Assembly (NCBI RefSeq): GCF_002224225.1
Contig: NZ_NJGG01000001.1
Location: forward strand, 649,374 to 713,373
Direction of reading: 5' to 3'
Length of the DNA: 64,000 nucleotides
Source of the DNA: Polynucleobacter cosmopolitanus
GTDB taxonomy: Bacteria > Pseudomonadota > Gammaproteobacteria > Burkholderiales > Burkholderiaceae
Both the position numbers and the translations under genes were made by a program. Under the pieces are notes generated by a model that saw nothing but the letters and a program-made list of their open reading frames with translations, was not told where the DNA came from and searched no databases. Every line of letters begins with the position of its first letter. The first letter of the stretch is position 1. Below, one piece after another: positions 1 to 64,000 of this stretch.

Positions 1-147
1 GGCTTCCTCCCAAAAGCGAGGAGCGTCTGGATCATTTTGATCGTTTGGGTCGAGGGTTTTATATTGAGCATGAGCGGTGATGCTCATCGTTGCTAATAAG
101 CTCAAAAGAATTTTAAAAATATGCTTAAAGATTGAATGTTGAATCAA
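1..147 (-). CDS. Exported protein of unknown function, N-terminus only (possibly CNP1-like)
   Basis: The gene runs off the left edge, so only 49 codons are visible. The frame starts at a TTG that overlaps the rppH stop (TTGA), with GGAG five bases upstream. The N-terminus is a typical Sec signal peptide: a short basic start, a hydrophobic run (about residues 9-22), then a likely cut after AHA. The mature part begins Asp/Pro-rich ([12 protein letters not shown]). In Burkholderiales a CNP1-like exported protein often lies beside rppH, which suggests the family by position only. The overlap implies translational coupling with rppH. An internal ATG exists but would cut the signal peptide short. 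Confidence 0.6.
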
Positions 148-734
148 GAGGGCTCCGAATCTTGTTTGGGGTCGTGCAATGTTGACTTGTAAAGATCCAG
201 TGGTGAACCCCAAGGCATCATCATCATGCGAGGTCCTCGCGAGATATATCTGGCCAACTCCGATAAAGCTAATTCATATACTTCGCGTTTGAAATCAATC
301 ACCACATCCAATGGAATCCAATAGGGGCTCCAACGCCAAGCATCAAATTCTGGGTGGTCTGTGGCGCGCAAACACACATCGCTATCACGGCCCACCATGC
401 GCAATAAGAACCAAATTTGCTTTTGGCCGCGATAAGCTTGACGAGTTGAACGACGAGCTGCATTTGCTGCAGATGGGCGGCGCAAGAACTCCTGTGGCAC
501 GTCATAACGTAGCCATTCACGGGTTCGTCCAATGATCTGGACATGTTGCGGCTCTAGACCGATCTCCTCATGCAACTCGCGATACATTGCTTGTTCTGGG
601 TTTTCACCGTGTTGGATACCACCTTGCGGGAATTGCCAAGAGTGCTGGCCAACACGTTTCCCCCAAAATACCTCGTTGCGTTGATTGAGTAGAACGATGC
701 CGACGTTGGGTCTGTACCCTTCTCTGTCGAGCAT
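144..734 (-). CDS. rppH: RNA pyrophosphohydrolase (Nudix hydrolase)
   Basis: RppH removes pyrophosphate from the 5' triphosphate end of mRNAs and so opens them to RNase E decay in the cytoplasm. The Nudix box spans residues 38-60 with the pattern G-x5-E-x7-REL-x-EE-x-GL, including the catalytic metal ligands E53, E56 and E57. The first residues ([15 protein letters not shown]) match the family start, and 196 aa is slightly longer than the enterobacterial protein. It is divergent from proS, with 84 bp between them, and coupled to the exported-protein gene downstream. The C-terminal tail past about residue 165 is not part of the fold. Confidence 0.95.
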
Positions 735-818
735 ATTCGTGCCTTAATCCTTTAATCCTTTAAAATCAATAAATTGATTATAGCTATATAGCCAAACCAT
801 TATTTTATAAAGTGAACC

Positions 819-2552
819 ATGAAAGCCAGCCAATTTTTTATCCGTACCTTAAAAGAAGCCCCAGCCGATGCGGAAATCGTTTCCCACAAGCTCATGATGC
901 GTGCTGGCTTGATTCGAAAGCTGGGCGCCGGCATCTACAACTATATGCCCATGGGTCTTAAGGTTATTCGCAAGGTCGAAGGCATCATCCGTGAAGAGAT
1001 GGATAAGGCTGGAGCCGTTGAGCTTTTAATGCCAGTCGTTCAGCCAGCCGAACTATGGCAAGAAACAGGTCGTTGGGACAAGATGGGCCCAGAGTTATTG
1101 AGAATCAAAGATCGCCATGACCGCGACTTTTTGATCCAGCCAACGTCTGAAGAAGTGGTGACTGACATTGCCCGTCATGAAATCAAGAGTTACAAGCAAT
1201 TACCCGTCAATTTTTATCAAATTCAAACGAAATTCCGAGATGAGCGTCGCCCACGCTTTGGCATCATGCGCGGTCGTGAGTTCAGCATGAAAGACGCTTA
1301 TTCTTTTGACCGAGATGTCGAAGGCATGAAAGTGTCTTACGCCAAAATGTTTGATGCCTACACCCGTATTTTCCAGCGCTTAGGTCTTAACTTCAGAGCC
1401 GTTAATGCAGATAACGGTGCCATTGGGGGAACGGGTAGTCAAGAGTTCCACGTGATCGCAGATACGGGAGAGGATGCCATTGCATACTGCCCAAGTTCTG
1501 ACTATGCAGCAAATATTGAAACTGCGGAAGCACTTTCATTGATTGCAAGCAGAGGTGCTGCTTCTGAAGCGATGGCCTTAACTCCGACGCCTGGGCAGGT
1601 GAAGTGTGAAGAGGTGGCGCAATTCTTGAAGTGTTCGATTGAAAAAACAGTCAAGTCAATTGTCTTGGCGGTTGATCAAGAAGGGGGCGCAAAGCTATTT
1701 TTATTGTTGATCCGTGGTGATCATGAATTAAACGAAATCAAAGCAAGCAAAGTACCAGGTTTGACAGATTTCCGTTTTGCAACTGAAGCAGAAATCATTG
1801 AGTATTTTGGTACTCCTCCTGGCTATTTAGGCCCAGTGAAAACAAACAAGCCTTTGACGATTGTGGCCGATAGAACGGTTGCCAATATGAATGATTTCAT
1901 TTGCGGTGCCAATCAAGAAGGCCATCATTTAACTGGTGTGAATTGGGCGCGTGATTTGCCTGAACCAATCGTCGCTGATTTGCGCAACGTGATTGCTGGT
2001 GATGCATCACCAGACGGTAAGGGTGTTCTAGAAATTTGCCGTGGTATTGAAGTGGGTCATGTGTTTCAGTTAGGTACCCGTTATTCAGAGTCGATGAATG
2101 CCGTTTACTTGGATGAAAAAGGTCAGTCTCAACCAATGGTGATGGGTTGTTATGGCATTGGCGTGACTCGCTTATTGGGCGCTGCGATTGAACAACGTTT
2201 TGATGATCGCGGCATCATGTGGCCAGTAACGATTGCACCGTTCCAAGTGGTGTTATGCCCAATGGGTTATGACCGTTCTGACATGGTTCGAGAAGCCTCT
2301 GACAAACTTTACCAAGACTTAATGTCTGCAGGCATCGAAGTGATTTTGGATGATCGCGGTGAGCGTCCTGGAGCGATGTTCGCGGATTGGGAATTGATCG
2401 GCGTGCCATACCGTGTGGTGATTGGTGAGCGTGGTTTGAAGGAAGGTCAGTTGGAGTTTCAAGCTCGCACCGATGCTGAAGCATCAGTGATACCAGTGGG
2501 TGATGTGGCTAAAAAAGTGACTGATTTAGTGAAAGCTCAATTGGCATCTTGA
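819..2552 (+). CDS. proS: Prolyl-tRNA synthetase, bacterial type with editing domain
   Basis: Charges tRNA-Pro with proline, and the inserted YbaK-like domain hydrolyses mischarged Ala-tRNA-Pro. The class II core is seen in motif 2 ([17 protein letters not shown], about residues 139-155) and motif 3 ([13 protein letters not shown]), with the editing insertion at about residues 225-400 and the anticodon-binding domain from about 480 ([14 protein letters not shown]). At 577 aa it has the normal length for the long bacterial form. The Shine-Dalgarno is weak (AAGTGAA). It is monocistronic: divergent from rppH and followed by a hairpin terminator. Confidence 0.97.
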
Positions 2553-2583
2553 TGATTCGTTCAAATCAAAAGTAAGACCCATA

Positions 2584-2612
2584 AAAAAGCCAGATCAATG
2601 ATCTGGCTTTTT
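2584..2612. terminator. Bidirectional intrinsic terminator between proS and ffh
   Basis: Perfect 7-bp stem GCCAGAT / ATCTGGC with a 5-nt loop, flanked by an A6 tract on the left and a T5 tract on the right. It therefore works on both strands and serves the convergent ends of proS and ffh. Confidence 0.9.
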
Positions 2613-2652
2613 ATTTGTCTCAAGAGTTTTAATCAAAGAATATTGTTATGAA

Positions 2653-4017
2653 TTAACGCTTGAACATATTCCCCATGCCCTTGGCTGCCATGCCACCCAG
2701 CATCTTGGCCATCTTGCCGCCTTTGAATTGTTTCATCATGGATTGCATTTGTTCAAATTGAGCCAAGACACGATTCACTTCTTGTACTTGCACTCCTGCA
2801 CCAGCAGCAATGCGACGTTTTCTGCTGGCTTTAAGAAGTTCAGGCTTCCTTCTTTCTGCTGGCGTCATGCTGTCGATGATGCCTTGTGTGCGTGCAACTT
2901 GTTTATCAGCAACACTCATGTCTTGCTTGGCGGCTGCTTGCGCAAACTTTGCAGGTAATTTATCAATCATGCTGCCTAAACCACCCATTTGGCGCATTTG
3001 AGTGATTTGCATGCGGAAATCATTTAAATCAAAGCCACCCTTTTTAACTTTGTCAGCTAATTTTTGAGCTTGGTCAAAGTCAACATTCTTTTGTGCTTGT
3101 TCAACCAATGCGAGGATGTCGCCCATGCCCAAAATGCGGCTAGCCATTCGGTCAGCATCAAATGGTTCAAGACCATCCAGTTTTTCAGCCACACCCGCAA
3201 ACTTGATTGGAACGCCGGTGATGTGTTGAACTGAGAGTGCCGCACCACCGCGTGCATCACCATCTAGCTTGGTCAGAATCACGCCCGTTAATGGCAGTGC
3301 TTCATTGAATGCTTTGGCGGTGTTCACAGCATCTTGACCCAACATCGCGTCGACCACAAAGAGTGTTTCGATCGGGTTCAAGATTTGATGCAAGGCACTG
3401 ATCTCCTGCATCATCATTTCATCAATACCTAAGCGACCGGCAGTATCAACAATCAAGACATCGTGATAGTGGCGTTTGGCCCAGTCCAAAGCGTCGCGCG
3501 CAATGTCTTTGGGTTTTTGGTTTTCATCGCTAGGAAAGAAATCTGCGCCAGCTTGTTCGCTGACCATTTGCAATTGTTTGATAGCGGCTGGACGGTAAAC
3601 GTCGCAAGACACGGTCAATACTTTTTTCTTTTGTGTGTCTTTTAGCCATTTGGCTAATTTGCCAGCAGAAGTTGTTTTACCGGCACCTTGAAGACCTGCC
3701 ATCAAAATAATGGCCGGTGGTTGAGCTGCCAAGTTGAGGCTACCAGCGCTTGGGTTCCCCATGATGGCGGTGAGTTCTTTTTGAACAACTCCTACCAAAG
3801 CTTGGCCGGGGCTTAAACTGTCGAGAACCTCAACACCAAGAGCTTTTTGTTTAATATTATTGATGAGCTCTTTGACAACAGGAAGTGCAACGTCAGCCTC
3901 TAATAGGGCTAAACGTACCTCGCGAAGCATTTCGGCGGTATTTTCTTCGGTCAGTCTGGCTTGACCTCGCATGGTTTTAACCACACGACTTAAACGATCT
4001 GTTAGATTTTGAAACAT
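2653..4017 (-). CDS. ffh: Signal recognition particle protein Ffh (SRP54)
   Basis: GTPase subunit of SRP; it binds 4.5S RNA and nascent signal anchors and docks with FtsY at the inner membrane. It has an N domain, a G domain with P-loop GLQGAGKTTSAGK and DTAGRLG, and a methionine-rich M domain ending in a Met/Gly/Lys tail (MLGGMAAKGMGNMFKR). The frame is open 17 codons further upstream, but the family start MFQNLTDRLS is chosen, giving 454 aa; the upstream part would run into the start of the divergent gene at 4038. No strong Shine-Dalgarno is visible. Confidence 0.96.
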   Translation of the reverse strand: MFQNLTDRLSRVVKTMRGQARLTEENTAEMLREVRLALLEADVALPVVKELINNIKQKALGVEVLDSLSPGQALVGVVQKELTAIMGNPSAGSLNLAAQPPAIILMAGLQGAGKTTSAGKLAKWLKDTQKKKVLTVSCDVYRPAAIKQLQMVSEQAGADFFPSDENQKPKDIARDALDWAKRHYHDVLIVDTAGRLGIDEMMMQEISALHQILNPIETLFVVDAMLGQDAVNTAKAFNEALPLTGVILTKLDGDARGGAALSVQHITGVPIKFAGVAEKLDGLEPFDADRMASRILGMGDILALVEQAQKNVDFDQAQKLADKVKKGGFDLNDFRMQITQMRQMGGLGSMIDKLPAKFAQAAAKQDMSVADKQVARTQGIIDSMTPAERRKPELLKASRKRRIAAGAGVQVQEVNRVLAQFEQMQSMMKQFKGGKMAKMLGGMAAKGMGNMFKR

Positions 4018-4037
4018 ATGAGCATTAAACTGTAGAT

Positions 4038-4895
4038 ATGAACATTTTAGGTCACCCCAGCTTCGCATGGATACCCAGCGCTTTATATTTCTTGTTTTTT
4101 TTACGAGAAATCAGGGTTTACTCGCAAAATTCTGAAAAGAATCAAGACTCTCCAATCGTGTCGAGTCTTTCTCAATGGCTTTTATTGCCGATTTTGGTTC
4201 TGCACGGAGTCTCTTTGCATGAGTCTATCTTTACTCAGCAAGGCTTCATTTTTGGTTTTGCCCAAGCCTTATCAACCATGGCATGGATAGGAGTCACATT
4301 TTTTTGGTTTGAAAGTTGGTATCTGCCCATCAAAGGCTTGAGAGCCATCATTTTGTTAGCGGCATGTGTCACAGCGATTTTGCCGATTATTTTTTCTGGA
4401 TCAGTACTGTCAGCTCGCTCCATTGATGACCCATGGTTCCGAGCTCACTTCATCGTCGCGAATGCGGCTTATGGCCTTCTGAGTTTGGCAGCGTTACATG
4501 CCATTTTGATGCATTGGCAAGATCGTCACTTGCACATGCCAACACATGACAAGGCCAATAGTTTTTTTGCCAAGTGGGGTAATCGTCTACCACCATTGAT
4601 GAGCATGGAAAGTATTCTTTTCAGAATCATCACGGTTGGGTTTGCTTTGTTAACTTTGACTGTGTTCTCCGGATTGTTTTTTAGCCAAGCACTGTTTGGT
4701 CGTGCTTTATTTTGGGATCACAAAACAATCTTTGGCTTCTTATCCTGGGTGATGTTTGCTGGATTGTTGATCGCGCGTTGGCGTGTTGGCTTGCGAGGCT
4801 TGACGGCAGTTCGTTGGGTGCTAGGATCTTTTGCAGTTTTGTTGATGGCCTATGTGGGTAGTCGCTTTGTTTTAGAGGTGTTGATCCAACGATGA
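4038..4895 (+). CDS. CcsA/YpjD-type cytochrome c assembly membrane protein
   Basis: Predicted inner-membrane protein with about eight hydrophobic helices along 285 aa, in the cytochrome c assembly (CcsA/YpjD) family. Visible family features are conserved His residues in helices (VLHGVSLHE, WDHKTIFGFLSW). Its place beside ffh and before PP0621/ampD is common in Burkholderiales. The exact role is not settled: CcsA proteins handle heme for cytochrome c maturation, while YpjD is poorly characterised. Only 20 bp separate it from the divergent ffh start, and its stop overlaps the next gene (ATGA), so the two are likely co-translated. Confidence 0.85.
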   Translation: MNILGHPSFAWIPSALYFLFFLREIRVYSQNSEKNQDSPIVSSLSQWLLLPILVLHGVSLHESIFTQQGFIFGFAQALSTMAWIGVTFFWFESWYLPIKGLRAIILLAACVTAILPIIFSGSVLSARSIDDPWFRAHFIVANAAYGLLSLAALHAILMHWQDRHLHMPTHDKANSFFAKWGNRLPPLMSMESILFRIITVGFALLTLTVFSGLFFSQALFGRALFWDHKTIFGFLSWVMFAGLLIARWRVGLRGLTAVRWVLGSFAVLLMAYVGSRFVLEVLIQR

Positions 4896-5698
4896 AGTGG
4901 TTACTGTTCACCCTGATTCTGACGGGTTTGATTATTTGGTGGCGTTATGCGCAAATCTCTCAAAACAATCGATCAAGTGCCAAGCCATCACCAAAGGCCG
5001 CATCCAAAGCCACATCAGCCAAACCAGTTGAGCCTAAAAGCATGGCGCAGTGTCCTCATTGTGGTTTGAGATTTCCGCAAGGCGAGGGAGTCGGCGCATA
5101 TTGCTCACGTGAGCATCGTTCCAGCATTGATCCAAAAGGTTGGTGGGGTGAAGCAGAGTGGATCAAATCACCAAACTATGATGCAAGACCTGAAGGCTTG
5201 CCTGTTGAGTTGGTGTTGATGCATCACATCAGTTTGCCGCCAGGGCAATTTGGTGGAAATCACATTGCTGATTTCTTTCAAAATCAATTAGATCCCAAAG
5301 TTCATCCTTATTTCGCGGAAATTGCCGATCGACAAGTGTCGAGTCATTTTTTAATTCGGCGTGATGGTCATGTTCAGCAGTTTGTATCAACTTTGAATCG
5401 TGCTTGGCATGCAGGGGTTTCTGATTACTTTGGGCGCCAGCGCTGCAATGACTTTTCAATTGGTATTGAATTGGAAGGTAGCGATGATGTGCCTTTTGGT
5501 CCAGCTCAGTACACGGCACTCAAAGAATTGGTCGCCGCTTTACAAAAATTTCATCCAATTTCTGCCTATGCTGGTCACAGTGATGTGGCTCCTGGTCGAA
5601 AAACTGATCCAGGGATTCACTTTGAATGGCAGAGATTTGCTCAAGACGCCAATATCCCGACCAGACAACTTCCCTACGGTCTTGAAAATAGAAGTTAG
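4892..5698 (+). CDS. ampD: PP0621-like zinc ribbon fused to AmpD anhydro-muramyl amidase
   Basis: AmpD cleaves the L-alanine peptide from 1,6-anhydro-MurNAc in peptidoglycan recycling and lowers the muropeptide signal for AmpR. Here residues 1-80 are an extra domain: a membrane helix (about 2-18), a Lys/Pro/Ala linker, and a zinc-ribbon-like C54-x2-C57...C71-x3-H75, resembling PP0621 family proteins. From W84 on the chain is AmpD: putative zinc ligands H111, H229 and D239, with E193 and K237 as catalytic residues by analogy with Citrobacter/E. coli AmpD. In relatives these are normally two adjacent genes. Positive charges after the helix suggest a cytoplasmic C-terminus, so the enzyme would be membrane tethered but cytosolic. 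It overlaps the upstream gene by 4 nt. Confidence 0.88.
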   Translation: MKWLLFTLILTGLIIWWRYAQISQNNRSSAKPSPKAASKATSAKPVEPKSMAQCPHCGLRFPQGEGVGAYCSREHRSSIDPKGWWGEAEWIKSPNYDARPEGLPVELVLMHHISLPPGQFGGNHIADFFQNQLDPKVHPYFAEIADRQVSSHFLIRRDGHVQQFVSTLNRAWHAGVSDYFGRQRCNDFSIGIELEGSDDVPFGPAQYTALKELVAALQKFHPISAYAGHSDVAPGRKTDPGIHFEWQRFAQDANIPTRQLPYGLENRS

Positions 5699-5828
5699 TC
5701 TTTTCAAATAAGTCTTGACTCGTTGGGTTAGTAAGAACTAACCATCTAAATGGTTATTCAAAAAAGCCCTACAACGGTGCCAAAAAATCAATAAAAAGAG
5801 GTTCAGATTAGGGATTTCGATAGGTATT

Positions 5829-5911
5829 TTTGACAAAAAATCCTTATCAAAATAATCATAAATACCCTATACTTAGTACCGTTGTCGCAGAAAAAACACT
5901 AAATGTAGTGT
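5829..5911 (+). promoter_or_regulatory. nrdAB promoter region with tandem NrdR boxes
   Basis: Two NrdR-like boxes lie at 5864-5879 (ACCCTATACTTAGTAC) and 5896-5911 (ACACTAAATGTAGTGT). The second matches the consensus acaCwAtATaTwGtgt at 14 of 16 positions, the first at about 12. Their centres are 32 bp apart, about three helical turns, as is usual for paired NrdR sites. A possible -10 TATACT (5868-5873) lies inside the first box with TTATCA 18 bp upstream; TTGACA at 5830-5835 is another -35 candidate. NrdR repression of ribonucleotide reductase when dATP is high is established for the family; its use here is inferred. Confidence 0.8.
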
Positions 5912-5996
5912 TCTTTATAGCGAATAGCCGTTGAAAAAAATCAAAAAAATAGACTTTTTACCCAATTAATACATATATATAGATACAGGAGTTCGA

Positions 5997-8948
5997 ATGA
6001 CCTACGCAGACCCACAAGTTTCTGGCCAAACATCCAATCCATTTTCTGGCCAATCAACTGGTCAAGTTAGTCAAAGCCCTTCAGAGGGATTTGTGGCCGG
6101 TGGTGTCGGTGGTGCTCAAGCAACACAATTAACTGATTACAAAATCATTCGTCGCAATGGTTCAGTTGTAGCGTTCGAGCCATCAAAAATTGCCATCGCT
6201 GTTACAAAAGCATTTTTAGCGGTTAATGGTGGTCAAGGTGCAGCATCTGCACGAGTGCGTGAGCAAGTAGAGCAATTGACACAAGTGGTTGTACGCGCTT
6301 TATTGCGCAGCCGTCCAAATGGCGGAACTTTCCACATTGAAGATATTCAAGATCAAGTTGAATTGGCCTTGATGCGCAGTGGTGAGCACAATGTGGCCCG
6401 TGCTTATGTGCTTTATCGTGAGAAACGCAATCAAGAGCGCGCAGCACAGGTGGCAGCTCATCCTGTAGCTCCAATCGTAGATCACCCAGGAATTAACGTG
6501 AGTGACAATGGTGTGATCAAGCCATTGGATATGGTTGCATTACAAATGGTGATTCAGGCTGCTTGTGAAGGTTTAGGTAATGCAGTGAATGCAGAGCCAA
6601 TCATCAAAGAAACCATCAAAGGTTTGTATGAGGGCGTTCCAATGGCTCAGGTGTATGACTCAGCTATTTTGGCGTCACGCACATGGATTGAAAACGATCC
6701 AGCCTACAGCCAGGTGACTGCACGTATTTTGATGCACACCATCCGTAAAGAAATCTTAGGCCGTGAAGTACCACAAGGTGCCATGGCTGCTGAATACATC
6801 AGCTACTTCCCACAATTCATCAAGCAAGGTGTGGATGCAGAGTTACTAGACAAGCGTTTGTTGACTTATGACTTGGTCAAGTTGGGCGCCGCTTTGAAAG
6901 CCGATCGTGATTTGCAGTTCAATTATTTGGGCTTGCAGACTTTGTATGACCGTTATTTCTTACACATTGAAGATCACCGCATCGAAATGCCTCAGGCATT
7001 CTTCATGCGCGTGGCGATGGGCTTGGCATTGAATGAAGTGAATCGTGAAGATCGTGCGATTGAATTCTATGAAATCTTGTCAACATTTGATTTCATGTCC
7101 AGCACACCAACACTGTTCAACTCAGCCACATTGCGCTCACAGTTGTCTAGCTGCTACCTCACAACGATTCCAGATGACTTGGATGGTATTTACGAAGGTT
7201 TGAAAGAAAACGCTTTGTTATCTAAGTTTGCAGGTGGTTTGGGTAATGACTGGACGAATGTACGTTCTTTGGGCAGTCATATCAAAGGTACTAATGGTAA
7301 ATCTCAAGGTGTTGTGCCGTTCTTGAAGGTAGTGAATGACACAGCAGTTGCAGTGAACCAAGGCGGTAAGCGCAAGGGCGCAGTTTGCGCATACTTAGAG
7401 ACTTGGCACTTAGACGTAGAAGAATTCTTAGAGTTGCGTAAGAACACGGGTGATGATCGCCGCCGTACGCATGACATGAACACGGCTAACTGGATTCCAG
7501 ACTTGTTCATGAAGCGTGTGATGGAAAAAGGTGATTGGACATTGTTCACACCATCAACTTGCCCAGATTTGCATGACAAGTTTGGTTTGGAGTTCGAAAA
7601 AGCTTATTTGGCTTATGAGCAAAAAGCTGCCAATGGTGAAATCAAGCCATTCAAGAAGGTCAATGCCTTAGATATGTGGCGCAAGATGTTGGGTATGTTG
7701 TTTGAAACAGGCCACCCATGGATCACTTTCAAAGACCCATGTAACGTTCGCAGCCCTCAGCAGCACGTTGGTGTGGTTCACTCATCAAACTTGTGTACAG
7801 AAATCACTTTGAACACCAATGAAACAGAAATCGCTGTTTGTAACTTGGGTTCAGTGAACTTGGCTGTTCATTTGAAGGCAGATGCCAGCGGCAAGTTGGT
7901 GCTTGATCACGAAAAACTCCAAAAAACCATCCGCACAGCGATGCGCATGTTGGATAACGTGATTGATATCAACTATTACGCGGTGGCTAAAGCCCGCAAC
8001 TCAAACATGAAGCATCGTCCAGTTGGTATGGGCATCATGGGCTTCCAGGATTGCTTGCACATGTTGCGTATTCCTTACGCCAGTGATGCAGCCGTTCAAT
8101 TTGCTGATGAATCCATGGAAGCTGTTTGCTACTACGCTTACTTGGCCTCAACAGAGTTGGCCGAAGAGCGTGGCACTTACGAGACTTACAAGGGTTCTTT
8201 GTGGGATCGTGGCATCTTGCCACAGGATTCAGTGAAATTATTGGCTGAACAGCGCGGTGGCTATGTTGAAGTTGATATGTCTTCTAAGATGGATTGGACA
8301 CCAGTGCGTAACCGTATCAAGCAGTTCGGTATGCGCAATTCAAACTGTGTGGCGATTGCACCAACAGCCACAATTTCTAACATCATTGGTGTTTCAGCCT
8401 GTATCGAGCCAACTTATCAGAACCTTTTTGTGAAATCTAACCTTTCAGGTGAATTCACCGTGGTGAACGATTATTTGGTTCGTGATCTAAAGGCCCGCGG
8501 TTTGTGGGACGAAGTCATGATTGCTGACTTGAAGTACTTTGATGGCTCATTGTCAAAAATCGATCGCATTCCTCAAGATTTGCGTGATTTGTACGCAACA
8601 GCTTTTGAAGTTGAGCCTCTGTGGTTGGTTGAAGCTGCATCCCGTCGTCAAAAATGGATCGATCAAGCTCAGTCATTGAATATTTATATGGCTGGCGCAT
8701 CTGGTAAGAAGTTGGATGACACCTACAAGCTTGCTTGGTTGCGTGGTTTAAAAACAACATATTACTTGCGCACGATTTCAGCTACTCACGTTGAGAAATC
8801 AACGGTCAAAGGTGGCGCTTTGAACTCAGTATCAAATGGCGACCCAACTTTGGCAGCGGCTGCTGCTGCAGCTGCTGAAGCAGACGGTCCTGTTTGTACG
8901 ATGCGCCCAGGCGATGCTGGCTTTGACGAATGCGAAGCTTGCCAATAA
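5997..8948 (+). CDS. nrdA: Class Ia ribonucleoside-diphosphate reductase, alpha subunit
   Basis: Reduces NDPs to dNDPs using the radical delivered by NrdB. An ATP-cone (about residues 45-135, IIRRNGSVVAFEPSKI) is followed by a second, degenerate cone-like segment (about 170-260), making the protein 983 aa, far longer than the 761-aa E. coli enzyme. The active-site set is present: C386 and C615 as the redox pair, N598, radical cysteine C600 and E602 in NLCTEI, and the C-terminal relay pair C979 and C982. Start chosen at ATG with AGGAG five bases upstream. A long Gly/Gln/Ser-rich N-terminal tail precedes the first cone. It lies 56 bp upstream of nrdB. Confidence 0.97.
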   Translation: MTYADPQVSGQTSNPFSGQSTGQVSQSPSEGFVAGGVGGAQATQLTDYKIIRRNGSVVAFEPSKIAIAVTKAFLAVNGGQGAASARVREQVEQLTQVVVRALLRSRPNGGTFHIEDIQDQVELALMRSGEHNVARAYVLYREKRNQERAAQVAAHPVAPIVDHPGINVSDNGVIKPLDMVALQMVIQAACEGLGNAVNAEPIIKETIKGLYEGVPMAQVYDSAILASRTWIENDPAYSQVTARILMHTIRKEILGREVPQGAMAAEYISYFPQFIKQGVDAELLDKRLLTYDLVKLGAALKADRDLQFNYLGLQTLYDRYFLHIEDHRIEMPQAFFMRVAMGLALNEVNREDRAIEFYEILSTFDFMSSTPTLFNSATLRSQLSSCYLTTIPDDLDGIYEGLKENALLSKFAGGLGNDWTNVRSLGSHIKGTNGKSQGVVPFLKVVNDTAVAVNQGGKRKGAVCAYLETWHLDVEEFLELRKNTGDDRRRTHDMNTANWIPDLFMKRVMEKGDWTLFTPSTCPDLHDKFGLEFEKAYLAYEQKAANGEIKPFKKVNALDMWRKMLGMLFETGHPWITFKDPCNVRSPQQHVGVVHSSNLCTEITLNTNETEIAVCNLGSVNLAVHLKADASGKLVLDHEKLQKTIRTAMRMLDNVIDINYYAVAKARNSNMKHRPVGMGIMGFQDCLHMLRIPYASDAAVQFADESMEAVCYYAYLASTELAEERGTYETYKGSLWDRGILPQDSVKLLAEQRGGYVEVDMSSKMDWTPVRNRIKQFGMRNSNCVAIAPTATISNIIGVSACIEPTYQNLFVKSNLSGEFTVVNDYLVRDLKARGLWDEVMIADLKYFDGSLSKIDRIPQDLRDLYATAFEVEPLWLVEAASRRQKWIDQAQSLNIYMAGASGKKLDDTYKLAWLRGLKTTYYLRTISATHVEKSTVKGGALNSVSNGDPTLAAAAAAAAEADGPVCTMRPGDAGFDECEACQ

Positions 8949-9004
8949 GTCGTATAGTTGATGATTATAAAAATGCAATTTAAAAAGAATTTGGAGAACA
9001 TATT

Positions 9005-10192
9005 ATGTTGAATTGGGAAGAAGAGACGGCCGCAACACCGGTTGCGAAAGCAGCGCCAGTAATGAACCCATCTGTTACTGCGGAAAACAGCCCCTTGCCA
9101 AACCGTCCAATGCCGATGCCAATGTCATCTGCATCAGCTCCTTCAGCAACAGTTGACCCAGAAGATGCTGCTGCTCGTCGTGTGAACGTGGCTGATAAGC
9201 GCATCATCAATGGTTCAACAGATGTGAACCAATTGGTGCCATTTAAATACAAATGGGCTTGGGAGAAGTATTTGGCTGGTTGCGCAAACCACTGGATGCC
9301 TCAAGAGATCAATATGACTCGTGACATCGCTCTTTGGAAAGATCCTAATGGTCTGACTGAAGATGAGCGCCGCATCATCATGCGTAATCTAGGATTCTTT
9401 GTGACGGCTGACTCATTGGCGGCCAATAACATTGTTTTGGGCACTTATCGCCAGATCACTGCCCCAGAATGTCGTCAATATTTATTGCGTCAGGCTTTTG
9501 AAGAGGCGATTCACACCCATGCCTACCAATACATTGTCGAATCTTTGGGCTTAGACCAGGCTGAAATCTTCAATGCGTATCATGAAGTGAAGTCAATTCG
9601 TGACAAAGATGAGTTTTTGATCCCATTCATCGACGTTTTGACTGATCCATCATTCGAAACAGGTACTCCAGAGAACGATCAGAAGCTATTGCGCTCTTTA
9701 ATTGTGTTCGCTTGCATCATGGAAGGTTTGTTCTTCTATGTTGGTTTTACGCAAATTTTAGCGATGGGTCGTCAAAATAAGATGACCGGTGCTGCAGAGC
9801 AGTATCAGTACATCTTGCGTGATGAGTCATTGCATTGCAACTTTGGCATCGACATGATCAACCAGATCAAGTTAGAAAACCCACATTTGTGGACGTCAGA
9901 GTTCAAAGAAGAGTTGCGCGGTTTGTTTGAAAAAGCGGTTGAGTTGGAGTACCGTTACGCCGAAGACACCATGCCTAGAGGGGTTCTGGGCTTGAACGCG
10001 CCAATGTTCAAAGGTTACTTGCGCTACATTTGCAATCGCCGTTGCATGCAAATTGGACTTGAGGCAATGTTCCCGAACGAAGAAAATCCATTCCCATGGA
10101 TGAGTGAAATGATCGACTTGAAGAAGGAAAGAAACTTCTTTGAAACTCGCGTTATTGAATATCAAACTGGTGGTGCGTTGAACTGGGAGTAA
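9005..10192 (+). CDS. nrdB: Class Ia ribonucleoside-diphosphate reductase, beta subunit
   Basis: Holds the diiron-tyrosyl radical used by NrdA. Motifs include WMPQEINM (iron ligand Glu), [12 protein letters not shown] (EExxH ligands and the likely radical Tyr region) and the second iron-binding segment [10 protein letters not shown]. The last residues form the alpha-binding tail ([10 protein letters not shown]). At 395 aa it carries an N-terminal extension of about 55 residues rich in Pro, Met, Ser and Ala ([13 protein letters not shown]), probably disordered. The start ATG has GGAG eight bases upstream. Co-transcribed with nrdA; a terminator hairpin follows about 190 bp later. Confidence 0.97.
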
Positions 10193-10382
10193 ATTTTTTT
10201 TAAAATAATTAATGACAACGCATCTCTTAAGTTGTACTATCACGAAAGTTGCAAAACTCTAGGAGAAAAAACTGTTGATAGGTAGTCGCCAACAACACGG
10301 GTTAAAACCGAAAACTCTGAACCATCAGAGTGCGTTGTCATCTATTTCTTTTGATAGTTCTAAACGTTCTTCTAACTTATTT
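10193..10382 (+). other. Gene-free, hairpin-rich stretch after nrdB
   Basis: No convincing gene. The plus strand shows several short inverted repeats: GTTG/CAAC around 10273-10295, CGGGTT/AACCG at about 10299-10311, and a perfect CTCTGA/TCAGAG hairpin at about 10316-10331. These lead into an intrinsic terminator. It could be a structured nrdB 3' UTR or a small RNA. A 90-codon TTG frame crosses the terminator and is not credible. Confidence 0.4.
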
Positions 10383-10418
10383 AAAAAGCCGTCACCTGCA
10401 GAGGTCACGGCTTTTTTT
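10383..10418 (+). terminator. Intrinsic terminator downstream of nrdAB
   Basis: Hairpin GCCGT-c-ACCT / AGGT-c-ACGGC with one internal C-C mismatch and a 4-nt loop (gcag), preceded by A5 and followed by T7. Confidence 0.88.
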
Positions 10419-10548
10419 CCAAGATTCATTAGCGTGCGACGTGTAGTGAGTGGCGCGCCGATGAATGGCTCGCTCACACGAAGTTGGTGTGGTCGGGTTT
10501 CTTTAATCAGTAGTATTTGTAAATCACTCTCACGTGAAGGAGTTTAAT

Positions 10549-10845
10549 ATGGCAACTGCCAAGAAAAAACCTGCTGCAAAGAAACCAGCTGCTAAAAAAG
10601 TAGCTGCAAAGAAACCAGCTGCTAAAAAAGTAGCTGCTAAGAAGCCTGCTGCTAAAAAAGCTGCTGCTAAGAAGCCTGCTGCTAAGAAAAAAGTAGCTGC
10701 TAAGAAGCCTGCTGCTAAAAAAGCTGCTGCTAAAAAGCCTGCTGCTAAGAAAAAAGTAGCTGCTAAGAAGCCTGCTGCTAAAAAAGCTGCTGCTAAGAAG
10801 CCTGCTGCAAAAAAAGCTGCTAAAAAAGTAGTAAAAAAAAAGTAA
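10549..10845 (+). CDS. Histone H1-like DNA-binding protein (AlgP/HctB type), frame broken at 3' end
   Basis: A Lys/Ala/Pro repeat protein (units of KKPAAKK and AAAKKPAAKK), 98 aa as read, likely to bind DNA non-specifically and compact the nucleoid, like eukaryotic H1 tails. The start is ATG with AAGGAG seven bases upstream; an in-frame GTG five codons earlier overlaps that Shine-Dalgarno. In frame zero it stops right after an A9 tract. In the -1 frame coding continues for 37 codons to a stop at 10953-10955, ending LNPAAAWPFPTGSRP, the tail I associate with H1-like proteins of Burkholderiales. The A-AAA-AAG heptamer at 10836-10842 is a classic slippery site. Programmed frameshifting, tract-length variation or a sequencing error are all possible. 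Confidence 0.85.
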   Translation: MATAKKKPAAKKPAAKKVAAKKPAAKKVAAKKPAAKKAAAKKPAAKKKVAAKKPAAKKAAAKKPAAKKKVAAKKPAAKKAAAKKPAAKKAAKKVVKKK

Positions 10846-10955
10846 GTAAGCCTGCTGCAAAAAAGCCGGCTGCTAAAGCTGCTCCTGCTTCAACAGCAAA
10901 GACAGTTTTAAATCCGGCTGCTGCTTGGCCTTTTCCAACGGGTTCTCGTCCTTAA
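10842..10955 (+). other. -1 frame extension of the H1-like gene
   Basis: Directly after the A9 tract, the -1 frame reads VSKPAAKKPAAKAAPASTAK and then TVLNPAAAWPFPTGSRP, ending at TAA. It continues the same Lys/Ala repeat and supplies a natural-looking C-terminus. No Shine-Dalgarno-like stimulator was seen just upstream and no clear pseudoknot downstream, so the mechanism is open. Confidence 0.7.
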
Positions 10956-10986
10956 TTTATTAGGGACTGGTTCCCAGAGGGAATCA

Positions 10987-11022
10987 AACCCGCTATAGCT
11001 TAACGCCTTAGCGGGTTTTTTC
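10987..11022 (+). terminator. Intrinsic terminator between the H1-like gene and the kinase operon
   Basis: Perfect 9-bp stem AACCCGCTA / TAGCGGGTT with a 13-nt loop and a T6-T7 run. The left flank has only three As, so it is best for plus-strand transcripts, but the stem could also stop the minus-strand operon. Confidence 0.85.
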
Positions 11023-11056
11023 TTTGGTAAGACTGAATGAGTTGGTAGTTTAGGAA

Positions 11057-12016
11057 TTAATAGCTGTAGCCAAATGCTTGCTTGAACTGCATTTGAATGG
11101 ATTCCTGAGGTGGGCAATGATTTTGAGGGCCTTGGCTGGCAATTTTGATGGAACCCATCAAGCTTGCTAAGCGACCGGTCACTTCCCAATCAAATCCTTG
11201 TTCGATACCGTAGAGCAATCCACCCCTGAAAGCATCCCCGCAACCAGTTGGATCAATGGCTTTTCCGACAGGTACCACCGGAATTTCAATTTTTTTACCT
11301 TGGGCATGTATTTCTGCGCCTTGCGCACCTTTGGTGACAATCAAAGCTGCGACCCGTTCTGCGATTTTTTCTAAAGATAAGCCAGTTCTTTGAGCCAGCA
11401 TTTCTCCTTCATAGTCATTCACGGCCACATAGGTTGCTTGCTCAATAAAAGCCAAGAGTTCTTGACCGTCAAACATAGGTAAACCCTGGCCTGGATCAAA
11501 AATGAATGGAATCTTTGCATCTGCCAATTGCTGGCAATGTTCAACCATGCCTTGTCTGCCATCTGGAGCGACAATCGCAATTTTTGGTAACTCGAGCTGT
11601 TTCTTTTCGCGATGATTGATCACCTCTGCCACTGTGTTGAGGTGTGATTCACCCATGGCACCAGGATGAAAAGCGGTGATTTGATTGTTATCACGGTCTG
11701 TTGTGATCATGGCTTGAGCGGTGAAAGCTTCCGGTAATTCACGAATATGATCAGCGCTGATGTTGTATTTGGCCAATTGATCAAAGTAAGAGCCAGCATC
11801 GCCGCCAACAGTCGCCATGATGATGGGCTCTCCACCCAATAGTTTGTGGTTGTAAGCAATATTGCCGGCACATCCACCAAATTCTCGACGCATGCTTGGA
11901 ACTAAAAAAGCAACGTTCAAGATATGAATTTGGTCTGCCAAGATTTGATCTTGAAAGCGACCTTCAAAATTCATGATGGTGTCGTAGGCGATAGAGCCAC
12001 AAATTAAGCTAGACAT
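11057..12016 (-). CDS. PfkB-family carbohydrate kinase, adenosine-kinase-like
   Basis: Ribokinase/PfkB fold kinase of 319 aa. It has the N-terminal GG motif region (FGGCAGNIAYNHKLLGG) and the C-terminal signature DPTGCGDAFRGGLLYG, whose Asp is the general base that activates the substrate hydroxyl; GCGD forms the anion hole. Annotations of this neighbourhood in Burkholderiales often say adenosine kinase, but the substrate cannot be read from sequence. It is the last gene of the minus-strand operon from the thioredoxin-like gene through accB, accC and prmA, 48 bp after the PrmA fusion. The start ATG begins MSSLICGSIAYDT, the usual beta-strand start of the fold. Confidence 0.88.
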   Translation of the reverse strand: MSSLICGSIAYDTIMNFEGRFQDQILADQIHILNVAFLVPSMRREFGGCAGNIAYNHKLLGGEPIIMATVGGDAGSYFDQLAKYNISADHIRELPEAFTAQAMITTDRDNNQITAFHPGAMGESHLNTVAEVINHREKKQLELPKIAIVAPDGRQGMVEHCQQLADAKIPFIFDPGQGLPMFDGQELLAFIEQATYVAVNDYEGEMLAQRTGLSLEKIAERVAALIVTKGAQGAEIHAQGKKIEIPVVPVGKAIDPTGCGDAFRGGLLYGIEQGFDWEVTGRLASLMGSIKIASQGPQNHCPPQESIQMQFKQAFGYSY

Positions 12017-12064
12017 AAAGTTCCTTGGGTGGGTGAATTGGTTTAAATGAATGAAATGTTCGGA

Positions 12065-13609
12065 TTATTGGGATGGTGTCTCTGTTGGCCTGTCATCAAC
12101 ATAGAGCAGGCGCACTCTGAATCCGGCAGCTTGTTGGGGTAGGCTCAAGAAAATATTGCTAGAGACTTCCTGAAGCCCTTGTGAGCCGTTTGGAGTAACT
12201 TTAGCATCATCTTCTGGCAACCAATCTTGAGGACTGAGAAGTTTCTCTGAGATCACCGCATCATTGGCATCGGTGATGGAGAGTAAGACATGTGGCCAAG
12301 TGATGACCAAAGGTAATTTGTTGCGGATTTGTAGTTCGAGTATTCCGGTGGCAGTTTGATTATTGCCAGGATTGATTTTTAGATTAGCTAACTCAATGGC
12401 CCAAGCAGAAAAGTCTCTTAAGGGGATGTCTTGGCAAGCAAACTGTTTGCAAAGTGAAGCATCGATAGATTTGAATGCTTTAAATAAGGGTTCTTGAATG
12501 CCAGCAGGCGCTTTGGAGATTTGTAATGCAATCGCATGTCTGCCAAGGTGCAAAAGCTGTAAAACAATCACCACCATTAATACAGCTAAGCTGATCCAGC
12601 CAAATGAAGTAAGAAACTGATTCTTTTTTGACGAGTTAGCCGACTTGCTTAAATTTTCGCTAGTTTTTACTGTTTTTTTTTGATTGTCAGTAGCTTGGTT
12701 TGTTTCAACTGAAGCTAATTGACCAGTTAAGCACACCCAACCATCACACTCACGCCAAACGTGCAGTTGAATCCATGGTTGATAAGTTGCGATAACTTCT
12801 TCAGCTTGGCGCTCAAGAATGCCTGATAAAACAATGTGGCCATTTGGCGCAATGCGTTGGCAAAGTGCTGGGGCAAGAACTTGGAGTGGATTGGCCAAGA
12901 TATTCGCAACCACCACATCGTGCTGGCTATGAGTGATATCTTCTTCTGGCAATCTAAAGTCAACCGCTACTTCATTGCGCTCTGCATTATCTTTGGCAGA
13001 AATGACGGCTTGTGGATCAATGTCAACGCCGAACGCATCACCGCAACCCAAACGTTTGGCAGCAATTGCTAAAATCCCTGAGCCACAACCGTAATCTAAG
13101 AGTGTTTTACTGGCTAAATCAGGATGCTCTTCTAACCACTGCATGCACAACTTCGTGGTTGGATGACTGCCTGTACCAAAAGCCAGTCCAGGATCAACCG
13201 CCAAGCAAACCGCGTTGGGATCGTTGGGGGCATCATGCCAAGATGGCACCACCCACAAACGTTGACCTACTTGAATGGGTTCAAATTGTGATTGTGTGAG
13301 ACGCACCCAGTCTTGTTCTTCAACACTTCTTTCTTGTGGAGCATTGATTTGAAAACCTGCTTCAGACAAAGCCAAAGAAATTTCTGCAGCACTCAAACCT
13401 TGTTCATCAAAAAGGGCGATGACTTGAGATTGTTCCCAAGCTTGTCGATCAGGCGTTAGGCCCGGTTCTCCATACAAGGGTTTTTCAGAATCAGTGTCAG
13501 CAGCTGCATCACTGACCGAAATCGATAGGGCACCCAATTCCATGAGAGCATCTCCGAGATCTTCTGCAAGATCTTCGGAGACGGTAAATACAAGTTCACG
13601 AAAGGCCAT
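12065..13609 (-). CDS. prmA: Fusion of ribosomal protein L11 methyltransferase (PrmA) with a DUF3426 membrane protein
   Basis: Residues 1-298 are PrmA, which trimethylates ribosomal protein L11: DPGLAFGTGSHPTT (139-152), SAM-binding LLDYGCGSGILAIAA (170-184) and NILANPL (237-243). PrmA would normally end near WVCLTGQLA. Instead the frame runs on through a polar linker (about 300-332, Asn/Lys/Ser-rich), one transmembrane helix (about 335-355) and a C-terminal DUF3426-like domain of about 150 residues, probably periplasmic. In relatives prmA and a zinc-ribbon/DUF3426 gene are separate neighbours; here the zinc ribbon is gone and the two are one ORF without any stop. The fusion would anchor the methyltransferase to the membrane. 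26 bp separate it from accC. Confidence 0.88.
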   Translation of the reverse strand: MAFRELVFTVSEDLAEDLGDALMELGALSISVSDAAADTDSEKPLYGEPGLTPDRQAWEQSQVIALFDEQGLSAAEISLALSEAGFQINAPQERSVEEQDWVRLTQSQFEPIQVGQRLWVVPSWHDAPNDPNAVCLAVDPGLAFGTGSHPTTKLCMQWLEEHPDLASKTLLDYGCGSGILAIAAKRLGCGDAFGVDIDPQAVISAKDNAERNEVAVDFRLPEEDITHSQHDVVVANILANPLQVLAPALCQRIAPNGHIVLSGILERQAEEVIATYQPWIQLHVWRECDGWVCLTGQLASVETNQATDNQKKTVKTSENLSKSANSSKKNQFLTSFGWISLAVLMVVIVLQLLHLGRHAIALQISKAPAGIQEPLFKAFKSIDASLCKQFACQDIPLRDFSAWAIELANLKINPGNNQTATGILELQIRNKLPLVITWPHVLLSITDANDAVISEKLLSPQDWLPEDDAKVTPNGSQGLQEVSSNIFLSLPQQAAGFRVRLLYVDDRPTETPSQ

Positions 13610-13635
13610 GGAGGACTAAGTAGCTGATGGCTGAA

Positions 13636-15006
13636 TTACTTGGTGTTGCCACGTTTTGATGCTGCTTGCTCCTCAAGCTTGTGCTCTAGGTAGTGAATGC
13701 TTGTACCACCTTGTTCAAACTTTGGATCTAACATCAATTCACGATGCAATGGAATGTTGGTCAAAATGCCGTCGATCGCAACTTCAGACAAAGCGATGCG
13801 CATGCGGCGAATCGCTTGTTCACGGGTTGCGCCGTAGGCAATCAATTTGCCAATCATTGAGTCGTAGGTCGGTGGCACAAAGTAACCAGCGTAAGCATGT
13901 GAGTCAACGCGAATGCCGGGGCCACCTGGCATGTGCCAAGATTGAATACGACCTGGACTTGGCATGAATTTCACAGGATCTTCAGCATTGATACGGCATT
14001 CAATGGCGTGACCTCTGAATTCAATGTCTTTTTGACGGAAAGGTAACTTTTCGCCAGCCGCAATGTGAATTTGTTGTTGAACCAAGTCAATGCCAGTGAT
14101 CAATTCAGTCACTGGATGCTCAACCTGAATACGGGTGTTCATCTCGATGAAGTAGAACTCGTCGTTTTCATATAAAAACTCAAAAGTACCTGCACCGCGA
14201 TAACCAATTTTTCTACAGGCTTCGGCGCAACGCTCACCAATTTTGGCGATTAGACGTCGGTCAATGCCAGGTGCTGGAGCTTCTTCAATCACTTTTTGGT
14301 GACGACGTTGCATGGAGCAATCACGCTCACCCAAGTACACGGCATTTTTATGGGTATCAGCCAGAATTTGAATTTCTACGTGGCGAGGGTTCTCTAAGAA
14401 CTTCTCCATATAGACTTCTGGATTACCGAAAGCACGACCAGCTTCTTCACGAGTCATATTGACTGCATTGATCAAGTGCGCCTCGGTGTGAACTACACGC
14501 ATACCTCGACCACCACCACCACCGGCAGCTTTGATGATGACTGGGTAACCAACTTTTTTAGCTGTGGCCAAAATTTCTTTTGGGTTGTCAGGCAAAGCGC
14601 CTTCAGAACCTGGAACACACGGCACGCCTGAGCGAATCATGGCCTGCTTGGCAGATACTTTGTCGCCCATCAAGCGAATCGATTCTGCTGTTGGGCCGAT
14701 GAACACAAAACCAGACTGTTCAACGCGCTCAGCAAAGTCAGCGTTTTCTGACAAGAAGCCGTAACCCGGGTGAATCGCTTGAGCATCTGTTACTTCTGCA
14801 GCAGAAATGATCGCTGGCATGTTGAGATAGCTCAGAGCTGATGGTGCTGGACCGATACAAACAGCTTCATCAGCTAATTTGACATACTTGGCGTCACGGT
14901 CAGCCTCTGAGAACACGACCACAGTTTTGATGCCCATCTCGCGACAGGCTCTTTGAATACGAAGTGCGATTTCGCCGCGATTGGCGATAAGAATCTTTTC
15001 AAACAT
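13636..15006 (-). CDS. accC: Acetyl-CoA carboxylase, biotin carboxylase subunit
   Basis: Carboxylates the biotin on AccB with ATP and bicarbonate, the first half of the committed step of fatty acid synthesis. ATP-grasp enzyme of 456 aa: N-terminal [15 protein letters not shown], the glycine-rich loop [11 protein letters not shown], biotin and bicarbonate site residues in [12 protein letters not shown], and the C-terminal domain with [17 protein letters not shown]. Normal length and start. It follows accB by 29 bp in the same operon, the standard accBC arrangement. Confidence 0.98.
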
Positions 15007-15035
15007 TGGTTAACCTTTGTGAGCTTTAGCTTGAA

Positions 15036-15491
15036 TTAGCCAATAATGAAAAGAGCCTGACCGAATTCAACGCCTTGGCCGTTCTCACACAAAATTTCTT
15101 TAACAACACCTGATTTATCAGATTCAATCTCGTTCAATAACTTCATCGCTTCAATGATGCAAAGTGTTTGACCTTCTTTGACAGTGTCGCCAATTTTCAC
15201 AAAAGAATCAGCGCCTGGTGTTGGAGAGCGATAGAAAGTGCCGACCATTGGAGATTTCACGGCATGACCAGTTGGTTCTGCTGGTGCTGCTTCTGCTGCT
15301 GGTGCAGCTGCGGCGGCCGGTGCTGCTGGAGCCGCTGCTGGAGCTGCGGCATAAACTTGCTGAAGAGGTGCTGCGATAGGGGCTGGATTTTTAACGATTC
15401 GGACTTTGTCTTCACCTTCTGTTACTTCTAATTCTGAAACGCCAGATTCGGCTACTAAATCGATCAAAGTTTTGAGTTTTCGTAAATCCAT
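15036..15491 (-). CDS. accB: Acetyl-CoA carboxylase, biotin carboxyl carrier protein
   Basis: Carrier subunit whose biotin shuttles CO2 from AccC to AccAD. The biotinyl domain lies at the C-terminus with the attachment lysine K117 in the EAMKLLNE motif, preceded by an Ala/Pro-rich flexible linker (about residues 40-75). At 151 aa it is normal. Followed by accC, preceded at 20 bp by the thioredoxin-like gene. Confidence 0.98.
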
Positions 15492-15511
15492 GATGCCCTT
15501 CCTGTAAATTT

Positions 15512-16051
15512 TTACTGAGAAGTGATTATAGCGTTATCTATCCATGAACTGAGCTCATCTTCGCTTATTTTGCCTAGTTTCGTCTTAACAATGGCTCCTT
15601 TGCGGTCAACCATCACTGTAAAAGGCAGGCCTGAGCTGGGATTTCCCATATTTTTAGCCCAAGTAGCCCCATCCAAGCCACCTAAAACAATGGGATAGTT
15701 CACTGGTGTTTTTTCTAGAAATTCGCGTATGTTAGATGGTGAATCAACACCGATGCCGACAAATAGTACATTTTTAGCTGCATATTTGGTCTGTGATCGC
15801 ACCAATTCAGGCATTTCTTCAACGCATGGTGGGCACCAAGAGGCCCAGTAATTGATGATCAGGATTTTTCCACGCCAATCGGATGTTTGATGAATTTTTC
15901 CGTCTGGGGAGCGCAATTCTCTGGTGAGTAATTCTTCGATAGCGGTATCGCTGGCTTTTTCAGTTCTGTATTTGTAGCTCGACAAGCCCATGCCTAAAAC
16001 TGCAGCCAGTGCTCCAGCGATCAAGATCAAACCCCATTGGCGTTTATTCAT
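15512..16051 (-). CDS. TlpA/ResA-like membrane-anchored thioredoxin
   Basis: Predicted periplasmic thiol-disulfide protein. An N-terminal signal anchor (about residues 5-23) is followed by a thioredoxin fold with the redox motif WCPPC (C73, C76) and a later cis-Pro region ([11 protein letters not shown]). Such proteins reduce apocytochrome c or other periplasmic disulfides. The frame is open seven codons further to a TTG, but the ATG (MNKRQWG) has GGAAAG six bases upstream, so it is preferred, giving 179 aa. It heads the accBC operon and is divergent from mpl. Confidence 0.88.
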
Positions 16052-16115
16052 GTTTTTCTTTCCGTTTTTCAATGAATTACCTTATTTTGCACGGATGTTT
16101 GGATAAAATCTTGGC

Positions 16116-17534
16116 ATGCATCTTCATATTCTAGGTATTTGCGGTACTTTTATGGGCGGTATTGCCGCCATCGCACGTCAGGCAGGTCATCGAGTGACTG
16201 GTTGTGACGCCAATGTTTACCCACCAATGAGCACTCAACTCGAGGCTCAGGGTATTGAACTGATCGAGGGATTTTCTCCAGAACAAATCTCTTTAAAACC
16301 TGACTTATTCATCATTGGTAATGTGGTTTCTCGTGGCAATCCATTGATGGAAGCTATTTTGGATCAAGGTCTTCCTTACCAATCTGGACCTCAATGGTTG
16401 GGCGAACAGGTCTTGCAAGGAAAACATGTTTTGGCTGTTGCTGGCACTCATGGAAAAACCACCACAACTGCGATGCTCACCTGGATTTTGCAAGCGAATG
16501 GCTTGGAGCCTGGGTATTTGATTGGCGGTGTACCAAATAATTTCGACGTATCGGCGCGCTTGGGTAAAAAAACAGGTGATCAAGCGGATGCTCCTCATTA
16601 CTTTGTGATTGAGGCTGATGAATATGACACGGCGTTTTTTGATAAGCGCAGCAAATTCGTTCATTACAGACCACGAACGGCTATTTTGAATAACTTAGAG
16701 TTTGATCACGCGGATATCTTTGCTGATATCACTGCCATCGAAACTCAATTTCATCATTTGGTCAGAACTGTTCCAAGTGCGGGTCGTTTGATTGTGAATG
16801 GCGCTGAACAAAGTTTGGAGCGAGTGGTACAACGCGGATGTTGGTCAAGTCTTGAGCGATTCGCTTTGCCTGAGCAATCAATCAAGACTCAAGAGTGGTC
16901 TTTGATTGATACAGCAAAAGATGGCTTCAAAGTCATTTATCAGGGCCAAGAAGTGGCAGAGGTTTGTTGGGATGAGGATGCGTCTGTCACGGGTCGACAC
17001 AATCAATTGAATGCTTTAGCGGCCATCGCGGCTGCGCATCATGTGGGTATTTCTGTAAAAAATGCGGCTAAAGCTTTAGGCACATTCAAGAATGTGAAGC
17101 GTCGCATGGAAGTGATTGGGCGAGTCAATGGCATCACCATCTATGATGATTTTGCGCACCATCCAACAGCAATCACCACCACAGTAGATGGCTTAAGACG
17201 TCGAGTGGGGCGTGATGCCAATACACGTATCTTGGCCGTACTAGAGCCACGTTCAAACACGATGAAGTTGGGCGTGATGAAAAGCCAGTTACCTGATAGT
17301 TTGCAAGACGCTGATTTGGTGTTTGGTTACGGTTCAGCCACTGGCAAAGATGCATTGGGCTGGGACTTGAAAGAGTCTTTGGCGCCGCTCGGTTCAAAAG
17401 CTCAAGCGTTTGATGATTTAAATCTTCTCATGGCAGCGGTGAAGCAAGCAGCAAAGCCTGGCGATCATATTTTGGTGATGAGCAATGGTGGTTTTGGTGG
17501 TGTGCACCGCAAGCTTTTAGAGTTGTTGAAATAA
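16116..17534 (+). CDS. mpl: UDP-N-acetylmuramate:L-Ala-gamma-D-Glu-meso-DAP ligase
   Basis: Peptidoglycan recycling ligase that attaches the recovered tripeptide to UDP-MurNAc; it partners functionally with AmpD in this window. A Mur ligase of 472 aa: N-terminal Rossmann start MHLHILGICGTFMGG, P-loop VAGTHGKTTTTAMLTW, central EADEYDTAFFDKRSKF and the C-terminal DDFAHHPTAI segment. The GICGTFMGG variant separates Mpl from MurC. No good Shine-Dalgarno; a TAAAAT hexamer ends six bases before the ATG. The next gene starts 75 bp later. Confidence 0.95.
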   Translation: MHLHILGICGTFMGGIAAIARQAGHRVTGCDANVYPPMSTQLEAQGIELIEGFSPEQISLKPDLFIIGNVVSRGNPLMEAILDQGLPYQSGPQWLGEQVLQGKHVLAVAGTHGKTTTTAMLTWILQANGLEPGYLIGGVPNNFDVSARLGKKTGDQADAPHYFVIEADEYDTAFFDKRSKFVHYRPRTAILNNLEFDHADIFADITAIETQFHHLVRTVPSAGRLIVNGAEQSLERVVQRGCWSSLERFALPEQSIKTQEWSLIDTAKDGFKVIYQGQEVAEVCWDEDASVTGRHNQLNALAAIAAAHHVGISVKNAAKALGTFKNVKRRMEVIGRVNGITIYDDFAHHPTAITTTVDGLRRRVGRDANTRILAVLEPRSNTMKLGVMKSQLPDSLQDADLVFGYGSATGKDALGWDLKESLAPLGSKAQAFDDLNLLMAAVKQAAKPGDHILVMSNGGFGGVHRKLLELLK

Positions 17535-17540
17535 AAAATT

Positions 17541-17588
17541 ATTCTTTGATAGAAATTAATTCTTTGGTAGAGATTCATTCTTTGATGA
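17541..17588 (+). repeat. Short tandem direct repeat, about 18-bp unit, between mpl and the dehydrogenase
   Basis: Two 18-bp units (ATTCTTTGATAGAAATTA, then ATTCTTTGGTAGAGATTC) and a third partial unit (ATTCTTTGATGA). Units 1 and 2 differ at four positions. The purpose is unknown; it lies just upstream of the dehydrogenase Shine-Dalgarno. Confidence 0.7.
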
Positions 17589-17609
17589 CTGAACTTAAGA
17601 AGGTAAAAA

Positions 17610-18368
17610 ATGACAAAAAATATGGCCAAGCGTTTAGAGAATAAAGTTTGCATCATCACTGGCAGTGCCAATGGCATTGGTTTTGCCACCGCACAAAAGT
17701 TTTGTGATGAAGGTGGTATTTCAATCATTTGTGACATGAATGATGCACAAGTTCAAGCGGCGGTTGATCAACTCAAATCAGCAGGTGGCCAGGCTGATGG
17801 CTTTGTCATGAATGTCACGAATCGTAAAAATATTGATGAGGTTGTGGCAGCAGTGATCGAGCGTTACGGCCGCATTGATGTTCTCATCAATAACGCTGGT
17901 ATCACCAAAGATGCTCGTTTGGTCAATATGACTGAAGAGCAATTTGATGCAGTGATTGATGTGAATCTCAAGGGTGTGTTCAATTGTACGCAGGCGGTTG
18001 TGCCGTACATGTTGCAAGCAGGGTGTGGTTCGATTGTGAGTGCCTCAAGTGTGGTTGGTTTGTATGGCAACTTTGGTCAAACAAACTATGCGGCCACCAA
18101 ATATGGTGTGATTGGTTTTACAACCACTTGGGCCAGAGAGTTAGGCCCTAAAGGCATCCGTGTGAATGCTGTTTGTCCTGGATTTGTGGAAACAAATATT
18201 TTGGCGTCTATGCCTGAAGATGTTTTGAAAGGCATGAAAGATCGTTCATGGTTACGCCGTCTAGGTAAGCCCGAAGAGTTGGCCAATGTGTACGCATTTT
18301 TGGCCAGTGATGAATCCAGTTACATCAATGGCATCGCCCTAGAGGCCAGCGGCGGGATATCTCTTTAA
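17610..18368 (+). CDS. Short-chain dehydrogenase/reductase, FabG-like
   Basis: NAD(P)-dependent Rossmann-fold oxidoreductase of 252 aa. Cofactor motif TGSANGIGF (about residues 17-25), NNAG, catalytic Ser in SASSVVG and YxxxK in NYAATKYG, and a C-terminal G-rich end. It resembles 3-ketoacyl-ACP reductases, but chromosomal FabG sits elsewhere in relatives, so the substrate is uncertain. Start ATG with AAGGT six bases upstream. Its stop overlaps the next start (TAATG), so it is translationally coupled to the RNB nuclease. Confidence 0.9.
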
Positions 18369-20479
18369 TGCATTTGTTGTATGAAGATGGCGGCGATATA
18401 AAAATTGCCACCCTGATGGCGCAAGCCTCAGAGGGTGAAGCATTGGCCGTTGAAAGTTTGGGCGGTAAACGGGGCAAGCTAAAAGCCAAAGATGTTTGGT
18501 TGCGTTTTGAAGATTCAAAGCCAGAAGAGTTATTGGCATCAGCTAAAAAGCAAGCCGAAGACATTGATTTGGATTTTTTGTGGGAATGCGCTGGACCTGA
18601 AGAATTCATTTTTACTGATTTGGCCAAAGAGTATTTTGGTGAAACATCCAGTGCCATTCAAAAAATCAGTTTGGCAGTGGCCTTGCACAGCGCCCCTATT
18701 TATTTCCGACGCAAGGGTCGCGGTCAGTTCATGCGTGCCCCAGAAGATCAGCTCAAAGCGGCACTCTTAGCAGTTGAAAGAAAAAAAGCGGAGTTGATCA
18801 AACAAGAGTCATGGGAAGCTCAACTAAAGCTGGGTCAGTTACCGGAAGAGATTGCGCCGCTGGTCAATACTCTTTTATTCAATCCTGATAAAAATTCAAC
18901 AGCGTATAAAGCTGTTGCAAATGCAGCGCAGACTTTAAAGGGTGGGATACCTGAGTTATTTTTAACTTGTGGAGTTTTGAGTTCTGCCTTGGCTTATCAC
19001 GAAGGTAAATTTTTAAAGGAACATTTCCCCAAAGGGATTGGTTTTCAGGTTCAGCTCCAAGCCAATGAGCAATCAGCTTGGGAAGAAGCACTTCAGAAGC
19101 TACCTGTGGCTGATGTCAAAGCTTTTTCAATTGATGACGCCAGCACCACTGAAATTGATGATGCTTTTTCTGTGAGCACTCTTGATGTTGCAGGTGTGGG
19201 CCAGTCTCACCGTGTGGGTGTTCATATTGCGGCACCCGCTTTGGCCATTCATCGAGGTGGTGCTTTGGATGAAGTTGGTAGAAAAAGATTATCAACGGTC
19301 TATTTCCCGAGTGGCAAGATCACCATGCTGCCAGACGAAGTGATTGATGTGTTTTCTTTACACGCAGGGCAATCTGCCGCAAGTGATTTACCTTTAAGAC
19401 CCGCGGTGTCTTTGTATGTGACCTTGAATCCTGAGGGTCTTCCAATCTTAGAGGGTGAGCATGCCCCTGTGACCAAGGTTGAAAGAGTGCCGATGGCATC
19501 GAATCTGCGTTTGGATGATTTAGAGCACTTGGTCACAGAAGAATCTTTGATAGATGCAAAAAATGCATCAGCGATTCCTTATCAAGGCGAGCTGAATATT
19601 TTGTGGCAATCCGCAAAACAATTGCATGCCAAGCGGCAAGAGCAACGTGTCGCCAATGGATTGAGAGAAGAAGCCTTGGGCTTACCAGATCCGACTGCAT
19701 TGCCACGCGACTTTAATTTCAAGGTGACAGAGGGCGTGGTTGAAATCACACCTCGTGGGCGAGGTTCGGTGCTCGACTCAATCGTTGCTGAATGGATGAT
19801 CTACTGCAATAGCACGTGGGGCAATCAATTGGCGAGCCACAGTGTTCCCGGAATTTATCGTGCGCAAAAAGGCTGGGGCCCACATCGCACGCGCATGCAA
19901 ACAATGCCTGGGCCGCATGAAGGTTTGGGAGTTGAGAACTACGCTTGGTGCACTTCACCATTGAGACGTTATGTTGATTTAGTCAATCAATGGCAATTGA
20001 TTGCCATGGCGCAGCATGGTGTGACCGCTAAGTTAGTGGCACCTTTTAAGCCCAAGGATGCTGATTTGATGGCCATTGCAGCAGATTTTGATGGTACCTA
20101 TGCTGCTTATGGTGATCATCAAAATCAAATGGAAAACTATTGGTGTTTGCAGTATTTAAAACAAAAGGGTTTGCCGTGGAGAGGTGTTGTGAGACATCTC
20201 AAGGAAGGGCAGGCTCGAGTCGAAGAAATTCCGTTGCGTTTGAGTGTTCCAGAATTGGCTGAGCAAGCCAGGGGAGCCAGGGCTGAAATTGAAGTGGTGG
20301 ACATTGATTTCTTGGCTCTTGTCGCGAGCGTGCGTTATTTGGGTTTAATTCAATCTGATGCAATTGAAAATAATGAGTTAGATGAATTTGATGAGTTAGA
20401 GGATGAAAAGAATCTTCAAGATGCTGATTCTTTAAAAGTGGTTCCTGAAAATGATGTCAAGCCAAGTACCACTGAATAA
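18368..20479 (+). CDS. RNB-domain ribonuclease (RNase II/R family)
   Basis: Predicted 3'-5' exoribonuclease. The RNB catalytic motif is FSIDDASTTEIDDAFSV (about residues 253-269), with the conserved acidic residues that bind Mg. Other RNB landmarks are the HIAAPA segment and SPLRRYVDLVNQWQ near the C-terminus. At 703 aa it lies between RNase II (644) and RNase R (about 800), and no S1 domain is obvious after the RNB block; it ends in an acidic tail. Standalone RNB proteins in this position, before a TonB-like gene and aroE, are common in Burkholderiales. Coupled to the dehydrogenase by TAATG; overlaps the next gene by 29 nt. Confidence 0.92.
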   Translation: MHLLYEDGGDIKIATLMAQASEGEALAVESLGGKRGKLKAKDVWLRFEDSKPEELLASAKKQAEDIDLDFLWECAGPEEFIFTDLAKEYFGETSSAIQKISLAVALHSAPIYFRRKGRGQFMRAPEDQLKAALLAVERKKAELIKQESWEAQLKLGQLPEEIAPLVNTLLFNPDKNSTAYKAVANAAQTLKGGIPELFLTCGVLSSALAYHEGKFLKEHFPKGIGFQVQLQANEQSAWEEALQKLPVADVKAFSIDDASTTEIDDAFSVSTLDVAGVGQSHRVGVHIAAPALAIHRGGALDEVGRKRLSTVYFPSGKITMLPDEVIDVFSLHAGQSAASDLPLRPAVSLYVTLNPEGLPILEGEHAPVTKVERVPMASNLRLDDLEHLVTEESLIDAKNASAIPYQGELNILWQSAKQLHAKRQEQRVANGLREEALGLPDPTALPRDFNFKVTEGVVEITPRGRGSVLDSIVAEWMIYCNSTWGNQLASHSVPGIYRAQKGWGPHRTRMQTMPGPHEGLGVENYAWCTSPLRRYVDLVNQWQLIAMAQHGVTAKLVAPFKPKDADLMAIAADFDGTYAAYGDHQNQMENYWCLQYLKQKGLPWRGVVRHLKEGQARVEEIPLRLSVPELAEQARGARAEIEVVDIDFLALVASVRYLGLIQSDAIENNELDEFDELEDEKNLQDADSLKVVPENDVKPSTTE

Positions 20480-21299
20480 GTTTTTTAACATCGATTGGCA
20501 AAATTGGAAAAAGCCAATTGTTTATGCACTGCTTGCTTCATTTGTATTGCATGCAATCCTATTGGCGTTCAAGTGGCACGCTGAATCGGAGCAAGAGCGA
20601 CGCTTAAAAACACCACTGAGTGTTGTGTTGGTCAATGCCAGCAGTCCAACGGCACCCGTCAATCCAAAGCGATTGGCTCAAGTTAATTTGAATGGTGGTG
20701 GTGAGTTAACAGAAGGGCAAGCAAGTGCCCTGCGTCGGGCTGATCCTAAATTAGCGGAACAATTAGAAAAAATACAGGCTGATCAAAAGAGATTGCTTTC
20801 ACAGGTTCAGGCCGGACGAGAAAACCAAGCCAGCACTTTGCAAGGTAAAAGTAATTTAGCAACATCAGAGGCAAACCCACTTGAAGCAGAGTTAGCCAAG
20901 CGTTTACAAAAACAAGGTCAGCAACCAAGACGTGCCACGGTGACTGCTACCAGCGCCAAATCAGTGGTGTTTGCACAATATCACGATGCCATGCGTCGTC
21001 AAATTGAGGCCCACGGCACGATTCACTTTCCAAGAGTTGGCGGCAAAGCTTTGTACGGTAGTTTGGTCTTGATGGTCAGTGTTGATCAACGTGGCAGACT
21101 CAGTAAAGAGGGCGTCACAGTGATGAAGTCCTCTGGTAATCAGGAGTTGGATCGCCAAGCGATTGCCATCATTCGTTCGGCAGCCCCTTTTGGGCGATTC
21201 ACAGATGCCATGAGGCAGCAAATTGATGTTTTAGATTGGGTATCAACCTTTGACTTCACCAGAGATGGCGGTGAACTAAAACTAGATGTAAAAAATTGA
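20451..21299 (+). CDS. TonB-like energy transducer family protein
   Basis: A protein of 282 aa with one N-terminal membrane helix (about residues 25-42), a long polar Gln/Lys/Ala-rich middle that may be extended or coiled, and a C-terminal TonB-type domain (GSLVLMVSVDQRGRLS ... LDRQAIAIIRSAAPF). The fold suggests a periplasm-spanning transducer, but no ExbB/ExbD genes are present, so coupling to proton motive force is not shown. The frame begins MM; either ATG overlaps the RNB gene. It is followed by aroE after 17 bp. Confidence 0.85.
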   Translation: MMSSQVPLNKFFNIDWQNWKKPIVYALLASFVLHAILLAFKWHAESEQERRLKTPLSVVLVNASSPTAPVNPKRLAQVNLNGGGELTEGQASALRRADPKLAEQLEKIQADQKRLLSQVQAGRENQASTLQGKSNLATSEANPLEAELAKRLQKQGQQPRRATVTATSAKSVVFAQYHDAMRRQIEAHGTIHFPRVGGKALYGSLVLMVSVDQRGRLSKEGVTVMKSSGNQELDRQAIAIIRSAAPFGRFTDAMRQQIDVLDWVSTFDFTRDGGELKLDVKN

Positions 21300-21316
21300 T
21301 ACACTGACTTAAACAG

Positions 21317-22234
21317 ATGAACGCCATGAGCCAAGCAATGACTGATCAAGTGAACCCCCAAGACTACCCAGGCAAAGATGCCTACGCGGTGATTGGGAAT
21401 CCTATTGCTCACAGTAAGTCACCTTTGATCCATGAGATTTTTGCAAAGCAAACTCAGCAAGCCATCCATTACGGTCGAATTTATTCAGAGCTTGATGATT
21501 TCAAAAAAACGACTCAAGAATTTTTTGAGCGCGGTGGTAAGGGTTTGAATGTCACCATCCCATTCAAGTTACAAGCCTATGAGCTAGCTCAACATAAAAC
21601 GCCCCGTGCCCAGTCTGCACAAGCGGCGAACATGTTGTGGGTAGACAATGGACAACTGTGGTGCGATAACTCTGATGGCGAAGGCTTGACGCGAGACTTG
21701 CGTCGCTTGTTAAAGCAGCGCTCTGGAGCTGCCTTGAGTGGCATCAATGTTTTAATTTTAGGTGCTGGTGGTGCGGCTCAAGGGGTGATAGAACCTTTGA
21801 TGGGGGCTGGTGTTGCCAGCATCACCGTGTTTAATCGCACCCATGAAAAAGCGGAAGCGCTGGTCAAGCAATTCACAGGGTTGGCAACTAAAGCCAAAGT
21901 TCATTTGAAGGCGCTACCTTTGTCTGAGCTTAAGAATGGCTCATATGATTTGATCATCAATGCAACTGCTACTGGCTTGAGCAATGAGTCACCAATTGCC
22001 AAAGATATTTTGCGAGCCATCATTCATCCTGATACTTTGGCTTATGACATGGTCTACGGTAAAGAAACCTGTTTCATGCTAGATGCCAAAGCTCTGGGCA
22101 TTCAGGCAGTCGATGGCTTGGGCATGTTGGTTGAGCAAGCGGCGCTTGCTTTTGAAACTTGGCGTCAATTAGATCTAGAGAAGACTCCCTTGGATATCAA
22201 TGGCGCAATTACCACTGTGAGAGCCAGTTATTAA
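21317..22234 (+). CDS. aroE: Shikimate dehydrogenase
   Basis: Reduces 3-dehydroshikimate to shikimate with NADPH in aromatic amino acid synthesis. Signatures: substrate site NPIAHSKSPLIHE, catalytic Lys in GLNVTIPFK, NADP-binding GAGGAAQGVIEPL and NRT region, and C-terminal GLGMLVEQAALAFE. Length 305 aa, with a short N-terminal extension before YAVIGNP; the second Met (MSQAM) could also be the start. Same operon as the TonB-like gene and mtgA, which follows after 4 bp. Confidence 0.96.
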   Translation: MNAMSQAMTDQVNPQDYPGKDAYAVIGNPIAHSKSPLIHEIFAKQTQQAIHYGRIYSELDDFKKTTQEFFERGGKGLNVTIPFKLQAYELAQHKTPRAQSAQAANMLWVDNGQLWCDNSDGEGLTRDLRRLLKQRSGAALSGINVLILGAGGAAQGVIEPLMGAGVASITVFNRTHEKAEALVKQFTGLATKAKVHLKALPLSELKNGSYDLIINATATGLSNESPIAKDILRAIIHPDTLAYDMVYGKETCFMLDAKALGIQAVDGLGMLVEQAALAFETWRQLDLEKTPLDINGAITTVRASY

Positions 22235-22238
22235 TTCA

Positions 22239-22934
22239 ATGAAATATTTGCGTTATTTCATCATTGTTTTCATTGCTAGCATCCTTGCTTTACAAGCCTT
22301 TTTCTTTTTACAGATAGTTGCTTGGCAATGGTTCAATCCCAGTGTCACTGCATTCCAATTGGCCGAACGTCATCGTTTGTGTGGTTGGAGTATTCCTTAT
22401 ATCCATCCATGTGGAATTAAGCGCGAATGGATTGAGTTTGAAAAAATACCGAAGCATTTGAAACGTGCGATCACCATCAGTGAAGACAGTGATTTTTATC
22501 GTCATCCTGGTTTTGAGCCGCAAGCAATGAAAGACGCTTGGGATAGAAATCAAAAAAATAACAAACATTTAAGAGGTGGTTCAACCATCACGCAGCAGCT
22601 GGCAAAAAACTTGTTCTTGTCTGGTGAGAAAAGTTATGTCCGCAAAGGGCAAGAGTTCATCATCACGGGCATGTTGGAATTGGTTTTATCCAAAGATCGT
22701 ATTTTTGAGATTTATCTCAACAGTGTTGAGTGGGGTGAGGGAGTGTTTGGTGTCGCATCCGCCTCACAACATTATTTTGCGGTAAAGCCTCATCAACTCA
22801 GTATTGAGGAGGCGGCATCATTGGCATCAGCCTTGCCAGCGCCTAAGTGTTATGACAAGGTGAAATATTGCAGCAAAGCCAGAGTGAATTTTCCAGCAAG
22901 GATCGATTTCATTTTGGAAAGAATGAATAAGTAA
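22239..22934 (+). CDS. mtgA: Monofunctional peptidoglycan glycosyltransferase
   Basis: GT51 transglycosylase that polymerises lipid II at the inner membrane. One N-terminal membrane helix (about residues 6-28) and the family motifs SEDSDFYRHPGF (catalytic Glu) and RGGSTITQQLAKNLFL, then EIYLNSVEWGEGVFGV. Length 231 aa is normal. Last gene of the run from mpl; no hairpin terminator was seen before the toxin-antitoxin cassette that follows at about 100 bp. Confidence 0.96.
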   Translation: MKYLRYFIIVFIASILALQAFFFLQIVAWQWFNPSVTAFQLAERHRLCGWSIPYIHPCGIKREWIEFEKIPKHLKRAITISEDSDFYRHPGFEPQAMKDAWDRNQKNNKHLRGGSTITQQLAKNLFLSGEKSYVRKGQEFIITGMLELVLSKDRIFEIYLNSVEWGEGVFGVASASQHYFAVKPHQLSIEEAASLASALPAPKCYDKVKYCSKARVNFPARIDFILERMNK

Positions 22935-22993
22935 AAATTGGTCATTAATGTTAATTATATCTAACATAAATGCCGGATATTTAAAATATTACC

Positions 22994-23031
22994 TTGAAAT
23001 ATCTCCATAAATGTTCTATAAATAGAACATT
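22994..23031 (+). promoter_or_regulatory. Promoter and palindromic operator of the first XRE/AbiEii cassette
   Basis: -35 TTGAAA (22994-22999), 17-bp spacer, -10 TATAAA (23017-23022). A palindrome with 9-bp arms AATGTTCTA / TAGAACATT and a TAAA centre (23010-23031) covers the -10 and abuts the ATG. A start about 7 nt after the -10 falls at about 23029, giving an almost leaderless mRNA. No Shine-Dalgarno is present. The palindrome is the likely site of the XRE protein. Confidence 0.75.
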
Positions 23032-23547
23032 ATGAGTCAAAGTCTACAAAAAGCCGAACAAATAGGCAGTCTATTGCGTGAAAAACGCAAATCAATGGGT
23101 TTAACCCAAGATGAGCTTGCTCAGCAGGTTGAGGTGCGCCGGCAAACATTGGCTGATTTAGAGGTGGGCAAAAACGTTGGTAGCCATTTACTGATCAAGG
23201 TGATGGAGCACTTAGAGGTTGGTTTTGATTTGTTGACCTCTAACAGTAATCAAAAAGCAGTTACTTCCTATCCTCAATCAATCAGAGAAGAGGCGCAAAT
23301 TTATGAGGTCTCAGATAAATTTGATTATCCATATGACTGGTCAAATCCGGGTCATTTGCCAGATGATGTTCTGATCATGAAAGTTTTAAAAAGACTGAGA
23401 TTTGCAGATATTGTTCGTTTATGTAAACGATTTGGTGTTGAGCGAATTGATGAAGAAATCAAGTCAGACTTCTATGAAGATGTGCGTGAAGATTTGGAGG
23501 AAATCATGGAAACCATTCATGAAGCTTATGCTAGAAAAATAGCTTGA
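23032..23547 (+). CDS. XRE-family antitoxin/regulator with C-terminal extension
   Basis: Helix-turn-helix of the XRE type in residues 11-65 (LREKRKSMGLTQDELAQQVE, then RRQTLADLEVGK). The remaining 100 residues form a second, partly acidic helical region of no family I recognise. It directly precedes an AbiEii-type nucleotidyltransferase with a 1-bp gap, the layout of antitoxin-toxin pairs in which an HTH protein replaces AbiEi. It probably represses its own promoter at the palindrome over the -10. It is AT-rich compared with neighbours and sits between mtgA and pncC, which suggests insertion. Confidence 0.85.
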   Translation: MSQSLQKAEQIGSLLREKRKSMGLTQDELAQQVEVRRQTLADLEVGKNVGSHLLIKVMEHLEVGFDLLTSNSNQKAVTSYPQSIREEAQIYEVSDKFDYPYDWSNPGHLPDDVLIMKVLKRLRFADIVRLCKRFGVERIDEEIKSDFYEDVREDLEEIMETIHEAYARKIA

Positions 23548-23548
23548 T

Positions 23549-24337
23549 ATGAAGCAAAAGAAGAATCTAGCAAAGAAAAATAAGCTTTATCTGAGCACTC
23601 TGCCTATTGAGACTCTCAAGCTATTTGAGAGTCTCAATGATCATGCAAAATTAATCAAAGATTTAAAGTTAGATCAAAATCTTTGTTTGGTTGGTGGGAC
23701 AGCTTTGGCATTACAAATCAATCATCGAAGAAGCAATGATCTTGATTTAGCGTGCTTTGATAAGAAGCTACCCAATCATGCCATCGATCAATTTTTATCT
23801 GCATTAAAAATCAAGCATGATGTTAAAGAGCTCAATGCTGTTGCGCAAATATCAAAATTTAAGATTCAAACGGGTCTTAATTTATTGGACTATGTAAGAG
23901 ATTTCAGTATTAATGATGTAAAGGTGACATTTTTTACATTGGGCGAAAACGAAGAGCAAAGACAGTTTTATAAGAGCACGCCAAAGTTAATGGATCTCTG
24001 GGCTTTCCCATTAATGGGTGTCGAAGGTTTGGAGCTTGCTAAAAGTCTTGTGTTGAAAAATAGAGTACGTTCAAGAGATTTGTACGATTTGATGGCTTTA
24101 ATGGATACCCAGGGCTATGCCTTGGAGTCATTGTTGAATCATCTAAATAAATATTTAGTGAGTAATGACCTTGAGTACTACCGTGCTGTTTTAACAGGCA
24201 AGATACCTTTGGATCGTGACGATGAGGGTTTGCTGGCTGTTGATGTGCAGGTTGGCGTTGATCAGATTTATCATTTTTTTAAAAAAATATTTAAAGAGCA
24301 TGATCTTGAGCTTGCTGACAGATTGTTAAATTCGTAA
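23549..24337 (+). CDS. AbiEii/AbiGii-family nucleotidyltransferase toxin
   Basis: DNA polymerase-beta-like nucleotidyltransferase fold of the AbiEii family, 262 aa. Active-site motif VGGTALALQ (G49-G50-T51) followed by NDLDLACF with D64 and D66, then KSLVLKNRVRSRDLYDL (about 165-181), the Lys and Arg-Asp region typical of AbiEii. Characterised members transfer nucleotides to tRNA or other targets and cause growth arrest in phage defence; the target here is unknown. It starts one base after the HTH stop, and its 3' end overlaps the convergent pncC by 12 nt, a tight fit for an inserted cassette. Confidence 0.88.
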   Translation: MKQKKNLAKKNKLYLSTLPIETLKLFESLNDHAKLIKDLKLDQNLCLVGGTALALQINHRRSNDLDLACFDKKLPNHAIDQFLSALKIKHDVKELNAVAQISKFKIQTGLNLLDYVRDFSINDVKVTFFTLGENEEQRQFYKSTPKLMDLWAFPLMGVEGLELAKSLVLKNRVRSRDLYDLMALMDTQGYALESLLNHLNKYLVSNDLEYYRAVLTGKIPLDRDDEGLLAVDVQVGVDQIYHFFKKIFKEHDLELADRLLNS

Positions 24338-24841
24338 CAAGTCGAGTAACTTTCTCAAGGAAAAATCGCACGCTTGCTGACGTATCTGCTGACGATTACC
24401 TTCAAAGTGTTTTGTTTCGCTGACTATTTGATCATTGGCCAAAGCCCATGCAAAACAAACGGTGCCGATTGGTTTTTCTGGACTGCCACCGGTGGGGCCT
24501 GCAATCCCTGTGATGGAAAGAGAGAGATCGGAGCCACTGTTTTGTTTGGCACCAAGAGCCATGGCGCGCGCTACTTGATCACTGACTGCGCCATGCTGCT
24601 CGATCAAGTTTTGTGACACATCAATGTCTTCAGATTTGGATTGATTGCTATAAGTGACATAGCCACGCTCAAACCACTCACTGGATCCTGCGAGCTCAGT
24701 GATGCTGGCAGCCACCATCCCGCCTGTACAAGATTCAGCAGTGCTGAGATGCCAGTTATTTTTTATGAGCACCCTTGCTAAATCATGAGTGATCTCATGA
24801 AGATCAATGTTCTGTGGGGTATTCAAAATACTCTGACCCAA
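24326..24841 (-). CDS. pncC: Nicotinamide-nucleotide amidohydrolase (CinA C-terminal type)
   Basis: Deamidates NMN to nicotinate mononucleotide in pyridine nucleotide recycling. Standalone CinA-C domain of 171 aa with STAESCTGGMVAASITE (catalytic Ser region), YVTYSNQSK, and the GIAGPTGGSPEKPIGTV signature. Overlaps the pgpA stop by 19 nt, so coupled to it. Its stop overlaps the convergent toxin gene. Confidence 0.94.
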   Translation of the reverse strand: MGQSILNTPQNIDLHEITHDLARVLIKNNWHLSTAESCTGGMVAASITELAGSSEWFERGYVTYSNQSKSEDIDVSQNLIEQHGAVSDQVARAMALGAKQNSGSDLSLSITGIAGPTGGSPEKPIGTVCFAWALANDQIVSETKHFEGNRQQIRQQACDFSLRKLLDLLRI

Positions 24842-25368
24842 ATGGCAATCACCAACAGTGTGGCGATGGCTGCCGCGATGTCATCAATCATCACGCCAAA
24901 ACCACGCACTACCCAAGATGGTATTTTTTTAGGTTGATCTAAGCGTTCAACCTTGGGTTGCCAGGTTTTGAAATAACGATCAATCGTTTTGATCGGGCCT
25001 GGTTTGACCGCATCAAAAAATCGAAATAATAAAAATGCGCCTACTTGACCCCAGATATCTGTTGGCATGATCATGAACAGAATCAACCAAAAGGCAATGA
25101 ACTCATCCCAAACAATGCCGCCGTGATCAGGCACACCTAATTCTTCGCCGACCTTGCCGCAAATCCAGATGCCGGCAATCGCACCAACAGCAATGATCCA
25201 AGCAATCGTGTGAGTGGAAAAAAGAATTTCAAATAAGAGGTAGAAGGCCCAGGCGTAGAGAGTGCCGACTGTTCCCGGGGCTCTGAACGAGAGACCCGAG
25301 CCAAATCCAAAAGCCAGGGCACGCTCTGGCCTAGACCATATCCAAGTGCGTTGCGGTTGAATCTTCAT
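24823..25368 (-). CDS. pgpA: Phosphatidylglycerophosphatase A
   Basis: Inner-membrane enzyme that dephosphorylates PGP to phosphatidylglycerol. Family motifs: [15 protein letters not shown] near the N-terminus, [22 protein letters not shown] and [12 protein letters not shown], the acidic residues that bind Mg. Four or so membrane helices, 181 aa. Starts with a 4-nt ATGA overlap with pyrF and overlaps pncC at the end, a compact three-gene operon. Confidence 0.95.
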
Positions 25369-26216
25369 TTCTTAGCTGCACGCAATGCATTTCGCGTGGC
25401 CATCGCAGCCTGTCTTGCAGCATCTGCAAAATTTCCATCTTGACTCGCATACAGAATGGCTCTCGATGAGTTGATGATCATCCCTGTGCCCGGAGCGTTC
25501 GCGACCGTGCCTGCTTGAACCGTTGCAGGGATATCGCCACCTTGAGCACCGATGCCTGGAATAAGAAGCGGCATCTCACCAACAATCTCACGTACCTTGG
25601 CAATTTCTTCGGGGAAGGTGGCTCCGACGACCAAACCCAATTGACCTGTTTTATTCCACTGACTGCTGGCCAAGCGAGCCACCCGTTGGTAGAGCAACTC
25701 TTTATCAGTTTGACCTTTTTCATTCACTTCTAAAAACTGCAAATCTGAGCCACCTGGATTAGAGGTGCGACACAAAACAATCACACCCTTGTTGGCGTAT
25801 TTCAAATAGGGCTCTACTGAATCAAAGCCCATATAAGGGTTCACTGTCACAGCATCTGCTTGATAGCGATCGAATGCTTCGATGGCATATTGCTGAGCCG
25901 TGCTACCAATGTCGCCGCGCTTGGAATCAAGAATCACGGGCACTTGTGGGTGTTGACGATGAATGTGATCGATCAGTTGTTCTAGTTGATCTTCCGCTCC
26001 ATGGGCTGCAAAGTAAGCGATTTGGGGCTTGAATGCGCAAACCAAATCGGCAGTGGCATCAACGATTTCTCGACAGAAAGCCAAAATAGCACCGCCTTTG
26101 CCCTTGATTGAAGCAGGGAACTGTTTTGGATCTGGGTCGAGTCCAACGCACAGCATGCTGTCTTGGTCAGACCAAGCACGGGCCAGTTGTTCGGTGAATA
26201 AAGGGCGGTTTTTCAT
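25365..26216 (-). CDS. pyrF: Orotidine-5'-phosphate decarboxylase, type 2
   Basis: Final step of UMP synthesis. Core motif [14 protein letters not shown] holds the catalytic Asp-Lys-Asp residues; [22 protein letters not shown] and [11 protein letters not shown] complete the barrel. Length 283 aa and this motif form mark the longer type 2 family. First gene of the pyrF-pgpA-pncC operon, 163 bp from the divergent corA. Confidence 0.96.
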
Positions 26217-26379
26217 GGCTATTTCATCAATCTTTCATCTAATCACATTAATATCTCATGAAAATCTCTAAAGAATTGAATGTGATGCTTTAGTTTTCTC
26301 AGACTATAGGATAAACTCCGCGAACCCCTGTGGCTAACTCCTCACATAAATAGTTGAAAAACAAGATCGGAGCCCCGGC

Positions 26380-27345
26380 ATGATCAACCTATTCGTATTA
26401 CAAAAAGGTCGCCTAGCCCAGGAGCAGGTGGATGACCGTCAAGAACTGCTAAAGCACCATAACCCTATTTGGATTGATGTTGTTGACCCTGAAGAGGAAG
26501 AACTTCAGTGGATCAAAGAAGCCTTTGGCGTCTCCCTGCCCGAACTAGAAGATCTAGGCGATTTAGAAGCATCCGCTCGTTATTTCGAGGCGGAAGATGG
26601 CCATTTGCACATTCGCACGGATTTCATTTTGGATGATGATGAAAATCCACGCAACGTGCGAGTTGCTTTCGTTCTCACTGACAATATTTTGTTCTCAATT
26701 CATGAACAAGATTTACCTGTGTTCCGCTTGGTTCGCTTGCGCGCTCGTTTGCGCCCGGGCTCAGTGAGAAACGCTAAGGATGTTTTATTGGATTTGTATT
26801 CAACGGATGCTGAATATTCTGCGGATGCTTTGGAAGAGGTTTATGAAAACCTTGAAGAGGCAGGTAAGCGCGTCTTGACTCATGACGTGACCGACAGTGA
26901 TGCTGCTGGTGTTTTGGAAACCATTGCCAAAGAAGAAGATTTGAATGGTCGTATTCGTCGCAATGTGATGGACACGCGTCGCGCCTTGTCTTTCTTGATG
27001 CGCAGTAAGTTGTTATCTGATGAACAACAAGAAGAAGCTCGTCAGATTTTGCGAGACATCGACTCATTAGAAAACCACACGGCTTTCTTGTTCGACAAGA
27101 TCAACTTCTTGATGGATGCCACAGTTGGTTTTATTAACATCAATCAGAATAAGATCATCAAGATCTTCTCCGTGGTATCTGTTGCTTTGATGCCGCCAAC
27201 CCTGTTGGCCAGCATTTGGGGCATGAACTTCGAACACATGCCTGAATTGCGTTCGACCATTGGTTATCCAATGGCCATCATCGTGATGTTGATTTCATCA
27301 GCCATTCCTTTGATTTACTTCCGCAAAAAAGGTTGGATGAAGTAA
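26380..27345 (+). CDS. corA: CorA-family magnesium/cobalt transporter
   Basis: Pentameric divalent cation channel. A large acidic cytoplasmic domain (residues 1-255) is followed by two membrane helices at the C-terminus, the first ending in the signature GMN (SIWGMNFEHMPEL) that forms the selectivity filter. Length 321 aa is normal. ATG start with GGAG eight bases upstream. It stands alone on the plus strand between thiL and pyrF, which are both on the minus strand. No Mg riboswitch was recognised in the 163-bp leader region. Confidence 0.95.
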   Translation: MINLFVLQKGRLAQEQVDDRQELLKHHNPIWIDVVDPEEEELQWIKEAFGVSLPELEDLGDLEASARYFEAEDGHLHIRTDFILDDDENPRNVRVAFVLTDNILFSIHEQDLPVFRLVRLRARLRPGSVRNAKDVLLDLYSTDAEYSADALEEVYENLEEAGKRVLTHDVTDSDAAGVLETIAKEEDLNGRIRRNVMDTRRALSFLMRSKLLSDEQQEEARQILRDIDSLENHTAFLFDKINFLMDATVGFININQNKIIKIFSVVSVALMPPTLLASIWGMNFEHMPELRSTIGYPMAIIVMLISSAIPLIYFRKKGWMK

Positions 27346-27393
27346 GTTCTGATTCTGTTCTTAGTTTGAACTAAATTAAGTTGAGTGCAGCAA

Positions 27394-28413
27394 TTACTTA
27401 AAGTGATCAAAAGACTTTAAGTATTGCTCGCTCAGCGAACTCGAGAGTTCTTGATTATTACCATCGATCAGTCGAATCAATTTTTCAGTTCGCTCGGTGA
27501 TCGATCCAATCTTGGTCAATGCAAGACCTAGGCGTGAAGCTAATTCTTCTATCTGTGAAGACTTTTCTTTGGCTGCCGTGAAACACAATTCATAGTCATC
27601 GCCACCCGTCAATTTACATAAACGTTGTAGTTCAATGGATTTGCTGTTGAGGATCTTTGAGCCTGGTACCTGGTCAATCAAAATATCTGCGCTGACCGAT
27701 GATTGACGCAAGATGTGACTTAAATCACCCAGTAATCCATCAGAAATATCAATCGCTGCATGAGCAAGACCAATCAGGTGCTGCCCCAGCTCTGTTCTTG
27801 GGGTTGGGTTGTGCATGCGCTGGCTGACTTTTGCAAACTCTTCAATAGATAAAGCCCACTCTTGGCGCAAAGCGCCAAGACTTAATCTAGCATCACCCAC
27901 TTCATGGGAGACCCATATATCGTCGCCGACTTGAGCCTTATTTCGGCCCAGAGCTTTGTCTTGCGACACTTGACCAAAAATCGTGATGCTGATGGTGAGT
28001 GGTCCTGCGGTGGTGTCACCACCAATCAATTGGCAATTATGTTCATTGGCCATATCCCACAGGCCATTAGAAAAAGTCTCTAGCCAGTCAACTTTGACTT
28101 CTGGCATGGCAATCGCCAGGGTAAATCCAAGGGGGCTTGCACCCATGGCTGCAAGATCGGATAAGTTAACTGCCAAACATTTGCGCCCAAGCAAATAGGG
28201 GTCAGCGCCTACTAAGAAATGACGGCCCTCAACCAACATATCCGTACTGATCGCGATTTGTTGATGGTTGCTGGGGTTGATCAATGCACAATCATCGCCA
28301 ATGCCCAATGCAATCCCTGAGTTTGGATGTTTGACAGCGCGCTGTTTAAAAAAGCGTTCGATCAAATCAAACTCTCCGGGCCTGCCAGATGGGGAAGTGT
28401 GTTCATGGACCAT
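27394..28413 (-). CDS. thiL: Thiamine-monophosphate kinase
   Basis: Phosphorylates TMP to thiamine pyrophosphate, the cofactor used by transketolase in this window. AIR synthetase-like fold, 339 aa: LGIGDDCALINPS (Mg-binding acidic residues), VEGRHFLVGADPYLLGRK, VNLSDLAAMGASPLGF, IGGDTTAGPLTIS, AHAAIDISDGLLGDL and LTGGDDYELCF, all standard. Convergent with corA at 48 bp; divergent from maeB. Confidence 0.96.
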   Translation of the reverse strand: MVHEHTSPSGRPGEFDLIERFFKQRAVKHPNSGIALGIGDDCALINPSNHQQIAISTDMLVEGRHFLVGADPYLLGRKCLAVNLSDLAAMGASPLGFTLAIAMPEVKVDWLETFSNGLWDMANEHNCQLIGGDTTAGPLTISITIFGQVSQDKALGRNKAQVGDDIWVSHEVGDARLSLGALRQEWALSIEEFAKVSQRMHNPTPRTELGQHLIGLAHAAIDISDGLLGDLSHILRQSSVSADILIDQVPGSKILNSKSIELQRLCKLTGGDDYELCFTAAKEKSSQIEELASRLGLALTKIGSITERTEKLIRLIDGNNQELSSSLSEQYLKSFDHFK

Positions 28414-28653
28414 GTATTCATTGTATGACCATTGCTTAAAAGAGATCTTTCCCCAATTAAATAAGGGTGAGAATCGAATGGATTGGACGGTTTTTCTAGA
28501 ACAGGACTAGAATCTAGTTAATAACTAAAAAAGTAGCAAAAATAGCAACACATAAAAGTAATAAATAAAAAGAGCAAGAGATAAAAGTAAGAGACAAACA
28601 TTCAAAATAAAACTCAACATACCCACTTTGTTTGGGATTGAAAGAATTATTCA
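28414..28653. other. A-rich intergenic region between thiL and maeB
   Basis: No gene or clear hairpin. The part from about 28,510 to 28,620 is very A-rich with repeated short words such as AAAAGTAA and GATAAAAG. It presumably holds the divergent promoters of thiL and maeB; I cannot place them with confidence. Confidence 0.4.
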
Positions 28654-30975
28654 ATGACAACCGCTGACAATAAAAAAAGTTCTAGTGATCAACAAAAAGA
28701 AGCGCTTCGCAAAGCCGCTCTCGAGTACCACGAGTTTCCAACGCCAGGCAAGATTGCCGTCACCCCCACCAAACAGTTGACCAATCAACGTGACTTGGCT
28801 TTGGCCTACTCACCAGGTGTTGCTGCGGCTTGTGAAGAAATCGTCAAAGATCCTAGCAATGCTTTTCGCTACACATCCCGTGGCAATCTCGTGGGTGTAG
28901 TGACCAACGGTACAGCTGTTTTAGGTTTGGGTGATATTGGTCCTTTGGCCAGTAAGCCTGTGATGGAAGGTAAGGGCGTGCTCTTTAAGAAGTTCGCCGG
29001 CATTGATGTGTTTGATATTGAAATCAATGAAAAAGATCCTGACAAGTTGATTGAAATCATTGCCTCGATGGAGCCAACTTTTGGTGGTATCAATCTAGAG
29101 GACATCAAAGCTCCAGATTGTTTCTACATTGAGCGCAAGTTGCGCGAGCGCATGAAGATTCCAGTCTTCCATGATGACCAACACGGTACAGCGATCGTTG
29201 TGGGTGCTGCGATCATGAACGGCTTAAAAGTCGTTGGTAAAGACATTAAAAAAGTGAAGTTGGTGACTTCAGGTGCTGGAGCTGCGGCCTTGGCATGTTT
29301 GGATTTGTTGGTTGACTTGGGTATGCCCATCGAAAATATTTGGGTGACTGACTTGGCGGGTGTGGTTTACAAAGGCCGCAAAGAGTTGATGGACCCAGAT
29401 AAAGACCCATTTGCGAAAGAAACCAATCAGCGCACTTTGTCTGAAGTGATTGAAAAAGCCGACGTGTTTTTAGGTTTGTCTGCAGGCGGTGTTCTAAAGC
29501 CTGAGATGGTGGCAAAGATGGCAGCAAAGCCTTTGGTTTTTGCTTTGGCCAATCCAACGCCTGAAATTTTGCCGGAAGAAGTGAAGGCTGTGCGTGATGA
29601 TGCAATCATCGCAACTGGTCGTACGGACTATCCGAATCAAGTGAATAACGTTTTGTGCTTCCCGTTTATTTTCCGTGGCGCTTTAGATGTTGGTGCAACA
29701 ACCATCACCCGTGAAATGGAAATTGCTGCAGTGACTGCTGTTGCTGAGTTGGCTCAAGTAGAGCAAAGCGATGTGGTTGCTTCTGCTTATGGCGCAAGCA
29801 ATTTATCGTTTGGCCCTGAGTATTTGATTCCAAAACCATTTGATCCTCGTTTGATTGCCATCATTGCTCCAGCGGTAGCAAAAGCTGCGATGGATTCTGG
29901 TGTGGCCACTCGCCCAATCAAAGATTTCGCAGCCTACAAAGATCAGTTACAGCAGTTCGTGTACCACTCTGGCACGATCATGAAGCCTTTGTTCTCTGTT
30001 GCCAAAAAAGTTCCAATGGGTAACAAGCGCATTGTTTTCTGTGAAGGTGAAGATGAGCGCGTATTGAGAGCTGTTCAAGTTTTGGTCGACGAAAAGATTG
30101 CCAATCCAATTTTGATTGGTCGTCCAGGAGTGATTGAGCGTCGCATTGAGCGTTTTGGTTTGAGGATGACGCCTGGGGTTGATATTGAGATTTGTAATCC
30201 TGAAGATGATGATCGTTATCGCGATTACTGGCAAAGCTATCACCGCATGACTGAGCGCAAAGGTGTGACAGAGTCATACGCTCGTTTAGAAGTGCGTCGT
30301 CGCAATACATTAATTGGTTCTTTGATGGTTCAAAAAGGTGAGGCAGATGGATTGATCTGCGGCACGATTGGACAAACAGGTGCGCACTTGCATTACATCG
30401 ATCAAGTGATTGGTCATGAGGCAGGTGCCAAGACTTACGGTGCCATGAATGCCTTAGTATTGCCAGGCCGCCAAGTTTTCTTGGTCGATACGCACATCAA
30501 CATTGATCCAAGTGCTGAACAATTGGCAGAGTTGACTATTTTGGCGGCTAAAGAATTGCGTGCTTTAGGTATTGAACCCAAAGTAGCTTTGTTGTCACAC
30601 TCTAATTTTGGTTCGAGTGATGCGCCATCGGCCATCAAGATGCGCGAGACCTTGGCGATTTTGCGTGAAAAAGCACCTGAACTAAAAGTAGATGGTGAAA
30701 TGCACGGTGATTGTGCATTGGATGAATCACTCCGCAAATCAATCATGCCTGATTCAACGTTGATGGGCGATGCCAATTTATTGGTCTTGCCAAACATCGA
30801 TGCTGCCAATATTTCTTATAACTTGTTAAAAACTGCGGCAGGTAACGGTATTGCGATTGGCCCAATTTTGCTAGGTGCGGCAAAACCGGTGCATATTTTG
30901 ACGCCATCTGCCACGCCACGCCGAATTGTGAACATGACAACCTTGGCAGTTGTAGAGGCGGCGCAGCAGAAATAA
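28654..30975 (+). CDS. maeB: NADP-dependent malic enzyme with phosphotransacetylase-like domain
   Basis: Decarboxylates malate to pyruvate, making NADPH. Residues 1-430 are the malic enzyme: [24 protein letters not shown] and the NAD(P) fold [13 protein letters not shown]. Residues about 440-773 form a PTA-like domain ([20 protein letters not shown] ... [14 protein letters not shown]), which is regulatory rather than catalytic in MaeB proteins. At 773 aa it has the usual two-domain length. A 10-bp hairpin follows. Confidence 0.96.
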
Positions 30976-30987
30976 CTCTTAAATCCT

Positions 30988-31011
30988 ATATGTGAGCGAA
31001 TGCTCACATAT
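30988..31011 (+). terminator. Hairpin downstream of maeB
   Basis: Perfect 10-bp stem ATATGTGAGC / GCTCACATAT with loop GAAT, followed by a weak T-rich run (TTATTTTAG). Likely terminator, though the U tract is interrupted. Confidence 0.65.
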
Positions 31012-31029
31012 TTATTTTAGTATAAAAAA

Positions 31030-31056
31030 CAATGACTTATTAAAAATAAGCCATTG
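31030..31056. repeat. Inverted repeat before the barstar-like gene
   Basis: Arms CAATGACTTAT and ATAAGCCATTG pair at 10 of 11 positions around TAAAA. It could be an mRNA hairpin or a protein site; function unknown. Confidence 0.5.
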
Positions 31057-31101
31057 CGTCACTTGTTTTCGGGGGTTAAAAAGGGTACTCTACTCCCCAT
31101 C

Positions 31102-31644
31102 ATGACGATGAATATTTCAGAAAACAATCTTTACGGTCAGCCTGCTTTGGCCAATCTGAGCTCGTCTGTTGCGAATACACAGGCCATAGGGCCAAAAACT
31201 GCGCCTACTTGGCGCACTGCCCTTGCCGCACGCGAAGCAGGCCCTACAGCCGCTTTACGCGCCGTACGCACCAATATTGTTCAATCGATTCGTGCATTTA
31301 GAACGGCTGACTTGATGGAAGCAGCGGAAGAATTGGGCAATCATTTTGTTTATGCCAATGCAACTGAGGCCATCACCAAGTCAGAAGTTTTGGACCGAAT
31401 CGCTAAGGGTTTTTATTTCCCAAGACAGCAGGCGAAAAATTTTGACAACTTATTGGATTCATTGACAACTTTAATTGATCGTTCTGGACCACAACCTGGT
31501 TTCGTGATCGTTCTTGAAGGTTTGCCATGCACACACAAGTTTGACAAAGAAGCGCGTGAAACTCTTTTAGATGTTTTCAGAGACGCTGTTGAGTTCTGGG
31601 CGGATCGTCGCGTATCTTGCAGAGTTTTTTACTCGTTTGCGTGA
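31102..31644 (+). CDS. Barstar-family protein, orphan
   Basis: The C-terminal 90 residues (from about 90 of 180) resemble barstar, the inhibitor of the RNase barnase: FYFPRQQAKNFDNLLDSLTT and the closing VSCRVFYSFA strand. The first 90 residues are an extension without a recognised domain. No barnase-like RNase is nearby, and I recall this gene beside rsmE in other Burkholderiales, so it may have a housekeeping role rather than immunity. The frame is open to a TTG at 31054, but ATG at 31102 (MTMNISENN) is preferred; no strong Shine-Dalgarno for either. Convergent with rsmE. Confidence 0.82.
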   Translation: MTMNISENNLYGQPALANLSSSVANTQAIGPKTAPTWRTALAAREAGPTAALRAVRTNIVQSIRAFRTADLMEAAEELGNHFVYANATEAITKSEVLDRIAKGFYFPRQQAKNFDNLLDSLTTLIDRSGPQPGFVIVLEGLPCTHKFDKEARETLLDVFRDAVEFWADRRVSCRVFYSFA

Positions 31645-31691
31645 TCTCAATTTAGAGCTAAATCAGAACAAATTAACCAATTAAATCAAAT

Positions 31692-31724
31692 AAAAAAGCC
31701 GCTAATAGCTTAGCGGCTTTTTTT
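31692..31724. terminator. Bidirectional terminator between barstar-like gene and rsmE
   Basis: Perfect 8-bp stem GCCGCTAA / TTAGCGGC, 4-nt loop TAGC, flanked by A6 and T7, so it works for both convergent genes. Confidence 0.92.
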
Positions 31725-31737
31725 GTATCTGTATTTT

Positions 31738-32490
31738 TTAAAACTGATTCCAAATGGTGTGTATTGCTGCCAAGGCCACAATGCCTGCAGTCTCAGTTCT
31801 CAGAATGCGTTGCCCCATTGATACTGGAATAAATCCTGCACGCTTGGCTTGCTCTTCTTCTGATTCACTCAAACCGCCTTCAGGGCCAATCAATAAGGTT
31901 AAAGCTTGAGGGGTGCAACGCTTTAAAACACTGAGCATCGCTTGATCAGCACGAGGTGACAGCATGATCCGCAAAGCTTGGTCGTGTGGATTAAGGCTGG
32001 CCAACCAAAGGGGTAAATTTTTTACTGGTGCCAGTTGGGGAATCACCGTTCTGCCCGATTGCTCAGAGGCGGCCACCAGAATGCCTTCCCAGTGGATGCC
32101 TTTTTTGGCAGCACGTTCGCCATCGAGTCTCACCACTGAGCGTTCGGTGTGCAAAGGGATCACAGAAGAAATCCCCAGTTCGACTGACTTTTCAATCAAC
32201 CAGTCCATTTTGTCGCTACTGGCCATGCCTTGGGCCAGGGTGATGGGGGATTTTGTCTCGGTGCGGAGATTTTCTGAAATCTCAGAAAGACGCACAACCG
32301 CGGTCTTTTTATCCATGGCCACTAAGCAAGCATTGGCGGTTAAACCTTTGCCATCAAAGACTTGGAATGTTTCGCCTGAGTCAATTCTGCGGACCCGCAA
32401 ATGATGGGCTAATTTGACATCTAGGATCATTTCATCGCTGATGTCGACGCCAGGTTTTGGCCAAGGGCCAGGAAGATAAAAATGAGACAT
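31738..32490 (-). CDS. rsmE: 16S rRNA (uracil-1498-N3)-methyltransferase
   Basis: SPOUT methyltransferase acting on U1498 of 16S rRNA. An N-terminal PUA-like domain precedes the knot domain, which shows LLIGPEGGLSESEEEQA and QRILRTETAGIVAL, the SAM-binding trefoil knot. The frame is open 56 codons upstream, but ATG giving MSHFYLPGPWP is the family start, giving 250 aa; the longer version would run past the divergent tkt start region. Confidence 0.95.
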   Translation of the reverse strand: MSHFYLPGPWPKPGVDISDEMILDVKLAHHLRVRRIDSGETFQVFDGKGLTANACLVAMDKKTAVVRLSEISENLRTETKSPITLAQGMASSDKMDWLIEKSVELGISSVIPLHTERSVVRLDGERAAKKGIHWEGILVAASEQSGRTVIPQLAPVKNLPLWLASLNPHDQALRIMLSPRADQAMLSVLKRCTPQALTLLIGPEGGLSESEEEQAKRAGFIPVSMGQRILRTETAGIVALAAIHTIWNQF

Positions 32491-32609
32491 AAAACAATCA
32501 TAAGCGATGAGGCGCCAATGATAAAATGCTGAGTTTTGAGGGATAGAGACTTTTTCTGTGTTTTTGGCAGAAAAATGGCTTTCATCTAAAACAAGCCGCA
32601 GGGAAAAAC

Positions 32610-34589
32610 ATGTCGTCACAGCAAAAAAATATGGCCAATGCAATCCGTGCATTAGCAATGGATGCAGTTCAACAAGCCAATTCTGGACACCCAGGTATGC
32701 CGATGGGCATGGCAGAAATTGCGGTAGGTCTGTGGGGGCAGCATCTCAAGCACAACCCTAAAAACCCACTGTGGATGAATCGCGACCGTTTTGTTTTATC
32801 CAATGGTCACGGCTCGATGTTGTTGTACGCCTTGTTGCATTTAACTGGTTATGACTTGCCTATGCAGGAGTTAAAAAACTTCCGTCAATTGCATAGCAAA
32901 ACAGCGGGTCATCCTGAGTACGGCATCACACCAGGTGTAGAAACAACGACAGGTCCTTTAGGCCAAGGTATTACAAATGCCGTTGGTATGGCTCTTGCTG
33001 AAAAGCTATTGGCAGAAGAATTCAATCGTCCTGGTTTGGATATTGTTGATCATCACACCTATGTGTTTTTAGGTGATGGTTGCTTGATGGAAGGTATCAG
33101 TCATGAAGCATGTTCATTGGCGGGCACTTTAAAACTCAATAAATTGATTGCTTTGTGGGATGACAACGGTATTTCGATTGATGGCAAGGTCGTTAATTGG
33201 TTTGCTGAAGACACACCTAAGCGTTTTGAAGCTTATGGCTGGAATGTGATTCGCAACATCAATGGTCACGATGCTGATGCAGTGGCTGCTGCGATTGCCA
33301 AAGCTAAAAATAGTGACAAGCCAACCTTCATTTGTTGCAAAACTTCGATTGGTCAAGGTTCTCCGAATTTGGCAGGCACTGACAAAGTTCACGGTGCACC
33401 ATTGGGCGCCGCAGAGATCGCTGCAACACGTGCTGCAATTGGTTGGAATCACGGTCCCTTTGAAATACCTGCTGATGTTTATGCAGCATGGGATGCAAAA
33501 ATCAAAGGCGCCAATTTAGAAACAGAATGGAACAGCAAGTTTGGTGCTTATCGCGCCAAATACCCAACAGAGGCGCAAGAGTTTGTGCGCCGCATGTCAG
33601 GTGAGTTGCCTGGTGACTTTGATAAAACTGTCAGCGCTTATTTAGAGACTTGTGCGCAAAAAGCTGAAACGATTGCCACGCGCAAAGCCAGTCAAAATGC
33701 AATTGAAGCTTTGGCTCCAGTCTTACCAGAATTCATGGGTGGCTCGGCTGACTTAACAGGTTCAAATTTAACCAACTGGTCAACTTGCAAAGCTGTTCGT
33801 GCAGACCAGTGGGGCAATCACATCAATTACGGTGTTCGTGAATTCGGTATGAGCGCGATCATGAACGGTATTGCATTGCATGGTGGTTACATTCCATTCG
33901 GCGCAACTTTCTTGACCTTCTCAGATTACAGCCGCAATGCTTTGCGCATGGCAGCTTTGATGAAGTTACGCAGTATTTTTGTGTTCACACACGACTCGAT
34001 TGGTTTGGGTGAAGACGGTCCAACGCATCAATCAGTTGAGCATGTGGCCAGTTTGCGTTTGATCCCGAACATGGATGTGTGGCGTCCTTGTGACACCACT
34101 GAAAGTGCTGTGGCTTGGGCGTTTGCAGTCAAGCGTAAGAATGGTCCATCCAGTTTAATTTTCAGTCGTCAAAACTGTCCGTTTGTGAAGCGTGATGCGA
34201 AGCAAACTGAAGCAATCCAGAAGGGTGCTTATGTGATGCGTGATGCCAAGAATGCTCAAGCAGTCTTGATGGCAACAGGCTCTGAAATTGCAATTGCCTT
34301 AGAAACAGCGGAACTCTTAAAACAAGAAGGTATTGTGGTGCGCATTGTGTCAATGCCATCAACCACCGTGTTTGATCGTCAAAGCAAAGCTTATAAAGAT
34401 TCAGTATTACCAGCAGGTTTGCCACGCATTGCGATTGAAGCGGGTGTGACTGACTACTGGTGGAAGTATGCCTGCGCTGCAGTGCATGGTGTTGATACAT
34501 TTGGTGAATCAGCTCCAGCAGGCGTGCTTTACAAGCATTTTGGTTTGACGGCTGAGTCTGTGGCTAAAACAGTGCGTCAATGTATTTAA
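32610..34589 (+). CDS. tkt: Transketolase
   Basis: TPP enzyme that moves two-carbon units in the pentose phosphate pathway. It shows the N-terminal [18 protein letters not shown], the TPP/Mg motif [14 protein letters not shown], the pyrimidine domain with [14 protein letters not shown], and a C-terminal domain with IAIEAG. Length 659 aa is normal. Start ATG preceded by CAGGGAA. gap follows after 25 bp; tkt-gap is a usual Burkholderiales order. Confidence 0.97.
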
Positions 34590-34614
34590 AAGAATTTAGA
34601 TAAAGGGAGTTGTT

Positions 34615-35631
34615 ATGACGATTAAAGTCGCAATCAATGGTTATGGTCGTATTGGTCGCATGGTAGTGCGCGCGATTTATGAAGAGAAGCGCGATGACAT
34701 CAAGGTCGTGGCGATCAATGGTTTGGGTGGTATTGATATCAATGCTCACTTGACCCAATATGACTCAGCCCATGGTCGTTTTCCGGGCACTGTGACAGTG
34801 GATGGTGATCACATGGTGATCAATGGTGACCGCATCAAGATTTTTTCAACGCGCAATCCTTTAGAAACCACTTGGGGTGATTTGGGTGTTGATGTTGTTT
34901 TAGAGTGTTCAGGTGCTTTTACTTCAAAAGAAAAAGCCATGGTGCACATTCAGCAAGGTGCTAAGAAGGTTCTTATTTCTGCTCCTGGTGAAAAAGACGT
35001 GGATGCCACGATTGTTTATGGCGTGAACCATCAAGTGCTTAAAGCCAGCGATCAAGTGGTTTCAAATGCTAGTTGTACAACCAATTGTTTGGCGCCAGTA
35101 GTAAAACCATTGTTGGACTCAATCGGTATTGAATCAGGTTTGATGACCACGATTCATGCCTATACCAATGACCAAGTGTTAACAGATGTGTATCACAAGG
35201 ACATGCGTCGCGCCCGTTCAGCCACGATGAGCATGATTCCAACAAAGACAGGCGCTGCAAAAGCAGTTGGTTTGGTGTTGCCAGAGTTACAAGGTAAGTT
35301 TGATGGTTTCGCGATGCGTGTACCAACAATCAACGTTTCAGTGGTTGATTTGACATTCACACCAAGCAAAGCCACAACAGTGGAAGAAGTGAATGAGCTC
35401 ATCAAAAAGGCCAGCGAAAGCGGTCCATTGAAAGGCATCTTGGGTTACAACACCTTGCCTTTAGTTTCTATTGATTTCAATCATGATCCACGCCCAAGTA
35501 TCTTCGATAGCACGCAAACGCGTGTGTCCAAAGATGGCAAGCTCGTCAAAATCCTTTCTTGGTATGACAACGAATGGGGTTATAGCTGCCAGATGTTGAA
35601 TGCCACCAAGGCATTGATGGCTGCGAAGTAA
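34615..35631 (+). CDS. gap: Glyceraldehyde-3-phosphate dehydrogenase
   Basis: Converts glyceraldehyde-3-phosphate to 1,3-bisphosphoglycerate. NAD-binding start [18 protein letters not shown], catalytic cysteine in [12 protein letters not shown], and the C-terminal [13 protein letters not shown]. Length 338 aa is normal. GGGAG lies six bases before the ATG. Second gene of the tkt-gap unit, closed by a terminator. Confidence 0.98.
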
Positions 35632-35660
35632 TTGATGTTAATCATTTAATTTCAATGAGT

Positions 35661-35688
35661 AAAAAAGCCCTTTTTAAAGGGCTTTTTT
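35661..35688. terminator. Bidirectional terminator between gap and fic
   Basis: GCCCTTT / AAAGGGC stem with A6 before and T6 after. It overlaps the end of the minus-strand fic gene by two bases, so the fic cassette abuts the housekeeping terminator. Confidence 0.9.
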
Positions 35689-36835
35689 ATTGTGAAATCA
35701 GTTGAATATAAGCTTCGTAACTAAAGCTTCTATTTCTAGTTCGACCGCTCATCTCTTTGATGATGCCTAATTCATTCAATGACTTTACGGCAGCGTTCGC
35801 CGTTGGAAATGAAACACCTAATTCTGTTTTTACTCGTTCAATTGTGAATCTCGGCATAATTGGAAGTATCTCAAATAATCGAATACAGCTCGAATTTACT
35901 CCTTCGTAATGAAGTAATATTTTTTTATCTTTAGCAATTTGTTCAGCTATATCGATGATGTTTTGTTTTGCTTTATTTGCGGCATCGACAACCCCTTCTA
36001 AAAAGAAACTAATCCACGCTTCCCAGTTACCTTCAGCTCGAACTCCGTTGAGTAATCTGTAATATTCTGATTGATGTTCTTTTAAGTGAGCGCTCAGATA
36101 AAGTAGTGGTTCTGGTAACAACTCGTAGTGTTCCATGAGCGCTGCAATTAGCAAACGACCAATACGTCCATTGCCGTCTAAGAATGGATGAATAGTTTCG
36201 AATTGAGCATGTATCAGTGCGATTTTTACCAAAGGCGGTAATTGACTATCGTTACTGTGAATAAACTTTTCTAACTGTCCTAGTAATTCAGTAATTTTTT
36301 CTGGGGGAGGTGGAACGAAGACTGCATTTTTTGGCTTGGTGCCGCCAATCCAGTTTTGTGATTTTCTTAATTCACCAGGCTGTTTACCAGCCCCTCTAAC
36401 TCCATTCAGTAACAATTGATGTGAATCACAAAGCAAGCGAATGCTAATCGGTAAGCCACTAACGCTTTTTAAGTTCTCTCGAACATATTTGAACGCTTTC
36501 ATGTAATTTGTAACTTCTTCAATGTCTTCGTTGTTGGTGATGTCTAAGCCAGCTTCTTCATTGAATAAATCAGTAAGAGTGGCTTGAGTACCTTCAATCA
36601 AAGACGTCAATAGGGCTTCTTTTCTGATTGCACCGTAAAGTAACCAATCAATTGATGGAGCAAGTGCGGTTACCCCTGATAGTTGAGCAAGAGAGTGTTC
36701 GGCCATCAAGTTTTGTTTTACATAGCAACTCTGATCCACCGGTGGATTTTGTGGAGGTAGAGATTCAGGAACAAATGATTGAACTGATTCACCTAAGGTG
36801 GTTGTTTCTACAAAGTGACCGCTAACTCTAGCCAT
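35687..36835 (-). CDS. Fic family AMP transferase, class II (own inhibitory helix)
   Basis: Fic enzymes AMPylate proteins on hydroxyl side chains. The catalytic loop is HPFLDGNGRIGR (H216 to R227), complete. An N-terminal inhibitory motif T77-SLI-E81-G82 fits (S/T)xxxE(G/N), placing it in class II, in which the enzyme carries its own inhibitory helix and needs no separate antitoxin. The last 80 residues look like a winged helix (RFTIERVKTELGVSFPTANA), so it may bind its own operator, a 26-bp palindrome upstream. Length 382 aa. It lies between gap and bamE, where I would expect fur in relatives, and is AT-rich, which suggests horizontal gain. Target unknown. Confidence 0.9.
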   Translation of the reverse strand: MARVSGHFVETTTLGESVQSFVPESLPPQNPPVDQSCYVKQNLMAEHSLAQLSGVTALAPSIDWLLYGAIRKEALLTSLIEGTQATLTDLFNEEAGLDITNNEDIEEVTNYMKAFKYVRENLKSVSGLPISIRLLCDSHQLLLNGVRGAGKQPGELRKSQNWIGGTKPKNAVFVPPPPEKITELLGQLEKFIHSNDSQLPPLVKIALIHAQFETIHPFLDGNGRIGRLLIAALMEHYELLPEPLLYLSAHLKEHQSEYYRLLNGVRAEGNWEAWISFFLEGVVDAANKAKQNIIDIAEQIAKDKKILLHYEGVNSSCIRLFEILPIMPRFTIERVKTELGVSFPTANAAVKSLNELGIIKEMSGRTRNRSFSYEAYIQLISQ

Positions 36836-36887
36836 ATTAAAGCTTTCTTTAATAAATAATTTCTTATTAAAGTATACTTTAATAAGA
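36835..36887 (-). promoter_or_regulatory. Two palindromic operator sites upstream of fic
   Basis: A perfect 26-bp palindrome at 36862-36887 (right half arm TACTTTAATAAGA) contains TATACT, a likely -10 on the minus strand. A second inverted repeat at 36835-36854, TATTAAAG-cttt-CTTTAATA, reuses the same half site and touches the start codon. A -35 candidate TTAACA sits 19 bp upstream of the -10. Confidence 0.75.
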
Positions 36888-37399
36888 TGTGGTGTTGTTA
36901 AAGTGAATTAATAAAATATATAAATCATGGACTTAGCTTATAAATACTTTGCTAAATCAATGAAGTTTGGGTAAAAGTGATCAGTTTGCTTATGAAAAGT
37001 ATAATAATTTATCAAGATGGAACAAAGTAATCAATCAAGTTAATTGGAGGCTTAAATTGAAAGAATGTTCAGAAGTTACGAGCGATATCAAAAAATCTGA
37101 GGGAAAACCAAATCAAATTTCTTGGCATGTCTTGTATCAAGAATATGTAACAAAATGCAATGAAATAACGAAAAGTAAGGGCTTGCCCCTAGAAGAGTGG
37201 AGATCCTTTTAAAAAAGGTGCTTGGTGTAAGAGAAAATCTTTGTGTCAATAGGGCTCTAGATGGCCAAAAAAGGTATTAAATCCAAAAATCAAGCGCAAA
37301 GGTTCCAAAGCTTTTAAGCTAAGCACAAACTCTTAAATTATTTAGGGTAATGTACTCCTCAAAGCGGTAAAATCAACTTTCTACAAGACACGGCTTACT
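36888..37399. other. Region between fic and bamE
   Basis: Apart from one weak small ORF (separate entry), the stretch 37213-37399 holds no clear gene. An 18-codon ATG frame at 37261 (MAKKGIKSKNQAQRFQSF) is too short to call. The bamE promoter should lie near 37350-37385. The high AT content and lack of fur suggest a rearranged junction. Confidence 0.4.
36967..37212 (+). CDS. Small hypothetical protein, doubtful
   Basis: An 81-codon frame beginning with TTG right after an in-frame TGA. The product is basic and helical-looking (RWNKVINQVNWRLKLKECSE), which is more protein-like than most shadow frames, but there is no ATG, no good Shine-Dalgarno and no family I recognise. It may be the tail of a decayed gene that once lay next to fic. 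Confidence 0.3.
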   Translation: MGKSDQFAYEKYNNLSRWNKVINQVNWRLKLKECSEVTSDIKKSEGKPNQISWHVLYQEYVTKCNEITKSKGLPLEEWRSF

Positions 37400-37975
37400 A
37401 TGCAAATGCAATCAAACAACAGAACTACACCAAGCGTTACTTTTACTCTAGGAAAGTGGGTCTTAATGGCTTGCGCCTTAGTGGGTTTGACCGCATGTCA
37501 AAATTTGACTAATTTGTCTGAGGACTCCAAAAGCAAATTAGGGAAAGTTTTGAAACCTTATCGTCCTGACATGGTTCAAGGTAACTTTATTTCTAAAGAG
37601 CAATTGGAAAAGGTCAAACTTGGCATGGACCGAGAAGAAGTCAAAGTTGTTTTGGGTACGCCATTGATCACCAGTGTGATGCATCCTAACCGTTGGGATT
37701 ACGTTTTTGCGTTTAAACGAGGCGACACTCAGTTGGTGGAGCAGCGTCAAGTGACTTTGATTTTTGAAAAAGAGTTATTGATAAAAGTAAATGCTGATGA
37801 TTTGCCGACGGAATATGAATTAATTGCTGAGATTGATGGTATTAAATCCTCACGCAGACCGCAGCGCAAAGCTGTGGCCCAGGAATTGGAAAGTCACCAT
37901 CCTGCGCCCACAGTTGAAACCATACCAAACCCAACGCAAGGTATTGGTGTACCTCGTGGCGACACACGAAATTAA
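37400..37975 (+). CDS. bamE: Outer membrane assembly lipoprotein BamE
   Basis: BamE (SmpA/OmlA) is a lipoprotein of the BAM complex that inserts beta-barrel proteins in the outer membrane. A signal peptide ends in the lipobox LTAC (Cys at about residue 33). The BamE fold follows: LEKVKLGMDREEVKVVLGTP, then MHPNRWDYVFAFKRGD. Length 191 aa, with an extra C-terminal tail rich in Pro and Arg. The first five residues (MQMQS) leave the start between two ATGs. dapB follows after 60 bp. Confidence 0.94.
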   Translation: MQMQSNNRTTPSVTFTLGKWVLMACALVGLTACQNLTNLSEDSKSKLGKVLKPYRPDMVQGNFISKEQLEKVKLGMDREEVKVVLGTPLITSVMHPNRWDYVFAFKRGDTQLVEQRQVTLIFEKELLIKVNADDLPTEYELIAEIDGIKSSRRPQRKAVAQELESHHPAPTVETIPNPTQGIGVPRGDTRN

Positions 37976-38035
37976 TCAGAATTAGAGAGTAATTAACTCA
38001 TACCAAAAGCTAAAAAGAACAAATAGAGATAAAAA

Positions 38036-38854
38036 ATGACAACTTTGAAATTTGCCATTGCAGGTGCTTCTGGGCGTATGGGGCGCATGTTGATTGAAAC
38101 AGTTTTGAACACACCTGATGCTCAATTGGTGGGGGCTTTAGATATTCCGGGAAGTCCGCATTTAAGCCAAGATCCTGTGGCTTTTTTAGGAAAAACTTCA
38201 GGAATAAAAATCACTTCAGATATCAAAGAAGGTTTGAAAGACGCTGATTTTTTAATTGATTTCACAAGACCTGAAGGCACCTTGGCTCATCTTGAGGTGG
38301 CTCAAACAATGGGCGTGAAGATGATCATCGGCACCACTGGTTTTAATGATGTGCAAAAAGCAACGCTTAAAAAAGCCAGTGAAAAAATTGCCATCGTTTT
38401 CGCTCCAAACATGAGTGTGGGCGTTAATGCCACATTTAAATTGTTAGAGGTGGCAGCCAAGATTCTGAACTCAGGTTACGACATAGAGATCGTGGAAGCT
38501 CATCACAAACATAAAGTGGATGCCCCATCAGGCACGGCGATTGGAATGGGTGAGGTGATCGCGAAGGCTTTGGGTAAAGATCTGAAAGATTGTGCTGTTT
38601 ACGCCAGAGAAGGTCACACGGGTGAGCGTGAAGAAGGCACGATTGGTTTTGCCACCATTCGTGGCGGTGATATTGTGGGTGATCACACGGTCATGTTTTG
38701 TGGTGATGGTGAGCGCATTGAAGTCACACACAAATCTTCCACCAGAATGTCTTACGCACAAGGTTCTGTGCGAGCAGGACGTTTTTTAGCCAATCAATCT
38801 AAGGGTCTTTTTGACATGCAAGATGTCTTGGGGCTTAAGCAAATCAAAATTTAA
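38036..38854 (+). CDS. dapB: 4-hydroxy-tetrahydrodipicolinate reductase
   Basis: NAD(P)H reductase in lysine and diaminopimelate synthesis. Rossmann start [25 protein letters not shown], and the catalytic [15 protein letters not shown] segment with its His pair and Lys; 272 aa. Same strand as bamE and leuS. An AT-rich inverted repeat, AATAGATT / AATCTATT at 38869-38897, follows and may be a weak terminator. Confidence 0.97.
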
Positions 38855-38930
38855 TGGATTGCTCGAGAAATAGATTTAATTTTTCATTCAATCTATTTTT
38901 AGCAGTCTTTTGCAGGCATTGGTAGTTTAG

Positions 38931-41618
<2,688 letters not shown>

Positions 41619-41666
41619 AGAAGATTGCCAGACCTTGATCTTGAAATAGAGCACAATAAGCACATC

Positions 41667-42233
41667 ATGAAAAAAACCACCACCATTTATTCAATCGGGC
41701 GACGTCAGCTCTTAGGCGGTGGTTTATCAATTTTAGCTATCAGTGCACTTAGTGCTTGTGGATGGCGCTTGCGCGGCAAAATTGATTTGCCTTATAAAAA
41801 TATTCTGATCAGCGGTAATTTGACTCAAGAGTTGCGTGATGATTTGGACATGATGTTCCGTGTCAATGACATTCAGATTGTTCAAAATGTTCAAAAGGCA
41901 GAATTAGTGCTTGAGATTATTTCTGAACAAAATGCTCGTCAAGTTCTGTCTTATAACGGTGCTGGTCAAATCACTGCTTACAGGATTATTTCCAGGGTTG
42001 TTTTTAGAGCCTTTGATCCTAATGGCATTGAGTTAATCCCCGAGGCTGATATTTATCTCACTCGTGATATAGATTTCAATCAGTCCAATATTCAAGCGTT
42101 TGATCAACAGGTGGCTGATTTTGTAAAAACGATGCGCATGGATATTGTGAGTCAGTTGATGCGTCGCTTTGCATCAATTAAGAAACTACCTACACAGCAA
42201 ACTCCCTCGGAGTCACAGCCAAAGAGTCGCTAA
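41667..42233 (+). CDS. lptE: LPS assembly lipoprotein LptE
   Basis: Outer membrane lipoprotein that plugs the LptD barrel and helps deliver LPS to the surface. Signal peptide with a lipobox-like end LSAC (Cys at about residue 32), then GWRLRGKIDLPYKNILISG, typical of LptE. The frame is open 14 codons earlier, but ATG before KKTTTIYSIGRRQ is chosen as the signal peptide start, giving 188 aa. Between leuS and holA, the standard place; holA starts 2 bp after its stop. Confidence 0.92.
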   Translation: MKKTTTIYSIGRRQLLGGGLSILAISALSACGWRLRGKIDLPYKNILISGNLTQELRDDLDMMFRVNDIQIVQNVQKAELVLEIISEQNARQVLSYNGAGQITAYRIISRVVFRAFDPNGIELIPEADIYLTRDIDFNQSNIQAFDQQVADFVKTMRMDIVSQLMRRFASIKKLPTQQTPSESQPKSR

Positions 42234-42235
42234 GC

Positions 42236-43318
42236 ATGCAAAAGGCAGATGCTTTTGGCGCACATTTAGCTCAAGCTAAAAAAACAGGGCCACATCCTCT
42301 GTATGTGTTGTGTGGTGATGAGCCTTTGCTTGTGATGGAGTTACAAGACCAATTGCGTGCCATGGTGATCGCTCATGGTCATACTGAGCGTGAAGTGTTG
42401 ATGCATGAAAAAGGTTTTGATTGGTCTGCGCTCATGAACGCAGGTCAAACCATGTCTTTGTTCGGGGACAAGCGTTATGTTGAGTTACGCATACCCACAG
42501 GCAAGCCTGGTCGTGACGGCTCTGATGCCATCAAGCAGTTTTGTGCCCAAATAGATGCCCAAGTAAAAGAGAAAAGTCCGGTTGATACAGTGACCTGTAT
42601 CTTTTTACCAAGGGTGGATTTTCAGACACAGAAATCCGCTTGGTTCACTGCCTTGGATGAATCTGCAATTGCTGTGCGTATAGATCCTATCGATAGAACT
42701 CACTTACCTAACTGGATTGCTGGTCGTTTGAAGCAGCAGAAGCAACAAGTTGAGGCTGGTGAAGCTGGACAGCGTGCTTTGCAGTTCATGGCCAATCAGA
42801 TCGAAGGCAATTTGATTGCAGCTCACCAAGAAGTTCAGAAGTTGGGTTTGTTGTATCCAGAAGGAACGCTCACAGAAGAGAATATCCGTGACGCTGTTTT
42901 GAATGTTGCCAGATATGATGTTTTTCAATTGACAGAATCATTGTTGGCTGGAGATTTGGCACGCTTTAATCGCATGGTTGATGGCTTAGAAGGTGAGGGT
43001 GAACCTTTGGTCTTGATTCTTTGGACAGTCACTGAAGAAGTGCGCCTACTCAATCGACTGCGTCAAGCCGTTGATCGTGGTGATAATTTGCAAATGCTGA
43101 TGAAGATGAATCGTGTTTGGGGTAATAAAGAGCGTTTGATTCCTCAGGCTTTGCAAAGGCTCAGCACTGATCGTTTACAAAAAGCCTTGATGGTGGCGAG
43201 TGGTCTCGATCAACAATCCAAGGGTTTGCAAATCCGCAAAGGGGCAGGCCCGATTTTAGAAAAACTCCCAAGTGATCCATGGGATGGTTTGAGGATGTTG
43301 GGGCGCTTGTTTGTTTAG
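42236..43318 (+). CDS. holA: DNA polymerase III delta subunit
   Basis: Clamp loader subunit that opens the beta clamp. 360 aa with the N-terminal LYVLCGDEPLLVMELQDQLR, DUAL AAA-like and collar domains, and the conserved C-terminal helical region (LMVASGLDQQSKGLQIRKG). Tightly coupled to lptE. In relatives proA comes next; here an XRE/AbiEii cassette intervenes. Confidence 0.94.
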   Translation: MQKADAFGAHLAQAKKTGPHPLYVLCGDEPLLVMELQDQLRAMVIAHGHTEREVLMHEKGFDWSALMNAGQTMSLFGDKRYVELRIPTGKPGRDGSDAIKQFCAQIDAQVKEKSPVDTVTCIFLPRVDFQTQKSAWFTALDESAIAVRIDPIDRTHLPNWIAGRLKQQKQQVEAGEAGQRALQFMANQIEGNLIAAHQEVQKLGLLYPEGTLTEENIRDAVLNVARYDVFQLTESLLAGDLARFNRMVDGLEGEGEPLVLILWTVTEEVRLLNRLRQAVDRGDNLQMLMKMNRVWGNKERLIPQALQRLSTDRLQKALMVASGLDQQSKGLQIRKGAGPILEKLPSDPWDGLRMLGRLFV

Positions 43319-43375
43319 TGGTTCATAAATCAATTTAGACAAATTGACTAAATTGAAAAAATGTTCTTATTGAGA

Positions 43376-43435
43376 CACCCATTTCCACCCATTTAATCGA
43401 CTTTCACCCATTTTTACACCCAATTACACCCATTT
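43376..43435. repeat. Five copies of CACCCATTT at the holA-toxin junction
   Basis: CACCCATTT occurs at 43376, 43386, 43405 and 43427, and CACCCAATT at 43417, with steps of 10, 19, 12 and 10 bp. The last copy overlaps the stop codon of the minus-strand AbiEii gene. It marks the left edge of the inserted cassette; no matching repeat was seen at the right edge. Confidence 0.85.
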
Positions 43436-44114
43436 ATTTCTTCGATTTAAGAGTGTTTAAGAATTTAGTGGCGATTCCTAATGCTTCATCATAGGTTGGG
43501 TTGTAGTTAAGAGTCTCAATATTGTTAAATTGAACAGTAAGGATTTCTCTTCGACTATTTAGTTGTTCAATAAATTGATCTGCATTTTTTAGAAGGAAAT
43601 GGTGGGCTTGTCTTAGTGCATCCCCCTCTTTTTCTATCACTAAGGCTAAATCAAATAAATCTCTTGCTGTAGCTCGGTCGCCTCTGTGCCAAAGTTTTTT
43701 GGCCACTATTTCAGTGCCTGTTTCAACTTTAATTAAATTATTTTTTAAATGCCATTCTTCAAATCCTGGACTTGTTAAGTTGGGGGATGCAACAAAATCT
43801 ATTTCACCCTCTGGTCTGATTAATTTGACATAGGAGCTTGATTCCTCAATATAGTCATCACTGATTTCTGCAGCTACATCGCTTAGTCGTGGCGTGGCAA
43901 ATCCAAGGTACTGTGGATCTGGCACAAAAATATCTATGTCTTTACTGATTCTGTGTTGATACCTCAACATCAATACTGTGCCGCCACCAAACGTCCAGAA
44001 TGGATTTTTAATGCCATGAGTTTTTATATCTTCGATGACTTTTAGTGCATGTGGTAGTAGCTCTTCCCAGACCCCACTTGGCAATGCTTTTTTATTTAAC
44101 GAATTCATTGCCAT
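43434..44114 (-). CDS. AbiEii-like nucleotidyltransferase toxin (second cassette)
   Basis: Nucleotidyltransferase of 226 aa with TFGGGTVLMLRYQHR (G43-G44-G45-T46), KDIDIFVP (D59, D61) and a late IVAKKLWHRGDRATARDLFD segment. It shares the motif layout of the toxin at 23.5 kb but little other sequence, so the two are separate acquisitions rather than a recent duplication. Translation may start at the second ATG (44108), which forms an ATGA overlap with the upstream HTH gene. Inserted between holA and proA. Target unknown. Confidence 0.85.
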   Translation of the reverse strand: MAMNSLNKKALPSGVWEELLPHALKVIEDIKTHGIKNPFWTFGGGTVLMLRYQHRISKDIDIFVPDPQYLGFATPRLSDVAAEISDDYIEESSSYVKLIRPEGEIDFVASPNLTSPGFEEWHLKNNLIKVETGTEIVAKKLWHRGDRATARDLFDLALVIEKEGDALRQAHHFLLKNADQFIEQLNSRREILTVQFNNIETLNYNPTYDEALGIATKFLNTLKSKK

Positions 44115-44587
44115 GCCAATCTTGGTGATTTAAATTGATTTGCCCATGAATAAATATGAGACCAAATTTTTTTAGGTGGAATCTTGTGGCGCTGAGAAAT
44201 TTCTTTTACAACCAATACGATCAGCGATAAAGGTAGCTCGTCAATTAAGGTTGCTAAATGCGATATTGTTCTTGGCTCAATTTTTCCAGTGATGAGTGAT
44301 TCCTCTAATTCCTGGGGTGAAATTGTTGTTTTGTAGCTGACACTTGCAGATCGACTAGCCATTTCCAGAGCGTGAGGCTTGGTAACCTCACTTTCAGTTT
44401 TCAACTGAATATCTAAAAGACTTAATAGTTTAAAAAGCTTTGCGGCTCCAATTTCATGAAGGGTGCCATGTTCTAAATGATGAATGGTTGATCTGGATAA
44501 GTCACTCAATTTAGCCAACCTCTCTTGGCTTATGCCAAGAGCAACTCTTTGTTGTGCAACCTTTTGTCCGATTTCAGCGATGTTCAT
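44105..44587 (-). CDS. XRE-family antitoxin/regulator (second cassette)
   Basis: XRE helix-turn-helix in residues 5-60 (QKVAQQRVALGISQERLAKL, then SRSTIHHLEHG), then a helical C-terminal half of about 90 residues (ISHLATLIDELPLSLIVLVV). The start ATG (MNIAEIG) has GGAGG a few bases upstream, so unlike the first cassette this gene has a normal ribosome site; 160 aa. A 20-bp perfect palindrome covers its -10. Overlaps the toxin gene, so coupled. Confidence 0.87.
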   Translation of the reverse strand: MNIAEIGQKVAQQRVALGISQERLAKLSDLSRSTIHHLEHGTLHEIGAAKLFKLLSLLDIQLKTESEVTKPHALEMASRSASVSYKTTISPQELEESLITGKIEPRTISHLATLIDELPLSLIVLVVKEISQRHKIPPKKIWSHIYSWANQFKSPRLAWQ

Positions 44588-44600
44588 AACCCCTCCAATT

Positions 44601-44631
44601 ATGTGTAGTATACTACACATTTTATATGGTG
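44601..44631 (-). promoter_or_regulatory. Operator and promoter of the second XRE/AbiEii cassette
   Basis: Perfect 20-bp palindrome at 44601-44620, half arm ATGTGTAGTA. It contains TATACT, a -10 on the minus strand, with TTGAAC 18 bp upstream as -35. Binding by the XRE protein would block RNA polymerase, a standard autoregulation layout. Confidence 0.8.
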
Positions 44632-44699
44632 TTCAAGATTAATCTATCTCCTTGAAAATCCTCAAGAATTCGTTCAAACCCCTGATTTCAGTTAAAGTA

Positions 44700-46001
44700 A
44701 TGGCTATGAGCACTCAAAACAACACACATTCAGACGCAGTGACCCTGATGAAGGGCATTGGTCAAAAAGCCCGTGCAGCTTCGCGTGCGATGGCTCGCGC
44801 CAGCACAGCTTCAAAAAATGAAGCTTTGATTCAATTGGCAGCTTTGGTTAGAAAAAATGCAGAAGCTTTGAAAGTGGTGAATGCCAAAGATGTTGAGCGT
44901 GCAAAAGCCAATGGCCAAGATGCTGCTTTCATTGATCGTTTGACACTCACGGATAAAACTATCGCCACCATGGCTGAAGGTTTGGAGCAAATTGCCAAGT
45001 TGTCAGACCCAATTGGTGAGATGAGCAATATTCGAAAAATGCCATCAGGTATTCAGGTGGGGCAAATGCGTGTACCTTTGGGCGTGATTGGCATCATTTA
45101 TGAGTCTCGTCCTAATGTGACGATTGATGCTGCAGCCCTGTGCTTGAAGTCAGGTAATGCAACTATTTTGCGTGGTGGCTCAGAAGCGATTGATTCAAAC
45201 ACGGCATTGGCCAAGTTGATTCAAGAGAGTTTGTCTTTGGCAGGTTTACCATCAGACGCAGTGCAAGTGGTTGAAACAACCGATCGTGCTGCCGTGGGCG
45301 CCATGATCACCATGAATGAATACATTGATGTGATCGTGCCACGTGGTGGCAAGAGTTTGATCGAGCGTTTAATGGCTGATGCCAGAGTGCCGATGATCAA
45401 GCACTTGGATGGTATTTGTCATACCTATATCGATGTCTTGGCTGATCCTGCCAAAGCCATCAAGGTGTGTGATAACGCTAAAACCCAACGCTATGCACCA
45501 TGCAACACCATGGAAACATTGTTGGTGCATGAGGCTGCGATCAAAGATTCTTTATTACCTTTGTGCAAGATTTATCAAGACAAAGGTGTTGAGTTGCGTG
45601 TTTGTAAAAAGACCAAACAAGCTCTTGAAGCCGCTGGTGTGAAAAATTTAATCGATGCCACTGAAGAAGATTGGTCTACAGAGTATTTGGCACCAATCCT
45701 ATCTATTAAAACTGTCAGCAATATGGATGAGGCGATGGAGCACATCAATCAATATGGTAGCCACCACACTGATTGCATCATCACTGAAGACTATTCAGCG
45801 GGTATGCGTTTTTTAAGAGAAGTGGATAGTGCCAGTGTGATGATCAATGCCAGCTCTCGTTTTGCAGATGGCTTTGAGTATGGCTTGGGTGCTGAGATTG
45901 GTATTTCAAATGACAAGTTACACGCCAGAGGACCAGTTGGTCTAGAGGGTTTGACCTCAATGAAATACATCGTGTTTGGACAGGGTGAAATCAGAACCTG
46001 A
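44700..46001 (+). CDS. proA: Gamma-glutamyl phosphate reductase
   Basis: Reduces glutamyl-5-phosphate to the semialdehyde in proline synthesis. Aldehyde dehydrogenase fold: [41 protein letters not shown], and catalytic Cys in [19 protein letters not shown]. The frame is open to a TTG at 44652, but ATG 44700 or 44706 (MAMSTQNN) fits the family; 433 aa. Its neighbours in relatives are holA and hemJ. Confidence 0.95.
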
Positions 46002-46077
46002 GTTAGAGCTAGATAGTCAAAGTAGTAACGGTAGTAAAAATTAATATCAGAAATGTAAACCTAAAGGGATGGTTGAG

Positions 46078-46536
46078 ATGAGTGATTCAGTGAATGTGGT
46101 GATGGGCAGTGCGTATTTGTATGTGAAAGCATTTCACATATTGTTTGTGGCTGCTTGGTTTGCGGGCTTGTTTTATTTGCCGCGCATTTATGTGAACATG
46201 GCCCAAGAAACCAATCCTCAAGTTTTAGAGCGCCTTTTAGGCATGTCTTATCGCTTGTATCGCTTTATGACCATCTTGATGGTCCCTGCAGTTATTCTAG
46301 GTTTGATACTTTGGTTGTATTACGGCGTGGGTAAAGGCCCTGGCTCTGGTTGGATGCATGCCAAGCTATTCTTGGTATTTATCTTGTTGGGTTATCACCA
46401 CGCTTGTGGTTCCATTTATAAAAAATTCAAAGCAGGCATTAACAAACGCTCTCACGTTTGGTACCGTTGGTTCAACGAGGTGCCTGTGATTATTTTCTTG
46501 ATCGTGAGTATTTTGGTGGTGGTGAAACCTTTTTAA
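46078..46536 (+). CDS. hemJ: Protoporphyrinogen IX oxidase HemJ (CopD-like membrane protein)
   Basis: Oxidises protoporphyrinogen IX to protoporphyrin IX in heme synthesis. Four membrane helices; family residues include LYVKAFHILFVAAWFAGLFY (conserved His and the Trp/Tyr set) and the end WYRWFNEVPVIIF ... VVVKPF. ATG 46078 is preferred because AAGGG sits nine bases upstream; an ATG at 46069 directly abuts that AAGGG. About 152 aa. hemL, another heme gene, lies 3 kb downstream. Confidence 0.88.
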   Translation: MSDSVNVVMGSAYLYVKAFHILFVAAWFAGLFYLPRIYVNMAQETNPQVLERLLGMSYRLYRFMTILMVPAVILGLILWLYYGVGKGPGSGWMHAKLFLVFILLGYHHACGSIYKKFKAGINKRSHVWYRWFNEVPVIIFLIVSILVVVKPF

Positions 46537-46603
46537 GCGACTGGCTAAAAAGAGTGAATCCACCGTTTTCAAAATCAATCATCAAAATATTCAAGGTTAA
46601 TCA

Positions 46604-48040
46604 ATGAAGTTTTTTATTGTGTGTCCACGTGGGCTTGAGATTCCTTTGGCAGAAGAGCTAAAGGAAATTTCTGAGCGCTCTGAAGTCAAAGCTCTAGGCG
46701 CATGGGTCATTGATCCTCCGCCATTAAATAACACCGGTGGTTTAGGTGTTGCGGGTCCAATGTCAGTGGCTTTGGCGATTAATTTGCATTCTCGAATCGC
46801 CAGCCGTTGTTTGTTACAAATGACGCATGTGGCATATCGCAAAGAAGATGATATTTACAAAGCAGCTCGCTCTTTGTCTTGGGAAGATTGGATCACTCCT
46901 GATCAAACCATGCGGGTTGATTTAACCGCGCATCGCTCACCACTCACAAGCTTGAACTTTGTCACTCTCAGAATCAAAGATGCGGTGTGCGATCGTTTAA
47001 GAGAAGTCAAAGGTGCGCGTCCCAATATCGATACTGAATTGCCCGACGTTCGAGTGCAGGCCCATTTAACTGCGACTCATGCCACGGTTTATTTGGATAC
47101 CAGCGGTCAGTCTTTATTTAAGCGCGGTTGGCGTGATGACAAAGGTGCAGCCCCTCTCAAAGAAAATTTAGCCGCTGGTATTTTGGCTTTGACAGGATGG
47201 AAGCCGGAGCAACCTTTGTTTGATCCTATGTGCGGTAGTGGTACTTTTTTAATTGAAGCCGCTTATAGAGGTTTAGGTATTCCATCGGGCTCGATACGTG
47301 CTGGGTTGATGAACCCTCAACAAGATGCATCACAATCGGCGCAGGATCATAACCAAGCTGTGAAGTCTGTAGATAAATCTGAGCCTTCTAAATTTACCCG
47401 TTATCGCCCAACGCGTGTTGATTTGGTGGGTGCTGATCAAGGGTTTGGGTTTCAGAGATTAAAGCCATTCAATACGCCTGATTTAAAAAAGCAGTGGGAT
47501 GGTTTGTGTATCGTTGCCAAGAAAAATATTGAGCAAGGTTTGGCCAATGCTAATAAGCTCAAGATGGCTGCTTGTGACATTAATGAGAACATGATCGCAA
47601 TTGTTAAAAACAATTGGAAGCGTGCTGGCTTGCCTGCGCAATCAGGTGTTTTGTCGAATGTTCGCCAAATTGATGCTTTGGTGGCTAAGTCACCGTTTGC
47701 AGAGCCAGGCGTGATGCTCTTTAATCCTCCATATGGCGAGCGTTTAGAGATCAAGGGTGGTCGTGATGGCAGTGAGCGTGTCAAAGGTCGTGGCGCGCGT
47801 GATGCTTTGCCAAAGAACAATAACTCACCAGAGTTCATGGAGTTTTTAAATCAGTTCGGTAAGCATCTCAAAGATAACTTTCAAGGTTGGCAAGTGGATG
47901 TTTTAACAGCCGATATGGGTTTACCAGGTCAAGTGCGCATGAAAGAGTCTAAGCGCACGCCCTTATTCAATGGTCCATTAGAGTGTCGCTTGTTCAGGTT
48001 TGATATGAAAAAGCCGGATGCTTCATTAGGAAATTCATGA
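46604..48040 (+). CDS. rlmL: 23S rRNA (guanine-N2)-methyltransferase, RlmL-type
   Basis: Methylates G2445 of 23S rRNA. THUMP domain in the N-terminal part, then a Rossmann methyltransferase with PLFDPMCGSGTFLIEAAYRG and the NPPY motif in LFNPPYGERLE. 478 aa: it lacks the C-terminal RlmK half of the enterobacterial fusion, and has a poorly conserved Gln/Lys/Ser insertion at about residues 240-265. Usual neighbour of proA and hemJ in Burkholderiales. Confidence 0.93.
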   Translation: MKFFIVCPRGLEIPLAEELKEISERSEVKALGAWVIDPPPLNNTGGLGVAGPMSVALAINLHSRIASRCLLQMTHVAYRKEDDIYKAARSLSWEDWITPDQTMRVDLTAHRSPLTSLNFVTLRIKDAVCDRLREVKGARPNIDTELPDVRVQAHLTATHATVYLDTSGQSLFKRGWRDDKGAAPLKENLAAGILALTGWKPEQPLFDPMCGSGTFLIEAAYRGLGIPSGSIRAGLMNPQQDASQSAQDHNQAVKSVDKSEPSKFTRYRPTRVDLVGADQGFGFQRLKPFNTPDLKKQWDGLCIVAKKNIEQGLANANKLKMAACDINENMIAIVKNNWKRAGLPAQSGVLSNVRQIDALVAKSPFAEPGVMLFNPPYGERLEIKGGRDGSERVKGRGARDALPKNNNSPEFMEFLNQFGKHLKDNFQGWQVDVLTADMGLPGQVRMKESKRTPLFNGPLECRLFRFDMKKPDASLGNS

Positions 48041-48057
48041 ATTTCGGCATGGGTAAA

Positions 48058-48099
48058 ATTTCTTGATACGTCAAGAAATATCATGATAAAATTGTCTTT
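48058..48099 (+). promoter_or_regulatory. Promoter and palindromes of the antitoxin/Doc cassette
   Basis: Inverted repeat ATTTCTTGA-tacg-TCAAGAAAT (48058-48079) covers the likely -35 TTGATA (48063-48068). A second palindrome TATCATGATA (48079-48088) touches the -10 TAAAAT (48087-48092; 18-bp spacer). The predicted start at 48099 is one base before the ATG, and no Shine-Dalgarno is seen, so the message would be leaderless. Confidence 0.7.
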
Positions 48100-48333
48100 A
48101 TGAAATCAAAACCATTAAAAGAAAAGTTTGCGTCCCAAGCTTCTCCCGAGCTTTTGGCAGCCATGAGACAAATGGCTGAGGAGGAGGGTAAGCAATTTCA
48201 AGCTTTATTGGATGAGGCAATGAGAGAGTTTTTGGAGCGCAGAAGCGCCAATAAGCCTCGTCAACACGTCATGGAGCAACTTGGATTAAGTATTCAAGAG
48301 TTCGACAGTCTGTACGAAAAGTTAGCCAAGTAA
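48100..48333 (+). CDS. Small antitoxin, likely ribbon-helix-helix, partner of Doc
   Basis: A 77-aa charged protein: a basic N-terminus, helix ASPELLAAMRQMAEEEGKQF and helix LLDEAMREFLERR, consistent with a ribbon-helix-helix-like DNA-binding part, then a C-terminal tail (QLGLSIQEFDSLYEKLA) that could neutralise Doc. It precedes the Doc gene by 3 bp. No family name is certain. Probable autorepressor through the inverted repeats at its promoter. Confidence 0.8.
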   Translation: MKSKPLKEKFASQASPELLAAMRQMAEEEGKQFQALLDEAMREFLERRSANKPRQHVMEQLGLSIQEFDSLYEKLAK

Positions 48334-48336
48334 CGC

Positions 48337-48720
48337 ATGGCAAAAATTGATTATTTAAGCACCATTGAGGTGATGGCAATTCATGCCATCATGATTAAAA
48401 AATATGGTGGGGCATCAGGAATAAGGGATCTCGGTGCCTTGGAGTCTGCATTATTCAGACCTCAAACTGGATATTACCCTGACATCATTGCTCAAGCAGC
48501 AGCTCTCATGGAGAGTTTAGCAATCAATCATCCATTCTTAGATGGTAATAAAAGGGTGGCGTTTGCAGTTGTCGATGTGTTTCTTCGAATAAATAATTGT
48601 CAATTAGTCGCTGAAAATAACAAAATTTATAAAGAAATGATGAAGATGTTTGATCATCAAATGTTTGATTACGATCATATTGAGCCTTGGTTAAGAAAAC
48701 ACGTTGGTACAAAGCACTAG
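48337..48720 (+). CDS. doc: Death-on-curing (Doc) family Fic toxin
   Basis: Doc proteins phosphorylate EF-Tu and stop translation. Fic loop HPFLDGNKRVAF (H65 to F76) has the Doc form DGNKR, with K72 in place of the Gly of AMPylating Fic enzymes. Length 127 aa and the N-terminal IEVMAIHAIMIKKYGG region are typical. It is class I: no inhibitory helix in its own chain, so the upstream protein is the antitoxin. The cassette is inserted between rlmL and rubredoxin. Target by family knowledge only. Confidence 0.9.
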   Translation: MAKIDYLSTIEVMAIHAIMIKKYGGASGIRDLGALESALFRPQTGYYPDIIAQAAALMESLAINHPFLDGNKRVAFAVVDVFLRINNCQLVAENNKIYKEMMKMFDHQMFDYDHIEPWLRKHVGTKH

Positions 48721-48747
48721 TAAAATAAACAAAATAGGAAAGAGATT

Positions 48748-48918
48748 ATGGAATTTAAAACTTATATGTGTTTGATTTGTGGCTGGGTCTACGATGAAGA
48801 GGCTGGCTTACCTGATGAGGGTATTGCTCCTGGTACATTGTGGAAAGACGTTCCAATGAACTGGACGTGTCCAGAGTGTGGTGCACGCAAAGAAGATTTC
48901 GAGATGACAGTGATTTAA
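48748..48918 (+). CDS. Rubredoxin
   Basis: Small iron electron carrier of 56 aa. Both iron-binding pairs are present: YMCLICGWVYDE (C8-x2-C11) and WTCPECGARKEDFE (C41-x2-C44), along with the DEEAGLPDEGIAPGT loop. The start ATG has AGGA eight bases upstream. It is close to doc but separated from it by 27 bp, and is followed by a terminator. Rubredoxin just upstream of hemL is common in Polynucleobacter-like genomes. Confidence 0.96.
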   Translation: MEFKTYMCLICGWVYDEEAGLPDEGIAPGTLWKDVPMNWTCPECGARKEDFEMTVI

Positions 48919-48955
48919 GTAATCAAGCTACATTGTTCTAGATATAGCATCACAG

Positions 48956-48980
48956 AGCCACTTTTTAAAAGTGGCTTTTT
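48956..48980 (+). terminator. Intrinsic terminator downstream of rubredoxin
   Basis: AGCCACTTTT / AAAAGTGGCT stem (10 bp with a single T centre; effective core AGCCAC/GTGGCT), followed by T5. Confidence 0.88.
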
Positions 48981-49012
48981 AATTATTTTGACGATCTTAT
49001 TCAAAGGTTTAT

Positions 49013-49180
49013 ATGTCCAATCATGAGTCGGGTGTAAAAATTGATATCAATTCCTCAGTCCAATCTTCAGATTTAGAATTGTGGCGTCAGAAACAAATCC
49101 TAGAGGGTATTGCTGAATCTTGAAATGAGGACTATGCAGACGAGGAATCTGTAAAGAAAGTATTTAAAAACATTAAATAA
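49013..49180 (+). pseudogene. Broken ribbon-helix-helix antitoxin gene
   Basis: An ATG frame with AAAGG five bases upstream reads 36 codons, then an in-frame TGA (49121-49123), then 18 further codons to TAA. The two halves join as LELWRQKQILEGIAES-stop-NEDYADEESVKKVFKNI. The pattern W-R-x-x-x-I-x-x-G-I-A then D-E-E-x-V-K-x-V-F is that of the C-terminus of CopG/ParD-like antitoxins, which often partner RelE/ParE toxins. No toxin remains between it and hemL, only 100 bp. Selenocysteine is unlikely in such a protein. Confidence 0.7.
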
Positions 49181-49283
49181 TTCAGTATGACTAGAGATGC
49201 TATTACTCAAAAGCACATATGAATCAAGAAAATGGCCAAATTCGTTATAGTGTTGGAAGTTAAAAATAATTAAAGATTGAATC

Positions 49284-50576
49284 ATGAGCAAAAACGAAGA
49301 ACTATTCCTCCGAGCCCAAAAAACCACACCTGGTGGCGTTAACTCTCCAGTCAGAGCATTTCGTCAGGTGGGTGGTGTGCCACGCTTTATCAAGCGTGCG
49401 CAAGGCGCTTATTTCTGGGATGCAGACGATAAGAGATATATCGACTGTATTGGCTCATGGGGTCCGATGATTGTCGGTCATGCTCATCCTGAAGTTGTAA
49501 AGGCTCTGCAAGAGGCTGCGGTTCATAGTTTTAGTTATGGCGCTCCAACTGAAGGTGAAATTGTGATGGCAGAGCGTATCTGTCAATTGGTTCCTAGTAT
49601 TGAGCAAGTACGTTTGGTTTCCAGCGGTACAGAAGCCACGATGAGCGCTTTGCGTTTGGCGCGGGGTTTTACTGGCCGTGATCTGATCATTAAATTTGAG
49701 GGTTGCTATCACGGTCATGCTGATAGCTTATTGGTCAAAGCTGGGTCAGGCATGTTGACCTTCGCTGATAGCACGCAAAATGCACCATCATCAGGTGGGG
49801 TCCCACAAGATCTAGTGAAGCATACATTGGTGCTGCCATTCAATGATGTAGAAGCGCTTGGGGTTGCATTCAAACAAAATGCTGGCAAGATTGCAGCGTT
49901 GATTGTTGAACCAATCGCGGGCAATATGAATTTGATTCAGCCAAGCTCTGCCTTTGTTAAAGCAATGCGTGATCTCACTACCAAAGAAGGTGCTGTGCTG
50001 ATTTATGACGAAGTGATGACGGGCTTTAGAGTGGCTTTGGGTGGCGCACAAAGTTTGCATGGCGTTAAACCAGATTTAACTTGCTTAGGTAAAGTCATGG
50101 GCGGTGGTATGCCAATGGCTGCCTTTGGTGGTCGTACTGACATCATGAATAAATTAGCCCCCTTAGGCAATGTTTATCAAGCCGGTACTTTGTCTGGCAA
50201 TCCATTGGCAGTAGCTGCTGGGTTGGCCAATTTAGACATTATCACTAGATCTGGTTTTTTTGATTGCCTGACCACTCAAACTAAAAAGTTTGTGAACGGT
50301 ATGCAAGAAAGGGCCAATCAGGCAGGAGTTCCATTCTCAGTCGATAGCGTGGGCGGTATGTTTGGTTTGTATTTCTCTAAAGAGGTGCCAACTTCGTATG
50401 CTGCAGTGACTGCTAGTGATATTGAAGCTTTCAAGAAATTCTTCCACTTGATGCTAGACAATGGTGTGTATTTAGCACCATCTGCTTATGAGGCGGGTTT
50501 CTTATCAATTGCGCACGATGATGCAGTTCTAGATGAAATGTTCAAAGCAGCAGAAAAATCATTTGCCGCTATGTAA
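49284..50576 (+). CDS. hemL: Glutamate-1-semialdehyde 2,1-aminomutase
   Basis: Makes 5-aminolevulinate from glutamate-1-semialdehyde, the C5 route to heme. PLP enzyme of 430 aa: [13 protein letters not shown], the motif [16 protein letters not shown], and the PLP lysine in [18 protein letters not shown]. Normal start. Its end overlaps the convergent small membrane gene by 18 nt. Confidence 0.97.
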
Positions 50577-50792
50577 GAACATCATAAAAGCGAGCAAGAT
50601 TGTCATCATAGAGAATGAGCTCGCACAAATAAGGATGGATAATTTAGTGCCAAGATCGGCGATTGATTTTTCAAGACGAATTCCGACTGAATCAATTTTT
50701 TGATTCAGTTTAATGAGCATTAAATCAATGTTGTCTTCTATTTGAGTCATGTCTTTCGTTGTGGCTAGGTCTTGGTGAGAGTTAAATCTCAT
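50559..50792 (-). CDS. Small coiled-coil membrane protein (DUF1640-like)
   Basis: 77 aa: a helical segment (about 10-50; [20 protein letters not shown], coiled-coil-like) then a C-terminal membrane helix ([20 protein letters not shown]). It resembles the short bacterial DUF1640/CCDC90-like proteins in shape; function unknown. It follows the similar gene upstream by 8 bp, probably co-transcribed. Its stop lies within the end of hemL. Confidence 0.65.
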
Positions 50793-50800
50793 GATATTTT

Positions 50801-51073
50801 TTATCGATGTAAGAAAAACATCAGGCCAATCATCACTGTTTGCACTCCAATGATGACACCCAATAGTTGCATGAACAAAGTGTGGATAGATCTTGCGAGA
50901 TCTTCTTTTGTAGTTAGATGCTTTATTTCATCTTTTGTTGCTAGTTTTTCTATATCAAAGCACTCAAAGGCGCCACAAGAAAAATAAGTACCCGGAGCGA
51001 TACCTTTTGCTTGTTCTACAGAAAAACCTTTTTGTTCAAGGGAGTCTGCAAAGAGTAAAGAATTGAATTTCAT
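50801..51073 (-). CDS. Small membrane protein (DUF1640-like), neighbour of a similar gene
   Basis: 90 aa. The N-terminus (FADSLEQKGFSVEQAKGIA) matches the start typical of DUF1640-like proteins, then a helical stretch with repeated T-K-D/E units (LATKDEIKHLTTKEDL), then a C-terminal membrane helix ending FFLHR. The downstream gene has the same plan without the N-terminal part, as if the pair were a duplication or a split. Divergent from apaH. No strong Shine-Dalgarno. Function unknown. Confidence 0.7.
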   Translation of the reverse strand: MKFNSLLFADSLEQKGFSVEQAKGIAPGTYFSCGAFECFDIEKLATKDEIKHLTTKEDLARSIHTLFMQLLGVIIGVQTVMIGLMFFLHR

Positions 51074-51166
51074 TGAAGATTTGCTTGGTTATCGGAATAG
51101 CATCTTATGCTTTTTATAATAGAAAAACAAATCAACAAAATCATCACCCATTAAACTAAGGGGTAT

Positions 51167-52000
51167 ATGAACGATATATTTGCCATAGGAGATGTTCAAG
51201 GCTGCAATCAGCAGCTGAAGCAACTCATCAAAAAATTACCCAAAGACTCAAAAATCATTTGTGTGGGTGATTTGGTGAATCGTGGCCCAGACTCTTTAGG
51301 TGCTTTGCGAACTCTTAAGGCATTGCAGGAGGTGGGACAAGCAGAATGCATCTTGGGTAATCATGACTTACATTTGCTGGCCAGAGATGCAGGAATACGC
51401 GGCCCCAAATCATTGGATACCTTGGATGACATCCTTAAAGCACCCGATCGAAAAGAATTGATTGATTGGTTAAGACATCGCCCGATGGCTTTGTACAGCG
51501 GCAAAGAAAACTTAAATACTCTTTTTGTGCACGCAGGGATTTTGCCGCAGTGGAGTGTCACTAAAACTCTTGAGTTGGCCCATGAATTAGAAAAAGTCTT
51601 GCGACATAAAAATTATGCCAAGTCCTTGATTGAAATGTATGGCAATACACCTAATCAATGGAATGACAAACTCAAAGGTGCAGAGCGCTTAAGAGTCATC
51701 ATTAATTCATTCACACGCTTGCGCTTTTGTACTGCCAGAGGTGTGATGGAGTTTGAGAGTAAAGAAGGTGCTGGTGATGCACCCAAAGGTTATATGCCTT
51801 GGTTTGAGGTTCCGAACAGAAAAACTCAAGATGCCAAAATTGTTTTTGGTCATTGGTCTACTTTGGGACTACTCAAGAAAAAAAATGTGGTCGGCTTAGA
51901 TACTGGCTGTGTTTGGGGTGGTCAGCTGACTGCCATGTCCTTGGGTAAGAGGCCTCAGTTTATTCAGTTGCCTGGATTAAAAAGACCCGTTGGGCTCTGA
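51167..52000 (+). CDS. apaH: Symmetrical diadenosine tetraphosphatase
   Basis: Hydrolyses Ap4A to two ADP and also removes NpnN caps from RNA; it thus shares mRNA 5'-end chemistry with RppH. Metallophosphatase motifs: AIGDVQGCNQ, CVGDLVNRGPDS and LGNHDLH, later VFGHWSTLG. 277 aa, normal. AAGGGG sits before the ATG. Convergent with the second fic gene. Confidence 0.96.
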   Translation: MNDIFAIGDVQGCNQQLKQLIKKLPKDSKIICVGDLVNRGPDSLGALRTLKALQEVGQAECILGNHDLHLLARDAGIRGPKSLDTLDDILKAPDRKELIDWLRHRPMALYSGKENLNTLFVHAGILPQWSVTKTLELAHELEKVLRHKNYAKSLIEMYGNTPNQWNDKLKGAERLRVIINSFTRLRFCTARGVMEFESKEGAGDAPKGYMPWFEVPNRKTQDAKIVFGHWSTLGLLKKKNVVGLDTGCVWGGQLTAMSLGKRPQFIQLPGLKRPVGL

Positions 52001-52080
52001 TAGATTCGAAAAAGATTCGAGTATAGAAATGCACTTATCTTAGATAAGTCAAACTAAATGACTATCAAAGTTCATTTGAA

Positions 52081-53199
52081 TCACGGTTTATTTAATTCAT
52101 AACTGGTACTTCTTCCACCAGAATCTGATTTCACTAAAACGCCTCGCTCTAATAAATTGGCGATGTCTCGCAGTGCGGTGTCTGAGGAACATTTTGCAAT
52201 GATGGCCCACTTGCTACTGGTGAGTTTTCCATCAAAACCATCAAGTAATTTATTCAGTAGTTTTATTTGTCGTTCGTTCATCGGTATTCCAGAACAACGC
52301 TGCCAAAAATTAGCTTTAAACAAAGTGACAGAAAGATCTGCTTCTGCAACTTGAATGGCTGATAGCAAACTGCTCAAAAACCAACTGAGCCACTGAGTCA
52401 CATCCATTTCACCTTTTTGAGTATTCTCTAAAAGGTCATAGTAATTTTTACGATCGCGTCCAATTTGTGCAGATAGACTATAAAAGCGCTGCGTGGATCC
52501 ATCAGCTCGAGCTAATGCCATATCTCCAATAGCTCTTGCGATTCGACCGTTACCATCGTCAAAGGGATGCAGTGTCACAAACCAAAGATGAGCCAAACCT
52601 GCCTTGATGATCGGGTCGTGTTGTTGATCGACATTGAACCAAAGTAAAAAATCCAGCATTTCTATTTGCAAGCTTGATGCGGGTGGTGCTTCAAAGTGGA
52701 TTTTTTGCCGATTGACTGGACCTGAAACAACTTGCATCGATCCTTTGGCATCGTCACGCCATGTACCAACCAATATTTTAGATAAGCCGCTATAACCGGT
52801 TGGAAAGAGAGCTGCATGCCAAGCAAAAAGTCTTTCTTGCGTCAAATGATTCTGATGATTTTGGGTGGCATCTAAAACCATATCAACCACACCATCAATG
52901 TGACGATCTGTGGGAGTTACAGCTCCGATATCAATACCTAAACGTTGAGCAATCGATGAGCGCACTGAGTTTGGGTCTAGTTTTTCCCCCTCAATCTCGC
53001 TGGTTTTTAGAACATCTTCTGTAAATACCCTCAAAGATTCATGATCTCGTAAAGGAATACCTACATGATGTAATCGCCCCAATAGTTGACCTTGGGCTTT
53101 ATAGACTTGGGTCAGCAAACTGTTGAGTTGCTTGATGTCGTATTCCCAATGAGGCCATCGAGAATCTTGCCAAATGTATTTTTTATCTCCGCTATTCAT
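52081..53199 (-). CDS. Fic family AMP transferase with DUF4172 N-terminus, class II
   Basis: Predicted protein AMPylase. The N-terminus (YIWQDSRWPHWEYD) is of DUF4172 type; the inhibitory motif T66-SEI-E70-G71 fits (S/T)xxxE(G/N); the Fic loop is HPFDDGNGRIAR (H211 to R222); the last 60 residues look like a winged helix (LTSSKWAIIAKCSSDTALRD). 372 aa from the ATG at 53199, chosen because TATAAT lies exactly seven bases upstream of it on the minus strand, predicting a leaderless mRNA; an ATG six codons earlier would be upstream of that start. It lies 78-97 bp downstream of phr. Target unknown. Confidence 0.9.
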   Translation of the reverse strand: MNSGDKKYIWQDSRWPHWEYDIKQLNSLLTQVYKAQGQLLGRLHHVGIPLRDHESLRVFTEDVLKTSEIEGEKLDPNSVRSSIAQRLGIDIGAVTPTDRHIDGVVDMVLDATQNHQNHLTQERLFAWHAALFPTGYSGLSKILVGTWRDDAKGSMQVVSGPVNRQKIHFEAPPASSLQIEMLDFLLWFNVDQQHDPIIKAGLAHLWFVTLHPFDDGNGRIARAIGDMALARADGSTQRFYSLSAQIGRDRKNYYDLLENTQKGEMDVTQWLSWFLSSLLSAIQVAEADLSVTLFKANFWQRCSGIPMNERQIKLLNKLLDGFDGKLTSSKWAIIAKCSSDTALRDIANLLERGVLVKSDSGGRSTSYELNKP

Positions 53200-53246
53200 G
53201 CGGTGATTATAACTCATATTGGCAATAAGTCAGCTATTCACCGCAT
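53199..53246 (-). promoter_or_regulatory. Promoter and inverted repeat of the second fic gene
   Basis: On the minus strand: CTGACT, 16-bp spacer, TATAAT (53206-53211), six bases, then ATG. ATGCGGTGA (53198-53206) and TCACCGCAT (53238-53246) form a 9-bp inverted repeat with 31 bp between, bracketing the promoter. More GCGG words lie further upstream (53251, 53299). Confidence 0.7.
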
Positions 53247-53295
53247 TTATTGCGGATAAAAGCGCTTTATTTACCGAAAATTTGGTTTTTTTACC

Positions 53296-54801
53296 TTATG
53301 CGGTTTCTTTCTTAACCACCGCATACCTGATCAAGGTATTTTTTCTAGCCTCGTCATGCTGCACGATTGGTGGCGGATAATCTCGGCCCAAACGAACGCC
53401 TGCGAGATCCAATTCAATATCACCCGCTAACCAAGGGGCATGAATCGCTTTCTTGGATAGTTTAGATAACTGCGGTAAATACTTTTTAATGAATTTACCT
53501 TCTGCATCAAATTTTTCAGATTGGGTGATGGGATTAAAGATGCGGAAGTAGGGTTGTGCATCACAACCGCTAGAAGAGGCCCACTGCCAACCACCATTGT
53601 TGGCGGCAAAGTCAAAGTCATTGAGGTGGTCTGCGAAGTATTGTTCACCCCAGCGCCAATCAATACCTAAATCTTTGATCAAGAAGCAAGCCACGACCAT
53701 GCGCAAACGATTGTGCATGTAGCCACTTTGATTGAGTTGATGCATGGCTGCATCAACCAAAGGGTAACCAGTTTTACCTTCACACCACGCTTTGAATAAC
53801 TTTTGAGCTTTAGCGCCGCTTTCCCAAACAATCTTGTCGTAATCAGGTTTGAATGATTGGTGACCAGCTGTACCGTGAATCAGTGATTTCTTGCCCAAGG
53901 CTGGAGCGAGCCTTGGGTGATTGCTCAGAATCATGAAATAGAAGTCACGCCAAATCAGCTCTGATAACCAGATCGTCGCACCCATGCTGCCAGCCAACAT
54001 TCTATGGTGCGCTTCGCGCACCAGTGCTCGAATAGAAATTGTGCCAAAGCGAGAGTGAACTGATAAATAGCTGGGTCCTTTGACCGCTGGAAAGTCACGG
54101 GTGGCGTGGTATTGATCCATGCGATCTAAGAACTGCTCAAACAGTTCGGATGCACCCGACATACCAGTGGGTAAATATGATTCAATCCCGGTAGGTTCAA
54201 AGCCCATCGATTCTAGTGATGGGAAAGGAAGATTTAATGCTTTTGGTATTGCTGCAAATTGGCCACTATCTAAATCAACAGCATACGCATCAAGATCAGA
54301 GGCTTGAAGTTTTTTAAGCCAGGCATTTTTAAATGGTGTGAATACAGAGAACACTCCGCCTTGTCCTGTGAGTACTTGTTGATGCTCAAAGATCACTTGA
54401 TCTTTGTAGCCATGAAAAGCAATATCTTTTACTTCAAGTGCGAGTGAAATTAAACGATCTCGCTCTATGGCTGCAGGCTCGTAATCTTTATTGGTGTAAA
54501 CCGCTTGAACACCTAATTCGGTGGCAAGCTGTGGAATGATGTCGACTGCTTTGCCATGACGCACGATAAGTCCGCCACCTTTGCTTTGTAGTTCAGTGTT
54601 GATTTCTTGTAATGATTGCCAAATGAAATCAATGCGACGATCTTTTTTAAGGCCTCGATCTAAGAGGTGAGACAAAATGTCCGTATCAAATACAAACACC
54701 ACCCAAACTTGCTTGCAAGCTTTCAAAGCCATGCGCATGGCATGGTGGTCATGAAGTCTTAAGTCACGGCGAAGCCAGACCAGGCCTGTATTAGATGGCA
54801 T
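53296..54801 (-). CDS. phr: Deoxyribodipyrimidine photolyase, class I
   Basis: Repairs cyclobutane pyrimidine dimers with blue light. N-terminal antenna domain LVWLRRDLRLHDHHAM, then the FAD domain with GKTGYPLVDAAMHQLNQSG, MHNRLRMVVACFLIKDL and WQWASSSGCDAQPYFRIFNP. Length 501 aa is normal. It points away from the HepT cassette and toward the fic gene. Confidence 0.95.
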   Translation of the reverse strand: MPSNTGLVWLRRDLRLHDHHAMRMALKACKQVWVVFVFDTDILSHLLDRGLKKDRRIDFIWQSLQEINTELQSKGGGLIVRHGKAVDIIPQLATELGVQAVYTNKDYEPAAIERDRLISLALEVKDIAFHGYKDQVIFEHQQVLTGQGGVFSVFTPFKNAWLKKLQASDLDAYAVDLDSGQFAAIPKALNLPFPSLESMGFEPTGIESYLPTGMSGASELFEQFLDRMDQYHATRDFPAVKGPSYLSVHSRFGTISIRALVREAHHRMLAGSMGATIWLSELIWRDFYFMILSNHPRLAPALGKKSLIHGTAGHQSFKPDYDKIVWESGAKAQKLFKAWCEGKTGYPLVDAAMHQLNQSGYMHNRLRMVVACFLIKDLGIDWRWGEQYFADHLNDFDFAANNGGWQWASSSGCDAQPYFRIFNPITQSEKFDAEGKFIKKYLPQLSKLSKKAIHAPWLAGDIELDLAGVRLGRDYPPPIVQHDEARKNTLIRYAVVKKETA

Positions 54802-54869
54802 AAGATTGGTTTGAAATGGTCAATGTTTGATTCATCTTTGAATGATAGCCATCTTTAGAAAAAGGCGCA

Positions 54870-54891
54870 TGACACTATTTAAAATATGTCA
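54870..54891 (+). promoter_or_regulatory. Possible operator upstream of the HepT/MntA pair
   Basis: TGACA at 54870-54874 and TGTCA at 54887-54891 form an inverted repeat around an AT-rich core that contains TAAAAT, a possible -10. The leader to the ATG is about 30 nt. No clear -35 was found. Confidence 0.45.
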
Positions 54892-54923
54892 CAATCAAGC
54901 ATTAACTCACTGATCTGTGAATC

Positions 54924-55340
54924 ATGACCATTCTTGACCTAAGCTCACTAAAAAAAGCCATCTCAAAGCTTGATGAAGGCCTTGCTAGATACAACCTCAA
55001 TATTGGCGATGATCAATTAAGAGATGGTTTAATCCAGCGGTTTGAGTTTACCTATGAGCTATCACACAAGATGTTAAAAAGATATCTTGAGATGAGTAGC
55101 CCCAATCCTGATGAAATTGATCAAATGGATTTTCAGAATTTAATCAGAACTGCTAATGAACAAGGCTTGCTTTTAAGTGACTGGCCTATTTGGAGAACAT
55201 ACAGGGATCAGAGGGCTAGAACTAGTCACACGTATGATCAAGAGGTGGCTGAAAAAGTTTTGACTATCATTCCGCAGTTCTTAAAAGAAGCCCAATTCCT
55301 CAATAGCGCTATTAGCGAGAGAATAATTGAAGCCAAATGA
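54924..55340 (+). CDS. HepT/HI0074-family HEPN protein, nucleotidyltransferase substrate-binding type
   Basis: 138-aa all-helical protein of the HI0074 family, the HEPN member of a HEPN/MNT pair. R97-ARTS-H102 fits the R-x4-6-H motif of HEPN RNases, and FEFTYELSHKMLKRYLE is typical of the family. In known pairs HepT is an RNase toxin that the MntA nucleotidyltransferase neutralises by AMPylating a Tyr near the motif; Y104 in SHTYD is placed for that. It overlaps the MntA-like gene by 14 nt. Confidence 0.88.
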   Translation: MTILDLSSLKKAISKLDEGLARYNLNIGDDQLRDGLIQRFEFTYELSHKMLKRYLEMSSPNPDEIDQMDFQNLIRTANEQGLLLSDWPIWRTYRDQRARTSHTYDQEVAEKVLTIIPQFLKEAQFLNSAISERIIEAK

Positions 55341-55641
55341 TCTTTTAGTAACTCCTGAGCAGTGGGAAATTATTAGCGATATTCTCAATAGAAATTTTGA
55401 TATTGATGAAGTTTTTGCTTTTGGTTCTCGAGTCAAGGGTCAGCCCAAAAAGTTTTCAGATTTGGATTTGATGATTAAAGATAGCAATAGTTTTAATTTA
55501 GAAAAACTTGCTTTGTTATCTGAAGAATTTTCAAGCTCAGATTTACCATATAAAGTTGATTTGGTGCTTTGGTCAGAGATATCGGATGATTTTAGAAAAA
55601 TCATTGAGAATCAATCTCTTTTATTGTTTCCTCATAAATAA
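55327..55641 (+). CDS. MntA/HI0073-like minimal nucleotidyltransferase, antitoxin
   Basis: Minimal nucleotidyltransferase of 104 aa: AFGSRVKGQPKKFSDLDLMI with GSR (G33-R35) and catalytic D45 and D47. It likely AMPylates its HepT partner. Translation would begin at TTG 55327 inside the end of the HepT gene, preceded by GAGAG; there is no in-frame ATG nearby. The pair lies between phr and yqgE. Confidence 0.88.
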   Translation: MKPNDLLVTPEQWEIISDILNRNFDIDEVFAFGSRVKGQPKKFSDLDLMIKDSNSFNLEKLALLSEEFSSSDLPYKVDLVLWSEISDDFRKIIENQSLLLFPHK

Positions 55642-55696
55642 ATTTAAGCCAATTATTGCCTTAGTTTGTTTTGGACTATTCATATAAAATTTACCT

Positions 55697-56299
55697 ATGA
55701 CCCAAAAAACAGGGGATGTTCAGCATCTCGCCAATCAGTTCTTAATTGCTATGCCTGGCATGGTGGATGAGAACTTTGCTGGATCTGTTATTTACCTCTG
55801 TGATCACTCCTCTACTGGTGCCATGGGCTTGGTCATTAATAAGCCTACTGATGTTGATTTGGCCACTGTTTTTGACAAGGTCGATCTCAAGTTAGAAATT
55901 CAAACCAAAGCCACTGAGCCTGTTTATTTTGGTGGTCCTGTGCAAACCGATCGTGGCTTTGTATTGCATGAACAAAAGCAGGGTGAGCACACCACGCATT
56001 ACAACTCTTCATTGAGAATTCCAGGTGGCTTAGCCATGACCACTTCTAAAGATGTTTTAGAAGAAGTGGCTGCTGGTCATGGACCCTCACGTTTTTTAAT
56101 GACCTTGGGTTATGCGGGTTGGAGTGCGGGCCAGCTCGAAGATGAAATCGCTCGCAATGGTTGGCTGAATGTTCCAGCGCCGACAGAAGAAATGGCCCAC
56201 ATCATTTTTGATACGCCTGATGAATACAAGTATCAAAATGTTTTAGGCCTATTGGGCATTGATATTGGTTTTCTTTCAAGTGATGCGGGTCATGCCTGA
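55697..56299 (+). CDS. yqgE: UPF0301 (YqgE/AlgH) family protein
   Basis: 200 aa, with the family start [17 protein letters not shown], then [29 protein letters not shown] and [19 protein letters not shown]. Its biochemical role is not established. It overlaps the ruvX start (TGATGA), and yqgE-ruvX-pyrR-pyrB is a conserved order in betaproteobacteria. Confidence 0.95.
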
Positions 56300-56670
56300 T
56301 GACAAAGATTATCTTGGCCTTTGATTTTGGAGAAAAGCGAATTGGTGTGGCTGTTGGTAACACCATCACCAAAACTGCTGAAGACTTGAAGATCATTCAA
56401 GAGAAAAATCAAGACGAAAAATTTAAAGCAATAGAGGCACTTATCCAAGAATGGCAGCCACAGTTACTGGTGGTGGGTTTACCCACCCATCCGGATGGTG
56501 CAGAACATGAGATGACTCTAAAAGCTAAACGCTTTGGCAATCAACTGCATGGACGTTTCCAAAAAGAAGTGGTTTGGGTGGATGAGCGCTATACCTCTGT
56601 TTCTGTTCAAGATGGTAATGATGCCTTGGCAGCCCAATTGATCTTGCAGCAGTATCTGGATCAGACATAA
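56299..56670 (+). CDS. ruvX: RuvX/YqgF family nuclease
   Basis: RNase H-fold protein of 123 aa (Holliday junction resolvase-like; implicated in 16S rRNA 5' end processing). [17 protein letters not shown] holds the first catalytic Asp, [12 protein letters not shown] and WVDERYTSV the others. Coupled to yqgE. In relatives pyrR follows; here an ATPase gene intervenes. Confidence 0.95.
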
Positions 56671-56740
56671 GCTGAATTTCCACTATAAATTGGGGTTATA
56701 GTTTTCAGTTTTATTGATTTATATAGATATTTTTCATCTA

Positions 56741-56799
56741 TTTTATGTAAATCCTCTTTTAAAAAGTGTATTTACATAAAAATAAGCTTATAATAAGCC
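56741..56799 (+). promoter_or_regulatory. Long inverted repeat and -10 before the DUF4143 ATPase gene
   Basis: Perfect 12-bp arms TTTTATGTAAAT (56741-56752) and ATTTACATAAAA (56770-56781) separated by 17 bp. TATAAT at 56789-56794 ends five bases before the ATG, so the start site would be at the ATG itself. No Shine-Dalgarno. No clear -35 at standard spacing, which suggests an activator or a non-standard promoter. Confidence 0.7.
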
Positions 56800-58014
56800 A
56801 TGATTCCTCGTTTAATGGCCTCTACATTATTAAGACTATCTAAAACTTTTCCAGTTTTAGGAGTCACTGGTCCGCGTCAATCTGGCAAGACCACACTCGT
56901 CAGAGAGTTGTTTAAAGATAAGCCTTATGTGTCTCTTGAAGATCCTCAAGAGAGAGCATTTGCAGAAGAAGACCCTAAAGGATTTTTAAAGAGATTTGAA
57001 AAAGGTGCCATCTTTGATGAGGCTCAAAGATGGCCAGATTTGTTTTCTCACTTACAAGGCATGGTGGATCAAGACCGTGTACCTGGTCGGTTCATTGTCA
57101 CGGGATCTCAGCAGTTCAGTTTGCTTGCTGGTATTACTCAATCCTTGGCTGGACGTATTGGCATGACTCGTTTATTACCATTGCAAGGATTAGAGTTGGC
57201 TCGAGATCATCAAAGCAAATTAGATCAACGTCTTTATGTTGGCTCATATCCAGCTATTCATACCACGCACCAAAACTCTCCTGAATTACCTCATGCATCA
57301 CAAGATTGGTTTGCCAGTTATGTGCTTACATACATTGAGAGAGATGTAAGACAACTCATCAATGTTCAGGACTTGGGAGTATTTCAACGTTTTATTCAGT
57401 TGTGTGCAGCAAGAACAGGACAGCTGCTGAATGTGGCATCACTGGCCAATGAAGCCGGTGTCAATGAGACAACTACAAGGTCATGGCTATCTGTATTGGA
57501 AAGCAGTGATCTGGTGTATTTACTGAGACCTTATCACCGTAACTTCGGCAAGCGTTTAGTGAAGTCTCCCAAGTTGTATTTTGTTGATACAGGTTTGGCG
57601 GCCTGGTTATTGGGTATTCGGGATGAGGCGATGCTAAATCTGCATCCTATGCGTGGTGCTTTATTTGAGACGTATGTGGTGATGGAACATGTCAAACATC
57701 GATACAACCAAGGATTGCCTGCTGATATTTATTTTTGGCGAGACAGTAATGGCGTGGAAGCTGATTTGGTATACGAAGTCCCGGTACAGGAAGATGGTCA
57801 AATAGTACAAAAGTTACAAACCATTGAAATTAAATCAGGTTCAACGATTACTACTGACTTTGTGAAGCAAGGTAAAAAATCAAATCAATTTGCAGGTCTA
57901 GACGCCATGGCGCCTGTTTTGATTTATGGTGGTGATGAATCATTGACTCGTTCAGGTATTCACTTTCAGTCTTGGCAAGATTTGTTTCAGTCACATCAAG
58001 CAACAAAAGAGTAA
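56800..58014 (+). CDS. AAA ATPase with DUF4143 domain
   Basis: 404 aa. Walker A GPRQSGKT (24-31), Walker B-like AIFDEAQRWP (70-79), sensor-like FIVTGSQQFSLL, then a winged-helix/DUF4143 C-terminal half with nuclease-like features (IYFWRDSNGVEADLVYEV ... TIEIKSGS, a D/E-x-K pattern of PD-(D/E)xK folds). Solitary genes of this family are widespread and often horizontally moved; no function is established. It splits ruvX from pyrR. AT-rich promoter with a long inverted repeat. Confidence 0.88.
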   Translation: MIPRLMASTLLRLSKTFPVLGVTGPRQSGKTTLVRELFKDKPYVSLEDPQERAFAEEDPKGFLKRFEKGAIFDEAQRWPDLFSHLQGMVDQDRVPGRFIVTGSQQFSLLAGITQSLAGRIGMTRLLPLQGLELARDHQSKLDQRLYVGSYPAIHTTHQNSPELPHASQDWFASYVLTYIERDVRQLINVQDLGVFQRFIQLCAARTGQLLNVASLANEAGVNETTTRSWLSVLESSDLVYLLRPYHRNFGKRLVKSPKLYFVDTGLAAWLLGIRDEAMLNLHPMRGALFETYVVMEHVKHRYNQGLPADIYFWRDSNGVEADLVYEVPVQEDGQIVQKLQTIEIKSGSTITTDFVKQGKKSNQFAGLDAMAPVLIYGGDESLTRSGIHFQSWQDLFQSHQATKE

Positions 58015-58046
58015 TATCAAAACAATACGCACACAGTGAGATAGTC

Positions 58047-58559
58047 ATGTCATCCATTCCTAACGCAGAAGACCTTTATCAAACTCTTTTAAATCAATTA
58101 AAAGAACAAAAGAAGATCAGTCCTGATTTTCAATTGGCTGGTTTGGCCAGTGGTGGCGCTTGGGTGGCGGAGCGCTTGGCGAAAGATTTGGGTTTATCTG
58201 CTCATGGCGTGATCAATGTGTCATTCCATCGTGATGACTATGCTGAAAAAGGCATCAAGGCTCTCAATAGCTCTGAAGGTATGTCTACCAAATTACCTTT
58301 CGAGGTAGAGGGTGCTCACATCATCTTGGTCGATGATGTTTTAGATACTGGCAGAACCGTTCGAGCAGCTCTCAATGAGTTATTTGACTATGGGCGTCCA
58401 GCCAAGGTTGATTTGGCTGTTCTTGCAGATCGTCATAGAAGACAGTTACCAGTTGATGCCACTTTCAAGGGGGCTAAGGTCAAAGTGGCTGATGAGCAGA
58501 TTTTGGTTTTAGAGCAATTGGATGATGGGCGCTTTAGCTTTAGCGCTGAGGCTCAATAA
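58047..58559 (+). CDS. pyrR: PyrR, pyrimidine regulator / uracil phosphoribosyltransferase
   Basis: PRT-fold protein of 170 aa with the PRPP loop ILVDDVLDTGRTVRAAL. In Gram-positive bacteria PyrR binds pyr leader mRNA; in proteobacteria its regulatory role is less clear. The frame is open 25 codons upstream into the ATPase gene, but ATG 58047 (MSSIPNAEDLY) has GTGAG in front. No PyrR-type antiterminator hairpin was seen in the 100-bp gap to pyrB. Confidence 0.9.
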   Translation: MSSIPNAEDLYQTLLNQLKEQKKISPDFQLAGLASGGAWVAERLAKDLGLSAHGVINVSFHRDDYAEKGIKALNSSEGMSTKLPFEVEGAHIILVDDVLDTGRTVRAALNELFDYGRPAKVDLAVLADRHRRQLPVDATFKGAKVKVADEQILVLEQLDDGRFSFSAEAQ

Positions 58560-58659
58560 AGAGTTAAACAATAGTTAAGCAGAATCAATAAAAATTCAGT
58601 AAATAAACAAAAAAAGCCAACATAAGAACCAACATAAAAGATTAAAATACTGACCTAAG

Positions 58660-59634
58660 ATGCCAAAAACCTCTAAGACTGCCAGCCAACTACAGCTCAA
58701 TAATCAAGGCGAGCTCACTCATTTGTTGACCTTAGAAGGTTTATCTAAAGAACATATTCTTCATATCCTCGATACAGCACAACAATTTGTGGCTGTGAGC
58801 GACTCAGATCGAGAAGTTAAAAAAGTTCCCTTGCTGCGCGGTAAGAATGTTTTCAATCTCTTCTTTGAAAACTCTACCCGTACCAGAACCACTTTTGAAA
58901 TCGCTGCCAAGCGCTTATCAGCTGATGTGGTTAACTTGGATATTCAAACATCCTCAACAGCCAAAGGTGAGACTCTGCTCGATACCATTGATAACTTGGT
59001 GGCGATGCAGGCTGACATTTTTGTGGTGCGTCACAAGACCACGGGTGCTGCTGTGGAGGTTGCTCAACATTTACCACCGCATGTGCATGTGATCAATGCA
59101 GGTGATGGTACCAATCAGCACCCTACGCAAGGTCTACTTGATATGTACACCATGCGGCATTACAAGCAAGACTTCACAAAGATCAAAGTAGCCATCATTG
59201 GTGACATTGTTCATAGTCGTGTGGCCAAATCAAATATTCATGCACTGACAACTTTGGGTTGCCCAGAGATCAGAGCGATTGGTCCTGAAAGTTTATTACC
59301 TAAAGACCTGAACATGATGGGCGTCAAAATCTTCAATAACATCGAAGAAGGTTTAAAAGATGTTGATGTAGTGATGACCCTCCGAATTCAAAAAGAGCGC
59401 ATGGAAGCAGGCCAAGTGCCTGAGGGTGATGCCTTCTTCAAGCAGTGGGGTCTAACTAAAGAAAGACTTCAGTTAGCAAAGCCTGATGCGATTGTGATGC
59501 ACCCAGGCCCAATGAACCGTGAGGTAGAGATTGCCAGTGAAGTGGCCGATGGCCCGCAAGCGGTGATCCTCAAGCAAGTGACGTTTGGTATTGCAGTGCG
59601 CATGGCTGTGATGTCGATTGTGGCGGGGAATTAG
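58660..59634 (+). CDS. pyrB: Aspartate carbamoyltransferase catalytic subunit
   Basis: First committed step of pyrimidine synthesis. [18 protein letters not shown] (carbamoyl phosphate site), [16 protein letters not shown], and [11 protein letters not shown]. 324 aa. No pyrI or pyrC follows; instead there is a terminator and then, 1.4 kb after the source sequence, a decayed copy of an internal piece of this gene. Leader contains a near-perfect 12-bp direct repeat (CCAACATAAGAA / CCAACATAAAAG). Confidence 0.97.
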
Positions 59635-59701
59635 ATTCCTTAATAAGAACGTTAATGAAAATATCGATAAAAACATCGATAGAAACAATTAAGCTGAGAT
59701 T

Positions 59702-59736
59702 AAAAAAGCCAGTTCAAATTTTTGAACTGGCTTTTT
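59702..59736. terminator. Bidirectional terminator after pyrB
   Basis: Perfect 11-bp stem GCCAGTTCAAA / TTTGAACTGGC, minimal TT centre, with A6 before and T5 after. Serves pyrB and the convergent minus-strand gene. Confidence 0.92.
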
Positions 59737-59776
59737 CGTTAATGAGGTTATTAAGACAATGAAATCAGCGAGGCAA

Positions 59777-60142
59777 TTAGCAAGGATCAATTTTGATCGT
59801 GCCAAACGGAAAGTCTGATGGTTGAAATGATATTTTTACTTCATACCCAATCTTGGTGATGGCATGCAGTAATCTTAAAAATTCAACATGCTTGTGATCG
59901 CCATTAAAAAACTGCATTGATTTTTGAGAGTTCAGGCCTAGGCTACCCATGCAAGTTATGGCATTAAGATTCTTCAGTTTGGCTTTTTGAATGAAGAACT
60001 CGTAGGTGCGGTTCTTTGCGGCAATCATTGAAGCAGGTTTTTCATCATGCTCTAATTCAGAAACCAAGGCTGCATTCATCGCAGCTATTTGCTCATGATT
60101 AACACCTGTATCTCTTGGGAAATACTTCATACGAATACCCAT
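59777..60142 (-). CDS. Hypothetical protein with XRE-like C-terminal part, orphan
   Basis: 121 aa with a good start: ATG with AGGAG six bases upstream. The C-terminal half (SLGLNSQKSMQFFNGDHKHV, then FLRLLHAITKIGYEVKISFQ) follows the pattern of small XRE-type antitoxins that end in a G-Y-x-V-x-I strand. The helix-turn-helix itself is poorly conserved, so DNA binding is a guess. No partner toxin is adjacent. It lies in a region with a decayed pyrB piece, so it may be what is left of a lost cassette. Confidence 0.6.
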   Translation of the reverse strand: MGIRMKYFPRDTGVNHEQIAAMNAALVSELEHDEKPASMIAAKNRTYEFFIQKAKLKNLNAITCMGSLGLNSQKSMQFFNGDHKHVEFLRLLHAITKIGYEVKISFQPSDFPFGTIKIDPC

Positions 60143-60246
60143 AATGACTCCTCTTTCTGTTGGTTAATTAGAAGAAAGAGCGTAACAAGTTATTGAGGGT
60201 TTGTATGTCGGCTACTTCGGATTTTGTTGTAGGAAATTTCTTACAG

Positions 60247-60403
60247 GAAATTAAAAAAGTTCCATCGCAGTGCGGTAAGAATGTTTTTAAACTATTTCTT
60301 TGAGTGCTCTATCTTTTCCCTACCATTTTTAAAATTGCTGCAAAGCGCTCATCAGTTGATGTGGTTAACTTAGATCTTCAAACGTCATCAAAAGCCAAGG
60401 GTG
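60247..60403 (+). pseudogene. Degenerate internal fragment of pyrB
   Basis: Aligns without any gap to pyrB 58813-58969 at a constant offset of 1,434 bp. Matching stretches include GCGGTAAGAATGTTTT versus GCGGTAAGAATGTTTT, and GATGTGGTTAACTT in both; in-frame stops break the copy. It begins and ends inside the gene, so it is a partial duplication that has drifted. No insertion sequence is visible at the ends. Confidence 0.88.
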
Positions 60404-60816
60404 CATCATCAAGCTACTGATGGCGTTTAAGTGCAGCACAACCATGACCTAATAAATGTTTTGTGACTGAGTCTGGTTTATGATGGTAACTCGATGATTC
60501 GATACGGAGGACTTGAGCCCATTCCCAAAGGAAAAGCTTCTTTGGGTGGTGAATCAGATACCTAAAATCATTCAAGACAAATCATTGTGATTTCATTTAG
60601 CCTTAGGTGGATATGTTGATAGTTCTAAATGATTTAAGCTTTTGGACTTTCTTTGTGAAATATTATCCAGACATATAATTTCTATAAGTATAATTGAACA
60701 ACGAATACATAAACATGCAGGTGTAGTAGAGAGTTATTCAATCTAAACCTAAAAATTGTTTCGAGTTGCTTTTGCTGTGTGTAAATCGGTTGAAAATTAG
60801 GTGAAAGTTATAATAA
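60404..60816 (+). other. Decayed intergenic stretch with promoter of the polysaccharide locus
   Basis: No intact gene. A short frame near 60479-60567 (YDGNSMIRYGGLEPIPKGKA, then SLGGESDT) looks like the tail of a lost protein. Two TATAAT hexamers at 60674-60679 and 60689-60694 are candidate -10 boxes for the downstream genes; TTTGTG at 60652 is a weak -35 for the first. The leader to the first gene would be about 120-135 nt. No ops/JUMPstart element was seen. Confidence 0.45.
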
Positions 60817-61821
60817 GTGAATGATTCTATTGAAAATAATAGTGGTGCAGTATCTATTTATGCTAATGCCACTGCCACTGCCACTGCCACTGCCACTGAA
60901 AATGACCCCTTAGTAGCGATTTTTTTGTGTACTTATAACGGGGCGCGTTTTTTAGCTGAGCAATTAGACTCCATAAGTTATCAAACTCATCGAAACTGGG
61001 TAGTTATTGCAAGTGATGATGGTTCTACTGATCAAACTTTAGAAATACTACAAAAATATCAAGCCAATTGGCCTGCTGGAAAATTGACCATCAGAAATGG
61101 TCCGCAAAAGGGCTTTTGTAGAAATTTTCAATATTTAACATCAGATGAAAGCATATCAGCTGATTTTTTTGCATTTTGCGATCAAGATGATGTGTGGTTG
61201 CCAGAAAAGTTGACAAGGGCGATTGATGTTTTGAGGGGTATTTCCACTAATATACCTGCTGTTTACGGAGCAAGGACTGTGTTAATTGATGAGGAGAATG
61301 CATTACTGGGTTATTCCCCAATTTTTCCTTTAACCCCCTCCTTTAAAAATGCCTTAGTGCAAAGTATTGCAGGAGGTAACACAATGGTCTTTAACGGTGC
61401 AGCTAAGAAAGTGATTTCGATAGATTCGCGATACGAAATAGTCAGTCATGATTGGTGGGCCTATTTGGTCGTCACCGGGATGGGCGGTAAGTTTATTTAT
61501 GACCCAGTTCCAACAACTTTATATCGTCAACACAAAGCCAATATCATTGGCGAAAAAAAAGGTTTTTTAAGAAATTTTTCACGCTTCAACTCCCTTTTAT
61601 CAGGTAATCTACAAAAATGGATTGAGGGTAGAAATGTAGCGCTTGACTCAATTGCAAATCTATTAACACCCGAAAATCAGTTCACGTTTAAACAGTTTTG
61701 TCAGCTAAGACGGGCTCCGTTCATCGTGCGATTGTGGGGTTTGAAGAAATTGGGAATTCATCGTCAGTGCACAAGTGAGAATATGGCTTTTTATCTTGCT
61801 GTGTCATTTGGTAAAATTTAA
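60817..61821 (+). CDS. Family 2 glycosyltransferase, rhamnosyltransferase-like
   Basis: GT-A fold transferase of 334 aa: AIFLCTYNGARFLAEQLDSI, then SDDGSTDQTLE and FCDQDDVWLPEKL (the DxD-like metal site). Likely adds a sugar to O-antigen or another surface glycan. Start GTG at 60817 with AGGTGAAAG some 11 bases upstream. The N-terminus contains five tandem GCCACT hexamers (residues about 18-27, alternating Thr-Ala) before the first strand. The first gene of a polysaccharide locus, with the exporter genes next. Confidence 0.88.
   Translation: MNDSIENNSGAVSIYANATATATATATENDPLVAIFLCTYNGARFLAEQLDSISYQTHRNWVVIASDDGSTDQTLEILQKYQANWPAGKLTIRNGPQKGFCRNFQYLTSDESISADFFAFCDQDDVWLPEKLTRAIDVLRGISTNIPAVYGARTVLIDEENALLGYSPIFPLTPSFKNALVQSIAGGNTMVFNGAAKKVISIDSRYEIVSHDWWAYLVVTGMGGKFIYDPVPTTLYRQHKANIIGEKKGFLRNFSRFNSLLSGNLQKWIEGRNVALDSIANLLTPENQFTFKQFCQLRRAPFIVRLWGLKKLGIHRQCTSENMAFYLAVSFGKI
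60868..60897 (+). repeat. Hexanucleotide microsatellite (GCCACT)x5
   Basis: Five perfect copies of GCCACT encode alternating Ala-Thr in the glycosyltransferase N-terminus. Gain or loss of units keeps the frame and changes only linker length. Confidence 0.95.
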
Positions 61822-61853
61822 CTTATTTCTAAAACTCATCGATTGCATCCCTA

Positions 61854-62540
61854 GTGAAACAACCCTTAGTCCACCTTTCAAATATTGCAGTTACTCTGTA
61901 CAAGAATTCATCTGATAATTTTTCTTTTAAAAAATTATTAATGACGCAACAATTTTTACCGGAGACGGTTTCTATTTTAAGCGACATCTCCTTAGATATT
62001 TATGAAGGCGATATTTTGGGTATAGAGGGGTCCAATGGGGTTGGAAAAACTACTTTACTTTCAGCGATTGCAGGTATTCTCCCGATTTCTTCAGGAATCC
62101 GTGAGGTACGCGGTAAATGCCTGCCCTTATTGGGTTTAGGGCACGTTTTTCACGGTGATTTAGATATAGAAAAAAATGTGCAGCTCTGGGATACTAGTTT
62201 TAATTCTCAATTTGATCTGAGCTCTAAGTTTGTCGAGGATGTAATTGAAAAGGCTGGCTTAAGTATTGGCAAGACCACCTTGCTGCGCGCTTTATCTTCC
62301 GGCATGAAGTCACGTCTTGCATTTGAATTGGCAATGAGAGACAAGGCTGATATTTTGTTATTGGATGAGGTATTTTCTGTTGGAGATGCTCAATTTCGCG
62401 AGCAATCTACCTCTAAGATCAAGGAAAAACTCAAGACACTAGGATGTGCAGTCATCGTTTCTCATGATCGTAAGGTGTTGGAAGATAACTGCTCGAAAAT
62501 TATTCGAATTAAAGATGCGAGGACAATTGAGATATGTTGA
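61854..62540 (+). CDS. ABC transporter ATPase for polysaccharide export (Wzt/KpsT-like)
   Basis: Energises glycan export. Walker A GSNGVGKTTLL, signature ALSSGMKSRLAFEL, Walker B ADILLLDEVFSVGDAQFRE. 228 aa, so it has no C-terminal carbohydrate-binding domain like that of Wzt O8/O9, nearer the KpsT size. Start is GTG at 61854; no clear Shine-Dalgarno. The permease gene follows after 12 bp. Confidence 0.9.
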   Translation: MKQPLVHLSNIAVTLYKNSSDNFSFKKLLMTQQFLPETVSILSDISLDIYEGDILGIEGSNGVGKTTLLSAIAGILPISSGIREVRGKCLPLLGLGHVFHGDLDIEKNVQLWDTSFNSQFDLSSKFVEDVIEKAGLSIGKTTLLRALSSGMKSRLAFELAMRDKADILLLDEVFSVGDAQFREQSTSKIKEKLKTLGCAVIVSHDRKVLEDNCSKIIRIKDARTIEIC

Positions 62541-62552
62541 TTGATTTCATGA

Positions 62553-63323
62553 ATGAAAATATATATATATTTTTTAAATATGGCACAAGAATTTAATTCC
62601 AAGCAAATTAAGAGTTTTACGCTTTTACTTTTGTCGCTTCAGAAGAAAAACACCATACTCGGTTTTGCAATTAGCTTAGTGCCGATGTTGGTGACAGCTT
62701 TTTCAATTGAGCTTTTTATTGGCAAGATTATTGGTGGTGAAGTCCATGCTGATGGCATGAAGGGCATAAATGCGATCTTTTTTATTTTCTTTAGTAATGC
62801 TATTTTGCAATCAACCGAAGCCTTAAAAAATTACGGTACGATTATTAAGAGCTCGTATTTACACCCAGCAACGGTAATGATTAGTGAGAGCTTGCTGCAA
62901 TACGCATCCTTTATTGTTTCTTTTTTGGTTTTAGCGCTCGCTTTTAATATTTCTTTTGAAAAGAGCGCGCTGCTCATTCTTTTATCCTTATTATTAGCTT
63001 TGTATACCTTAGCTGTAACCAACTGTCTTTTGGTGGTTTCTTCGATCCTAGAAGATTTTGGCCGAATTCTGGGCATCATTTTCCAAATGCTTTTTTGGAT
63101 CTCGCCCATCCTGTATTCGGTCCACATGATCAAGTCAGACCTAGTTTATATCTTTATGGCCAATCCCTTTTATATTTTCTTTGAGCTCATTTCTCTGATT
63201 TTTTCACCCCAATCCTTTGACCACCATCTCTTTTGGTGGGGCTTGGGTTCATCCCTAACTTTTTTGGCTGCACTTTATTTATTATTAATGAATTTGCGAA
63301 AAAAGATTCTGGTTTTTCTGTAG
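62553..63323 (+). CDS. ABC transporter permease for polysaccharide export (Wzm/KpsM-like)
   Basis: ABC-2 type membrane protein with about six helices (for example FIVSFLVLALAFNISF, ILLSLLLALYTLAV). 256 aa from ATG 62553; a second ATG at 62580 (MAQEFNSKQ) may be the true start. The sequence is AT-rich, as is usual for glycan loci. It pairs with the ATPase upstream. Confidence 0.85.
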   Translation: MKIYIYFLNMAQEFNSKQIKSFTLLLLSLQKKNTILGFAISLVPMLVTAFSIELFIGKIIGGEVHADGMKGINAIFFIFFSNAILQSTEALKNYGTIIKSSYLHPATVMISESLLQYASFIVSFLVLALAFNISFEKSALLILLSLLLALYTLAVTNCLLVVSSILEDFGRILGIIFQMLFWISPILYSVHMIKSDLVYIFMANPFYIFFELISLIFSPQSFDHHLFWWGLGSSLTFLAALYLLLMNLRKKILVFL

Positions 63324-63347
63324 GCTTTACGAAGTTTAGAATTATTT

Positions 63348-64000
63348 ATGTCTATAAGTCTTTTCCGCCCTTCTGTGCCTCCACTGTCTGCCTATTTGCC
63401 ATATCTGGAGATGGTAGAGTCCAATCAGATGTATTCCAATTTTGGACCCCTCCATGATCTTTTTTCGAAAAGGCTGTCTGACTATTTTCTTCTTCAGCCA
63501 AGTCAAATAGAGTTATTCTCAAATGGCACTATGGCCCTGGTTGCTGCATTGCATAGCTTAAAAATTGCTCAGCGCCCTTATTGTCTTTTACCATCTTGGA
63601 CTTTTTCTGCCTCTGCTCAGGCAGTAGTTGCTGCGGGATTGATACCAATCTTTGTTGATGTTGATGAAACTACAATGCAATTAAACGCAGAAATCTTACA
63701 TTCGGTTTCTGAAGAAATACTTAAAAAAACATCTGTAGTATTAATTGTTTCTCCATTTGGTGCGCCACTCAATTTAAGTGGCTTTAAAGAACTCTCAGAA
63801 CATTTTGGCATGAAGGTTCTTTGTGATTGTGCTGCGGGATTTGATGCGGTTCAGCAGATTCAGTTTCCAACGGTGATATCAATGCATGCAACTAAAAGTT
63901 TTGGCATTGGTGAGGGGGGAGCACTTCTTGGTTTGGATGAAGAGTTAATTGCTAATGCTAGGGCTTATAGTAATTTTGGCTTTATGGGTGGTCGAGAGTC
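63348..64000 (+). CDS. DegT/DnrJ/EryC1-family aminotransferase, partial
   Basis: PLP sugar aminotransferase of the type that makes amino sugars for surface glycans. 217 codons are visible and the frame runs off the right edge. Motifs: FSNGTMALVAALHSLK near the N-terminus, LLPSWTFSASAQAVVAAGLI, and the PLP lysine K183 in MHATKSFGIGEGG. The ATG (MSISLFRPSVPPLS) fits the family start. The end is missing, so completeness is unknown. Confidence 0.88.
   Translation, partial: MSISLFRPSVPPLSAYLPYLEMVESNQMYSNFGPLHDLFSKRLSDYFLLQPSQIELFSNGTMALVAALHSLKIAQRPYCLLPSWTFSASAQAVVAAGLIPIFVDVDETTMQLNAEILHSVSEEILKKTSVVLIVSPFGAPLNLSGFKELSEHFGMKVLCDCAAGFDAVQQIQFPTVISMHATKSFGIGEGGALLGLDEELIANARAYSNFGFMGGRE

Follow-up and report, generated by a model that had tools for sequence, protein, structure and literature searches.

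Partial duplicates of genes (relics or pseudogenes) occur in bacterial genomes as truncated, frameshifted copies that are free of constraint. The decayed piece of pyrB described here, from the genome of Polynucleobacter cosmopolitanus, resembles them in its truncation, its frameshift and its lost constraint, and differs from them only in its position at the edge of a genomic island. With the replacement flexible genomic islands of aquatic prokaryotes (Lopez-Perez 2014; PMC4033161) the locus shares a cluster for surface structures that occupies one place and has differing genes among relatives. Raised and mostly synonymous divergence is described at the edges of those islands; the present locus gives no more than a hint of raised divergence. 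The island boundaries, in the portion of that article drawn on here, are described as being without clear hallmarks of illegitimate recombination, whereas at the present locus a decayed piece of the flanking gene marks the edge; given that description, plain homologous exchange would not be expected to leave a scar of this kind. In the relevant sections of a study of P. asymbioticus (PMC5644125), the flanks of replacement islands, including that of the cell surface composition (CSC) island, are presented as recombination hotspots, and gene flow of islands is put down mainly to illegitimate recombination. The CSC island belongs to the same genus and is of the same kind as the island considered here, and may or may not be the one beside pyrB, a gene named 0 times in the main text of that study. 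None of the titles or abstract openings listed in a literature search dealt with a pyrB relic at an island edge, and no paper was found that combined pyrB, O-antigen and Polynucleobacter.

The window, i.e. the whole stretch of 64,000 nucleotides that was analyzed, corresponds to G000:C1:649374-713373 of the P. cosmopolitanus genome (G000; 1.78 Mb, 6 contigs), and positions are given within it unless a contig is named; relatives are cited by their genome numbers. The conserved backbone consists of a pyrR-like phosphoribosyltransferase gene (58047-58559, forward strand; Pfam PF00156, E 2.5e-20), the DNA of which is 81-93% identical across six relatives, followed by pyrB and ORF121. The pyrB gene (58660-59634, forward strand) is intact and encodes an aspartate carbamoyltransferase catalytic subunit of 324 aa (PF02729 and PF00185; 403 bits against NCBIfam PRK00856.1, cut-off 263). 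ORF121 (59777-60142, reverse strand), encoding a small hypothetical protein, is the last conserved backbone gene and lies between pyrB and the relic (60247-60403, forward strand), which is non-coding and sits where the backbone ends and the polysaccharide cluster starts. An unplaced stretch with 34% GC (60404-60816) separates the relic from the first gene of the surface polysaccharide island, a family 2 glycosyltransferase (60817-61821, forward strand; PF00535, E 8.4e-17). Two ABC exporter genes follow (61854-63323, forward strand; ATP-binding part 61854-62540, membrane part 62553-63323), a pair that matched PF00005 above the cut-off and PF01061 at 23.3 bits, below the cut-off of 26.9; its best NCBIfam matches are polysaccharide exporter subunits, every one below cut-off. 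The cluster then continues with rmlB, rmlA and galE to heptosyltransferase I at C1:737416.

That 60247-60403 is a relic of pyrB at all is nearly certain. The original prediction of a 157-bp copy of an internal pyrB segment (58813-58969, forward strand) at an offset of 1,434 bp was borne out by repeat search, own-genome search and alignment. The repeat finder gave two ungapped blocks, both spaced 1434 bp, pairing 58813-58862 with 60247-60296 (84%) and 58888-58969 with 60322-60403 (85%), and a search of the own genome with a pyrR-pyrB query returned the relic as a direct-orientation copy of that segment with 80% identity and an E value of 4.1e-33, far from the chance-level similarity that was to have spoken against homology. 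In the global alignment 127 of 156 columns are identical (81.4%), and one inserted and one deleted base cancel each other, so that the copy is not free of indels as had been supposed. At the 1434 offset the identity is 0.18-0.32 in nine 50-bp blocks wholly outside the copy, and its ends are therefore sharp. An unrelated carbamoyltransferase gene, which had been named as a possible better match, did not emerge: none was nearer with the relic as query in 186 genomes or with the pyrR-pyrB query in seven genomes.

Read in the pyrB frame, the relic contains one stop codon (TGA) and a short frameshifted stretch, which spans and removes the STRTRTT stretch that in the pyrB product presumably binds carbamoyl phosphate; judged from its sequence, the relic cannot encode a working enzyme. 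The many substitutions noted at first were thus present (29 relative to the own pyrB), but the several stops came down to this single one and the short frameshift. The substitutions are distributed as 7, 10 and 12 over first, second and third codon positions (52 sites each) and comprise 17 transitions and 12 transversions. Between the own pyrB and that of G177, the same segment shows 12 differences at third positions and 0 at the 104 first and second positions. By these counts the relic has been without constraint and under no purifying selection, and it combines significant homology, a broken frame and the lack of such selection, as a pseudogene does. Its changes at first and second positions (17 of 104) correspond to about 0.18 per site, and half of the pyrB distance between the own genome and G177 corresponds to about 0.14 (third positions) or about 0.22 (fourfold sites) per lineage (Jukes-Cantor, hand arithmetic in both cases). 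The relic thus originated at about the time of the split between the own lineage and G177.

We searched a genus set of 186 Polynucleobacter genomes, own included. The relic as query matched 64 of the 186, with two matches in the own genome and one in every other matching genome; four candidates were scored per genome, and pyrB, found by direct BLAST in G111, G025 and G065, was missed in these three, for which reason the lack of further matches is weak evidence on diverged copies. When pyrR-pyrB was the query and 35 to 40 candidates were scored, two matches were obtained in the own genome and one in each of G068, G177, G106, G111, G029 and G025. Direct comparison of 8 to 16 kb around pyrB in ten relatives revealed no second copy, the relic matching pyrB itself plus three chance matches of 13 to 18 bases. 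The full pyrB query, with two candidates scored per genome, matched 162 of the 186 genomes and gave two matches in six of them, namely the own genome, G068, G118, G142, G173 and G175, of which G118, G173 and G175 are fragmented assemblies. The second match in G068 covers 30 query bases (E 7.5e-4) and was taken as chance; that in G142 corresponds to an almost complete second pyrB, which lies on a different contig in an assembly showing 6% contamination. Neither was accepted as a relic.

Two origins had been proposed for the fragment, an old duplication and another, horizontally imported pyrB allele, and the comparison favors the former. Among 30 pyrB genes, the own one is the most similar to the relic (81.4%), followed by those of G068 (78.8%), G177 (78.2%), G106 (77.6%) and G029 (74.4%), with the rest at 71.8% or less; no nearer foreign allele was thus found among the 29 other congeneric genes. 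The tree of the 30 genes gave the relic no firm position among the near relatives. When the relic was grafted onto a fixed pyrB tree (13 of the 30 pyrB rows plus the relic), three positions close to the base of the own-pyrB branch tied as best, and among the best 14 placements listed the losses were 0.5 log units for a position on or next to G177, 2.0 for G106, 2.7 for G068 and at least 5.5 for G111 or further out. The p-AU values of alternative attachments were 0.24 for G177, 0.29 for G068, 0.11 for G106 and 0.08 for G111, those to G177 and G068 not being rejected. Single sites give mixed signals: at 58911 the relic has G together with the own gene and that of G177, five other relatives having A; the own-specific 58830C and 58953C are absent from the relic; and at 58860 (T) and 58869 (G) it groups, among the four nearest, with G068 alone. 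The placement rests on few sites. Since the own pyrB is nearest, the attachment lies near the base of the own branch and the divergence is about the age of the G177 split, the relic is best explained as an old duplicate of a pyrB from the own or a very near lineage, no sampled foreign allele being nearer. A length of 157 bp is too short to distinguish an import, from a conspecific or an unsampled very close relative, from a local duplication.

These results bear on the idea that a piece of a foreign pyrB allele was imported together with a foreign polysaccharide cluster. The pertinent part of PMC5644125 states that genomic islands are transferred from species to species within the genus, and the adjoining cluster does vary among relatives; against this, the own gene is the closest of all sampled pyrB genes, and just 3 of 80 named loci matched the relic at E 0.01 or better, with 68-70% identity and with two of the three in congeners. 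We consider a foreign allele distinctly improbable as the source, and a distant one is unsupported. The suspicion of horizontal exchange fits the place, as the relic sits on the border of a replacement island.

Inspection of the junction in relatives, as the original prediction had advised, located this edge closely. Downstream of pyrB, G025 matches the window from 59775 to 60236 at 72%, through ORF121 and its upstream region, and the shared backbone then stops just ahead of the relic. The contig of G025 ends about 860 bases after pyrB, too early for a comparison of the island itself. The genes after pyrB were compared in ten relatives, with names given by eye from protein starts. G177 carries manC-like and rml genes, G106 a transporter-like protein gene and sugar-modifying genes, and G068 a truncated ORF, a glycosyltransferase and rml genes, while G029, G121 and G105 carry other genes, those of G121 being left without names. 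The first gene after pyrB is common to G111 (where it follows ORF121), G065 and G052, and G111 and G065 have several more in common; rmlB-like genes recur in G177, G068, G111 and G065. The right flank, heptosyltransferase I and the next gene, which we take to be tex, was found among the ten stretches in G177 only, and other stretches may not reach it. The cluster thus has the same location and a similar function but differing genes among relatives, as in replacement islands, and we read pyrB as the probable left anchor of such an island. In 150-bp windows, the own pyrB is 93-97% identical to those of G106 and G068 over the first two windows, 89-96% over the middle ones and 79-88% from 59335 on; relative to G111 the identity is 85-90% in all windows. 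This gives a hint that the divergence of the own pyrB may rise toward the island, in one gene, with a fall in identity that is not smooth and that is absent in comparison with G111.

We regard it as fairly probable that the relic is a scar from a rearrangement at the edge of the polysaccharide island, followed by neutral decay. Near the time of the split from G177, a pyrB piece of own-lineage origin would have arisen, either as a local copy or from DNA of a conspecific or near relative; as the island edge was rearranged, it would have become attached to the backbone immediately past the region upstream of ORF121 and, free of selection, would then have mutated neutrally. We infer that a change of the island was the cause. 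The piece may have been inserted as a short templated filler, or it may be what trimming left of a longer duplication, and these two possibilities are inseparable because no further remnant of pyrB or ORF121 is detectable beside the relic.

One alternative is that a unit of about 1.4 kb (the pyrB piece plus ORF121) was duplicated in tandem, independently of the island, and that the second copy was lost nearly entirely. The direct orientation, the close spacing and the origin from the own lineage would all agree with it, but four local alignments of 60404-60816 (413 bases) with the neighboring backbone (the rest of pyrB and a second ORF121) did not score above 200 shuffles, and the relic lies just where the backbone shared with G025 ends. 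We therefore consider this explanation unlikely, if less so than the import of a foreign allele. The 413 bases had no DNA match in the 185 other congeners (three candidates scored in each), their four short frame translations had no match in Pfam, and 60150-60830 had none among phage records. A 31-residue frame from the same stretch drew two weak matches, at E 0.011 and 0.057, from 397 other genomes of the family; the second sits in a 472-aa ORF that is glutamyl-tRNA synthetase-like by eye, and was taken as chance.

ORF121 has relatives after pyrB in G025 (75% identical) and G111 (67%) and a partial match of 42 residues in G177. It was matched in 9 of the 186 genomes of the genus, own included, five of these matches being weak (23-32%) and elsewhere in the genus; 24 genomes of other families contained no relative, and Pfam gave no match. 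As the relic borders the upstream side of ORF121, it might be regarded as a retained regulatory element, such as a decoy or an RNA pairing with the mRNA of pyrB. This is hardly credible, since the relic has the same sense as pyrB, showed no second copy in other congeners in the searches with the relic and pyrR-pyrB queries and is changed at all codon positions, and since Rfam gave no match in 59600-60850. One base ahead of the relic lies an imperfect palindrome, TGTAGGAAATTTCTTACA (60228-60245), which in the window has 2 matches (itself, on both strands) compared with 0.07 expected; it may be a break-prone spot or serve ORF121 as an operator. The genome contains 2 occurrences of the degenerate pattern: 60228-60245, upstream of ORF121, and G000:C2:230498-230515, which on contig 2 lies upstream of a small gene, the start of which, by eye, seems to resemble an excisionase-type helix-turn-helix regulator. 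The palindrome may be an operator common to both genes.

The relic is real, dead, old and from the own or a very near lineage, an ordinary finding which by itself means little. Scraps of anchor genes at island edges could act as neutral clocks that date earlier exchanges of surface genes, a use for which one case was found in the genus by searches of limited sensitivity. It is at best a doubtful conjecture that island exchange in the genus is sometimes resolved when a broken end becomes joined to a short copied stretch of the flanking anchor gene, so that datable scraps of pyrB remain and document earlier exchanges of surface polysaccharide genes.

The original prediction had also remarked that pyrC is missing after pyrB. 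The gene is indeed not adjacent, but it is not lost: the own genome has a class II dihydroorotase gene at G000:C1:~237 kb, about 470 kb from pyrB (TIGR00856, 466 bits), and loss of pyrC as part of the event was accordingly rejected. Such separation is usual in the genus. Of 15 genomes searched with the TIGR00857 profile, the own among them, 14 gave a single distant relative, located beside pyrB in 0 of the 14, and G009 gave none at E 1e-10.

Two further features of the window may be mentioned. The hexamer TGCCAC is present in five perfect copies (60867-60898) early in the glycosyltransferase gene that opens the island; they encode an Ala-Thr repeat, the copy number of which could change without loss of frame. 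The intergenic segment 56726-56784, after ruvX, also has opposite-strand matches in G029 and G065, and is therefore probably a conserved hairpin.
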